Source: a virus
Direction: 5' to 3' (one strand)
IMG/VR virus record: IMGVR_UViG_3300017782_000108
Location: 1-31,946 of that record
Length of the DNA stretch: 31,946 nt
Shown here: in pieces, positions 1 through 31,946 of the stretch
Layout: every line of letters begins with the position of its first letter
Numbering within the stretch: the first letter of the stretch is position 1
Notes under the pieces: generated by a model
What the model was told of the DNA's origin: nothing
What the model saw: only the letters and a program-made list of their open reading frames with translations
The model's database searches: none
Translations under genes and position numbers: made by a program

Positions 1-26
1 GCCATAGCTAAAGCCACATTTTTCAT
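1..26 (-). CDS. 5' end of the repeat-leader gene that continues at the other window end
   Basis: On the minus strand an ATG at 26-24 lies two bases after the TAA (31-29) of the upstream gene and reads MKNVALAM to the window edge. This matches in phase the (Ala-Met/Ala-Leu) repeat frame that enters at 31946-31842. Bases 1-10 match 31937-31946 with one mismatch, so the two ends probably overlap in a circular or permuted genome. If so, this is the true start of the gene at 31435-31941. The tight stop/start spacing resembles other junctions in this genome (4457, 5929, 23207). The exact join cannot be resolved from this sequence alone. Confidence 0.5.
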
Positions 27-28
27 AT

Positions 29-403
29 TTAAGAAGCTTTGACATCTGGCTGACCCTCAATAGATTCTATTGCGATGTCACTTAGCTTTAATATCTCTAT
101 AGCTTCTAACCAAATCTTTTCTACAGCAGGACAAACTTTGCTTTCAGAACGAAGACCGTGAACAGCAACACCCGAAAGAGATATCGATTTATTGCATTTC
201 CAATAGTAAAGTCTTCTTGCGTCACTCAGTATTACTTCATTTCCTGCTTTCTCTGAAAGTAATCCAAACCAAACTCCAGCGGAGAAAGTTCTAACAATAA
301 CTTTTTTTCCTAAATGATAATTTAATGTAGAAACAGCTTCATTTTTATTGAAAATAGCAGCAATATTTTTTAAATCGCCATATTTTAAATCATCTATATT
401 CAT
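29..403 (-). CDS. Conserved phage protein, DUF6948-like
   Basis: A 124-residue soluble protein of unknown function. Its centre (about residues 32-90) reads GKKVIVRTFSAGVWFG, then a DARRLYYWK block and a CPAVEKIWL block. This is the pattern of a small phage family I recall as DUF6948 (VRTYSAGV...ARRIWYW...), found in early regions. The start at 403 overlaps the upstream stop (ATGA) and has GGTGAG just before it. It is part of the leftward early operon. The family name is from memory and should be confirmed by a profile search. Confidence 0.75.
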   Translation of the reverse strand: MNIDDLKYGDLKNIAAIFNKNEAVSTLNYHLGKKVIVRTFSAGVWFGLLSEKAGNEVILSDARRLYYWKCNKSISLSGVAVHGLRSESKVCPAVEKIWLEAIEILKLSDIAIESIEGQPDVKAS

Positions 404-663
404 AGTCTCACCATTTTAATTTCGTGTTCTTTATAACAATCAACATACTTTTTAATTTCTACAAAAACACAGTTGCCCATACCATTCGACCCGGTGATGA
501 AACCATGATGATTGTCTTTCAGTCTTACCACTTCACTAGCAATCGGGAACTGTTCTCTTAAGCGGTCTTCTTGATATTCAAAAAATATAGTTAAAAATAT
601 AAGAACGGCTATTAACACTAATATTGTTTTTTCATTAATAATTTTATCTATATCTATATTCAT
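400..663 (-). CDS. Small membrane-anchored early protein
   Basis: An 87-residue protein with one predicted membrane helix at about residues 13-29 (TILVLIAVLIFLTIFF) after a short charged N-terminus, and a C-terminal domain of about 55 residues with two cysteines. I do not recognise a family. A GAGG ribosome site lies about 10 bases before the ATG. The stop overlaps the start of the next gene (ATGA), so the two are probably translationally coupled. The first codons resemble those of the downstream gene, with a shared MNID start. Its place in the early operon suggests a host-takeover or exclusion role, which is only a guess. Confidence 0.7.
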   Translation of the reverse strand: MNIDIDKIINEKTILVLIAVLIFLTIFFEYQEDRLREQFPIASEVVRLKDNHHGFITGSNGMGNCVFVEIKKYVDCYKEHEIKMVRL

Positions 664-689
664 AGTTTATTTTCCTCGCTTATTAAAGT

Positions 690-857
690 TTATTTTCTTA
701 ATCGATTTTTAAATTCAGACTTAGAGTCATAATATTGCTTTTCTAAGATCCTTATTTGATCAAACCTACTTTTAAGGTCACCTCTATCGTAGGTAATCAT
801 CCCAATCACATTTCCATCCTTAAAATACAGCTCTCTTTTTAATCTCGTGCTAGCCAT
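690..857 (-). CDS. Small basic early protein (55 aa)
   Basis: A short frame starting MASTRLKRELYFKDGNVIG and rich in Lys/Arg, ending with a charged helix (KSEFKNRLRK). It begins two bases before the stop of the upstream gene and has GAGG eight bases before the ATG. It fills an otherwise empty gap in the leftward early operon. No family recognised. The N-terminal half could form a small beta hairpin (YFKDGNVIGMITYDRG). The call rests on the ribosome site, tight spacing and phage-like composition. Confidence 0.6.
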   Translation of the reverse strand: MASTRLKRELYFKDGNVIGMITYDRGDLKSRFDQIRILEKQYYDSKSEFKNRLRK

Positions 858-859
858 TT

Positions 860-1048
860 CTACCTCGGTTTTTTCGCTACATATCTGTTATAGAGCTTTC
901 CATCTTGATCAACTTCAAACAAATCACCGCGCTTTTTAGCTTCAGCTATTGCTGGCTGAACTAAGTTGTAATGCTTAGCCAAATACTCTTGATCATATTC
1001 AAATACAGATTTTAGCTCTTCAACTGTTAATTTCATTTTTTCTTTCAT
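860..1048 (-). CDS. Small early protein, possible DNA-binding helical domain
   Basis: A 62-residue protein starting MKEKMKLTVEELKSVFEYD. The ATG at 1048 is chosen over an in-frame ATG at 1084 because a strong GGAGG lies five bases upstream of it, and because the 1084 codon overlaps the promoter -10 region. The sequence suggests two or three helices and a final beta hairpin (FEVDQDGKLYNRYV), reminiscent of small winged-helix or AlpA-like phage proteins, but no clear family. It is the first gene of the leftward early operon, directly downstream of the divergent control region, where phage regulators often sit. Confidence 0.7.
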   Translation of the reverse strand: MKEKMKLTVEELKSVFEYDQEYLAKHYNLVQPAIAEAKKRGDLFEVDQDGKLYNRYVAKKPR

Positions 1049-1082
1049 AAACCCTCCGTCTGCAAACCATAATAATATCTGC

Positions 1083-1112
1083 ATTATATCAATGCAAATG
1101 ATTTTTTGATAT
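1083..1112 (-). promoter_or_regulatory. Leftward early promoter with overlapping half-sites
   Basis: On the minus strand TGATATAAT forms an extended -10 box (TATAAT complement at 1083-1088) about 28 bases before the first early gene. No good -35 is seen. The TTGATAT part is one arm of an 8-bp inverted repeat (TATATCAA at 1085-1092, TTGATATA at 1106-1113). These arms equal the half-sites of the 19-bp palindrome at 1140, so the same regulator may bind here. This is prediction from sequence only. Confidence 0.55.
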
Positions 1113-1139
1113 AAAAAAATCTGCTTTAATGATGAATTA

Positions 1140-1158
1140 ATATCAACACTATTGATAT
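1140..1158. promoter_or_regulatory. 19-bp palindromic operator candidate, copy 1
   Basis: ATATCAACACTATTGATAT has perfect 7-bp arms around a 5-bp spacer. The same arms and the CTA end of the spacer recur at 5200-5218. It overlaps the -35 region of the rightward promoter and sits upstream of the leftward one, as expected for a divergent control site. Confidence 0.65.
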
Positions 1159-1171
1159 ATATGTGTATAAT
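1143..1171 (+). promoter_or_regulatory. Rightward promoter for the 1196-2011 operon
   Basis: A perfect -10 TATAAT at 1166-1171 stands 17 bases after TCAACA (1143-1148; four of six match TTGACA). The -35 lies inside the palindrome at 1140-1158. The first gene therefore starts at the ATG at 1196 rather than the in-frame ATG at 1163, which would overlap the promoter. Confidence 0.55.
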
Positions 1172-1195
1172 TACTCAAAACGAAGCGGTGATAAT

Positions 1196-1393
1196 ATGAA
1201 CATACACGTAGCAGAAACAGCAAACATAAACATATTAAGATTAGATATTAATGATGTTTCATTTCTTGTCGAAGATGTTGATGAAGATCTTTCATACATA
1301 CTTTGTGAGCACATTCGAAAGCTTCAGCATAAAATCAAGCAGTTAGAAGCAACAAATTGTTGTAAAAAAAGATGTGTTGAAGGTGGGATGTGA
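1196..1393 (+). CDS. Small acidic protein, unknown
   Basis: A 65-residue protein starting MNIHVAETANINILR, with an acidic middle (EDVDEDLSY), a probable C-terminal helix (HIRKLQHKIKQLEAT) and two cysteines in NCCKKRC. The ATG at 1196 is preferred over 1163 because of the -10 box there; GGTG lies about seven bases upstream. The stop overlaps the next start (TGATG), so the two genes are coupled. No family recognised. The helix could mediate dimerisation. Confidence 0.6.
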   Translation: MNIHVAETANINILRLDINDVSFLVEDVDEDLSYILCEHIRKLQHKIKQLEATNCCKKRCVEGGM

Positions 1394-1596
1394 TGAAAAA
1401 TTGCGCTTGGTGCGGAAAAGAAATAAATGTATTCAAAGCAATTTATATTAAAGATACAAAAGAACTTATATGCTCTGAAGAATGCAACAGATTATTGAAT
1501 TTAAGCAAAATTGCTAGAACAGGTAACAGCTATGAAATTAACAAAAGTTATACCCTTTTTAATGCTGGCAACAGCAAACGCTCAAATGTTTCATGA
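1393..1596 (+). CDS. Small zinc-finger-like protein
   Basis: A 67-residue protein starting MKNCAWCGKEINVFKAIY, with C-x2-C near the N-terminus and C-x3-C (ICSEEC) about 22 residues later. This four-cysteine spacing suggests a single treble-clef or ribbon-type zinc site. The ATG at 1393 overlaps the previous stop. The last 65 bases overlap the start of the next gene in another frame, so the C-terminal residues after about position 45 may be dispensable. Function unknown. Confidence 0.55.
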   Translation: MKNCAWCGKEINVFKAIYIKDTKELICSEECNRLLNLSKIARTGNSYEINKSYTLFNAGNSKRSNVS

Positions 1597-2011
1597 TCTT
1601 GAAAGCTCGGCTTATATTGATGCCGCAAATAGACTTAATTGTTCTAGTGATTTGATAGTGAACAGAGAGGGGCTAATAGAGGTCACAGAACCAGATAGCG
1701 GGAGAATCTATGTGATACCGCCAAGCGTTTCAATTTGGTGTCCAGATCCAGTTGCACGCTTAAATTACGGACCTCTACCCGTCCACGGTCAAGACGCGGA
1801 TTGGTACAGAATTATGTGGTGGCATGTTGACGACTGGGATGGGGGGGAGCCTGTGACGCACGAAACATCAAGAATTGCTTATGATTTGCCGGTAGATAAC
1901 ATCGATAATTATGTAGTTATTATTGAAGCATTTGAGCCGTTTGATGGTGTTCAGCAAAGATCGCTTTTTTATCGATTAAACGGCGGTGTATTTGTTTTAG
2001 AGGTTGAGTGA
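1532..2011 (+). CDS. Secreted protein of unknown function
   Basis: A 159-residue protein beginning MKLTKVIPFLMLATANAQ, a typical Sec signal peptide with a likely signal-peptidase-I site after ANA. No lipobox cysteine is seen. The mature part has two cysteines (NCSSD and IWCPD) and a tryptophan-rich stretch (DADWYRIMWWHVDDW), suggesting a small beta-rich periplasmic or extracellular domain, possibly Ig-like. AGGT lies about nine bases before the ATG. It is the last gene of a three-gene operon outside the structural region, which suggests a role in changing the host surface or periplasm; this is inference. A run of seven G at 1841-1847 inside the gene could slip. Confidence 0.65.
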   Translation: MKLTKVIPFLMLATANAQMFHDLESSAYIDAANRLNCSSDLIVNREGLIEVTEPDSGRIYVIPPSVSIWCPDPVARLNYGPLPVHGQDADWYRIMWWHVDDWDGGEPVTHETSRIAYDLPVDNIDNYVVIIEAFEPFDGVQQRSLFYRLNGGVFVLEVE

Positions 2012-2033
2012 GTGACGCATGAAAGAAGATTGA

Positions 2034-2113
2034 CCCAATAAAACACAAATGGGTTTCAAATTAAAAACCCCTTGATTTTTAGGCCAAAGGCCTTAAGTGT
2101 CATTTTGTTGGGC
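2034..2113. terminator. Convergent terminator region
   Basis: For rightward transcripts, GGGTTT (2051-2056) pairs with AAACCC (2065-2070) and is followed by a T-rich stretch including T5 at 2076-2080. An AGGCC/GGCCT palindrome follows at 2081-2094. An imperfect outer pair (2034-2046 with 2097-2113) encloses all of this. The region separates the rightward secreted-protein operon from the leftward lysis genes and probably ends transcription from both sides. The rest of the gap (2114-2192) shows nothing else. Confidence 0.6.
2063..2090. repeat. 28-bp direct repeat, copy A
   Basis: This segment, running from A5CCCC through GATTTTTAGGCC to AAAGG, is identical to 3109-3136. Together the two copies flank the lysis cassette on both sides, and both lie within terminator-like hairpins. 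Confidence 0.85.
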
Positions 2114-2192
2114 CAGTGGTTTTAGAAAATCTTTTTCGAAGCAAGCGGATAGGATAAGCAGACTGTTGATTGTGCTGTTTATTGAGTAAATC

Positions 2193-2585
2193 TCAAGGCT
2201 CTATAAATTTACCGCTCTCATCTTTCATTTCGTAATGTACATGGTTTTTCATATTACCCTTGTGCGCGTAACGTATAGCGATATCCTGAGCTGTGCCTAT
2301 CACGTCTCCTCTGCTGACAAGATCACCTAAGCTAACCTCTGGATTTACGTAAAAAAACCTGTGTCTTTGTTTTTCCGAGTCAGTGACCTCAACATATCTG
2401 TAAGAAAGATCATCACTGTACGTATAACCAAGTTTAGTTATACTGCCTGCTACATTTGTACAAATATTATCCCCTGGGGAAGCACAGTAGTCTATCCCGT
2501 TATGCTTTCGTGTACCACGAGACGCCCCAAAGTGTCCGCATCCCATCTCATCACATCCACGCTCTTTAGCCTCTATTAGTATCAC
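2193..2585 (-). CDS. M23 family peptidoglycan endopeptidase (endolysin)
   Basis: A 130-residue LytM/M23-type zinc metallopeptidase that should cut peptide cross-links in the cell wall at lysis. The metal-site motifs are visible: HNGID (H28 and D32) and HVHYE (H115 and H117), with the family's G(T)KxHxGxD and HxHxE spacing. No signal peptide is seen, so export depends on the holin encoded just upstream. The start is a GTG at 2585, backed by AGGGAGGT six bases before it and only 11 bases after the holin stop. The domain is short but complete in its core. Cysteines near the N-terminus are unusual and could be structural. Confidence 0.85.
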   Translation of the reverse strand: MILIEAKERGCDEMGCGHFGASRGTRKHNGIDYCASPGDNICTNVAGSITKLGYTYSDDLSYRYVEVTDSEKQRHRFFYVNPEVSLGDLVSRGDVIGTAQDIAIRYAHKGNMKNHVHYEMKDESGKFIEP

Positions 2586-2596
2586 TACTTACCTCC

Positions 2597-3091
2597 CTAT
2601 GCAGCGGATTTTTCTTTACTTCCTGAGCTAGAGCCAAACCAGAATTGCATAATAGATGGTATGCTTGCAGTCAATACACCCAGCAAAATATTTGCCATGT
2701 CTTTTATGTTTTCTGTTATTTGCACCTCCCCGGAAAACAAAAGAAAAATTAAAACAAAATAACCTCCAATAAATATTGTAGACAGTATCATCTGGGGGCG
2801 CATATTAACTTTCGCTAAACCTCTAGCAGATTTTCTGTCTTCAACCTCTAATGCAAAAACGTCAATATCAAGCTTTGACATCTCAAGTGCAAACTTATTG
2901 TCTATCTCTCTTAGTTTGGCCAAATCCTCGGGTGTGGCGCCGACTAGCGCAGCTTGTAAATCTTTTTCATTAGCGTCGCTGTTACCCAGGAATTCATTAG
3001 CAAGGAATTTAGTGGCCGTACCAGCCAATGGGCCGCCAAGGGCAGTAGCTATCGTGGGTGCTAAGTTGCTTACTATGTTTTTCCAGTTCAT
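2597..3091 (-). CDS. GTA-type 3TM holin
   Basis: A 164-residue membrane protein that probably makes the lysis hole. It matches the holin family found in gene-transfer agents and many phages: an N-terminal weakly hydrophobic glycine/alanine segment (8-30), a charged linker ending KSARGLAKVNMRPQ, and two strong membrane helices at about 101-120 and 132-152. The ATG at 3091 is used; an in-frame TTG at 3106 lies inside the ribosome site. The ribosome site is a run of eight G five bases before the ATG, so slippage in this tract could alter translation. It is followed directly by the M23 endopeptidase. Confidence 0.85.
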   Translation of the reverse strand: MNWKNIVSNLAPTIATALGGPLAGTATKFLANEFLGNSDANEKDLQAALVGATPEDLAKLREIDNKFALEMSKLDIDVFALEVEDRKSARGLAKVNMRPQMILSTIFIGGYFVLIFLLFSGEVQITENIKDMANILLGVLTASIPSIMQFWFGSSSGSKEKSAA

Positions 3092-3107
3092 TTTTACCCC
3101 CCCCAAT

Positions 3108-3140
3108 AAAAAACCCCTTGATTTTTAGGCCAAAGGGTTT
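3108..3140 (-). terminator. Attenuator-like hairpin before the holin, with repeat copy B
   Basis: On the minus strand AAACCC (3140-3135) pairs with GGGTTT (3116-3111), extended partly by CTTT/AAG, and is followed by a T-rich stretch. It lies between the lysis promoter (3226-3255) and the holin start (3091), so it could hold back lysis until antitermination or high promoter activity. It contains 3109-3136, identical to 2063-2090. Confidence 0.6.
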
Positions 3141-3222
3141 ATGATTAATTCATTGCCGAATGGTGTTAGCAGCACCTTGGGTAAACAGTAAAAGCAGTAC
3201 GGTTCAGCCCTTCACGGCAATT
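3141..3222 (-). promoter_or_regulatory. Structured leader of the lysis transcript
   Basis: The transcribed leader contains a 7-bp inverted pair (ATTGCCG at 3152-3158, CGGCAAT at 3215-3221) enclosing a hairpin GGTGTT/AGCACC (3161-3175 on the plus strand). A 10-bp inverted repeat (AAACAGTAAA at 3183-3192, TTTACTGTTT at 3241-3250) links the leader with the promoter spacer and could be an operator. No known riboswitch class is recognised. Confidence 0.4.
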
Positions 3223-3225
3223 TGC

Positions 3226-3255
3226 ATTATAAACCATCTCTTTACTGTTTCTCAA
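3226..3255 (-). promoter_or_regulatory. Leftward lysis promoter
   Basis: On the minus strand TTGAGA (3255-3250, five of six match) is followed after 18 bases by a perfect TATAAT (3231-3226). Transcription would start near 3219 and give a leader of about 130 bases before the holin. One arm of a 10-bp inverted repeat fills part of the spacer. Confidence 0.6.
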
Positions 3256-3274
3256 ATATTACTTATCTACACCT

Positions 3275-3592
3275 TTGGCATCAAGTTCATTTGATACACG
3301 TAAGGTTGACACTTTAAAACGCAACCTATCTGATAACCCTAAAATTAATAGGCATATAGTAATGTTCAAGAAAATAAATGACGAATTAAGCGTTAGCTCT
3401 TGTGGTGAGCTTTTTGAGATCACTATTGAAGAGGGGCGCGGCTTTTACGATCGTGAAAAATCCGTCATTTTAGATAAATTTGAATTAATCAGTTTTATTG
3501 AGGCTGCAAGTTTATTTCTTGCTGAGCATGAAAACGCCAAACAACAACAATTGCACCAGCCCGAAGTCGTAAACGATGAAGGCAAAGCCTAG
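3275..3592 (+). CDS. Hypothetical protein
   Basis: A 105-residue frame with a TTG start; an in-frame ATG at 3362 with AGG nine bases before it would give 76 residues and is a fair alternative. The core (VMFKKINDELSVSSCGELFEITIEEG) looks like a mixed alpha/beta domain, followed by a helix (ISFIEAASLFLAEHENAKQQQ). No family recognised. It stands alone between the lysis promoter and the hairpin-rich gap, read in the opposite direction to the lysis genes. No convincing promoter of its own was seen. Confidence 0.5.
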   Translation: MASSSFDTRKVDTLKRNLSDNPKINRHIVMFKKINDELSVSSCGELFEITIEEGRGFYDREKSVILDKFELISFIEAASLFLAEHENAKQQQLHQPEVVNDEGKA

Positions 3593-3829
3593 CACGCTAG
3601 GTGGATAGATAGGGGTGTGTGTAAAGGCTATGTATCTCAAGCCCTGCACTAAACAGCGTCTATATGTGACACAAAGCTTGTAATCAAGCAGGTCCGACTC
3701 ATAAGTCGTTAAACTATACGCTGATAAGAATTGTTGTTTGTACTGATACGATAAAGATACAAGGTAGGCTAAGGTGATTAAGGTCACTAAGAGCCTATCA
3801 TAGACTCCTTATAACTAAAATAAAGGCGA
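3593..3829. other. Hairpin-rich non-coding gap
   Basis: A gap of 237 bases without a credible gene. It holds GGCT/AGCC (3626-3643), GCTTG-TAAT-CAAGC (3676-3689), CGACT-CATA-AGTCG (3695-3708) and a larger bipartite stem with TAGGCT/AGCCTA arms (3765-3797) enclosing GTGA/TCAC. Two of the hairpins have the same 5-4-5 layout. The region lies just upstream of the DNA-metabolism operon and could be an origin, an operator cluster or a small RNA. No clean -35/-10 pair for the rightward operon was found. Confidence 0.45.
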
Positions 3830-4078
3830 ATGAATATGACTAGCAGCAATATTTTAGAATTTCCAGATCCTCTTAGGTATCTTTTAGATACAGATCAAAA
3901 AATAAACGGGGTAGCTTGGATAAGAGGGAAAGAAGAAATAAGCTTATTTTTAGACGGGACCATAAATATTACAGGAAAAGACCATATTGTTTTACCAAGA
4001 AAGGATTTATCTGACTTGATGGTTATGTGGCTAGCTCTAAACTATCCCGAAACGCTCAAATTTGATGATGAAGAGTAA
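3830..4078 (+). CDS. Hypothetical early protein
   Basis: An 82-residue acidic protein starting MNMTSSNILEFPDPL. AAAGG lies just before two in-frame ATGs (3830 and 3836); spacing fits the second slightly better. The centre (GVAWIRGKEEISLFLDGTINITG) looks like beta strands, followed by a helical segment. It is the first gene of the rightward DNA-metabolism operon, with a 20-base gap to the next gene. No family recognised. Confidence 0.65.
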   Translation: MNMTSSNILEFPDPLRYLLDTDQKINGVAWIRGKEEISLFLDGTINITGKDHIVLPRKDLSDLMVMWLALNYPETLKFDDEE

Positions 4079-4098
4079 TTAAATAATAAAGGTGAAAT

Positions 4099-4455
4099 AT
4101 GAAAATGAAGATAACACTAGACAATCTACCCTCTAATATATCCATAGAAGCCGCTCAGGAGTTTTTAGATTACAGGCAGGCTATGCCAAAAGATAAGCGA
4201 TTAAATACTCAGAGAGCCTTTGATAGACAAATGAAGTCTGCTTTGCGGTCGCATGAGGTCGGCATGACGCCCGACGAGCTAATTGAATTCACAATAGATC
4301 GATCTTGGCGCGGAATTAATGTCTCTTACACTAAAAATTGGATAGCACAGAATATGAAAGCAGAAATGAATGCATATCAAATAACTAGCGGGTCTCAGAG
4401 AACTAGGGATAGCAATATGCTTGAGAACTTAAATGACGACTCGTGGGCTAATTGA
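4099..4455 (+). CDS. Replisome-organiser C-terminal-domain-like protein
   Basis: A 118-residue protein whose middle (AQEFLDYRQAMPKDKRLNTQRAF..., then TPDELIEFTIDRSWRGI) follows the pattern of the C-terminal domain of phage replisome organisers and DnaT/replication-protein-O-like proteins: FxxYR, a helix, then SIxxGWxGI. In that family this domain helps load helicase or binds single-stranded DNA. Here it is nearly stand-alone, with a short N-terminus and no winged-helix domain. GGTGA precedes the ATG. Its place in the operon with ssb and the annealing protein supports a replication role. The assignment is by pattern only. Confidence 0.55.
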   Translation: MKMKITLDNLPSNISIEAAQEFLDYRQAMPKDKRLNTQRAFDRQMKSALRSHEVGMTPDELIEFTIDRSWRGINVSYTKNWIAQNMKAEMNAYQITSGSQRTRDSNMLENLNDDSWAN

Positions 4456-4456
4456 T

Positions 4457-4651
4457 ATGAAACCCAAGGAACTATACGAAAAAGTGCTAGAAAGAGCTGG
4501 CCAGGGGATAAAGTTTAGCGAAAAAAATAAGGATAGGTATATACAAAAAAAGCTGATCGAATCGGCATATTTAATTGGCGTTCATGTGGGTATGAGCGAT
4601 AAAGAAAATCTCGACAAGCTTTTTAATGAATTTGATGGCGAGGAAAATTGA
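4457..4651 (+). CDS. Small helical early protein
   Basis: A 64-residue protein starting MKPKELYEKVLERAG and mostly helical and charged. The ATG at 4457 follows the upstream TGA by one base; an upstream in-frame ATG at 4433 has a weaker context. Its own stop overlaps a TTG that may start the next gene. No family recognised. Confidence 0.6.
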   Translation: MKPKELYEKVLERAGQGIKFSEKNKDRYIQKKLIESAYLIGVHVGMSDKENLDKLFNEFDGEEN

Positions 4652-4776
4652 TATCAAAACAGCATGATTACCCAAAACTTTATACATATGTAGCGAGCGC
4701 TTACTGGTCGCCACAACTAAAGCAATTACAGGATTGGATTAAATCTTTGACAGAGAGTGAGAATGAAAATAATTAA
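4648..4776 (+). CDS. Small protein with TTG start (42 aa)
   Basis: The frame begins with TTG inside the previous stop (TTGA), with GAGG four to five bases upstream, and reads YPKLYTYVASAYWSPQLKQL then DWIKSLTES. The aromatic-rich first half and amphipathic second half look like a real small phage protein rather than chance, and it fills a gap in a tightly packed operon. Its end overlaps the next gene by 14 bases. No family recognised. Confidence 0.5.
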   Translation: MISKQHDYPKLYTYVASAYWSPQLKQLQDWIKSLTESENENN

Positions 4777-4909
4777 ATGGTTTAAATATACTTTTATAAA
4801 ACGCTGTAAAAAACAGCCGAAATGGGATCTTGTGAAAATACACAGGTGCGGCCTTCTTGATGTTCAATGTAAAGAGTGTGGAAAAATAAGAGAGAAAGTT
4901 TATGAATAG
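4763..4909 (+). CDS. Small cysteine-rich (zinc ribbon-like) protein (48 aa)
   Basis: Starts MKIIKWFKYTFIKRCKK and ends with HRCGLLDVQCKECGKIREKV. The C-x6-C-x2-C spacing with the upstream His and Cys suggests a small zinc site, as in many short phage proteins. GAGTGAGA precedes the ATG. It overlaps the next start by eight bases. Confidence 0.6.
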   Translation: MKIIKWFKYTFIKRCKKQPKWDLVKIHRCGLLDVQCKECGKIREKVYE

Positions 4910-5192
4910 AGATAAAAAGAAAATATGGCAAAGTTATGTTATTGAAAAAAACAGAATGCTTGCTTATGAAGAGCTTAACAAAGAGGGCAGTTATCTTCTT
5001 GAAAATCGCGATATGCGAAGAATTGCAAAGAAAAAAGGGCTTGTTCTAAAAGAGCTCAACGTAAAGCTGAAAAGAAAGGGAAACCTCTATAACGGCTGGG
5101 CGGCTGTGGATAAGTTCGGGAAAGCTGTTAGCGAAATAAAAACTTTGGCTGAACACAGAGAAGATTATCGTAACAAGAAGCTTTCATTCTAA
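4902..5192 (+). CDS. Hypothetical basic protein
   Basis: A 96-residue lysine-rich protein starting MNRDKKKIWQSYVIEKNR. The middle is a helix with strong positive charge (RDMRRIAKKKGLVLKELNVKLKRKG), followed by NGWAAVDKFGKAVSEIKTLAEH. The charge suggests nucleic-acid binding, but no family is recognised. It is the last gene before the control region at 5200, so the operon may have a second promoter after it. Confidence 0.6.
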   Translation: MNRDKKKIWQSYVIEKNRMLAYEELNKEGSYLLENRDMRRIAKKKGLVLKELNVKLKRKGNLYNGWAAVDKFGKAVSEIKTLAEHREDYRNKKLSF

Positions 5193-5199
5193 TTTGTTA

Positions 5200-5218
5200 T
5201 ATCAATTCTATTGATATT
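5200..5218. promoter_or_regulatory. 19-bp palindromic operator candidate, copy 2
   Basis: ATATCAATTCTATTGATAT has the same perfect 7-bp arms, the same 5-bp spacer length and the same CTA spacer end as the copy at 1140-1158. Its right arm overlaps the -35 of the next promoter. Confidence 0.65.
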
Positions 5219-5238
5219 TTATAAATTATGTTTATAAT
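5211..5238 (+). promoter_or_regulatory. Internal rightward promoter
   Basis: A perfect TATAAT (5233-5238) follows TTGATA (5212-5217) by 15 bases, or ATTGAT by 16. The -35 lies in the palindrome at 5200-5218, so binding there should block it. Confidence 0.5.
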
Positions 5239-5267
5239 GGTTTGAAAAGGTTGAGCGGAGATTGATT

Positions 5268-5480
5268 ATGGATAGGTTATTTGAATCGGTAAGTTCGGAT
5301 TTTATTTTGCTTTCATTTATAGCAATTCCGCTCTCATTAGGATTTGCTTTTTATGATTGGGTTATTGGTGCCGCCTATATGCATATTGCACTTGCCGAAG
5401 CATATTTAATGTGGATGCTGATTACTGTAAGCGCTCTTCTTTTTGATGTTTTGATTAATTTTTGTGATTGCGATGAATAA
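5268..5480 (+). CDS. Small two-helix membrane protein
   Basis: A 70-residue hydrophobic protein starting MDRLFESVSSDFILL, with two membrane segments: about 11-33 (FILLSFIAIPLSLGFAFYDW) and about 38-65. CGGAG lies seven bases before the ATG at 5268, which is chosen over the TTG at 5262. It is first behind the operator-controlled promoter at 5211. Function unknown; small early membrane proteins often affect host membranes or superinfection. Confidence 0.65.
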   Translation: MDRLFESVSSDFILLSFIAIPLSLGFAFYDWVIGAAYMHIALAEAYLMWMLITVSALLFDVLINFCDCDE

Positions 5481-5733
5481 AAAAGAAATGCACGATAGAA
5501 ATCTACTAGCACAGCTCAAAGATGTTGATGCTTATGTGTTGGTTGAAGAAGGAATCGATGATTATTATTTTGGAACATTTGAACAAATAAAAAATAAAAT
5601 TGAGTGGCTTGGCTATGAGGTATGCGCTATTGACCATTTTTATTCTAAGATTGAAATAACTGCATCACTAGAAAATGGGAAGACTATTGAAGAAGTTATA
5701 TTTAATGTTTATAAACTTACACTGTGTGAATAG
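5473..5733 (+). CDS. Hypothetical protein
   Basis: An 86-residue acidic protein starting MNKKEMHDRNLLAQL. It has an alternating alpha/beta look (AYVLVEEGIDDYYFGTFEQIKNKIEWLG) and no recognised family. The ATG at 5473 lies within the end of the membrane-protein gene, suggesting coupling; an upstream in-frame GTG at 5464 is less likely. Confidence 0.6.
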   Translation: MNKKEMHDRNLLAQLKDVDAYVLVEEGIDDYYFGTFEQIKNKIEWLGYEVCAIDHFYSKIEITASLENGKTIEEVIFNVYKLTLCE

Positions 5734-5741
5734 GTGAATAT

Positions 5742-5927
5742 ATGAATACAACTTACGGTTTGACGGAAAATAAAGATAACATCTTAACTTTGATCGAGCA
5801 GTCAACGGCTGCTATAAGGGGGCTTCATGAAATTATGGATATTCTGGAAAAAGATCAAAGTCAGTCAACTTTAAAGCTAAAGCTCTACACAAAACTACTT
5901 GAAATTTGCAGTAAGGCCGGGATTTGA
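5742..5927 (+). CDS. Small helical protein
   Basis: A 61-residue, mostly helical protein starting MNTTYGLTENKDNILTLIEQ. AGGTGA precedes the ATG with good spacing. No family recognised. Its stop is followed after one base by the next ATG. Confidence 0.6.
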   Translation: MNTTYGLTENKDNILTLIEQSTAAIRGLHEIMDILEKDQSQSTLKLKLYTKLLEICSKAGI

Positions 5928-5928
5928 T

Positions 5929-6120
5929 ATGAGAAATATAAAAAAAACAATAGATTTTTGGCAAGAAAAGATTGGATCAAAAATTAAAAAAACTGAGGAT
6001 TTTCTTGCCGGCCAGCGTGATTGTAAGGAAGGAGAGGTTCACAAAATCGGAATGAGTGAGGATTACGATAGGGGTTATGGCGCTCAATATCAACATGAAC
6101 AAAACATGGCGAGACTATGA
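5929..6120 (+). CDS. Conserved small phage protein (GQRDCxxG...EDYDRGYGAQY)
   Basis: A 63-residue protein with a helical N-terminus and a C-terminal FLAGQRDCKEG block followed by SEDYDRGYGAQYQHEQ. This motif is common in short phage proteins of unknown function next to recombination and ssb genes. The ATG at 5929 follows the upstream TGA by one base. Its stop overlaps the Rad52-like gene's ATG (ATGA). Confidence 0.65.
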   Translation: MRNIKKTIDFWQEKIGSKIKKTEDFLAGQRDCKEGEVHKIGMSEDYDRGYGAQYQHEQNMARL

Positions 6121-6554
6121 GTATAACACAAAAGCTAAAAGAGCCATTTGATCCAAAGGTAGTGCATTGGCGAACTGGTGCAACAAACGCTAAGAAGCTG
6201 GGGGTAAAACCCTGGGAAGCAACAAAAGGAATAGCGCTGGCCTACATCAATGCTAGGGATGTCATGAAAAGGTTTGATGATGTTTGTGGTGACTTGTGGC
6301 AAGTCGAATACCCGTTTGATGGATGTTGCAGGATTGGAGTGAAGATTGGTGACGAGTGGCTATGGAGAAGTAATGGTGCTGGCGAAACCGACGTGGAAGG
6401 CGAAAAAGGGAAATACTCTGATTCATTTAAAAGGGCTGCCGTACTTTGGGGTGTCGGTCGATACCTTTATTATTTACCAAATACATGGTGTGATCTGGAA
6501 AACGGACACATAAAAAATCCACCTCAATTACCAAAATGGGCGTTGCCAAAATGA
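6117..6554 (+). CDS. Rad52/22-family single-strand annealing protein
   Basis: A 145-residue recombinase that should anneal complementary single strands in phage replication and repair. It carries the family blocks HWRTGATN (17-24), GIALAYINARDVM (38-50), FDGCCRIGVKIGDEWLWRSN (67-86), GAGETDVEGEKGK (87-99) and FKRAAVLWGVGRYLY (104-118). It has about the length of the Rad52 annealing core and lacks a long C-terminal tail. Start and stop overlap the neighbours (ATGA on both sides). The order with a Gp157-like protein and SSB is a common phage recombination module. Confidence 0.9.
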   Translation: MSITQKLKEPFDPKVVHWRTGATNAKKLGVKPWEATKGIALAYINARDVMKRFDDVCGDLWQVEYPFDGCCRIGVKIGDEWLWRSNGAGETDVEGEKGKYSDSFKRAAVLWGVGRYLYYLPNTWCDLENGHIKNPPQLPKWALPK

Positions 6555-7039
6555 GTTTATACGAAATATCAACAAGATATAAATCTGCACTTGTCGCTGT
6601 AGAAAATGAAGAGTTTACAGAGGAGGAAATGAAAGACACTCTAGACAGTATAGAGGGTGAATTTAAAGATAAGGCAATATCTATAGCAATGGCGGCGCAA
6701 AATATGATGGTCACTGCAAATGCAAAAAAGGAGCTGGCTAAAAAGCTTAATGAAGATTCCAAAAAACTTGAATATCAAAATGAGCGTCTTATGAATTATT
6801 TAGATTTGCATATGTCGCACAACAAGATAGAGGGTTTTGATTGCGATTACTTTAAAATTAAATATCGAAAGCTGCCAGATTTGGTTGAAGTGTTAGATGA
6901 AGATTTTTTGCCGGAATCATACAAAAAGCAAAAAACCATCACTACAGTAGATAAAACTTCACTTAAAAAAGACCTGGCATCAAAGGATGTTAAGGGAGCA
7001 AAGCTCGTAAAAAACAGAAGAAAATTAGAAATAAAATAG
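6551..7039 (+). CDS. Siphovirus Gp157-like protein
   Basis: A 162-residue protein with the long charged helical region of the Gp157 family (starting MSLYEISTRYKSALVAVENE, then IAMAAQNMMVTANAKKELAK and LMNYLDLHM) and a beta-rich C-terminus ending in KLVKNRRKLEIK. The family occurs beside recombination and ssb genes; a link to phage resistance in Streptococcus has been proposed, but the biochemical role is unclear. The ATG at 6551 overlaps the upstream stop. Despite the family name this is not evidence for a siphovirus. Confidence 0.85.
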   Translation: MSLYEISTRYKSALVAVENEEFTEEEMKDTLDSIEGEFKDKAISIAMAAQNMMVTANAKKELAKKLNEDSKKLEYQNERLMNYLDLHMSHNKIEGFDCDYFKIKYRKLPDLVEVLDEDFLPESYKKQKTITTVDKTSLKKDLASKDVKGAKLVKNRRKLEIK

Positions 7040-7084
7040 AATTAAACAGAAAATAGAGAGACACAATACTAAGAGTAGATAAAT

Positions 7085-7534
7085 ATGAGCAGAGGAATAA
7101 ACAAAGCAATTATTGTTGGGAATTTGGGCAATGATCCAGATGCAAGGATTTCAACAACCGGGAGCGCTATAACAACAATTAGTGTAGGAACTAATGAGCA
7201 ATGGAAGGATAAAACAACAGGCAAACAAGAGTCTAGAACCGAGTGGCACCGCATCGTATTTTTTGATCGATTAGCAGAGATTGCCAGTGAATACTTAAAA
7301 AAAGGCTCACAAGTTTATGTGGAGGGGAAAATAAAAACCAGGAAGTGGCAAGATCAAAGCGGACAAGATCGTTACACGACTGAGATTGTCGCGAATGAAA
7401 TGCAAATGCTAGGCGGAAAGGCTGAGGTGCAGCAAACCCCCAAAGCTAACCCCCAAACCCCCAAAGCTAACCCCCAAACCCCCGGAGACAATCAGCAAAC
7501 AGCAGATCAATTTGACGATGAAATTCCTTTTTAA
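7085..7534 (+). CDS. ssb: Single-stranded DNA-binding protein
   Basis: A 149-residue SSB. Residues 1-110 form the OB fold ([50 protein letters not shown]); about 112-138 is a Pro/Gln-rich linker with a 7-residue repeat (TPKANPQ); the end is the acidic tip DDEIPF that recruits partner proteins in bacterial SSBs. It binds phage single strands during replication and recombination. A weak AAGAG precedes the ATG. The linker DNA is a tandem 21-bp repeat with five C5 runs. The stop is immediately followed, with no gap, by the stop of the convergent tailspike gene. Confidence 0.95.
7437..7483. repeat. 21-bp tandem repeat with five C5/G5 runs in the ssb linker
   Basis: Two full 21-bp units (7437-7457, 7458-7478) plus the first five bases of a third. 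C5 runs at 7437, 7450, 7458, 7471 and 7479 are separated by 8, 3, 8 and 3 bases. On the minus strand these are G5 runs, a G-quadruplex-type pattern located 52-98 bases after the tailspike stop on the late transcript. In ssb the unit encodes TPKANPQ and keeps the frame for any copy number. Confidence 0.9.
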
Positions 7535-9454
7535 CTACTGATAGATAATACCGTTTGTAGTCGGGCTGTTAGCGGCCTGACTCAGCGTTCCGCCAACTAA
7601 GCTATCGGCATAAATCTCACCACCATCCTGAACCCTAACTGTAGCGCCAGTCGCATCTGCTCCGACAGCGACAATACTTCCGCCACGACGAGCCAAAATA
7701 GCGTTGGCGCTTCCTGAGCCGGTCACGTCAACATTTCTAATATTAATCACGCCTCTCTCGGCGGCATCAGCGCCATTTACCCCGGCATTTGTGCCCGATC
7801 CACCGTTGGCATTGATAACCGCCGTCATATCTGCAAAAAAGGCTCTTCCCGTTGAGTTGTCAGCCGCTACAAGCTCGGCATTAATAGCTGTGCCAGCACC
7901 AGAGGCAAATAGCGTGTCATTGCCAGCCCTGAGGCATTGCCCTTCCCTGCAATTAACTTGGCCGCCTCTATCAGCCTTGACTGCATGTGAGCTGCAATCA
8001 TTTGCAACTAGCGTCTCAGCATTGACCGTTGAATTTTCATCAGACAATACGCCAACACTACCAGAGTTAGAGACATCTACTTTTTCAGCGTTTATCTGTG
8101 AATTTTCATCGGCATAAACACCCCTGACAGTGGCATTTGTCAGATTTGAAAGGCGACATGATATACTCGACCTTCGACTTGCATAAGCCGCATCAAACTC
8201 AACCCCCGTAAATATGGACTCTTCGGCTGTTATGTTTCCTTCTAAGTATGAAAACATGCCGTAACCGCCAGTGTTCTTGACACCCGCGCCCGGTAGAAAT
8301 ATTAGCGAGCTACCAGCGCCAACTGCCATAGCGCCATGCTTATTGCCTCCAGGGTTGTTAACATCAAAATCGAAAAGCTGATTGATAACTGGGCCCCTCC
8401 CTCCATTTCTGGCGCAAAATACAGGATATGCAGATACGCCATAATCTGAACCGCAATTAATCACAAGCGATGATTGGGTTACATCGGTTTCGGCATCCGC
8501 ACCAATAATCGTGATGTTTGAAAAATCCATTCCGTCAGCTATAACTTGCTCGGCCAATACAAAGCCAGCCAGCAAATTAATAGTGCCTCGAACCGAAGTA
8601 GTTTTGTATGCTGGCCGACTTAAGTAAAAATAATTTAAAGCCTGAGTGACAGTGGCGAAATCACCACCCGTCCCTACAGTTACTGTTTCATTCTGGTTTC
8701 GGGGAACCGCATTCAATACGCGAATAGTTGAATTGTTACTTTTGTATGAGCCGTAACTCAAGAAATTAGTGCTATCAAAGCTGCCTGTGTCTATACGAGA
8801 AATTCCAGCGGGCAATACTACAGCCGTGGTTCCAGCCGCATTTTCAATATCAGAGTAAATGCTGGATTGGTCCGCAACACCGCCATCAGCCGCCGCTCCA
8901 AACCAGGATGCATAAATAGGCTCTTGATATAAGCGCTCTGCATATCGTGCGCTGTTATCGGTAAAAACGATTAATATGCCGCCGTTATCCGTAACTGAGC
9001 CAGACTTGACTATAAAATAACCATATATGCCGCTATCCGTCACGGTGATAATGTCGCCATCATCCAAATCCGAACTGGTAAGCGCTCTTAGCTCCGCATA
9101 ATCATCAACTATCGTTCCCTCGCTAAAACCTAGGGAAAGGTCCCCGCTATCAAATAGGGCGTTAGCTGTTGTGTTATTGTCTGCATCGGTTGCCGTGGGG
9201 TATAAAAAGTATTTGTACTTTCGATTGAGGTGAGGAACAAATACCGTGGTCGGGTCAGCATCATTACTAATGGGCTCTCCGCGACTATTTAATGCGCACT
9301 TATCAAGCGTTGTGCCACCAGTTGCATCTGTCGCCATACTCAGAGGGGTTGTGGTGCCAGCTCTATAAAATTTAATGTAGTAGCCATCAGCTGAATCGCC
9401 CGCCGCGTTTCGAGAATACTGCAATACAGCGCCTGCTATTGGTCTGTAACTCAT
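7535..9454 (-). CDS. Tailspike, beta-helix
   Basis: A 639-residue receptor-binding tail protein. The N-terminus (MSYRPIAGAVLQYSRNAAG..., YYIKFYRAGTTTPLSMATD) matches the particle-anchoring domain of many podovirus tail proteins. ASWFGAAADGGVADQSS (about 183-199) is the usual entry into a pectate-lyase-like right-handed beta helix. The rest is repetitive, rich in Asn/Gly/Val and short turns, as in beta-helical spikes. No catalytic residues can be assigned, so enzyme activity is unknown. The ATG at 9454 is chosen because AGGTG lies six bases upstream. It is the last gene of the late operon, ending stop to stop against ssb with no room for a terminator. Confidence 0.85.
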   Translation of the reverse strand: MSYRPIAGAVLQYSRNAAGDSADGYYIKFYRAGTTTPLSMATDATGGTTLDKCALNSRGEPISNDADPTTVFVPHLNRKYKYFLYPTATDADNNTTANALFDSGDLSLGFSEGTIVDDYAELRALTSSDLDDGDIITVTDSGIYGYFIVKSGSVTDNGGILIVFTDNSARYAERLYQEPIYASWFGAAADGGVADQSSIYSDIENAAGTTAVVLPAGISRIDTGSFDSTNFLSYGSYKSNNSTIRVLNAVPRNQNETVTVGTGGDFATVTQALNYFYLSRPAYKTTSVRGTINLLAGFVLAEQVIADGMDFSNITIIGADAETDVTQSSLVINCGSDYGVSAYPVFCARNGGRGPVINQLFDFDVNNPGGNKHGAMAVGAGSSLIFLPGAGVKNTGGYGMFSYLEGNITAEESIFTGVEFDAAYASRRSSISCRLSNLTNATVRGVYADENSQINAEKVDVSNSGSVGVLSDENSTVNAETLVANDCSSHAVKADRGGQVNCREGQCLRAGNDTLFASGAGTAINAELVAADNSTGRAFFADMTAVINANGGSGTNAGVNGADAAERGVINIRNVDVTGSGSANAILARRGGSIVAVGADATGATVRVQDGGEIYADSLVGGTLSQAANSPTTNGIIYQ

Positions 9455-9455
9455 T

Positions 9456-11291
9456 CTAATCACCTAGTATCTTTATTAGTGCCTCAAGTGCAGATTGATC
9501 ATCAACACCCTTAATTTTTTCGGCAACATCAGCCGCCCTATCTATCACGGTTTCTCGAACACCCTTGGTTATTACATCTCTTCCTGCTTTGGTAATCTCT
9601 GATTGGAAGGTTGTTGACCCGGACGTTTTAAATCTTTCCTCCAAAGCATTAGCAACAAAAACTTGCGTGTTAATATCATCCTTAAATCTTATACCGTTTT
9701 TTGCTAAAACATTCTGCATCTGCTCTAAAGACTCGGTAAGCCTTGCTCTTGCCATGGTGTTATTGGTAAAGCTTCTGGCTTTGACCCCTAGAGCTTGAGG
9801 GTTATCAAGGTTGATTTTTGATCCAGCAGCTTCTTGGAATGCATTTAGAGCATCTATACTGTCACTATACTTCTGGTTGGCTTTTGCATAAGCTGGAAAT
9901 TTATCTCTTAAAGCCTGGTTCAAATTGGATCTTAAGCCCTTAATAGCTCGATCTATCTCGCCAGACAAACCTCTATCCGAGGAGCCAAAAGCGGTTTTTT
10001 GATCAATCAGACGTTTTGCAAAGTGGACGTCTTGAGCCTCTATTGAGCCGCCTTTAAGTCTTAAAGCCATGCGCTTCACTAGATCTCTAGCTTGAGCTCC
10101 GCCAGCACCCTCTAAAGCTGATCCAGCAAAATCTACCGAGCCGGCACCAGGATTGTAATCAACTCTTAACTTCTGCAAAGCTTCCTGAAAAGAACTTTTT
10201 GCATTCGAAATATCAACAGGCTTTCCTTTTAGCTGTGTTCTAGCAACCCTGTCTATCTGTTTTCCAGAAGTTTCTAGCAATGTCTTAATACCAAGCACTC
10301 TGCGCTTTAAAGAGTCGCCAATAATGTCGCCCACCCTATTCTTATCTGCAAATAAAGGGTCCTTCTTGCCCTTACTAACAATATTAACCATCTCTCGAAA
10401 AGCCCTTTTGTCGGTAGGGCTTGAAGCCTTTATAACAGCTATAGCCTCGGGTGATCCAAATTGCTTGATTGCTTCTTTAAGCTCAGCAGTTGCTTTGGGC
10501 TTGCCTTTCACAATAGCGAACTTAGCCAAATCTGGATTTCTGGGATTTTCCTGGAGCTCTGACAGTAGTTTTTGTTGAGCCTTACTCATTCTCGGGTAAT
10601 TAAATATTTTCTGGCTAATGACTCCAGCCGCTGGCGCAATAGCTTTTTCAAAAACCACAGGAGCAGCCAGCCCAATTAACGCACCTGTAGCAGCCTGATC
10701 TAAAACGCCTCCCTCCTCTGTTCTAGGTTGAGCAGCACCAAAGGCCGCTCCAGTTAAAGCGCCCTGCCCAATCTTTCCGGTAAGAGTCGGGGCTATTCCT
10801 CCCGATGGAATAGGAAGGCCGACAACTTGACCGGCCGTCTGGCCAATTAAAGCCGAAACTGGGGCCTGCTCTGTCACCGCGTCAAATTCAGCGCTCAATG
10901 TCTTTTCGGACTCAAAAGACTCTTCAAGCTGAGATTTTAAATCATTAAGCTGGTCAAATTGGGTTTGAAACTGGGTTATACTCTCTACCGTTGCTGGAAT
11001 CTCTCCCTCAACAAGCCCGCGCTGCATTTCTTGCAACTGTCTCTCGCGCATAGGAATGAATTGCTCTAAAGCAGCCTGAGCAAGACCAGTCAAAGGCTGC
11101 CTAACTCCGCGCTGAAAACCTTTAACCAGGCCCTCGCCAAAGCCAATATCTTGCGGGGCGAGACCTATTCTTGATGAAAAGTCATCAAACTCAATATCGG
11201 AGTAAAAGCGAGAGTGCAAAGCCTTAGCAAGAGCTTCATCGCTAAGATCTTCATATTGCGGATACTTCTCTCTAACTTCAGCTATGTTCAT
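9456..11291 (-). CDS. Internal virion / DNA ejection protein (gp16-like position)
   Basis: A 611-residue protein. The N-terminus MNIAEVREKYPQYEDLSDE followed by LAKALHSRFYSD is a motif common at the start of podovirus ejection proteins and tail-end peptidoglycan hydrolases. Then come a coiled-coil part (about 85-135), a Gly/Ala-rich low-hydrophobicity part (about 145-230: PSGGIAPTLTGKIGQGALTG) that could insert in membranes, and a long helical C-terminal half. No lytic transglycosylase motif is seen. By position, last of three ejection-type genes before the tailspike, it corresponds to P22 gp16. It overlaps the upstream gene by four bases. Confidence 0.65.
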   Translation of the reverse strand: MNIAEVREKYPQYEDLSDEALAKALHSRFYSDIEFDDFSSRIGLAPQDIGFGEGLVKGFQRGVRQPLTGLAQAALEQFIPMRERQLQEMQRGLVEGEIPATVESITQFQTQFDQLNDLKSQLEESFESEKTLSAEFDAVTEQAPVSALIGQTAGQVVGLPIPSGGIAPTLTGKIGQGALTGAAFGAAQPRTEEGGVLDQAATGALIGLAAPVVFEKAIAPAAGVISQKIFNYPRMSKAQQKLLSELQENPRNPDLAKFAIVKGKPKATAELKEAIKQFGSPEAIAVIKASSPTDKRAFREMVNIVSKGKKDPLFADKNRVGDIIGDSLKRRVLGIKTLLETSGKQIDRVARTQLKGKPVDISNAKSSFQEALQKLRVDYNPGAGSVDFAGSALEGAGGAQARDLVKRMALRLKGGSIEAQDVHFAKRLIDQKTAFGSSDRGLSGEIDRAIKGLRSNLNQALRDKFPAYAKANQKYSDSIDALNAFQEAAGSKINLDNPQALGVKARSFTNNTMARARLTESLEQMQNVLAKNGIRFKDDINTQVFVANALEERFKTSGSTTFQSEITKAGRDVITKGVRETVIDRAADVAEKIKGVDDQSALEALIKILGD

Positions 11292-12124
11292 CGAATTCCT
11301 AGGGGATCGTTATTTGGCGCTTGCTGTTGGGATGAATCTTTAAACTTAACCGGAACCCTGGCCCTGGTCTTTTGTATAAACAAATCTGGAAGATCATCAG
11401 AAAGCGGATCAATAAATGAATCAACTTCAATACCAGCATCATCAATAGCCTGATTAGCCAAACGCTTAGCCGTCATAACCATTTCGTTAAATACATCTTC
11501 AGGTAGCGAGCCCTCACCTTTCAATTTATTCACATAGCCTATAAATTGATCGGATAGCCCCCCCGTAGCTCTAGCCTGGTCCTGCTCGCCTTCACGCACA
11601 ACAGAAGTTGGATCTAGGGATTTCATAAAAGTGAATATAGCTGCAAGCTGATCTGTGGGAGACTTGGTCTTACTGATCTTTGACAGTCTAGAGGCTGCAT
11701 TTTTAATCTTTTGAGGCTCACCAAGTATTTTGCTAATATCTCCCGCTACACCCCGGAGATCAGAAAACTTAAGCTCTCGATTAGGGTCTTCAGCTAGTTT
11801 GGCCTGAAGCTCTTCACGCTTTAAAGCTAACGTATCTTTTTTTAATCCAAGCTCTTGCTGCTGCTGCTCAAGTCTCGCCCTATCTAATTCGCGACCTTGA
11901 GAAAATTGTTCGCCCTGCTGTAAGAGCTTTTGTTGAGCAAGAGCCTGCTTTTGTTGTTCAAGTTGAACTGCTTGCTGTCGGTCTGCAAGCTGCTGCTCCA
12001 TTAGCGACTCCATCAATGGAGCCTGTCTTATCGCTTCACCCGCCTTAAAACCAGACATTAAAGACTGAATAAGGTTAGAGGGTTGAGAAGCTGCTATAAG
12101 ATTTAGCCTTGAGTCTAAAACCAT
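11288..12124 (-). CDS. Coiled-coil ejection protein (gp20/gp7-like position)
   Basis: A 278-residue protein. Residues about 1-45 are followed by a very Gln-rich coiled coil (about 45-115: QQLADRQQAVQLEQQKQALA), then a helical half. Gln/Ala-rich helical proteins at this place in short-tailed phages are packaged in the capsid and ejected with the DNA to build a channel. The ATG overlaps the upstream stop (TAATG). The family assignment is by composition and position only. Confidence 0.6.
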   Translation of the reverse strand: MVLDSRLNLIAASQPSNLIQSLMSGFKAGEAIRQAPLMESLMEQQLADRQQAVQLEQQKQALAQQKLLQQGEQFSQGRELDRARLEQQQQELGLKKDTLALKREELQAKLAEDPNRELKFSDLRGVAGDISKILGEPQKIKNAASRLSKISKTKSPTDQLAAIFTFMKSLDPTSVVREGEQDQARATGGLSDQFIGYVNKLKGEGSLPEDVFNEMVMTAKRLANQAIDDAGIEVDSFIDPLSDDLPDLFIQKTRARVPVKFKDSSQQQAPNNDPLGIR

Positions 12125-12930
12125 TAGAGATCACCTATGCTTACGTGGTCATAACCCATTAAATTAAATACAGCATCAGGGTTTTTAGCTTTTACTTCAT
12201 CAGCCATGGGGCCAACAAACCATTCATCACGATGCTTGTATTTAAACTTGTATGTTTTGTGACCCTTATAGGTGCCGTGCAAACTAATATCGCGCTTAGC
12301 CCGACGATCACAAAGAACTCCGCCAAGCATGCCACCAAGACCCATAATACCCTTACCTAGACCTTTGAACCCGCCAGCCGCACCAAGCCCTAAACCACCT
12401 AGGCCAAGCAAATCCTGAAATCCCTGCCTTTTGGCTAATGCCTGACCCTGCAAACCTGAAGCTTGTGCATTGGCTATCTGAGAAAGTAAGCTTCCACCCT
12501 GATTAGCCGCCTGAACCTGATTTCCAGCAACGCCAACACCAAGCCCTAAAGCGTTTAAAAAATCTCCTCTCTGCCTTCCCAGCAAGTCAACACCCGTTCT
12601 TAATAGGGCGTCTTGCAGCATAATAGGAGTTTCCCCGGCACCAAATCTACCTCTTGCGGCTTGAGAAGCCATGATTCTGCGCTCCGCTTCATCAGCTAAG
12701 GCGCCAAAAGCTGGGTCCTGAACAATCGCTGTCCCGGCATCAGGAGCAAATAGCTGTTCAGCTTGAGGAATTAGACCTTGAGCAAATTCAAGAAAAGGTA
12801 TTTGTCTATCTGAAGACTCCCGAAGCAAGTCAAACGCTTTATTGCCAAACCGAGTTTGTATTTCAGCGCCGCGCCTAGAGGCCTTCGCCGCATCTTTTGC
12901 TCCTGTAACCTTTCTAATAAAGCCAGTCAT
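12124..12930 (-). CDS. Ejection protein with C-terminal chaperone-like domain
   Basis: A 268-residue protein. The N-terminal 150 residues are helical (RFGNKAFDLLRESSDRQIPF, RIMASQAARGRFGAGETP), then a Gly-rich hydrophobic stretch (about 172-207: LGGLGLGAAGGFKGLGKGIM) that could enter membranes. The end has CDRRAKRDI, then YKFKYKH and GPMADEVKAKNPDAV. This matches a C-terminal module like the S74-type chaperone endings seen on tail fibres and on podovirus internal proteins. Whether it is self-cleaved is unknown. It overlaps its neighbours by one and four bases. Confidence 0.65.
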   Translation of the reverse strand: MTGFIRKVTGAKDAAKASRRGAEIQTRFGNKAFDLLRESSDRQIPFLEFAQGLIPQAEQLFAPDAGTAIVQDPAFGALADEAERRIMASQAARGRFGAGETPIMLQDALLRTGVDLLGRQRGDFLNALGLGVGVAGNQVQAANQGGSLLSQIANAQASGLQGQALAKRQGFQDLLGLGGLGLGAAGGFKGLGKGIMGLGGMLGGVLCDRRAKRDISLHGTYKGHKTYKFKYKHRDEWFVGPMADEVKAKNPDAVFNLMGYDHVSIGDL

Positions 12931-13277
12931 TCAAACCTCTCTACAGTAAAAATTTGGCTGTCCTTGGTTCTATACTTGAACTTAAAGCCGCAACGCCTAA
13001 CAAAAAGCAGACATCTCCTGTTTGTGTCGCGAATTGTGCACTTAATCGAACTTAGCCCAGTATAAACAAAAAGCCAATTTAATGCAGCTTTGCACATTTT
13101 ATAGGAATCTTTTCTTGCTTCCGGCTTAACGCCGCCGTGAAACTCGCCTTCATGGTCAAGCAAAAATATATCGTTACCAGTAAAAGTAATGTAAATCCAG
13201 TCATCAGGTAAGGTTATACCCTCTTTGTATCCATCGCTAACGTAGGGCCAGATACTTGGATGTTTAAGTATTTCCAT
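12927..13277 (-). CDS. P22 gp14-like (DUF2824) GNAT-fold protein
   Basis: A 116-residue protein beginning MEILKHPSIWPYVSDGY, with a central DWIYITFTGNDIFLLDHE and a C-terminal RRCGFKFK block. This is the pattern of the acetyltransferase-like proteins related to P22 gp14, which sit before the ejection-protein genes in P22-type phages. The ARKDSYKMCKAALNWLFVYTG stretch would be the GNAT core helix. GAGG lies very close to the ATG. Enzyme activity is unproven for the family. Position between hub/needle genes and ejection genes agrees with P22. Confidence 0.6.
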   Translation of the reverse strand: MEILKHPSIWPYVSDGYKEGITLPDDWIYITFTGNDIFLLDHEGEFHGGVKPEARKDSYKMCKAALNWLFVYTGLSSIKCTIRDTNRRCLLFVRRCGFKFKYRTKDSQIFTVERFE

Positions 13278-13294
13278 CGCCTCACTGCCAGTTA

Positions 13295-13648
13295 TTAATT
13301 TGATTGCGACCTCTCGATGCCGGATATAGTCACATGAACACCTGTGGCATTGCTCGATATAGCCTGTATAGATCCGCCAGAGGGAACTTTATGCCCTACC
13401 AAGTTGGTTAGAGACACCGTGCCATTCGCTGGAACCTGCACGATATCTTGGAACACTATTGTTCCGCTTAGCGTTTGATTAGATGCAACAAGAACCGAGA
13501 TGTTGTAAGCAGAACCTTCATCATTGGTCGCAGTAAACTTCTCTATTGTAGCAACGCCATTATCTGCCCCATACAAGAGTTGTCTAGAGGTTGCAGAGGT
13601 GCTTGTAACCTCTACATTCAGGGTCATTGACTTATGATTGATAGCCAT
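13295..13648 (-). CDS. Small beta-rich virion protein
   Basis: A 117-residue protein of alternating strands and Thr/Ser/Val-rich turns (TLNVEVTSTSATSRQLLYG, GTIVFQDIVQVPANGTVSL, GVHVTISGIERS), typical of a beta-sandwich structural or decoration protein. No family recognised. AGAGG lies about nine bases before the ATG, within the end of the upstream coiled-coil gene. It lies between the tail-hub/needle genes and the gp14-like gene, so a tail-tip or fibre role is plausible but unproven. Confidence 0.6.
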   Translation of the reverse strand: MAINHKSMTLNVEVTSTSATSRQLLYGADNGVATIEKFTATNDEGSAYNISVLVASNQTLSGTIVFQDIVQVPANGTVSLTNLVGHKVPSGGSIQAISSNATGVHVTISGIERSQSN

Positions 13649-14021
13649 ACGATAGCGCCTCTAATTCGCTTAATTGTTCGTTAATAGAATCTAATGAGCT
13701 AATTATATAACATTGTCTTGCTTCTATCTCGCACACCCTCTGCTCGATATCATCTATATCGGCTCGATAGCGAGAATAATTGTAAGATTCAAGCTCTTCG
13801 GCACTCTGTAAAGATTGATTGGCGATTGACATAACATAGGCGTTGGAAGTGATAGCCGCCTCATTGTCGTCAACAATATCAACTTGACCGCCAGTTCTCT
13901 GATAGACCTGCTGCACAATGCGCTCGAATTCATCGAGATAATTATTGAGCTGCTCTACCAGGTTTTCGCTGTCAGCAGGTCTCAGCTTAGAAAGGAAGAA
14001 AGGGGAATTTACTTGCGTCAT
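13632..14021 (-). CDS. Coiled-coil tail protein, tail-needle candidate
   Basis: A 129-residue protein. After SPFFLSKLRPADSENLVEQL comes a helix, a short turn region (RTGGQVDIVDDNEAAITSN) and a long C-terminal heptad-like region (about 80-122: DIDDIEQRVCEIEARQ, IISSLDSINEQLSELEAL). In P22-type phages the gene after the gp10 hub encodes gp26, a trimeric coiled-coil needle that plugs the portal; this gene has the same place. It is much shorter than P22 gp26 and no sequence match is claimed. It overlaps the hub gene by four bases (ATGA). Confidence 0.55.
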   Translation of the reverse strand: MTQVNSPFFLSKLRPADSENLVEQLNNYLDEFERIVQQVYQRTGGQVDIVDDNEAAITSNAYVMSIANQSLQSAEELESYNYSRYRADIDDIEQRVCEIEARQCYIISSLDSINEQLSELEALSYGYQS

Positions 14022-15442
14022 CGTCCAGACTTCCTCGCATAAATACCAGATGAGCCTAATGAGAACTTGGTATCCTCTGTATATCTAACCTTAACCGCAA
14101 GATCTTTGAATTTTCTATTCGAATAATCCTCAACAAATTCTTGGTAATCGCCGTCTCGCCCAAGATTTATCCAGCGCTCACCACTGTAGCTTTTCCCGCC
14201 GTCCGTTGAGTAGCTCAGCATGACCTGAGGGTTATCGGTAACTCCAACCCCGGTCTCAAGGTTGTACTCAATAGACTTCATCTGAAAATAGTCCCGAGGA
14301 GATGAAAGAGTTTCCCCGGATAATGGTCTAAATATTCTTTCGCGAGCCATGATGCCGCCATCATTTGTCCGCGTATCTTTATCAAGCTCAAAGATGCTAC
14401 CATCCCTGCGACTACCAACAAGCCATTTATTAAACAGATAAGCAGAGGTCTTACCGATCCATAATTGCTCATCCGCCTCATGATCTATTTCAAACCATAA
14501 TCCAGTCGCTATGGAGTAGCACCACACCTTTAATTCACTAGGAAAATGATAAGCAATGATGTCCTGCCCATAACACTGGAAAGTGCTCAGATAAGCATCG
14601 TCAGCATTATACCCATTAAATAACTCTGCTATTCCTGGATTGTTTTGTGTAAGCTTTTTGTGGTTAAAACTAACAATCTCATAAGGAATTTTGTCATGCC
14701 CAAGAATATAGATAGACGTTTTATTAGGCGCTATACAATCCCGGTTAAAAGCGCTTACATCTTCGACTATGGCACGATTCATTCTTTCAAAAGGAGGGTT
14801 CCCAATTCCGGTATTATCCCAAGGCTCTATAGTTTTTTTACCCAGAACCATTAAAACTTGGTTGAACTCTTGTAGCGCTATACTTTTATCTTGTTGTGAC
14901 TCGGCAAGGAAGGTATTAACCTCTCGAAACACTGTAGTTCCAGGGTCGCCAACATAAATAACACCCTGATCACTCAACAATATAAGCTGGCTATTTAGGT
15001 AAGCCACATCGACTGGCGTAAAATTAATAGCTAGAGAGCTGACACTAGAGCCTGTCGTGGTGTAAGCCCCAGAGTTAGGAACAACTATAAGCAAAGTGGT
15101 CGCATTAGCCGCCATCTTAACTAAGTTATTACCGGGAATGGTGCCGACCAAATCTTGATTGCCCGTCGAATCAAACGAGTACAGTTTTTGCCCTGAAACT
15201 TTCCAACCCTTATCTTTAAACAGAAACTTGTGAATACCTCTGTCCGGATCAACGCCTTCGCCCACTGACCACAGCTTTAATCCATGGACCGGCATTAATG
15301 CGGCTGGACCTGTCGATGAATTAGGTGTAGGAACCACCATTAAATTCTTAGAAACCTGAGAGCTGATAGATCTTGATGATGATACGAAAGAGTCACCAAC
15401 AGGCTCGTAAGGCACCTTAGAGAAATTAGTGGAAACCGGCAT
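14018..15442 (-). CDS. P22 gp10-like packaged-DNA stabilisation / tail hub protein
   Basis: A 474-residue head-completion protein that should form the tail hub below the adaptor and hold DNA in the head. The family pattern is visible: SSSRSISSQVSKNLMVVPTP near the N-terminus, a PALMPVHGLKLWSVGEG then DRGIHKF block, beta-propeller-like repeats through the middle, and a C-terminal NPQVMLSYSTDGGKSYSGER block that many such proteins share. P22 gp10 is about the same length. It starts at a TAATG overlap with the adaptor gene, as expected for coupled tail-machine genes. Confidence 0.8.
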   Translation of the reverse strand: MPVSTNFSKVPYEPVGDSFVSSSRSISSQVSKNLMVVPTPNSSTGPAALMPVHGLKLWSVGEGVDPDRGIHKFLFKDKGWKVSGQKLYSFDSTGNQDLVGTIPGNNLVKMAANATTLLIVVPNSGAYTTTGSSVSSLAINFTPVDVAYLNSQLILLSDQGVIYVGDPGTTVFREVNTFLAESQQDKSIALQEFNQVLMVLGKKTIEPWDNTGIGNPPFERMNRAIVEDVSAFNRDCIAPNKTSIYILGHDKIPYEIVSFNHKKLTQNNPGIAELFNGYNADDAYLSTFQCYGQDIIAYHFPSELKVWCYSIATGLWFEIDHEADEQLWIGKTSAYLFNKWLVGSRRDGSIFELDKDTRTNDGGIMARERIFRPLSGETLSSPRDYFQMKSIEYNLETGVGVTDNPQVMLSYSTDGGKSYSGERWINLGRDGDYQEFVEDYSNRKFKDLAVKVRYTEDTKFSLGSSGIYARKSGR

Positions 15443-16062
15443 TACGGTGTCATCCCTTCAAACTTCATGGTGGGGGCTGGGCCATGACGACCCTTCTTGC
15501 TTGATTTATTCGCACCTCGAATGGCGCCTATAAACTTACTGTAATAAAACTCGCTCTTATCCTCTTCAGCATTAAAGAGGTTGACGGCCCACAGGCAGCC
15601 AAACAAATAAATATTGGGATTGCTAGTTAAAACGTCATTGGTGGCGTTAGAGCTGCTAATTCCGGTGGGCTTAGCATAATGCGCAACTTCAATGGTGTAT
15701 GAAGAATCCGGGACTCTATCTAATTCAATCTGGCTAGTAATGGTGAAATATTTTGGCTTGCCAGATTCATGGTTGACTTCCATAGCCTCGGGAGTTGCAT
15801 AGCGCACATCAATATTCTTACCGCTAACCACCAGCCTCACGCCACGCATATCTAAATAATTATCTGGCAGGGCAATAAACCGTCCGCTTAGAGTTGCTGT
15901 AGATCTAACTTCCATTGCACGAATGCGCAAAGGCTCAACTTGATTGTCGTATATTTCGGTCTCACACAAGTCAATAGCGTCATTTATTAAATCATTAATA
16001 TTGTTTGAACCATCAATACGAACAATAGCCGCTTTGAGATTACTGTAATTGTCTAGTGCCAT
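15442..16062 (-). CDS. Head-to-tail adaptor protein
   Basis: A 206-residue protein with the features of phage adaptors that bind below the portal: MALDNYSNLKAAIVRI, DLINDAIDLCETEIYDNQ, LRIRAMEVRSTATLSGRFIAL, PDNYLDMRGVRL, then NPNIYLFGCLWAVNLFNAEED near the end. P22 gp4 and T7 gp11 fill the same role. It is linked to neighbours by TAATG overlaps on both sides. In gene order it should directly follow the capsid group, but here a methyltransferase and two glycosyltransferase genes lie between. Confidence 0.8.
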   Translation of the reverse strand: MALDNYSNLKAAIVRIDGSNNINDLINDAIDLCETEIYDNQVEPLRIRAMEVRSTATLSGRFIALPDNYLDMRGVRLVVSGKNIDVRYATPEAMEVNHESGKPKYFTITSQIELDRVPDSSYTIEVAHYAKPTGISSSNATNDVLTSNPNIYLFGCLWAVNLFNAEEDKSEFYYSKFIGAIRGANKSSKKGRHGPAPTMKFEGMTP

Positions 16063-16574
16063 TAAGCAGCCCTCACAATAACGAAAAATCCGCTATCAGT
16101 ATGAGTTAGATTGTGTATGTGGAATCTTGACCACAATTTAGGTAGCCACCAGGTGTAATCCTCTTGTGTTAAATGCGCGTTCCTACCATCTGAAAGCACC
16201 TTAACGGCTGGCCCTGTGTGTATTGTAAAGAAACCATACCTCTTTGTAACCCTTTTAAGATCGTCTAAAACATAATCAAGGCAATCGGGTTCAATATGCT
16301 CTAGGACGTCTATGCAAGCCACAAAATCTCTAGGGGCTGGCTCATCAGCCCAATCCGGAACAGCGGGGTCATACAATTCTATGCGTAATTTATGATCAGG
16401 GGTAATGCTTTGCGCCAATCGACCTTTTCCAGCACCGTAGTCCAGCATCTCCTCGACACCTAAGTTATTAATCAAATTGGTAACCATTGGTGCAAATGAA
16501 ACTGAGGCTACGCCATAATTAGGGTTCTTGTGGAGCTCTTCCTGCTCTTGTCTATATTCTTCAGTTATCAGCAT
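16062..16574 (-). CDS. SAM-dependent methyltransferase (class I)
   Basis: A 170-residue methyltransferase. Motif I is LDYGAGKGR (44-52), followed by an acidic residue at the strand-2 end (D69 in ELYDP) and CIDVLEHIEPD (87-97), the usual motif IV region of small-molecule or protein methyltransferases. There is no DNA-methylase DPPY motif, so DNA is a less likely target. It overlaps the upstream glycosyltransferase by 14 bases and starts the adaptor gene through TAATG. With its neighbours it may modify a sugar or a virion protein; the substrate cannot be read from the sequence. Confidence 0.8.
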   Translation of the reverse strand: MLITEEYRQEQEELHKNPNYGVASVSFAPMVTNLINNLGVEEMLDYGAGKGRLAQSITPDHKLRIELYDPAVPDWADEPAPRDFVACIDVLEHIEPDCLDYVLDDLKRVTKRYGFFTIHTGPAVKVLSDGRNAHLTQEDYTWWLPKLWSRFHIHNLTHTDSGFFVIVRAA

Positions 16575-17220
16575 GATTAACCCTTAACAATTCTTCTCGC
16601 CACTCATCAGCGAAATCTTGATTCTCAAACCCATTAAAGCATGGGGTGCCCAGCGTAAAGTGGGCGACCAGCGCATCGTCGTTTTTTCCGTACTCGCCAA
16701 CCAAGTGATTAAATCGCCCAGGAAGTTCACCTACGCGATTGGTCCAATCAAACTGATGCAAATACTTGCCACTTGCTTCATTCACAATTTCCGGCGTTAA
16801 CCTCTTGCATGCAGACGCCCAACAATTAAACAGCATAAAAGACGACCAGTTCTTTTTAGGGTAAGCATGCTGCGCATTGCCCAGGAATTTAGTGCTATTT
16901 TTAGGAGTGTAATCGTGCTTAACTACAAACACATCATGATGATAGTCTGCAAAGTCCAGCACCTGATAAATATCACCCCTTAGTAGCATATCGCAATCCA
17001 TAAACAAAGCGTGTCCGGCATAACCCGCTAAATATGGAGTGAGAAACCGAGAAAAGGAAAATTCAGTGGAGCCATCCTCTTTTCCCCTGTAAAACTCAGG
17101 TATATTTCGCTTGTTAATGGGTATGAACTGGACTGGGCCGCTAGCTTGCCTGAGAATCGAGTTGCACAAAACATGGTACGCTACCGTCTCGGCGGGATCG
17201 AACCCTATCATAATTTTCAT
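16561..17220 (-). CDS. GT8-like glycosyltransferase
   Basis: A 219-residue GT-A-fold transferase. MKIMIGFDPAETVAYHVLCN is the usual start of such phage enzymes; FMDCDMLL (73-80) contains the DxD metal/nucleotide-sugar motif (D75, D77); HFTLGTP (187-193) matches the C-terminal H-x2-G motif. It should move a sugar from a nucleotide donor. The ATG at 17220 is chosen because AAAGGTG lies six bases upstream; the in-frame GTG at 17229 is inside that site. The first 80 bases overlap the end of the TPR-glycosyltransferase gene in another frame. Confidence 0.75.
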   Translation of the reverse strand: MKIMIGFDPAETVAYHVLCNSILRQASGPVQFIPINKRNIPEFYRGKEDGSTEFSFSRFLTPYLAGYAGHALFMDCDMLLRGDIYQVLDFADYHHDVFVVKHDYTPKNSTKFLGNAQHAYPKKNWSSFMLFNCWASACKRLTPEIVNEASGKYLHQFDWTNRVGELPGRFNHLVGEYGKNDDALVAHFTLGTPCFNGFENQDFADEWREELLRVNHADN

Positions 17221-18529
17221 CAATGACACCTTTTACTTGCTTGACAAGATTCTTCCAGGAACCTTTTTTACGATGAAGTCTTACTGAATTGTACCAAGGG
17301 AATTGTCCTTCTAAGTGGTATCTGTAGCCTGGATGCCCTGGGACCAAAACGTGACATTCTTTACCTAAGGCACCAGCAATATAAACCACGGTTGTACAAG
17401 CTGTTACCACTATATCAAGCTCATTAATTAATGCAGCCAGATCATCTATATCACCACCCTTAGCTGTAGCTCTTGGATAGCTTTTAACACCATACTTTCC
17501 TAAGTCTTCGGGGTGCACTTCCTTGTACTCAAGTGAAACAAAAGTATTCTGGTCGTCAAAAATTGGTTCCATATCGCTTAACTCTAAACTTCTTTCCTTT
17601 TTGCCCGTATTTTTTAACCCGCCACGCCAAGCAATACCTATCTTACGGCCCGGGAAAGTATCAAATAGAGCTCGCCACTGAATACACCTTTCTGAATCTG
17701 GATTTAAGTAAGGAGTTCCAGGAAAAGACTCCTCAGACCTTCGATAAAAATATGGCAACTGTCCGATAGCGCACTGATAATCGAATTCTTGGTCAGCCGC
17801 TCTAGACTCCATTTTAAATCGATCTCCATAAACTTCACAATCAAATGTCCGCTTAAACAAACCTTCCAAACGCGAATCGCAATCAAATACAACTTTATTT
17901 GTCCTTAAAATGTCGGAAAGACATGAGGCAAACATAATCTCATCTCCGACACCTTGCTCACCGTAAACCAGAACAGTACCTTCTTCACCACTCCATTCGG
18001 GCTTACCGTAATCCCTCCTCTCTCTATGCTTGACGCCTAGAGTATCGTAATAATCTTCCCAGCCATCCCAGTCTCTTAACATTAAACGTGCCAGCCCTCT
18101 GTTATGAACAGCTGATCTGAGTTCGGGGTCTTTATCTAGAGCAATGTTGCATGAATCTATGCAGCCAGCAGGATTAGCTGTTTGAAGCTGAATAAGCCCC
18201 TTATTTGCATGAGCGCGAACATTGCTTTTATTTAAGCCTATTGCTTTATTAAAAAACTTAAGCGCCTTTCTTTTGTCCTTCTCCTCAAGACACATACCCA
18301 TATTTGACCATATTTCAGACAATCCGGGCCTTAATTGGGCACACCTTTGGTATACCTGATATGCAAGTCCGTAACGCTCAGCTTGCATGAATATATAGCC
18401 CGTCATAAATAAGGCCATTTGCCCTTCTTGAGAGTCAAACTCCTCATTCAATATGTCATTGCATATTCTAAGAGCCTCATCCGGCTCATCGTCAACCAAA
18501 GATTTGGCACGCAATAAGAGTTCGTTCAA
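17141..18529 (-). CDS. TPR-glycosyltransferase (GT9/GT41-like)
   Basis: A 462-residue fusion. Residues about 1-150 are tetratricopeptide repeats (MFTGYIF-type helix pairs such as AYQVYQRCAQLRPGLSEIW and ALKFFNKAIGLNKSNVRAH). The C-terminal part carries GEQGVGDEIMFAS (about 191-203), GIAWRGGLKNTGKKERS and TTVVYIAGALGKECHVLVPG then PWYNSVRLHRK, the pattern of heptosyltransferase/OGT-like GT-B enzymes. TPR domains in such enzymes bind protein substrates, so protein glycosylation is plausible. The last 26 residues overlap the next gene and lie beyond the usual family end. It overlaps the upstream gene by four bases. Confidence 0.8.
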   Translation of the reverse strand: MNELLLRAKSLVDDEPDEALRICNDILNEEFDSQEGQMALFMTGYIFMQAERYGLAYQVYQRCAQLRPGLSEIWSNMGMCLEEKDKRKALKFFNKAIGLNKSNVRAHANKGLIQLQTANPAGCIDSCNIALDKDPELRSAVHNRGLARLMLRDWDGWEDYYDTLGVKHRERRDYGKPEWSGEEGTVLVYGEQGVGDEIMFASCLSDILRTNKVVFDCDSRLEGLFKRTFDCEVYGDRFKMESRAADQEFDYQCAIGQLPYFYRRSEESFPGTPYLNPDSERCIQWRALFDTFPGRKIGIAWRGGLKNTGKKERSLELSDMEPIFDDQNTFVSLEYKEVHPEDLGKYGVKSYPRATAKGGDIDDLAALINELDIVVTACTTVVYIAGALGKECHVLVPGHPGYRYHLEGQFPWYNSVRLHRKKGSWKNLVKQVKGVIDENYDRVRSRRDGSVPCFVQLDSQAS

Positions 18530-18849
18530 ACCTTATCCACCGTCAACAGTTTCTTGTAGTCCCTTTGCAGTATCTTTTCTATCTTTGGCAAATCATCCTT
18601 GTTAGCCCAATCTAGATTATATTTCATCAATATTTCGTGAAGAACGGTAACAGGGACTGTGGCGAAATGGTACCAATCTTCCTTTATGCCCTGACGCTTA
18701 TAACTTCCGTCATTAGCTAAACGCTTATTTCTGTCAAGAATCTTTTTTACATCTTGAGTCTGAGCAACCTTGAAGCCGTCATTTCCGTAGCCCTCAAACC
18801 ATGTTGAGATTCCCGTCATCGGATCGTATTCTAAAAGTCTTTTACTCAT
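18526..18849 (-). CDS. Conserved phage protein after the capsid gene (MSKRLLEYDP family)
   Basis: A 107-residue protein starting MSKRLLEYDPMTGISTWFEG, followed by QDVKKILDRNKRLAND, RQGIKEDWYHFATVPVTV and a charged end. Many podovirus genomes carry this small protein next to the capsid gene; its function is unknown. The start at 18849 fits the family N-terminus. An in-frame ATG at 18879 overlaps the capsid stop, but would read through the terminator hairpin. No ribosome site is visible before 18849, so expression may depend on readthrough or coupling. Confidence 0.7.
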   Translation of the reverse strand: MSKRLLEYDPMTGISTWFEGYGNDGFKVAQTQDVKKILDRNKRLANDGSYKRQGIKEDWYHFATVPVTVLHEILMKYNLDWANKDDLPKIEKILQRDYKKLLTVDKV

Positions 18850-18870
18850 AAAAATTGGGGCCGAAGCCCC
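18850..18870 (-). terminator. Terminator after the capsid gene (UUCG tetraloop)
   Basis: On the minus strand GGGGC-TTCG-GCCCC is followed by AATTTTT, nine bases after the capsid stop. The stable UUCG loop, GC stem and T run are those of an intrinsic terminator. The T run touches the ATG of the next late gene. It probably gives extra capsid mRNA relative to downstream genes by partial termination. Confidence 0.8.
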
Positions 18871-18878
18871 ACACCTCA

Positions 18879-19853
18879 TTATAGTGCTGAGTTGATATCA
18901 GTAACCTTGCCTGACGCCTTCTCGTTCTTGACCTCGAGTGTGAACTCAGTGAGTAATTGTGATCTGTCAGCATCGCCCGTCTTTCCAAGCTCGGTAAGCT
19001 CCATATCTCGTAATGTAGCTACACAAACATACTCCATATCCAAGATTAATGCGGTCTCGTCGCGCTGGAATCGGTTAGGCACTACTTTCAAGATACCAAA
19101 GTTTGACTTATAAAAATCAATAGCACCCATCAAAGTTACATCACTACCGCCATCTGCTCGAGTCTCCAAAGTTGAAATACCACTAAAGCCTGAAAACTTA
19201 CTGCGAGATCCAGGACCCATCATTATAACTTTAGGGTCTCCACCTTCCTCATAGCATGCTTGAATCACAGCATCAACATCAGCCTTAGTAAAGGTACCCG
19301 TAGTAGATGCATCCGTGGGTGCAGCCACAGTTCCAGAACTAAAGCCCGGAGTAGTAGCACCAGATGCCGAAACTCCAGCTGAGGTTTTATTGGTCGCCAG
19401 CCATGACTCCATCGATGCTAGTGAGCGTGCAGTGCCAGCACCACCAGCACTAGACGCCTGATTCTGAGTCAATGCTCTTTCCATATCACGCTTAAGCTCT
19501 CGTCCACGTTTAGCTATTTGATAGGCATACTCATCAGCACGGCCAGCAGAATCAACAGCTCGCTGAGTGCCAGCGACAGATACGGTTTTCTGTGAAATCT
19601 GGCAGTAGTTGCCAACTCGAGTAGATGCTACAAAAGTATTTGCTGTTGCATCATCACCTTCAATTGCACGGTTAGCCGCAGCAGCTTCAAGCTCGTCAGT
19701 CTGCCATTCATGATAAACAGCAGAAGCTGAGCTTTTTGACGCTTCACTTAAAAGTGGAGTGTCCGTGGGGGATATCTCGTAAATCATATCTACAAGATCT
19801 TCTCTATTACCTATTGCGCTGTGCGCGGTTACTGTATTCGTTGGAACAGCCAT
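18879..19853 (-). CDS. Major capsid protein, SU10/DUF5309 type
   Basis: A 324-residue HK97-fold capsid protein. It shows the SU10/DUF5309 pattern: MAVPTNTVTAHSAIGNREDL followed by VDMIYEISPTDTPLLS, EWQTDELEAAAANRAIEGDD, VSVAGTQRAVDSAG, AKRGRELKRDMERALTQNQ, and a C-terminal domain with KVIMMGPGSRSKFSGFSGI and YVCVATLRDMELTELGKTGD. AGGTGATGAT precedes the ATG. It follows the scaffold gene by four bases and ends in front of a UUCG terminator, as expected for the most highly made virion protein. Confidence 0.9.
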   Translation of the reverse strand: MAVPTNTVTAHSAIGNREDLVDMIYEISPTDTPLLSEASKSSASAVYHEWQTDELEAAAANRAIEGDDATANTFVASTRVGNYCQISQKTVSVAGTQRAVDSAGRADEYAYQIAKRGRELKRDMERALTQNQASSAGGAGTARSLASMESWLATNKTSAGVSASGATTPGFSSGTVAAPTDASTTGTFTKADVDAVIQACYEEGGDPKVIMMGPGSRSKFSGFSGISTLETRADGGSDVTLMGAIDFYKSNFGILKVVPNRFQRDETALILDMEYVCVATLRDMELTELGKTGDADRSQLLTEFTLEVKNEKASGKVTDINSAL

Positions 19854-19857
19854 ATCA

Positions 19858-20772
19858 TCACCTGTTTAATATTTGCTTAATAGCCACAGCCGCATCACGC
19901 ATATTCCCAGTCTTCCTAAGCTTTTGTCTAGAAGCGGCAGTCTTTTCGGCCTGCTTTTGCTCCTGAGTCTTAGGGGTGCCCGGTTTAGCTTGCTTAGGCT
20001 TAGGCGTAACTTTTTTACTTTCTGGCTTCGCGGACATTAATTTATCGTACAAAGCCGCTTTTCGAGAGATAGAAACTAAACGGTGATCAGAGTAGCTATC
20101 AAGATCTTGAGGAGTAAAACCAGCATCAGTCCACAACTTGTTAACCATCTCAGCTTCAGATTTTAGAACCGAATCATCGAGCCACTCAGGGATTGCCTGA
20201 AATAACAACTCTTTCTCCTGCTCCACCTTCTGCAATCGCTTATTCTGGTTTTCGGACTCCAGCTCACTCTTAAGGTCTTTTAGACGCTTCTGTCTACCTT
20301 CTAGCTTTTCCTTCTTCTCGTAATACGCAGCAGGATCATACTCTTTAAGCTCTTTAAGTTCAGCGCTATTTAGGTCATCAAAATCAATCTTAAGCATAGC
20401 TTCAACATCTTCCAGCTTTGCCGCTAATTCAGATTGTTTAGATTCAATCGCTTTCCGCTTATCAGACACTTCAGTCGTCTTTTTGCGGTAGTCCGATTCC
20501 ATCATGTAGCCTTTTCTGAGCTCGTCGAGAGTTACCTCGCGCTCTTCACCATTAACTTTGATTGTGTATAAATCCGCCGTTTCTGTGTCGCCTTCCGCCT
20601 CTTCAGGCGCTTGCGTTTCCTCGGTTTCAGAATCAACAACTTCTGTTTCTGGAATCTCCTCCTGGATAACTTCACCCTGTGCCGTTTCCGGCTCTTCCGC
20701 ACTGTCACTTGGCTGTTCAGGCTGTAACAATTGTGCTATTCGGCTTGCGCCTTCGTTAAGATTGACTCCCAT
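19858..20772 (-). CDS. Scaffolding protein
   Basis: A 304-residue, very charged protein. An acidic N-terminus (about 15-65) is followed by YTIKVNGEEREVTLDEL then RKGYMMESDYRKKTTEVSDK (about 68-106), a motif shared by many phage scaffold/head-morphogenesis proteins. A long coiled-coil section (about 100-180) follows, then a lysine/proline-rich C-terminus (KKVTPKPKQAKPGTPKTQ) that could bind the capsid protein. It sits directly upstream of the capsid gene. No protease motif is seen. GAGGA lies about 10 bases before the ATG. Confidence 0.8.
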   Translation of the reverse strand: MGVNLNEGASRIAQLLQPEQPSDSAEEPETAQGEVIQEEIPETEVVDSETEETQAPEEAEGDTETADLYTIKVNGEEREVTLDELRKGYMMESDYRKKTTEVSDKRKAIESKQSELAAKLEDVEAMLKIDFDDLNSAELKELKEYDPAAYYEKKEKLEGRQKRLKDLKSELESENQNKRLQKVEQEKELLFQAIPEWLDDSVLKSEAEMVNKLWTDAGFTPQDLDSYSDHRLVSISRKAALYDKLMSAKPESKKVTPKPKQAKPGTPKTQEQKQAEKTAASRQKLRKTGNMRDAAVAIKQILNR

Positions 20773-20792
20773 TAGGGTTGGTCCTCTTTTGC

Positions 20793-21080
20793 TTATAACT
20801 CTTGCACTCTACGTATAACTTTTTGCATAGCGCTTAATTTTTCTTCGGCTGCCTTTCCAGTGTTGATGTGTCGCTTAAACATTCCTTCAAACATTTCAGC
20901 AGCTCTTAACATGCGATAGCAACTTTCCCTTTCTTCACTCTGACTAAAGTCGCTTTCACTAATTTTCCGATATAATGTGCTTCTTATATCACTTAAAGCG
21001 GATTGTATCAAGGGATCGTTCAATAACTGCCCAGCTCGAACACCTCTTTGCTGATCAGCTTTTAGTTTAATATCGCTCAT
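20793..21080 (-). CDS. Conserved phage protein between portal and scaffold
   Basis: A 95-residue helical protein starting MSDIKLKADQQRGVRAGQLL, then NDPLIQSALSDIRSTLYRKI and a C-terminal helix with GKAAEEKLSAM. Small proteins with this RAQQLLxDPLxxxAF...  layout are common between portal and scaffold/capsid genes in short-tailed phages; their job is not known. The start overlaps the portal stop (ATGA). Confidence 0.7.
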   Translation of the reverse strand: MSDIKLKADQQRGVRAGQLLNDPLIQSALSDIRSTLYRKISESDFSQSEERESCYRMLRAAEMFEGMFKRHINTGKAAEEKLSAMQKVIRRVQEL

Positions 21081-23089
21081 ACCGCCGCTCCCGGCACATT
21101 CTTACCACTATCCAATTCCATCTTAGTGAGATCCTTGATTAAATTCTGTCTGAACTGATCATCTTCTTGCGCTAAATTCATCATAAACTTCTGCATATCG
21201 TTTTGCATTTCTTGAGCCTTCAATGTATCTCGCTGATTAACTTCCGCCATTCTTGCTTGAGCTTTAATAAGCTCGGCCTCAGCAAGCGGGTTCTGCGTTG
21301 CTTGCTGTTGCAGCATTTCAACCATCTGTGTTAACTGCTCGTTCTCAGCCTGCAAAGTCTCGATGGGCTTCTTAGGATCATTAAAGTACTGAGAAGGCTC
21401 TTTTAGTCCAACCTCAGTAATTAACTTAGTCAAAGTATTATATATCTTTGCCTCATCCGCCAATGCACTGCCTTTCTCGACAGCCTCTATCTGTTTAGCC
21501 AATACATTATTAAGGTTAAGTATTTTCTCCTGTCGATCACCGCTACCCAAGCCAACATTAATAAAACAATCTAGATTTGCTCGCCATGAGGTAGGGTCAA
21601 TTTCTAGCGGCTGGCCAGATACTCTAATTTGCATCTTTTCATCTTGATGCTTAATGATTAATGCGTTGGTTTTCCTAAAAAGCTCTCTTACGCCCGTTTC
21701 TGCAAATACCCTGGCAATCAATTCAACTCGCTGCTGTGAATACTCGGTAATCCCCTTAAAACCCGTGGCCGTTTGATTCAAAGCATCCGCATCTAAACCC
21801 TGGCTAAATCGGGTAAAACCTGTTCTGCGCTCAGCTGACACATCAATATACTCTACCATCTGTAAGATCTGAGGCACTTGAGGCTGAGTGACAATAGGGG
21901 TGACCGAATCGCCGATAGGCTCCACGCCCTCAACAGCCACGGCCCCGCCAGGTCTAGGGGTCAACAAGTCGTCAAGGTCAACACGCTCATTATATAGATA
22001 ACGATTGTAGTTAGTTGAATAAACATTATCTGCCGCCTGCCTTACCATCACCGATTTCATCAGCTGAATATCTGCGACTTGCTCAGCTGGGCATGTACCT
22101 ATAGCACGATGCGGAATAGGTATAGGGGTGACACAAGCAAAGGGGTGCTGATCCCACATGTTCATTTCCAATATGCGATCACCAGCCTCAAAGACTTGCC
22201 ATAATTCATTGACGCCATCCTCATCAACATCCATGTAAACATACATTTCAGTTAGATCAATAAGATCTGAGGCGCTATTATGCGTTGGGTTTCCTAACGA
22301 TTGCTGCTCATAGTCATGATACCTAGCATTGCGATCTTCATTATTAATGATGCTGCTTTGGGCGGGAAGAGTATCGACAACGTCACGATCAAACCCCATA
22401 GCCACCAGATCAGATCTTGTAGTTGGCGTGCAATGACCAATCATTTCAGGCTTATCAAAATCTCTAGCGGTTCTAGAGATTAAAAATTCTTCAGGGGGCA
22501 CGGAATGATAAGCGACACGGCCAACGGACTTGGCTCTCTTGCCTCTTGCGCTATACGTTTTTATGACTCCAATGTCGGTTTCTATAGATTCAGTCTCAAC
22601 ATCAGTCAGTTCAATATCATCATCAAGTTCTAATCGCTTATATTCAATCTCGCTAAGGCCGGAATATCGCTCCTCGGTCACCTCTTCTTTATGTTCCCAG
22701 CAAACTTTTACAACACCTGTATACTGCAAGAGAGCGTCTTTAAACATGTTTGTGAGCACAAGAACGCCCTGGTTTTGCCTAAAAAATACATGATTGGCTA
22801 ATTCTGTTTTCTGCTCAGCCTCATCATCATTATTAGGATCGTCGGATATAAAATGAGCAACATTCTTACCTTGGGTAAAAACACGCACAATTCCCGGTAG
22901 CATACCTTCAACTGTGTCCGAAACATCAGAACTCACAAAACGCGAGCGGCCATCAACTTCATCACCAAAAGGCTGGCAGTTGTAATAATCAAGCAAAGTG
23001 GTTCGCTTTCTGCCTATTTCATCTCGATATGAGACTGAGCCCTCTTTATGCGCTTTGACTATGTTGAGTATCTCGCTTTTTCCCAGCAT
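21077..23089 (-). CDS. Portal protein, P22 type
   Basis: A 670-residue portal that forms the dodecameric DNA gate at one capsid vertex. Features: RTTLLDYYNCQPFGDEVDGR, SRFVSSDVSDTVEGMLPGIV near the N-terminus; a central block MVRQAADNVYSTNYNRYLYN; TGFTRFSQGLDADALNQTAT; and a Gln-rich coiled-coil C-terminus (LQAENEQLTQMVEMLQQQAT), as in the barrel of P22 gp1. Length is close to P22 gp1 (725). Order terS, terL, portal, scaffold, capsid is standard. Confidence 0.9.
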   Translation of the reverse strand: MLGKSEILNIVKAHKEGSVSYRDEIGRKRTTLLDYYNCQPFGDEVDGRSRFVSSDVSDTVEGMLPGIVRVFTQGKNVAHFISDDPNNDDEAEQKTELANHVFFRQNQGVLVLTNMFKDALLQYTGVVKVCWEHKEEVTEERYSGLSEIEYKRLELDDDIELTDVETESIETDIGVIKTYSARGKRAKSVGRVAYHSVPPEEFLISRTARDFDKPEMIGHCTPTTRSDLVAMGFDRDVVDTLPAQSSIINNEDRNARYHDYEQQSLGNPTHNSASDLIDLTEMYVYMDVDEDGVNELWQVFEAGDRILEMNMWDQHPFACVTPIPIPHRAIGTCPAEQVADIQLMKSVMVRQAADNVYSTNYNRYLYNERVDLDDLLTPRPGGAVAVEGVEPIGDSVTPIVTQPQVPQILQMVEYIDVSAERRTGFTRFSQGLDADALNQTATGFKGITEYSQQRVELIARVFAETGVRELFRKTNALIIKHQDEKMQIRVSGQPLEIDPTSWRANLDCFINVGLGSGDRQEKILNLNNVLAKQIEAVEKGSALADEAKIYNTLTKLITEVGLKEPSQYFNDPKKPIETLQAENEQLTQMVEMLQQQATQNPLAEAELIKAQARMAEVNQRDTLKAQEMQNDMQKFMMNLAQEDDQFRQNLIKDLTKMELDSGKNVPGAAV

Positions 23090-23207
23090 CTGACCGTCTC
23101 TTACGTTGCTGTTTAAATTCTAGGTCGCTTATAGATTGTTGCTGCAATTCAACTAAGCGCTCTAATTCGACTATTCTTTGCTCTATCTTGACTATTCTAC
23201 TATTCAT
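23046..23207 (-). CDS. Small coiled-coil protein between terL and portal (53 aa)
   Basis: Reads MNSRIVKIEQRIVELERLVE then LQQQSISDLEFKQQRKRRSD, a clear heptad pattern followed by a basic tail. The ATG lies one base after the terminase stop (TAATATG), and the last 44 bases overlap the portal start in another frame. Short heptad proteins of this kind occur at this position in related phages. No clear ribosome site, so coupling to terL is likely. Confidence 0.6.
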   Translation of the reverse strand: MNSRIVKIEQRIVELERLVELQQQSISDLEFKQQRKRRSDAGKKRDTQHSQSA

Positions 23208-23208
23208 A

Positions 23209-24687
23209 TTAAGCTATTGACAATTTTGGGTAACTTTTAGCACTTTTTGACCTCTTCTTTTTCCTGGGTTTGTAACCTTGCGCGCACTGTCTGAACGAGT
23301 CGCTAGGATGTGACGCCCAGTCGTGAACGGGAGGACCCACTATTGATTTCTTTTCATCCCATGAATATTTGTAAGCTTTTAACGCCTTCCAGCCCTCCTT
23401 AGTCTTGATCTCATCAAATCGGCATTTGCCAAACATTTCCTTTGTTAAATCAATGCCTGTCTTGATCATATCAATACAAGGGACGATAACAATATCACTG
23501 GATGGAACACCAGCATCCTCCAACCTTTTTTTAAAGGTCTTCATGCTGTAATCTTTTTGATTCCCACCATCATGAGGCAAGTACCATTTGCCTATATTAT
23601 AACCTTTCGATCTAATATCGCTAACGTAAGTGCCAACCGGCCTTAGCTGATTCTGATAGTAATCTATAAAATCATACCAAGGCTCATTGTGCTGCATAAA
23701 CCAAACACAAGTTGTCTCCGCCTTTGTGCTTTTCCCTATATCAAAGAAAAGATCAACCGGAATTGTTGGGCTGACAGGAATAGTTATCCTCCTACCCTCA
23801 CTAATAACATCGCCTATCTCTTGACCATAAACAGCATACTCTGATATCTGTTCAAAAGCCTCATCTGGTGTGCTGGGGTATTCCTGCCCCATCTTGTTTT
23901 TTTGTGTTTGCTTCTTCTTTGAATACCAAGCCTTCTGCATATCATTCAATTCAATGCCATGCTTATGCTCAAGCTCAGTAAAAAAAAGGTCGTCATTAGC
24001 CGGTATTGTCACGTCATCATTCAAAATGTAATCGGGATGATTGAACCAGGAAAAGAAAAAGAATTTGTAATCAAGCGGAGTAAGATCTTCGTGATTATTC
24101 ATTGCGTCTTGACACATATCATAAAACCGACCGTAATCACCTTCAGCAGTAGACTCAATAAAAATAAACTGTCCAGCATCAACAGTATTGAGAGCGCCAG
24201 TGACAATCTCTTCCGCTTTGTCGGGAAATTTAGCGCAAACCTTGCCAAACTCTGATATATGCAAGTACTGATAGGTTCCAGATCTCAAGCTAGTACCTAC
24301 TCTTATGCATGAGCCATTAGAAAAGGAGAGTTCATTAGCTGAATCGGTCGATGCCCTTATCCTTTCTTTTAGTTCGCCCGGTAGATTATCGTAAGCAAAC
24401 TTAATTTTATCTTTAAAAAACTTTTGAGCATCGTCTCTATTGTGAGCAATGACACCCGCATTTGTATTTGAGTTAAACAGGCATCGATCAAGCATGAATA
24501 TCTGAATGAATGTTGTCATGCCAAGTTGGCGAGCCTTCAGTATTAAACATAAATACCACATTCCCTCATACAAAAGCTTTTGCGCCCAATTCATTTTGAA
24601 CTTAACTTTTTTGCCTTTTTTATCTTTTACCCAATAAAGATTGTTGAGCCTCCATTCCTCATTAGCAAAATCAGTCTTTGTTGTCAT
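23209..24687 (-). CDS. terL: Terminase large subunit
   Basis: A 492-residue packaging motor and nuclease. The ATPase has the Walker A variant KARQLGMTT (51-59), a Walker B region YLHISEFGK (141-149, with E146 as likely catalytic acid) and a TAEG coupling motif (180-183). The nuclease part has FFDIGKS (314-320, D316), LPHDGG (370-375) and HDWASHPSDSF (455-465) as metal-site candidates. The ATG at 24687 is chosen over a TTG at 24699. It overlaps terS by 17 bases. The lack of a classic GKT/S loop is normal for this branch. Confidence 0.9.
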   Translation of the reverse strand: MTTKTDFANEEWRLNNLYWVKDKKGKKVKFKMNWAQKLLYEGMWYLCLILKARQLGMTTFIQIFMLDRCLFNSNTNAGVIAHNRDDAQKFFKDKIKFAYDNLPGELKERIRASTDSANELSFSNGSCIRVGTSLRSGTYQYLHISEFGKVCAKFPDKAEEIVTGALNTVDAGQFIFIESTAEGDYGRFYDMCQDAMNNHEDLTPLDYKFFFFSWFNHPDYILNDDVTIPANDDLFFTELEHKHGIELNDMQKAWYSKKKQTQKNKMGQEYPSTPDEAFEQISEYAVYGQEIGDVISEGRRITIPVSPTIPVDLFFDIGKSTKAETTCVWFMQHNEPWYDFIDYYQNQLRPVGTYVSDIRSKGYNIGKWYLPHDGGNQKDYSMKTFKKRLEDAGVPSSDIVIVPCIDMIKTGIDLTKEMFGKCRFDEIKTKEGWKALKAYKYSWDEKKSIVGPPVHDWASHPSDSFRQCAQGYKPRKKKRSKSAKSYPKLSIA

Positions 24688-25159
24688 TAGGTAAACCAAC
24701 GCTTGTTCCGTCTATACTAGCCAATAGTGATGCCAGCTCATCAGTTACAGCATGTTCTGTTGTGACCTTATCACCATACTTTTTGGGCTTTAGTTTAGAT
24801 GCTGCCCACTTACGACTATCCACCCTAAGTCTTGCATGATTAACCGCAGGACCATCAACAACCATTATTGGCCTGCCTTCACTATCAAGCATAGGCTTAT
24901 CATCAACAACTAGTGGATTTCCTACTTGATTATCAGCGATATCAACAATATCATCCGCCCAAGCTTCTGCTGATTCCTCCTTGGCTATTGCGTATTGATC
25001 CGAAAATTGCTTATGCTCCCTTAACCACTTAAAAATTGTGGACAATGCGGGCATGTCAGCATCACGCCCTATACTGCGCATACTTTCACCATTAGCTATG
25101 CGCTCACAAAATAGATCTGCAAGCTCTATAGTGTAAGTTGTTGGTCTGCCAGCTGGCAT
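24671..25159 (-). CDS. terS: Terminase small subunit
   Basis: A 162-residue DNA-recognition subunit starting MPAGRPTTYTIELADLFCER. Residues about 15-60 form a helix-turn-helix (IANGESMRSIGRDADMPALS, TIFKWLREHKQF), followed by a helical part (EESAEAWADDIVDIAD) and VDSRKWAASKLKPKKYGDK, all typical of the phage TerS family. The ATG at 25159 follows the stop of a 43-residue gene by one base and begins with the family's xxGRPTxYT motif; an in-frame ATG at 25189 is less likely. It should bind the pac site, which commonly lies within or near terS. Confidence 0.85.
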   Translation of the reverse strand: MPAGRPTTYTIELADLFCERIANGESMRSIGRDADMPALSTIFKWLREHKQFSDQYAIAKEESAEAWADDIVDIADNQVGNPLVVDDKPMLDSEGRPIMVVDGPAVNHARLRVDSRKWAASKLKPKKYGDKVTTEHAVTDELASLLASIDGTSVGLPNDNKD

Positions 25160-25160
25160 T

Positions 25161-25292
25161 TTATTGCTTGGTCCAAATGGTGGCTTCATCAGACTGAACA
25201 GACCATTCTGTCATAGAATCATCTTGTTTTGTCCAAAGAAGCTCAACAACTGACGAACCCGCAAAATCTATATTAAGCGCCCAAGCTAACAT
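25161..25292 (-). CDS. Small Trp-rich protein before terS (43 aa)
   Basis: Starts MLAWALNIDFAGSSVVELLW and ends TEWSVQSDEATIWTKQ. The W-T-x-Q/W-S-x-Q repeats match a class of short phage proteins found just before terS or tail genes. It starts by TAATG overlap with the gene upstream and ends one base before terS. Both junctions fit the operon's coupling pattern, which supports it as real. Confidence 0.65.
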   Translation of the reverse strand: MLAWALNIDFAGSSVVELLWTKQDDSMTEWSVQSDEATIWTKQ

Positions 25293-26347
25293 TATGCATA
25301 CCCCATATTTACTATCACTTCATTCGCACCCGGCGCACCAGAATCGGCATCACCAACAGCCGTTGTGGCCGCTATCGTTATCGCAGTTGAAAAAGCAATA
25401 CCATTAGGTACTGACAATACAAAACCGGCGCCAGTTGTACTGTTTGCTGGAACCGGAAAAGTCAAATCTGGCACAGTCGTTCCCACGGTCACACTCGCAG
25501 CCGTTGCGTTATATATCTTAAGATATCTTGCTGACGCGTTCAAATTTATAGCATGTATCCAATATATTTGGCCAGCCGAACCTTTGACTTGATCCTCGGT
25601 CTCATCCACATCAATATTTTTGTATAGCGTGGTGCCGCCGCTAGTTCTTGCGCCACTTATACCCACATCACCAATAACATTGGCGCCAGAGGGTATGGAG
25701 CTGGCAATATCAACATCACCTATATTGTTTGTACCGGCGGGTAAAGCAGCGACGATATCAACCTGCATTTCTGAGCCAGACACAGCGCCAGCTATGGTGG
25801 TTATGTCGCTATTATCAACCGTTAATGATCCGCCATTGTCATCAACACTTAACAGCCCTGATGAGTTGCTAGCTAAAGTTACTCTTAATGCGCTCGCCTC
25901 TGTTCCTCCGCCAGTCTGATCACCATAGCTTGTATTAACCTCAATCTGATCCAGCACAGCATTATCTGTGGCGCCCAGGTTAGCAGTGACTGTTCCACTA
26001 ACTGGCTGGGTAACAGCAGAGCCATCTACCGTAAAAGTCCCCGTGCCTGCATTAGCAGTAACCGTACCGCTGACAGGTTGAGTTACTCCTGAACCGTCAA
26101 CAGTAAATGTACCCGCTCCAGCGTTAGCAGTTACAGCTCCATCAATAGTTAATGAGCTGCCGCCATCATCTACAGTTATAGAACCACCAGCATCGTCAAT
26201 TGGCAAAGGATTAGTATCGCTTACATCCGTTGCTGCGCCATCAATACCATATTGTATTTTGACTCTCTGATGCTGAACGGAGCCAATCTCATCAGCTGCC
26301 AAGGTTGCCCCACCGGAGCCTGTATTCAAAGTAATATTGTCAGCCAT
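25292..26347 (-). CDS. Repetitive beta-rich virion protein
   Basis: A 351-residue Gly/Thr/Val-rich protein. At about residues 60-130 a 24-residue unit is repeated (FTVDGSGVTQPVSGTVTAN, then FTVDGSAVTQPVSGTVTAN, with a partial copy before). The rest is beta-rich and ends in a small domain (TTAVGDADSGAPGANEVIVN). Proteins with such VSGTVTAN repeats occur near terminase genes in many phages and are taken as decoration or fibre-like structural proteins; no direct evidence here. It is linked by TAATG overlaps on both sides. Confidence 0.65.
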   Translation of the reverse strand: MADNITLNTGSGGATLAADEIGSVQHQRVKIQYGIDGAATDVSDTNPLPIDDAGGSITVDDGGSSLTIDGAVTANAGAGTFTVDGSGVTQPVSGTVTANAGTGTFTVDGSAVTQPVSGTVTANLGATDNAVLDQIEVNTSYGDQTGGGTEASALRVTLASNSSGLLSVDDNGGSLTVDNSDITTIAGAVSGSEMQVDIVAALPAGTNNIGDVDIASSIPSGANVIGDVGISGARTSGGTTLYKNIDVDETEDQVKGSAGQIYWIHAINLNASARYLKIYNATAASVTVGTTVPDLTFPVPANSTTGAGFVLSVPNGIAFSTAITIAATTAVGDADSGAPGANEVIVNMGYA

Positions 26348-26982
26348 TAGCCAACCCCCAATGTTGTTAGTTGCGGTGGAAATGATGGTGAGGCCGCCGA
26401 ATGAATCACTTCTAATTCTGGACGATTGCCATCTGTAGCGTTTGATGAATCAAAGACAACATAATCACCATTTCTTGACGCGCCATCAAAAGTGACGTGC
26501 AGCAAAGTGTCGCCTGTTTTAGATATATAAGCAACTGGAATAGAAAAGCTTACGTAAACACCCGTAGTCGAACCTACGGTCTGCGTAAGAATCGGTGACG
26601 AACCTCTATCTGTGCCACTGCCTGTTGAGCCTGCTGTATTCCAGCTGTTAGTACCGTCATACGTATTCCACGTGACACCACTCTCTGTCCAGGTCTGCAA
26701 TTGCTCATAAATTGCCAAATCTTGAGCGCCGCCATTAGCTGAATTTCTTAAGTATAGATTTGCAGAACTGATTGTATCAGTATTAGGGATAGAGCTAGTG
26801 TCGAAGCGCAACAAGAAATGTTGCAGATCTCCAGCACCAAAATTACCCACCGCTAACTGAGAGCCAGAACCATAGTTCTGGGTGGGCGTCACTTCTAGAA
26901 TCCGAGCATCTTCTACACCAGATGTCGGCGTGTCAGATGTATTCTGAGACGTTGTGTTTTCTGTGACTGTTAAACTAGCCAT
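26347..26982 (-). CDS. DNRLRE/CBM96-like beta-sandwich virion protein
   Basis: A 211-residue protein with the DNRLRE-domain pattern: LQHFLLRFDTSSIPNTDTIS, SANLYLRNSANGG, a WTESGVTWNTYDGTNSWNTA block, then YVSFSIPVAYISKTGDTLLH and RPELEVIHSA. In bacteria this domain occurs on secreted and surface proteins and is thought to bind carbohydrate or act as a structural module. In a virion it could decorate the head or bind cell or environmental glycans; this is inference. TAATG junctions join it to both neighbours. Confidence 0.7.
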   Translation of the reverse strand: MASLTVTENTTSQNTSDTPTSGVEDARILEVTPTQNYGSGSQLAVGNFGAGDLQHFLLRFDTSSIPNTDTISSANLYLRNSANGGAQDLAIYEQLQTWTESGVTWNTYDGTNSWNTAGSTGSGTDRGSSPILTQTVGSTTGVYVSFSIPVAYISKTGDTLLHVTFDGASRNGDYVVFDSSNATDGNRPELEVIHSAASPSFPPQLTTLGVG

Positions 26983-27410
26983 TAATCATAATGTTGCAAT
27001 ATGTCATCGAGCTGAGATTCAACCCCTGCCTGAGCCGAACCAGCGGTGTATTGGAGCGTGTCAACATTGTATGTCGGCACAAGTTGGTCAATATTATTAA
27101 TAATAACAGTTCTGAGCAATGGAATTTTATTAAATACAGCTGCAAAGTTTGATGCTTCAGCATCCCAGTTCGGGTACTTATACTCATCTTCCATTATTTC
27201 TTTAATTTGCGCGGCGGACAGACCGAGTAAATCAAAATTAGCTTTCTCTGCTAACAGCTTAGTGACTCGCTCAGGTATTCTGACTGCGTTATTAACATTA
27301 CCTGCAACATTATTCCTGATCTCTTGAAGAAAATTTCCGAAATCCACAAGATCATTGTGTAATTTTATTGTCGTGCTAGTCCTCGCTCTTGCTGCTCTAT
27401 CTATGCCCAC
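26982..27410 (-). CDS. First late-operon protein, unknown
   Basis: A 142-residue protein with a GTG start behind a run of seven G (five bases upstream), used as ribosome site. It reads GIDRAARARTSTTIKLHNDL, then helical segments with NFAAVFNKIPLLRTVIINN. No family recognised. Its place at the head of the structural operon, with the beta-rich proteins, suggests a virion or assembly role. Confidence 0.65.
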   Translation of the reverse strand: MGIDRAARARTSTTIKLHNDLVDFGNFLQEIRNNVAGNVNNAVRIPERVTKLLAEKANFDLLGLSAAQIKEIMEDEYKYPNWDAEASNFAAVFNKIPLLRTVIINNIDQLVPTYNVDTLQYTAGSAQAGVESQLDDILQHYD

Positions 27411-27431
27411 GATAACCCCCCCAAAACCTTG

Positions 27432-27453
27432 ATTATATCAATAATCTTGACTA
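27432..27453 (-). promoter_or_regulatory. Late promoter with half-conserved operator
   Basis: On the minus strand TGATATAAT is an extended -10 (TATAAT complement at 27432-27437), about 22 bases before the first late gene; no good -35 is seen. Plus-strand ATATCAA (27435-27441), then five bases and TTGACTA (27447-27453), has one perfect and one degenerate arm of the palindrome at 1140 and 5200. The extended -10 is the same as in the leftward early promoter. The rest of the gap (27411-27558) holds only the early-operon terminator. Confidence 0.5.
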
Positions 27454-27476
27454 GAGCATAATCAATTTCTAGACAC

Positions 27477-27504
27477 AAAAAAAGCCGCTGTTTTATGGCG
27501 GCTT
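27477..27504 (-). terminator. Terminator of the leftward early operon
   Basis: On the minus strand AAGCCGC (27504-27498) pairs with GCGGCTT (27488-27482) around a 9-base loop, followed by a run of seven T (27483-27477). It lies 55 bases after the stop of the last early gene and just before the late promoter, so it keeps early transcription out of the late operon. Confidence 0.8.
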
Positions 27505-27558
27505 GTCAGAAGCTGTACTTTCATCTGCATGAAGATTTCAATATAAAACAATTGTCAG

Positions 27559-28092
27559 CTATTTTCCAGCTATATTTATATACAACGATATCGCGACAGC
27601 AATTATCGACAATATAGTTGCGACTGTAGGTAAAAATCTTTGTGATGTAGATATTGAAGCTTTTTGACTCGCTATATCAATCATTATTCTTTGCTGTTTA
27701 GCTTCTGTACTCGAAAGACGTTCTTCAAGTTTTACATAATCTCTTGTTGACACATCTATTTGACTGCAAAGCTTGTTGATATTAATTGTAAGATCACTGA
27801 TTGAATTGTTTGTTTCAAGATTTGAGGTAATCATTTTTTCAAATTTAGCTTGAACGGCTTCCTCAAAATGAGCAAGCTCACGAGCAAGATCAGAGGCAGT
27901 CAAACTATCATTAAGTCGATGATCCATTTTTATGGCACCACTTTTTAGCTCTGCTATATCGTCTATTATTTTCGGGATTTTTGAAAGACTAGGCAATAAA
28001 GGTAATGCTAATTGCTGGGCGGCACGACAAGCATTAATTTCTTCTGGGCTTAGAAAGTCCTCTAATTTCGCACCTGGTTTTTTTTCCGGCAT
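27559..28092 (-). CDS. Coiled-coil protein with C-terminal membrane anchor
   Basis: A 177-residue protein. An N-terminal soluble part (about 1-50) leads into a long predicted coiled coil (about 55-145, e.g. SDLTININKLCSQIDVSTRD, VKLEERLSSTEAKQQRIM). It ends in a single membrane helix (about 153-175: LPTVATILSIIAVAISLYIN). No signal peptide, so it would be tail-anchored in the inner membrane with the coil in the cytoplasm. It overlaps the upstream gene by 59 bases. It is the last gene of the early operon. Exclusion of other phages or membrane anchoring of replication are possible roles, both guesses. Confidence 0.65.
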   Translation of the reverse strand: MPEKKPGAKLEDFLSPEEINACRAAQQLALPLLPSLSKIPKIIDDIAELKSGAIKMDHRLNDSLTASDLARELAHFEEAVQAKFEKMITSNLETNNSISDLTININKLCSQIDVSTRDYVKLEERLSSTEAKQQRIMIDIASQKASISTSQRFLPTVATILSIIAVAISLYINIAGK

Positions 28093-28297
28093 CTAATCTG
28101 CTCTCAACAAATCTCTTAGTATCAATTTTTTTCCCGCTTATTAAATTGCCCAGTACAACTAGCTCAGGCACTAATTCACCGCGATCAACGGCTTCAGACA
28201 TTTTATCTATTTGTTTTTGATGCAATTCTGCATCAAATTTAATCATATCATCCGATAGGTCTTGAAACAAATCTAATTCTTTTACTGTGCTATTCAT
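28034..28297 (-). CDS. Hypothetical charged protein
   Basis: An 87-residue, mainly helical protein starting MNSTVKELDLFQDLSDDMIK, with a basic C-terminus (RCEIRGLSKPRRN). No family recognised. It overlaps the upstream membrane-protein gene by four bases and the downstream coiled-coil gene by 59 bases, so it is clearly part of a tight translational unit. Confidence 0.6.
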   Translation of the reverse strand: MNSTVKELDLFQDLSDDMIKFDAELHQKQIDKMSEAVDRGELVPELVVLGNLISGKKIDTKRFVESRLDAGKKTRCEIRGLSKPRRN

Positions 28298-28584
28298 AAC
28301 AATTTAAAAACAATATAAGGAGTTAGTGTCGCCAAAATCCCCATAATATTAACAGCAAAGCGCTTAAGCCCCAACTCTTTTATGTCACTAAAGTCTAATT
28401 CCCAATGGCCCAACCCAAGTGTTACAGCCGCAATAGCGGTGCCTTTCATCCAGTAATCGACAATGCCACCATTGTAGTTATGACTAAACGCCATCATTAG
28501 AATTAATCCGCATAAGAAGCCATTGAGCACGAGCATAAAATACATTTTTATGTATGCTTTTAAAGCGCTAATCTTTATCTTCAT
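28294..28584 (-). CDS. Small membrane protein
   Basis: A 96-residue protein with probably three membrane segments: about 12-33 (MYFMLVLNGFLCGLILMMAF), 47-60 and 76-95 (VNIMGILATLTPYIVFKLL). A strong GGGGGTG site lies just upstream of the ATG. With the tail-anchored protein two genes downstream it forms a membrane-associated group at the end of the early operon. No holin-like second lysis unit is evident, but an antiholin role cannot be excluded. Confidence 0.6.
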   Translation of the reverse strand: MKIKISALKAYIKMYFMLVLNGFLCGLILMMAFSHNYNGGIVDYWMKGTAIAAVTLGLGHWELDFSDIKELGLKRFAVNIMGILATLTPYIVFKLL

Positions 28585-28602
28585 AAGTCACCCCCTTTTC
28601 TA

Positions 28603-28971
28603 TTACTGCAAATTCCGCTCTATTCCTGCAAATTCCGCTATCGTTTTTAGCTGATTGAGATTTAATCTTTTTGTCGGAGATAATGCATCAAAAAGCTCCA
28701 TTCTTATAAGCCTGTAAAGCCTTTCTTTCTCTTTTTCATAAAGATAAGAATCTTTGCTTTCATAAAGGATATAATCTCTAGAATAATCAGAACATTGCCA
28801 CCAGTCTTTAATAAAAAACTTAAGGTCTCGCCACCCCGTGTTTATATAAAAATACTTACTACCCACTTTAGTCACTTCAGAGTAATAACTTTTCGGCTTA
28901 CTGCCATCGCGCGGCGATAAATTTCCGCACTCAACAACATAAACTTTTTGACCAACCTTGGGCTTATTCAT
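28603..28971 (-). CDS. Hypothetical early protein
   Basis: A 122-residue protein starting MNKPKVGQKVYVVECGNLSP. The N-terminal half (KVGQKVYVVE, SEVTKVGSKYFYI) resembles a small SH3-like beta barrel seen in many phage proteins of unknown function; the C-terminal half is helical and charged. AGGTGA precedes the ATG, and the start overlaps the upstream stop. No firm family. Confidence 0.65.
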   Translation of the reverse strand: MNKPKVGQKVYVVECGNLSPRDGSKPKSYYSEVTKVGSKYFYINTGWRDLKFFIKDWWQCSDYSRDYILYESKDSYLYEKEKERLYRLIRMELFDALSPTKRLNLNQLKTIAEFAGIERNLQ

Positions 28972-29156
28972 AAGTCACCTTCATTATTAAAAACGATCTC
29001 AATATCTAAATCATCGCTTGTAATCACTTCGGTTTTTCCGTGGCAATAAATTGTCACGCGGTATACTTGCATGGAAGGAAGCCTATTAATCTCAATCATG
29101 TCGACAGACTTTTGGCATTTTGCGCAAAAAGGTAGCTTTTCTATTTTATTACTCAT
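28968..29156 (-). CDS. Small zinc-ribbon-like protein
   Basis: A 62-residue protein starting MSNKIEKLPFCAKCQKSVDM with C-x2-C near the N-terminus and a later YCHGKTE that could complete a zinc site. Short phage proteins of this type are common in early regions. Overlaps both neighbours by a few bases (ATGA at its stop). Confidence 0.6.
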   Translation of the reverse strand: MSNKIEKLPFCAKCQKSVDMIEINRLPSMQVYRVTIYCHGKTEVITSDDLDIEIVFNNEGDL

Positions 29157-29307
29157 GACTTTTAAGGTCTCGACTATCTACCACTTCAATCTCGATAACA
29201 TCAATATTGACACCCTTGGGCAGCTTCATTTCATTCATAATGATGTCAGTTAAATCTAAGTGACCGTTGTAGATATAACGGCATGGATATTCTTTATCGA
29301 AAATCAT
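29149..29307 (-). CDS. Small hypothetical protein (52 aa)
   Basis: Reads MIFDKEYPCRYIYNGHLDLT then DIIMNEMKLPKGVNIDVIEI and EVVDSRDL. GAG lies 10 bases before the ATG. It overlaps the next gene by eight bases and follows the RHH-like gene by six bases, filling a gap exactly. The strand-helix-strand look is protein-like. No family recognised. Confidence 0.6.
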   Translation of the reverse strand: MIFDKEYPCRYIYNGHLDLTDIIMNEMKLPKGVNIDVIEIEVVDSRDLKSHE

Positions 29308-29313
29308 TTTTAT

Positions 29314-29553
29314 TTACTCATCTATTTTTTTGTGGATATCAGCGTGAATCGAAAAGTAATTGACGGCTTCTTCAATTATTACACCTTCGGCCTTCCCGCT
29401 TTCCTTCGCTAACAGCTTAAGTCGCTCTAATGTTTTTCGCGGCACCCATCGATTTAAAGGAACTTTTTTCTCGCCCTCGGGCATTTTGTGGCGGCCTTGG
29501 CCTCTGCCTGCGCCGCCGTTGTTTTTTCTACCATCTTTTTTAGTTAATTGTAT
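29314..29553 (-). CDS. RHH-like DNA-binding protein with apparent ATA start
   Basis: The frame is open from 29314 back past 29553 to a TAG, with no ATG, GTG or TTG before an internal ATG at 29484. Starting at ATA (29553) gives 79 residues: a Gly/Arg-rich lead (KDGRKNNGGAGRGQGRH), seen in many small phage proteins, then VPLNRWVPRKTLERLKLLAK and EGVIIEEAVNYF, the strand-helix-helix look of ribbon-helix-helix regulators. AGAGGG lies seven bases before the ATA, with no ribosome site before 29484. Either ATA is used, the start codon is mutated, or a shorter 56-residue form from 29484 is made. A palindrome in its promoter fits self-regulation. Confidence 0.6.
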   Translation of the reverse strand: MQLTKKDGRKNNGGAGRGQGRHKMPEGEKKVPLNRWVPRKTLERLKLLAKESGKAEGVIIEEAVNYFSIHADIHKKIDE

Positions 29554-29574
29554 GTTCGCGCCCTCTGTCTAAAC

Positions 29575-29593
29575 TGTATAAATACATTATACA
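29575..29593. promoter_or_regulatory. 19-bp palindromic operator over the RHH gene promoter
   Basis: TGTATAAATACATTATACA has perfect 7-bp arms and a 5-bp spacer, the same geometry as the other operator class but a different sequence. The minus-strand -10 box TATAAT (29591-29586) lies inside it; no strong -35 is seen. A second TATAAT lies at 29626-29621, and a CGCATGCG palindrome at 29609-29616. The leader of about 25 bases runs to the apparent ATA start at 29553. Confidence 0.55.
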
Positions 29594-29648
29594 TCATCTT
29601 TGATTAAACGCATGCGGTTTATTATAGCTTATTTTAGTAAAATGAAGG

Positions 29649-30083
29649 TTACTTATTAGCTTTTAGATAACCAAAATAAGCGGCAGACCTAGTATCTTTA
29701 TTGCTGCTCTTATACCATTTTGTAATCCTTTCAAATTCTTTTATTTCTTTAACGTCTTTCCATTTACTTGATGGCTTATGCAAAACATACGGAATTCCAT
29801 AAAAATCTAAATCGCTAACAATCTCTAATTGCGCCTGCTGACACATACCTATTCGTCTACCGATGCTATTGTCTACAGCATTCTTGCCTGTCTTTTTGTT
29901 AGCATGAACCGGGTTTGAATAACACACATTCTCAATTGAGAAAAAACAATCTTGATTGTATCTGTGCGACTCTATTATTTCGTTTCTCGACATCATAGCC
30001 AAATCAAACAGTTTCCCATCTTTGTAAACTGCAACACCGTGCCTTTTCTTTCCCGAGCCAGGATCAATACCTACAACTATCAT
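29649..30083 (-). CDS. RuvC-like Holliday junction resolvase
   Basis: A 144-residue RNase H-fold nuclease. The acidic residues stand where expected: VVGIDPGS with D7, SIENV with E51 and, near the end, NKDTRSAAYFGYL with D130 (and R132 plus the following helix), as in RuvC-type resolvases. It should resolve branched DNA made by phage recombination before packaging, matching the Rad52-like protein and SSB encoded elsewhere. It is somewhat shorter than E. coli RuvC. The start overlaps the nuclease gene upstream by 20 bases; GGTGG lies before it. Confidence 0.8.
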   Translation of the reverse strand: MIVVGIDPGSGKKRHGVAVYKDGKLFDLAMMSRNEIIESHRYNQDCFFSIENVCYSNPVHANKKTGKNAVDNSIGRRIGMCQQAQLEIVSDLDFYGIPYVLHKPSSKWKDVKEIKEFERITKWYKSSNKDTRSAAYFGYLKANK

Positions 30084-30390
30084 TTACCACCATTTCTCTA
30101 CATTTTTCTAATAAAAACTCTTCAGTACCGTAAGCATCCTCAAAAGCCCTTTTCCCATCGCCATGCCTGCTTATCCATCTTTTTGGCTTATGCGTATCAG
30201 CTAATTGATGGTGAGCAGAGCATAAAGGAATCGTCTTAAAATGCGCACCCGGCTTTGTTTTACCGTCAATATGATGCGGTGAAACTTGAGTAGTTAATAT
30301 TCCATAGTGCAACCAGCACACAATACATCCTAATTCGCATACATCGCCCATCCATATACTTTCCTCCTTGGTCGGGGGCCTTCCCTTCAT
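30064..30390 (-). CDS. Ref-family HNH nuclease (RecA-dependent type)
   Basis: A 108-residue nuclease starting MKGRPPTKEESIWMGDV. Cysteines C18, C22 and C25 (CELGCIVC), the HHIDG motif (39-43), PLCSAHH (55-61) and the C-terminal HGDGKRAFEDAYGTEEFLL form the pattern of the P1 Ref / RecA-dependent nuclease family, a zinc-containing HNH fold. Ref of P1 cuts DNA at RecA filaments and boosts recombination. The ATG at 30390 fits the family N-terminus; a frame extension to 30483 adds 31 Trp-rich residues unlike the family. Neighbour of the RuvC-like gene. Confidence 0.75.
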   Translation of the reverse strand: MKGRPPTKEESIWMGDVCELGCIVCWLHYGILTTQVSPHHIDGKTKPGAHFKTIPLCSAHHQLADTHKPKRWISRHGDGKRAFEDAYGTEEFLLEKCREMVVNDSCRY

Positions 30391-30505
30391 GCAACCAACG
30401 CTCCACCAACCATTCCACCAATGACGAACGCAGATAAAAGCATAATCGCTATATATTTCTTGTCTTGCGAACTCAACGACCATAAAAACACTGCAAACTT
30501 AGTAA

Positions 30506-30688
30506 TCATAATTTACTCCAACCAGTAATTTTACATTCAACATCACAAATAGCAGATTCAGCCTGAACCATTCTTTTTACATCTGCTTGAGTCTTCATTA
30601 ATGCTCTGGCGACAAACGGTAAGCCAAAGCAGCTAACAGCTTTGCGGATAGGCATTGTCACACGTATATTTTCTTTTTTAGTTTTCAT
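30506..30688 (-). CDS. Small protein, possible Cro-like regulator
   Basis: A 60-residue protein starting MKTKKENIRVTMPIRKAVSC. The stretch PIRKAVSCFGLPFVARALMK is reminiscent of short Cro-type helix-turn-helix proteins (KAVxxFGxxxxLAxALxVT), but the match is loose and the second helix is atypical. GGAGAAG lies six bases before the ATG, and it overlaps the upstream stop. It is one of several regulator candidates for the palindromic sites in this genome. Confidence 0.5.
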   Translation of the reverse strand: MKTKKENIRVTMPIRKAVSCFGLPFVARALMKTQADVKRMVQAESAICDVECKITGWSKL

Positions 30689-31016
30689 GATTCACTTCTC
30701 CACATTTTAACCAAGATTCCATGCCTGAATGCAACTTCATTTCCTTTCCATCGTGCGTTGTTATATCTAATGAGTTATGACCGAAAGGGTTCCATTTTAA
30801 ATTTTTTATACTTCTACTGTTAAAGTAAAAAATTTCACCGTCTCTTAGATCTTTGCAGTATGCTTCATAATGCACAAAGGGTTCATCTTTTTTTTCTTTC
30901 TGAATTTTGTTAATCTTGAAACACAGTAGAAGCACAAAACATACGAAAACTATGCTGAGAAAACCTAAGAAGAATCGTTCAAATGTCGAAATAATATTGT
31001 TAACTGTGTTTTTCAT
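30678..31016 (-). CDS. Membrane-anchored hypothetical protein
   Basis: A 112-residue protein with one membrane helix (about 15-35: FFLGFLSIVFVCFVLLLCF), a basic charged segment (KINKIQKEKK) and a soluble C-terminal domain rich in aromatic residues (AYCKDLRDGEIFYFNSRSIK). The layout resembles the 87-residue membrane protein at 400-663. AGAGGAAG lies before the ATG. Function unknown. Confidence 0.65.
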   Translation of the reverse strand: MKNTVNNIISTFERFFLGFLSIVFVCFVLLLCFKINKIQKEKKDEPFVHYEAYCKDLRDGEIFYFNSRSIKNLKWNPFGHNSLDITTHDGKEMKLHSGMESWLKCGEVNHEN

Positions 31017-31037
31017 CGCTCACTTCCTCTTTTCAAA

Positions 31038-31226
31038 TTAGTTTTCATCTTCACTATAATCTTCTCTCATTTGATACAAAGCCTTTATTCCAACCTGGGC
31101 ATTATACTCAAGCAAATCAAGACCAATCATAAAAAGCTTATTAAGCAATACTTCCTTATCGCAATCAAAAAAATAAGCCAATCTTTCAATTCTTTTTTTG
31201 TCTTTTTCGCTTAAATCTAATTTCAC
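31038..31226 (-). CDS. Ribbon-helix-helix-like small protein
   Basis: A 62-residue protein with a GTG start (AAGG six bases upstream). KLDLSEKDKKRIERLAYFFD followed by KEVLLNKLFMIGLDLLEYN has the strand-helix-helix form of MetJ/Arc-type proteins that bind palindromic operators as dimers. It could bind the ATATCAA-type palindromes, but nothing in the sequence proves that. It overlaps the upstream gene by four bases. Confidence 0.55.
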   Translation of the reverse strand: MKLDLSEKDKKRIERLAYFFDCDKEVLLNKLFMIGLDLLEYNAQVGIKALYQMREDYSEDEN

Positions 31227-31429
31227 CTTAAACCTTTTTTCGCTTTGTGAATTTTTGCTTGCTTCTTAGCCTGATCTACTGCGAGCTTTACTAAATCATA
31301 ATAAGTAAATCTACGCTGATTATAAGCAGATAAAGCTTCTTTAGCTAAAAACTTGCAGTAATTGCTATCATCAAACTCTTTTTTGCATTCTCTATAAATG
31401 CTTTCATAAACAAAATTGTATGCGCTCAT
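31223..31429 (-). CDS. Small basic helical protein
   Basis: A 68-residue protein starting MSAYNFVYESIYRECKKEFD and ending in a Lys-rich helix (QAKKQAKIHKAKKGLR). The ATG at 31429 is chosen because AGGTG lies seven bases upstream; an in-frame codon at 31438 is inside the region of that site. No family recognised. Confidence 0.6.
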   Translation of the reverse strand: MSAYNFVYESIYRECKKEFDDSNYCKFLAKEALSAYNQRRFTYYDLVKLAVDQAKKQAKIHKAKKGLR

Positions 31430-31434
31430 AAGAA

Positions 31435-31941
31435 TCACCTACTGCTCGGCCAATTCGGAAAACAAAAACCAAAATGAATTGAATAAGCTCTAGACAATGC
31501 TTCTGCTACAGTGCTTGGCTCAATTGTATTTTGATCTTCAGTGCTGAGCTTTCCAGTCAATGTTTTAAGAGTAGGTTTATATAAAAACTCTTTCACTAAA
31601 AGCATAGTCCAAAACTCGGTTATATTAACTTTCGTGACCGGATGAAGCCTTTGAAAATAATGATTATGATCGTTTAACAACTTAGCAACCAGATCACACC
31701 ACACATGCAATGATCCGCGCTGCGGCTTAGTCATTGAATTATCATCAACAGAAGCAACGAATTGTTGCGGCAAGCTATCATAATCTTGCTGATTCAATGC
31801 CGTTAAGCCAAGATTGTGCGTTTTTTGTAAAACTATATTCATTTTCTTAATACCCAGAGCCATAGCCAGAGCCATCGCCAGAGCCAGAGCCATCGCCATA
31901 GCCAATGCCATAGCCAGAGCCATCGCCAGAGCCATCGCCAT
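31435..31941 (-). CDS. Conserved phage protein with (Ala-Met/Ala-Leu)n hydrophobic leader
   Basis: The frame is open to the window edge. The C-terminal 135 residues, from an ATG at 31842, include GSLHVWCDLVAKLLND then FLYKPTLKTLTGKLSTEDQN and HFGFCFPNWPS, resembling a phage protein of unknown function that lies near recombination genes (SLHKYFxLLAxALNDAG..., KEFLWRPxQKAxTGKxST). The part before 31842 is a hexamer repeat coding for alternating Ala-Met and Ala-Leu, a long hydrophobic stretch. No good ribosome site precedes 31842, while joining the contig ends gives a start (MKNVALAM) two bases after an upstream stop. Whether the leader is translated is open. Confidence 0.6.
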   Translation of the reverse strand: MAMALAMALAMALAMAMALALAMALAMALGIKKMNIVLQKTHNLGLTALNQQDYDSLPQQFVASVDDNSMTKPQRGSLHVWCDLVAKLLNDHNHYFQRLHPVTKVNITEFWTMLLVKEFLYKPTLKTLTGKLSTEDQNTIEPSTVAEALSRAYSIHFGFCFPNWPSSR

Positions 31942-31946
31942 AGCCA
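31854..31946. repeat. Hexanucleotide tandem array at the contig end
   Basis: About 15 units of six bases ending GCC (AGAGCC, ATAGCC, ATCGCC, one AATGCC). A degenerate stretch at 1-16 (GCCATAGCTAAAGCC) continues the same pattern at the other end. Because the unit is six bases, all minus-strand frames stay open and unit changes do not shift the frame; in the gene frame it codes Ala-Met/Ala-Leu. The array is the likely reason the assembly breaks here. Confidence 0.9.

Follow-up and report, generated by a model that had tools for sequence, protein, structure and literature searches.

A hypervariable hexamer array spanning the ends of a viral contig very probably encodes a short (Gly-X)n peptide next to a DUF6948 gene

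A hexamer array at both ends of a viral contig

The locus described here raises the question of whether a tandem repeat is a DNA element, an RNA or coding sequence and, if it is translated, in which frame. The IMG/VR record IMGVR_UViG_3300017782_000108 is a 31,946-base viral contig of class 'linear', and its full length is the window of this analysis. Its top-scoring tandem repeat in TRF is a minus-strand hexamer array at 31850–31946 with a period of 6 and 16.2 copies, a figure that refers to the part within the contig, as the contig breaks inside the array. The first-pass annotation of this DNA had counted about 15 hexamers at 31854–31946, close to the roughly 16 given by TRF, and two of its other observations are confirmed: the array continues in degenerate form at bases 1–16, and the two contig ends match over 10 bases with one mismatch (1–10, GCCATAGCTA, against 31937–31946, GCCATAGCCA).

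On the minus strand, each unit consists of TGGC followed by one of the dinucleotides TA, TC or GA (with one AT in the window), which corresponds to the codon pairs GGC-TAT, GGC-TCT and GGC-GAT. The sequence suggests that the window ends join inside the array, since one and the same ORF, whose type recurs in many phages, starts at one end and stops at the other. The repeat had already been proposed to span the contig ends, and it is a Gly-frame ORF that would run across the join. Across records, 33 of 159 arrays touch contig ends, and long arrays often lie there.

Three frames through one array

The array can be read as TGG-CNN, which is Trp-rich, as GGC-NNT, which alternates Gly with a second residue (Gly-X), or as GCN-NTG, which yields Ala-Met/Leu. 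An intact TGGC core excludes stop codons from all three, so that an open frame by itself says nothing in favour of any of them. With the ends joined in register, the Gly frame reads MSKLLKYEKCGFSYGYGDGSGDGSGYGIGYGDGSGSGDGSGYGSGY and then a stop, with the start at 45 and the stop at 31849–31847. The 5′ part of this gene (1–45, minus strand) opens with the ATG at 45–43 and encodes MSKLLKYEKCGFSYG, and the 3′ part (31847–31946, minus strand) encodes GYGDGSGDGSGYGIGYGDGSGSGDGSGYGSGY. The resulting peptide, GX in the following, begins MSKLLKYEKCGFSYGYGDGSGDG and finishes GYGSGY, and the TAA stands directly after the array and just before the next gene. A Shine–Dalgarno-like GAGGG (54–58, minus strand) is located 8 nt ahead of the start. 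The same features recur in other arrays: among the matches listed, an ATG lies upstream in the Gly frame in 56 of 59 flanked arrays, and in 34 of these 59 the frame reaches a stop no more than three codons from the array end, compared with 13 for each of the other frames.

The first-pass annotation had instead proposed a hydrophobic Ala-Met/Ala-Leu leader of variable length, read from a minus-strand ATG at 26 and fused to the protein encoded downstream at 31435–31842. This ATG does lie two bases after an upstream stop, namely the stop codon (31–29) of the gene at 29–403, and the frame is open and in phase with both the repeats and the 31435–31842 gene if the contig ends overlap by 4 or 10 nt, but not if they are butted directly. 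Against such a leader, an intact core keeps GCN-NTG free of stops, any frame would be in phase with the next gene one time in three by chance, the ATG at 26 is not preceded by a Shine–Dalgarno sequence, and the downstream gene has an ATG of its own at 31842. The search of relatives that had been suggested as a check points the same way: of 98 arrays (among the matches listed), only a handful have an Ala-Met/Leu frame that runs on into a long ORF downstream, the equivalent frame in relatives (L401) reads Ala-Pro/Ala-Thr, and relatives carry the repeats out of frame with the gene, which is what the annotation had named as speaking against its own proposal. What survives of that proposal is that the repeat is protein-coding, given that the Gly-frame gene has a start, a stop and coding-type conservation, and that gain or loss of units alters peptide length in frame, which is seen in named phages. 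Its frame, peptide, gene and function give way to Gly-[Tyr/Ser/Asp] in a small gene of its own, placed between DUF6948 and the gene downstream, and with a product made of Gly, Ser, Tyr and Asp, a membrane leader is the least probable of all readings considered here.

The Ala-Met/Leu frame is also found in GenBank, where the deposited CDS of the Chlorobiaceae phage CV-1-33 (L402:1828-2073, QOE32032.1) follows this erroneous frame, the GX ORF being 1812-2069. In the Iodobacter phage phiPLPE (L400:1173-1409), the GX gene behind DUF6948 is unannotated in the deposited genome.

A two-gene cassette in unrelated phages

Scanning viral contigs for the array pattern returned at least 120 loci. Among the matches listed, 98 arrays in 85 loci, including the window, contain all three unit types, and their spacers comprise 1022 TC, 857 TA and 680 GA, with every other dinucleotide below 65. 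Clustering of the neighbours of 160 Gly-X arrays puts DUF6948 far ahead, upstream and on the same strand in 123 cases among the matches listed. Where at least 600 nt of upstream sequence is available, DUF6948 lies directly upstream on the same strand in 108 of 113 listed arrays and is missing from five. A reverse sample, in which loci were fetched via a DUF6948 DNA motif alone, regardless of arrays, and new loci were counted, gives a GX ORF directly after DUF6948 in 71 of 78 loci, a short one in two and none in five (among the matches listed); like the other counts given here, these take no account of relatedness.

The two genes overlap. In most loci, the GX ATG precedes the end of the stop codon of DUF6948 by 13 nt (about half of them) or by 17 nt. 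The window belongs to the 17-nt class, in which the overlapping ends are translated as VKA/VEA in one frame, as MSK/MSR in the other; the same overlap, together with an MS[KR]L start, is present in L002, L004, phiPLPE and the Pectobacterium/Dickeya phages. The window thus displays the cassette in full: a GX ORF on the same strand that starts inside the 3′ end of the DUF6948 gene, overlaps it by 17 nt and stops directly behind the alternating Gly array.

Based on DUF6948 similarity, the cassette occurs in the named phages phiPLPE, Vibrio IKEMa6-1, Chlorobiaceae CV-1-33 and phages of Pectobacterium and Dickeya; it is also found in a Neisseria gonorrhoeae prophage, in gut phages and in many environmental contigs. 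MW202478, the weakest DUF6948-similarity match, has no GX ORF. DUF6948 looks largely phage-borne, because it was detected in 0 of 369 bacterial genomes in the class of G001—a result that alone is no proof of absence—and, among 395 genomes in the class of G003, only in the seed genome itself.

Several variants of the arrangement deserve mention. Tandem GX genes, two to five in number and each with its own short N-terminus, are present in L030, L257, L266, L284 and L300. In some gut-type phages (A2; e.g. L058:8591-9061 and L036:6985-7476), a conserved domain of 150 aa (FAHG.T ... WHHxLTGSC) follows Gly-X in the same ORF; its structure is modelled with confidence (pLDDT 93.6), and the search of the PDB returned no fold relative. 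Pure (TGGCTC)n microsatellites (L126-L242) are widespread in Gammaproteobacteria and Alphaproteobacteria, many of them marine.

Selection on the peptide rather than on the unit

A codon-degenerate pattern scan returned arrays composed of GGC-NNT, GGC-NNC, GGT, GGG or GGA units. In every kind, the X position is occupied mostly by Tyr, Ser, Asp or Asn, with Ser codons that differ between arrays (TCT, TCC or AGC). Since the identical type of peptide arises from GGC, GGT, GGG or GGA units, selection acts on the protein. This holds even among direct relatives of the window's DUF6948 gene, whose GX partners use other codons (GGA in L003, GGT in L004).

The pattern of change within the Gly codons can be compared by position, in a test that is anchored on G.G.G.G stretches and hence favours positions 1 and 2: among the matches listed, 101 DUF6948-adjacent arrays show changes of 3.6% at position 1, 3.2% at position 2 and 9.0% at the synonymous position 3, and in 20 eroded arrays these values are 9.2%, 8.3% and 38.4%. 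Composition is kept as well. Asp, Tyr and Ser each account for 5% of X or more in over 90 of the 101 listed arrays, a mixture not expected to persist under slippage-driven drift alone, and the 101 arrays contain 57 Lys/Arg versus 802 Asp/Glu. Profile scans with the GX peptide gave no significant match. Inside most arrays, synonymous positions are nearly invariant and X positions vary, which would fit slippage of a few unit types and would also fit a constraint at the RNA level.

Rapid change in length and order

Eight phages of Pectobacterium and Dickeya, whose DUF6948 DNA is 88–94% identical to that of Koroua, illustrate how quickly the array changes. Their GX peptides range from 53 to 89 aa with reshuffled unit order (Ymer equals Abuela), the genes differ in length only by multiples of 6 nt, and the N-terminal MSKLIKPE is the same in all. 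Illumina reads underlie the assemblies of the Ymer-genus genomes (PMC11445585), which makes the exact array lengths provisional. Two established routes to variability were considered and rejected: a phase-variable contingency locus that is switched on and off by frameshift, as the unit is 6 nt and length changes keep the frame; and DGR-type mutagenesis, as the substitutions show no specificity for A and resolve into three types of unit.

Taken together, the array is very likely the coding body of a short (Gly-X)n gene, X being mostly Tyr, Ser or Asp, whose GGC-NNT frame on the minus strand crosses the contig ends. This gene would come second in a conserved phage cassette of two genes and overlap the 3′ end of DUF6948, with protein-level selection on Gly and on the Tyr/Ser/Asp mixture, and with unit order and length that vary quickly in 6-nt steps while the frame is kept.

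The neighbours of the array

The first cassette gene (29–403, minus strand) encodes a DUF6948 protein of 124 aa that matches PF22253 in Pfam with an E-value of 2.5e-27 and 95.3 bits (curated cut-off 27), and a search of the whole record finds this single copy. An AlphaFold2 model based on 76 DUF6948 proteins (pLDDT 94.1, pTM 0.78) was compared with the PDB using Foldseek, and the best matches are all Sm/LSm proteins, including yeast Lsm3 (E 5.4e-4) and an archaeal SmAP (TM-to-target 0.78, rmsd 2.2); E-values are moderate (best 5e-4) and the query is itself a predicted model. A sequence search of the PDB with DUF6948 gave nothing close. DUF6948 is hence predicted to be Sm/LSm-like.

On the other side of the array, the next operon gene (31435–31842, minus strand) starts with its own ATG at 31842 (MNIVLQ...), encodes about 135 aa and is not fused to the repeat. 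Profile searches gave no family match for its product, and no relatives were confirmed in IMG/VR; its suspected identity as NinB was dropped, as it found no profile support. BLAST searches of the phage collection with the downstream gene and the array, at the DNA and protein levels, returned no useful match, for which low-complexity filtering is a likely cause in the case of the array queries. In another locus, L009, a true NinB gene comes after the array. A little further downstream of the cassette in the window, minus-strand genes at 30064–30483 and 29649–30083 encode a Ref-like RecA-dependent nuclease and a Holliday junction resolvase (PHROG 1770), forming a recombination module. Elsewhere in the window, a 21-bp repeat of 2.4 copies (7431–7483) lies in the C-terminal linker of a gene for a single-strand DNA-binding protein-like product (7085–7534).

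What the pair might do, and what else the array could be

How the two proteins act can be sketched tentatively. Repeat slippage or unequal recombination would generate the length variants, and the GX peptide may be a disordered, low-complexity, acidic chain of the sticker-and-spacer type. This chain would work with the Sm-like DUF6948 protein, which is probably an RNA- or protein-binding oligomer, and the two could constitute a multivalent scaffold early in infection, with translational coupling through the gene overlap. Arrays would be free to reshuffle because composition matters rather than the exact sequence. A bolder version, which we likewise consider possible without favouring it, is an unrecognised system of an Sm-like protein and a hypervariable repeat partner, in which (Gly-X)n provides phage RNA or DNA with a tunable scaffold that forms condensates, or in which the array transcript is an RNA that the Sm-like protein reads in a hexamer pattern, i.e. 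a VIPR counterpart with a translated repeat.

The most serious competitor, although rather unlikely, accepts the peptide gene as real and makes its product a host-directed antagonist—a decoy, an anti-defence factor or an inhibitory peptide—with an arms race, instead of a scaffold partnership with DUF6948, behind its variability. Rapid turnover among close phages, recombination genes nearby in several records and a peptide without match to known families would all suit such a role, but a constant composition combined with a free sequence fits a disordered chain better than a specific binder, and the tight coupling to the Sm-like gene is not what an antagonist would lead one to expect.

Considerably less probable is that the array matters as RNA and the peptide is secondary, so that its transcript, with a conserved UGGC and a variable dinucleotide, serves the Sm-like protein as an RNA partner or as a noncontiguous guide. 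The conserved GGC with variable NN resembles the logic of VIPR (PMC13142463), the phage encodes a partner with a predicted RNA-binding-type fold, arrays turn over fast, and synonymous positions are invariant within them. Yet the period is 6 and not 5, an NN that is almost only TA, TC or GA is too poor for a target code, arrays of GGG and GGA break GGY and leave the amino acids unchanged, an in-frame ATG and stop are conserved, and DUF6948 is Sm-like instead of RRM/RAMP. Even less credible is a non-coding array, either a neutral microsatellite or an iteron-like DNA element, the latter of which the first-pass annotation had kept as an alternative. Slippage probably acts on the array, and pure (TGGCTC)n hexamers are common in bacterial genomes; these bacterial arrays, however, are nearly all one-unit repeats, and all four tested genomes with pure arrays lack DUF6948, whereas DUF6948 is present in the sole genome found to contain a mixed array. 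Mixed arrays go with DUF6948, and their conservation at the protein level extends across different DNA units.

Relation to known systems

DUF6948 resembles Sm, LSm and Hfq proteins in its predicted fold, a helix and an Sm-like beta barrel, with yeast Lsm3 and archaeal SmAP as the best PDB matches, but it shares only 10–20% identity with them, and its low-complexity chain is a separate, overlapping gene. The PF22253 family record gives no function; the coupling to GX and the Sm-like fold were worked out in this analysis. Gly/Ser/Tyr low-complexity domains of the FUS type and silk-like (Gly-X)n chains have Gly alternating or mixed with Ser and Tyr, and tolerate reshuffling. The GX peptide is like them in composition only: it is about 50–130 aa long, strictly of period 2 and rich in Asp.

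In the open-licence literature, we found no publication that names the DUF6948/PF22253 family, and nothing on a pair of DUF6948 and GX among work on glycine-rich variable phage peptides. As a whole, the cassette matches no described kind that we found, even though its parts—an Sm fold, a Gly-rich disordered chain and a slipping microsatellite—are known. The pair recurs in unrelated phages and yet is easily missed: the peptide is of low complexity, gene callers skip or misframe it, and assemblies break within it. Because the same peptide is rebuilt from different codons and reshuffled among close relatives, it offers a natural test bed for selection on composition versus sequence in a disordered chain.

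The closest published logic is that of VIPR, in which a phage RAMP protein of RRM fold, Vipr, is paired with vrRNAs that carry GGY/NN repeats; these are pentameric (YNNGG/GGYNN), occur in 9–16 copies with free NN, and belong to a noncoding RNA in long intergenic sequence (PMC13142463). Both systems are phage-encoded pairs of a small protein of RNA-binding-type fold (predicted here) and a hypervariable tandem repeat of GGC or GGY with variable dinucleotides. The cassette nevertheless departs from VIPR in several defining respects. Its repeat is a hexamer instead of a pentamer, its dinucleotides are limited to TA, TC and GA where NN is free in VIPR, and other Gly codons are used as well. Its array lies in a Gly-frame ORF with start, stop and Gly-preserving substitutions, unlike the noncoding VIPR repeat, and this gene overlaps its neighbour rather than occupying long intergenic sequence. 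Finally, its partner is predicted to be Sm/LSm-like and not RRM/RAMP. An additional role of the array as RNA is possible, and the cassette would represent, besides VIPR, a further phage arrangement in which a hypervariable repeat sits beside a small protein with a predicted RNA-binding-type fold.
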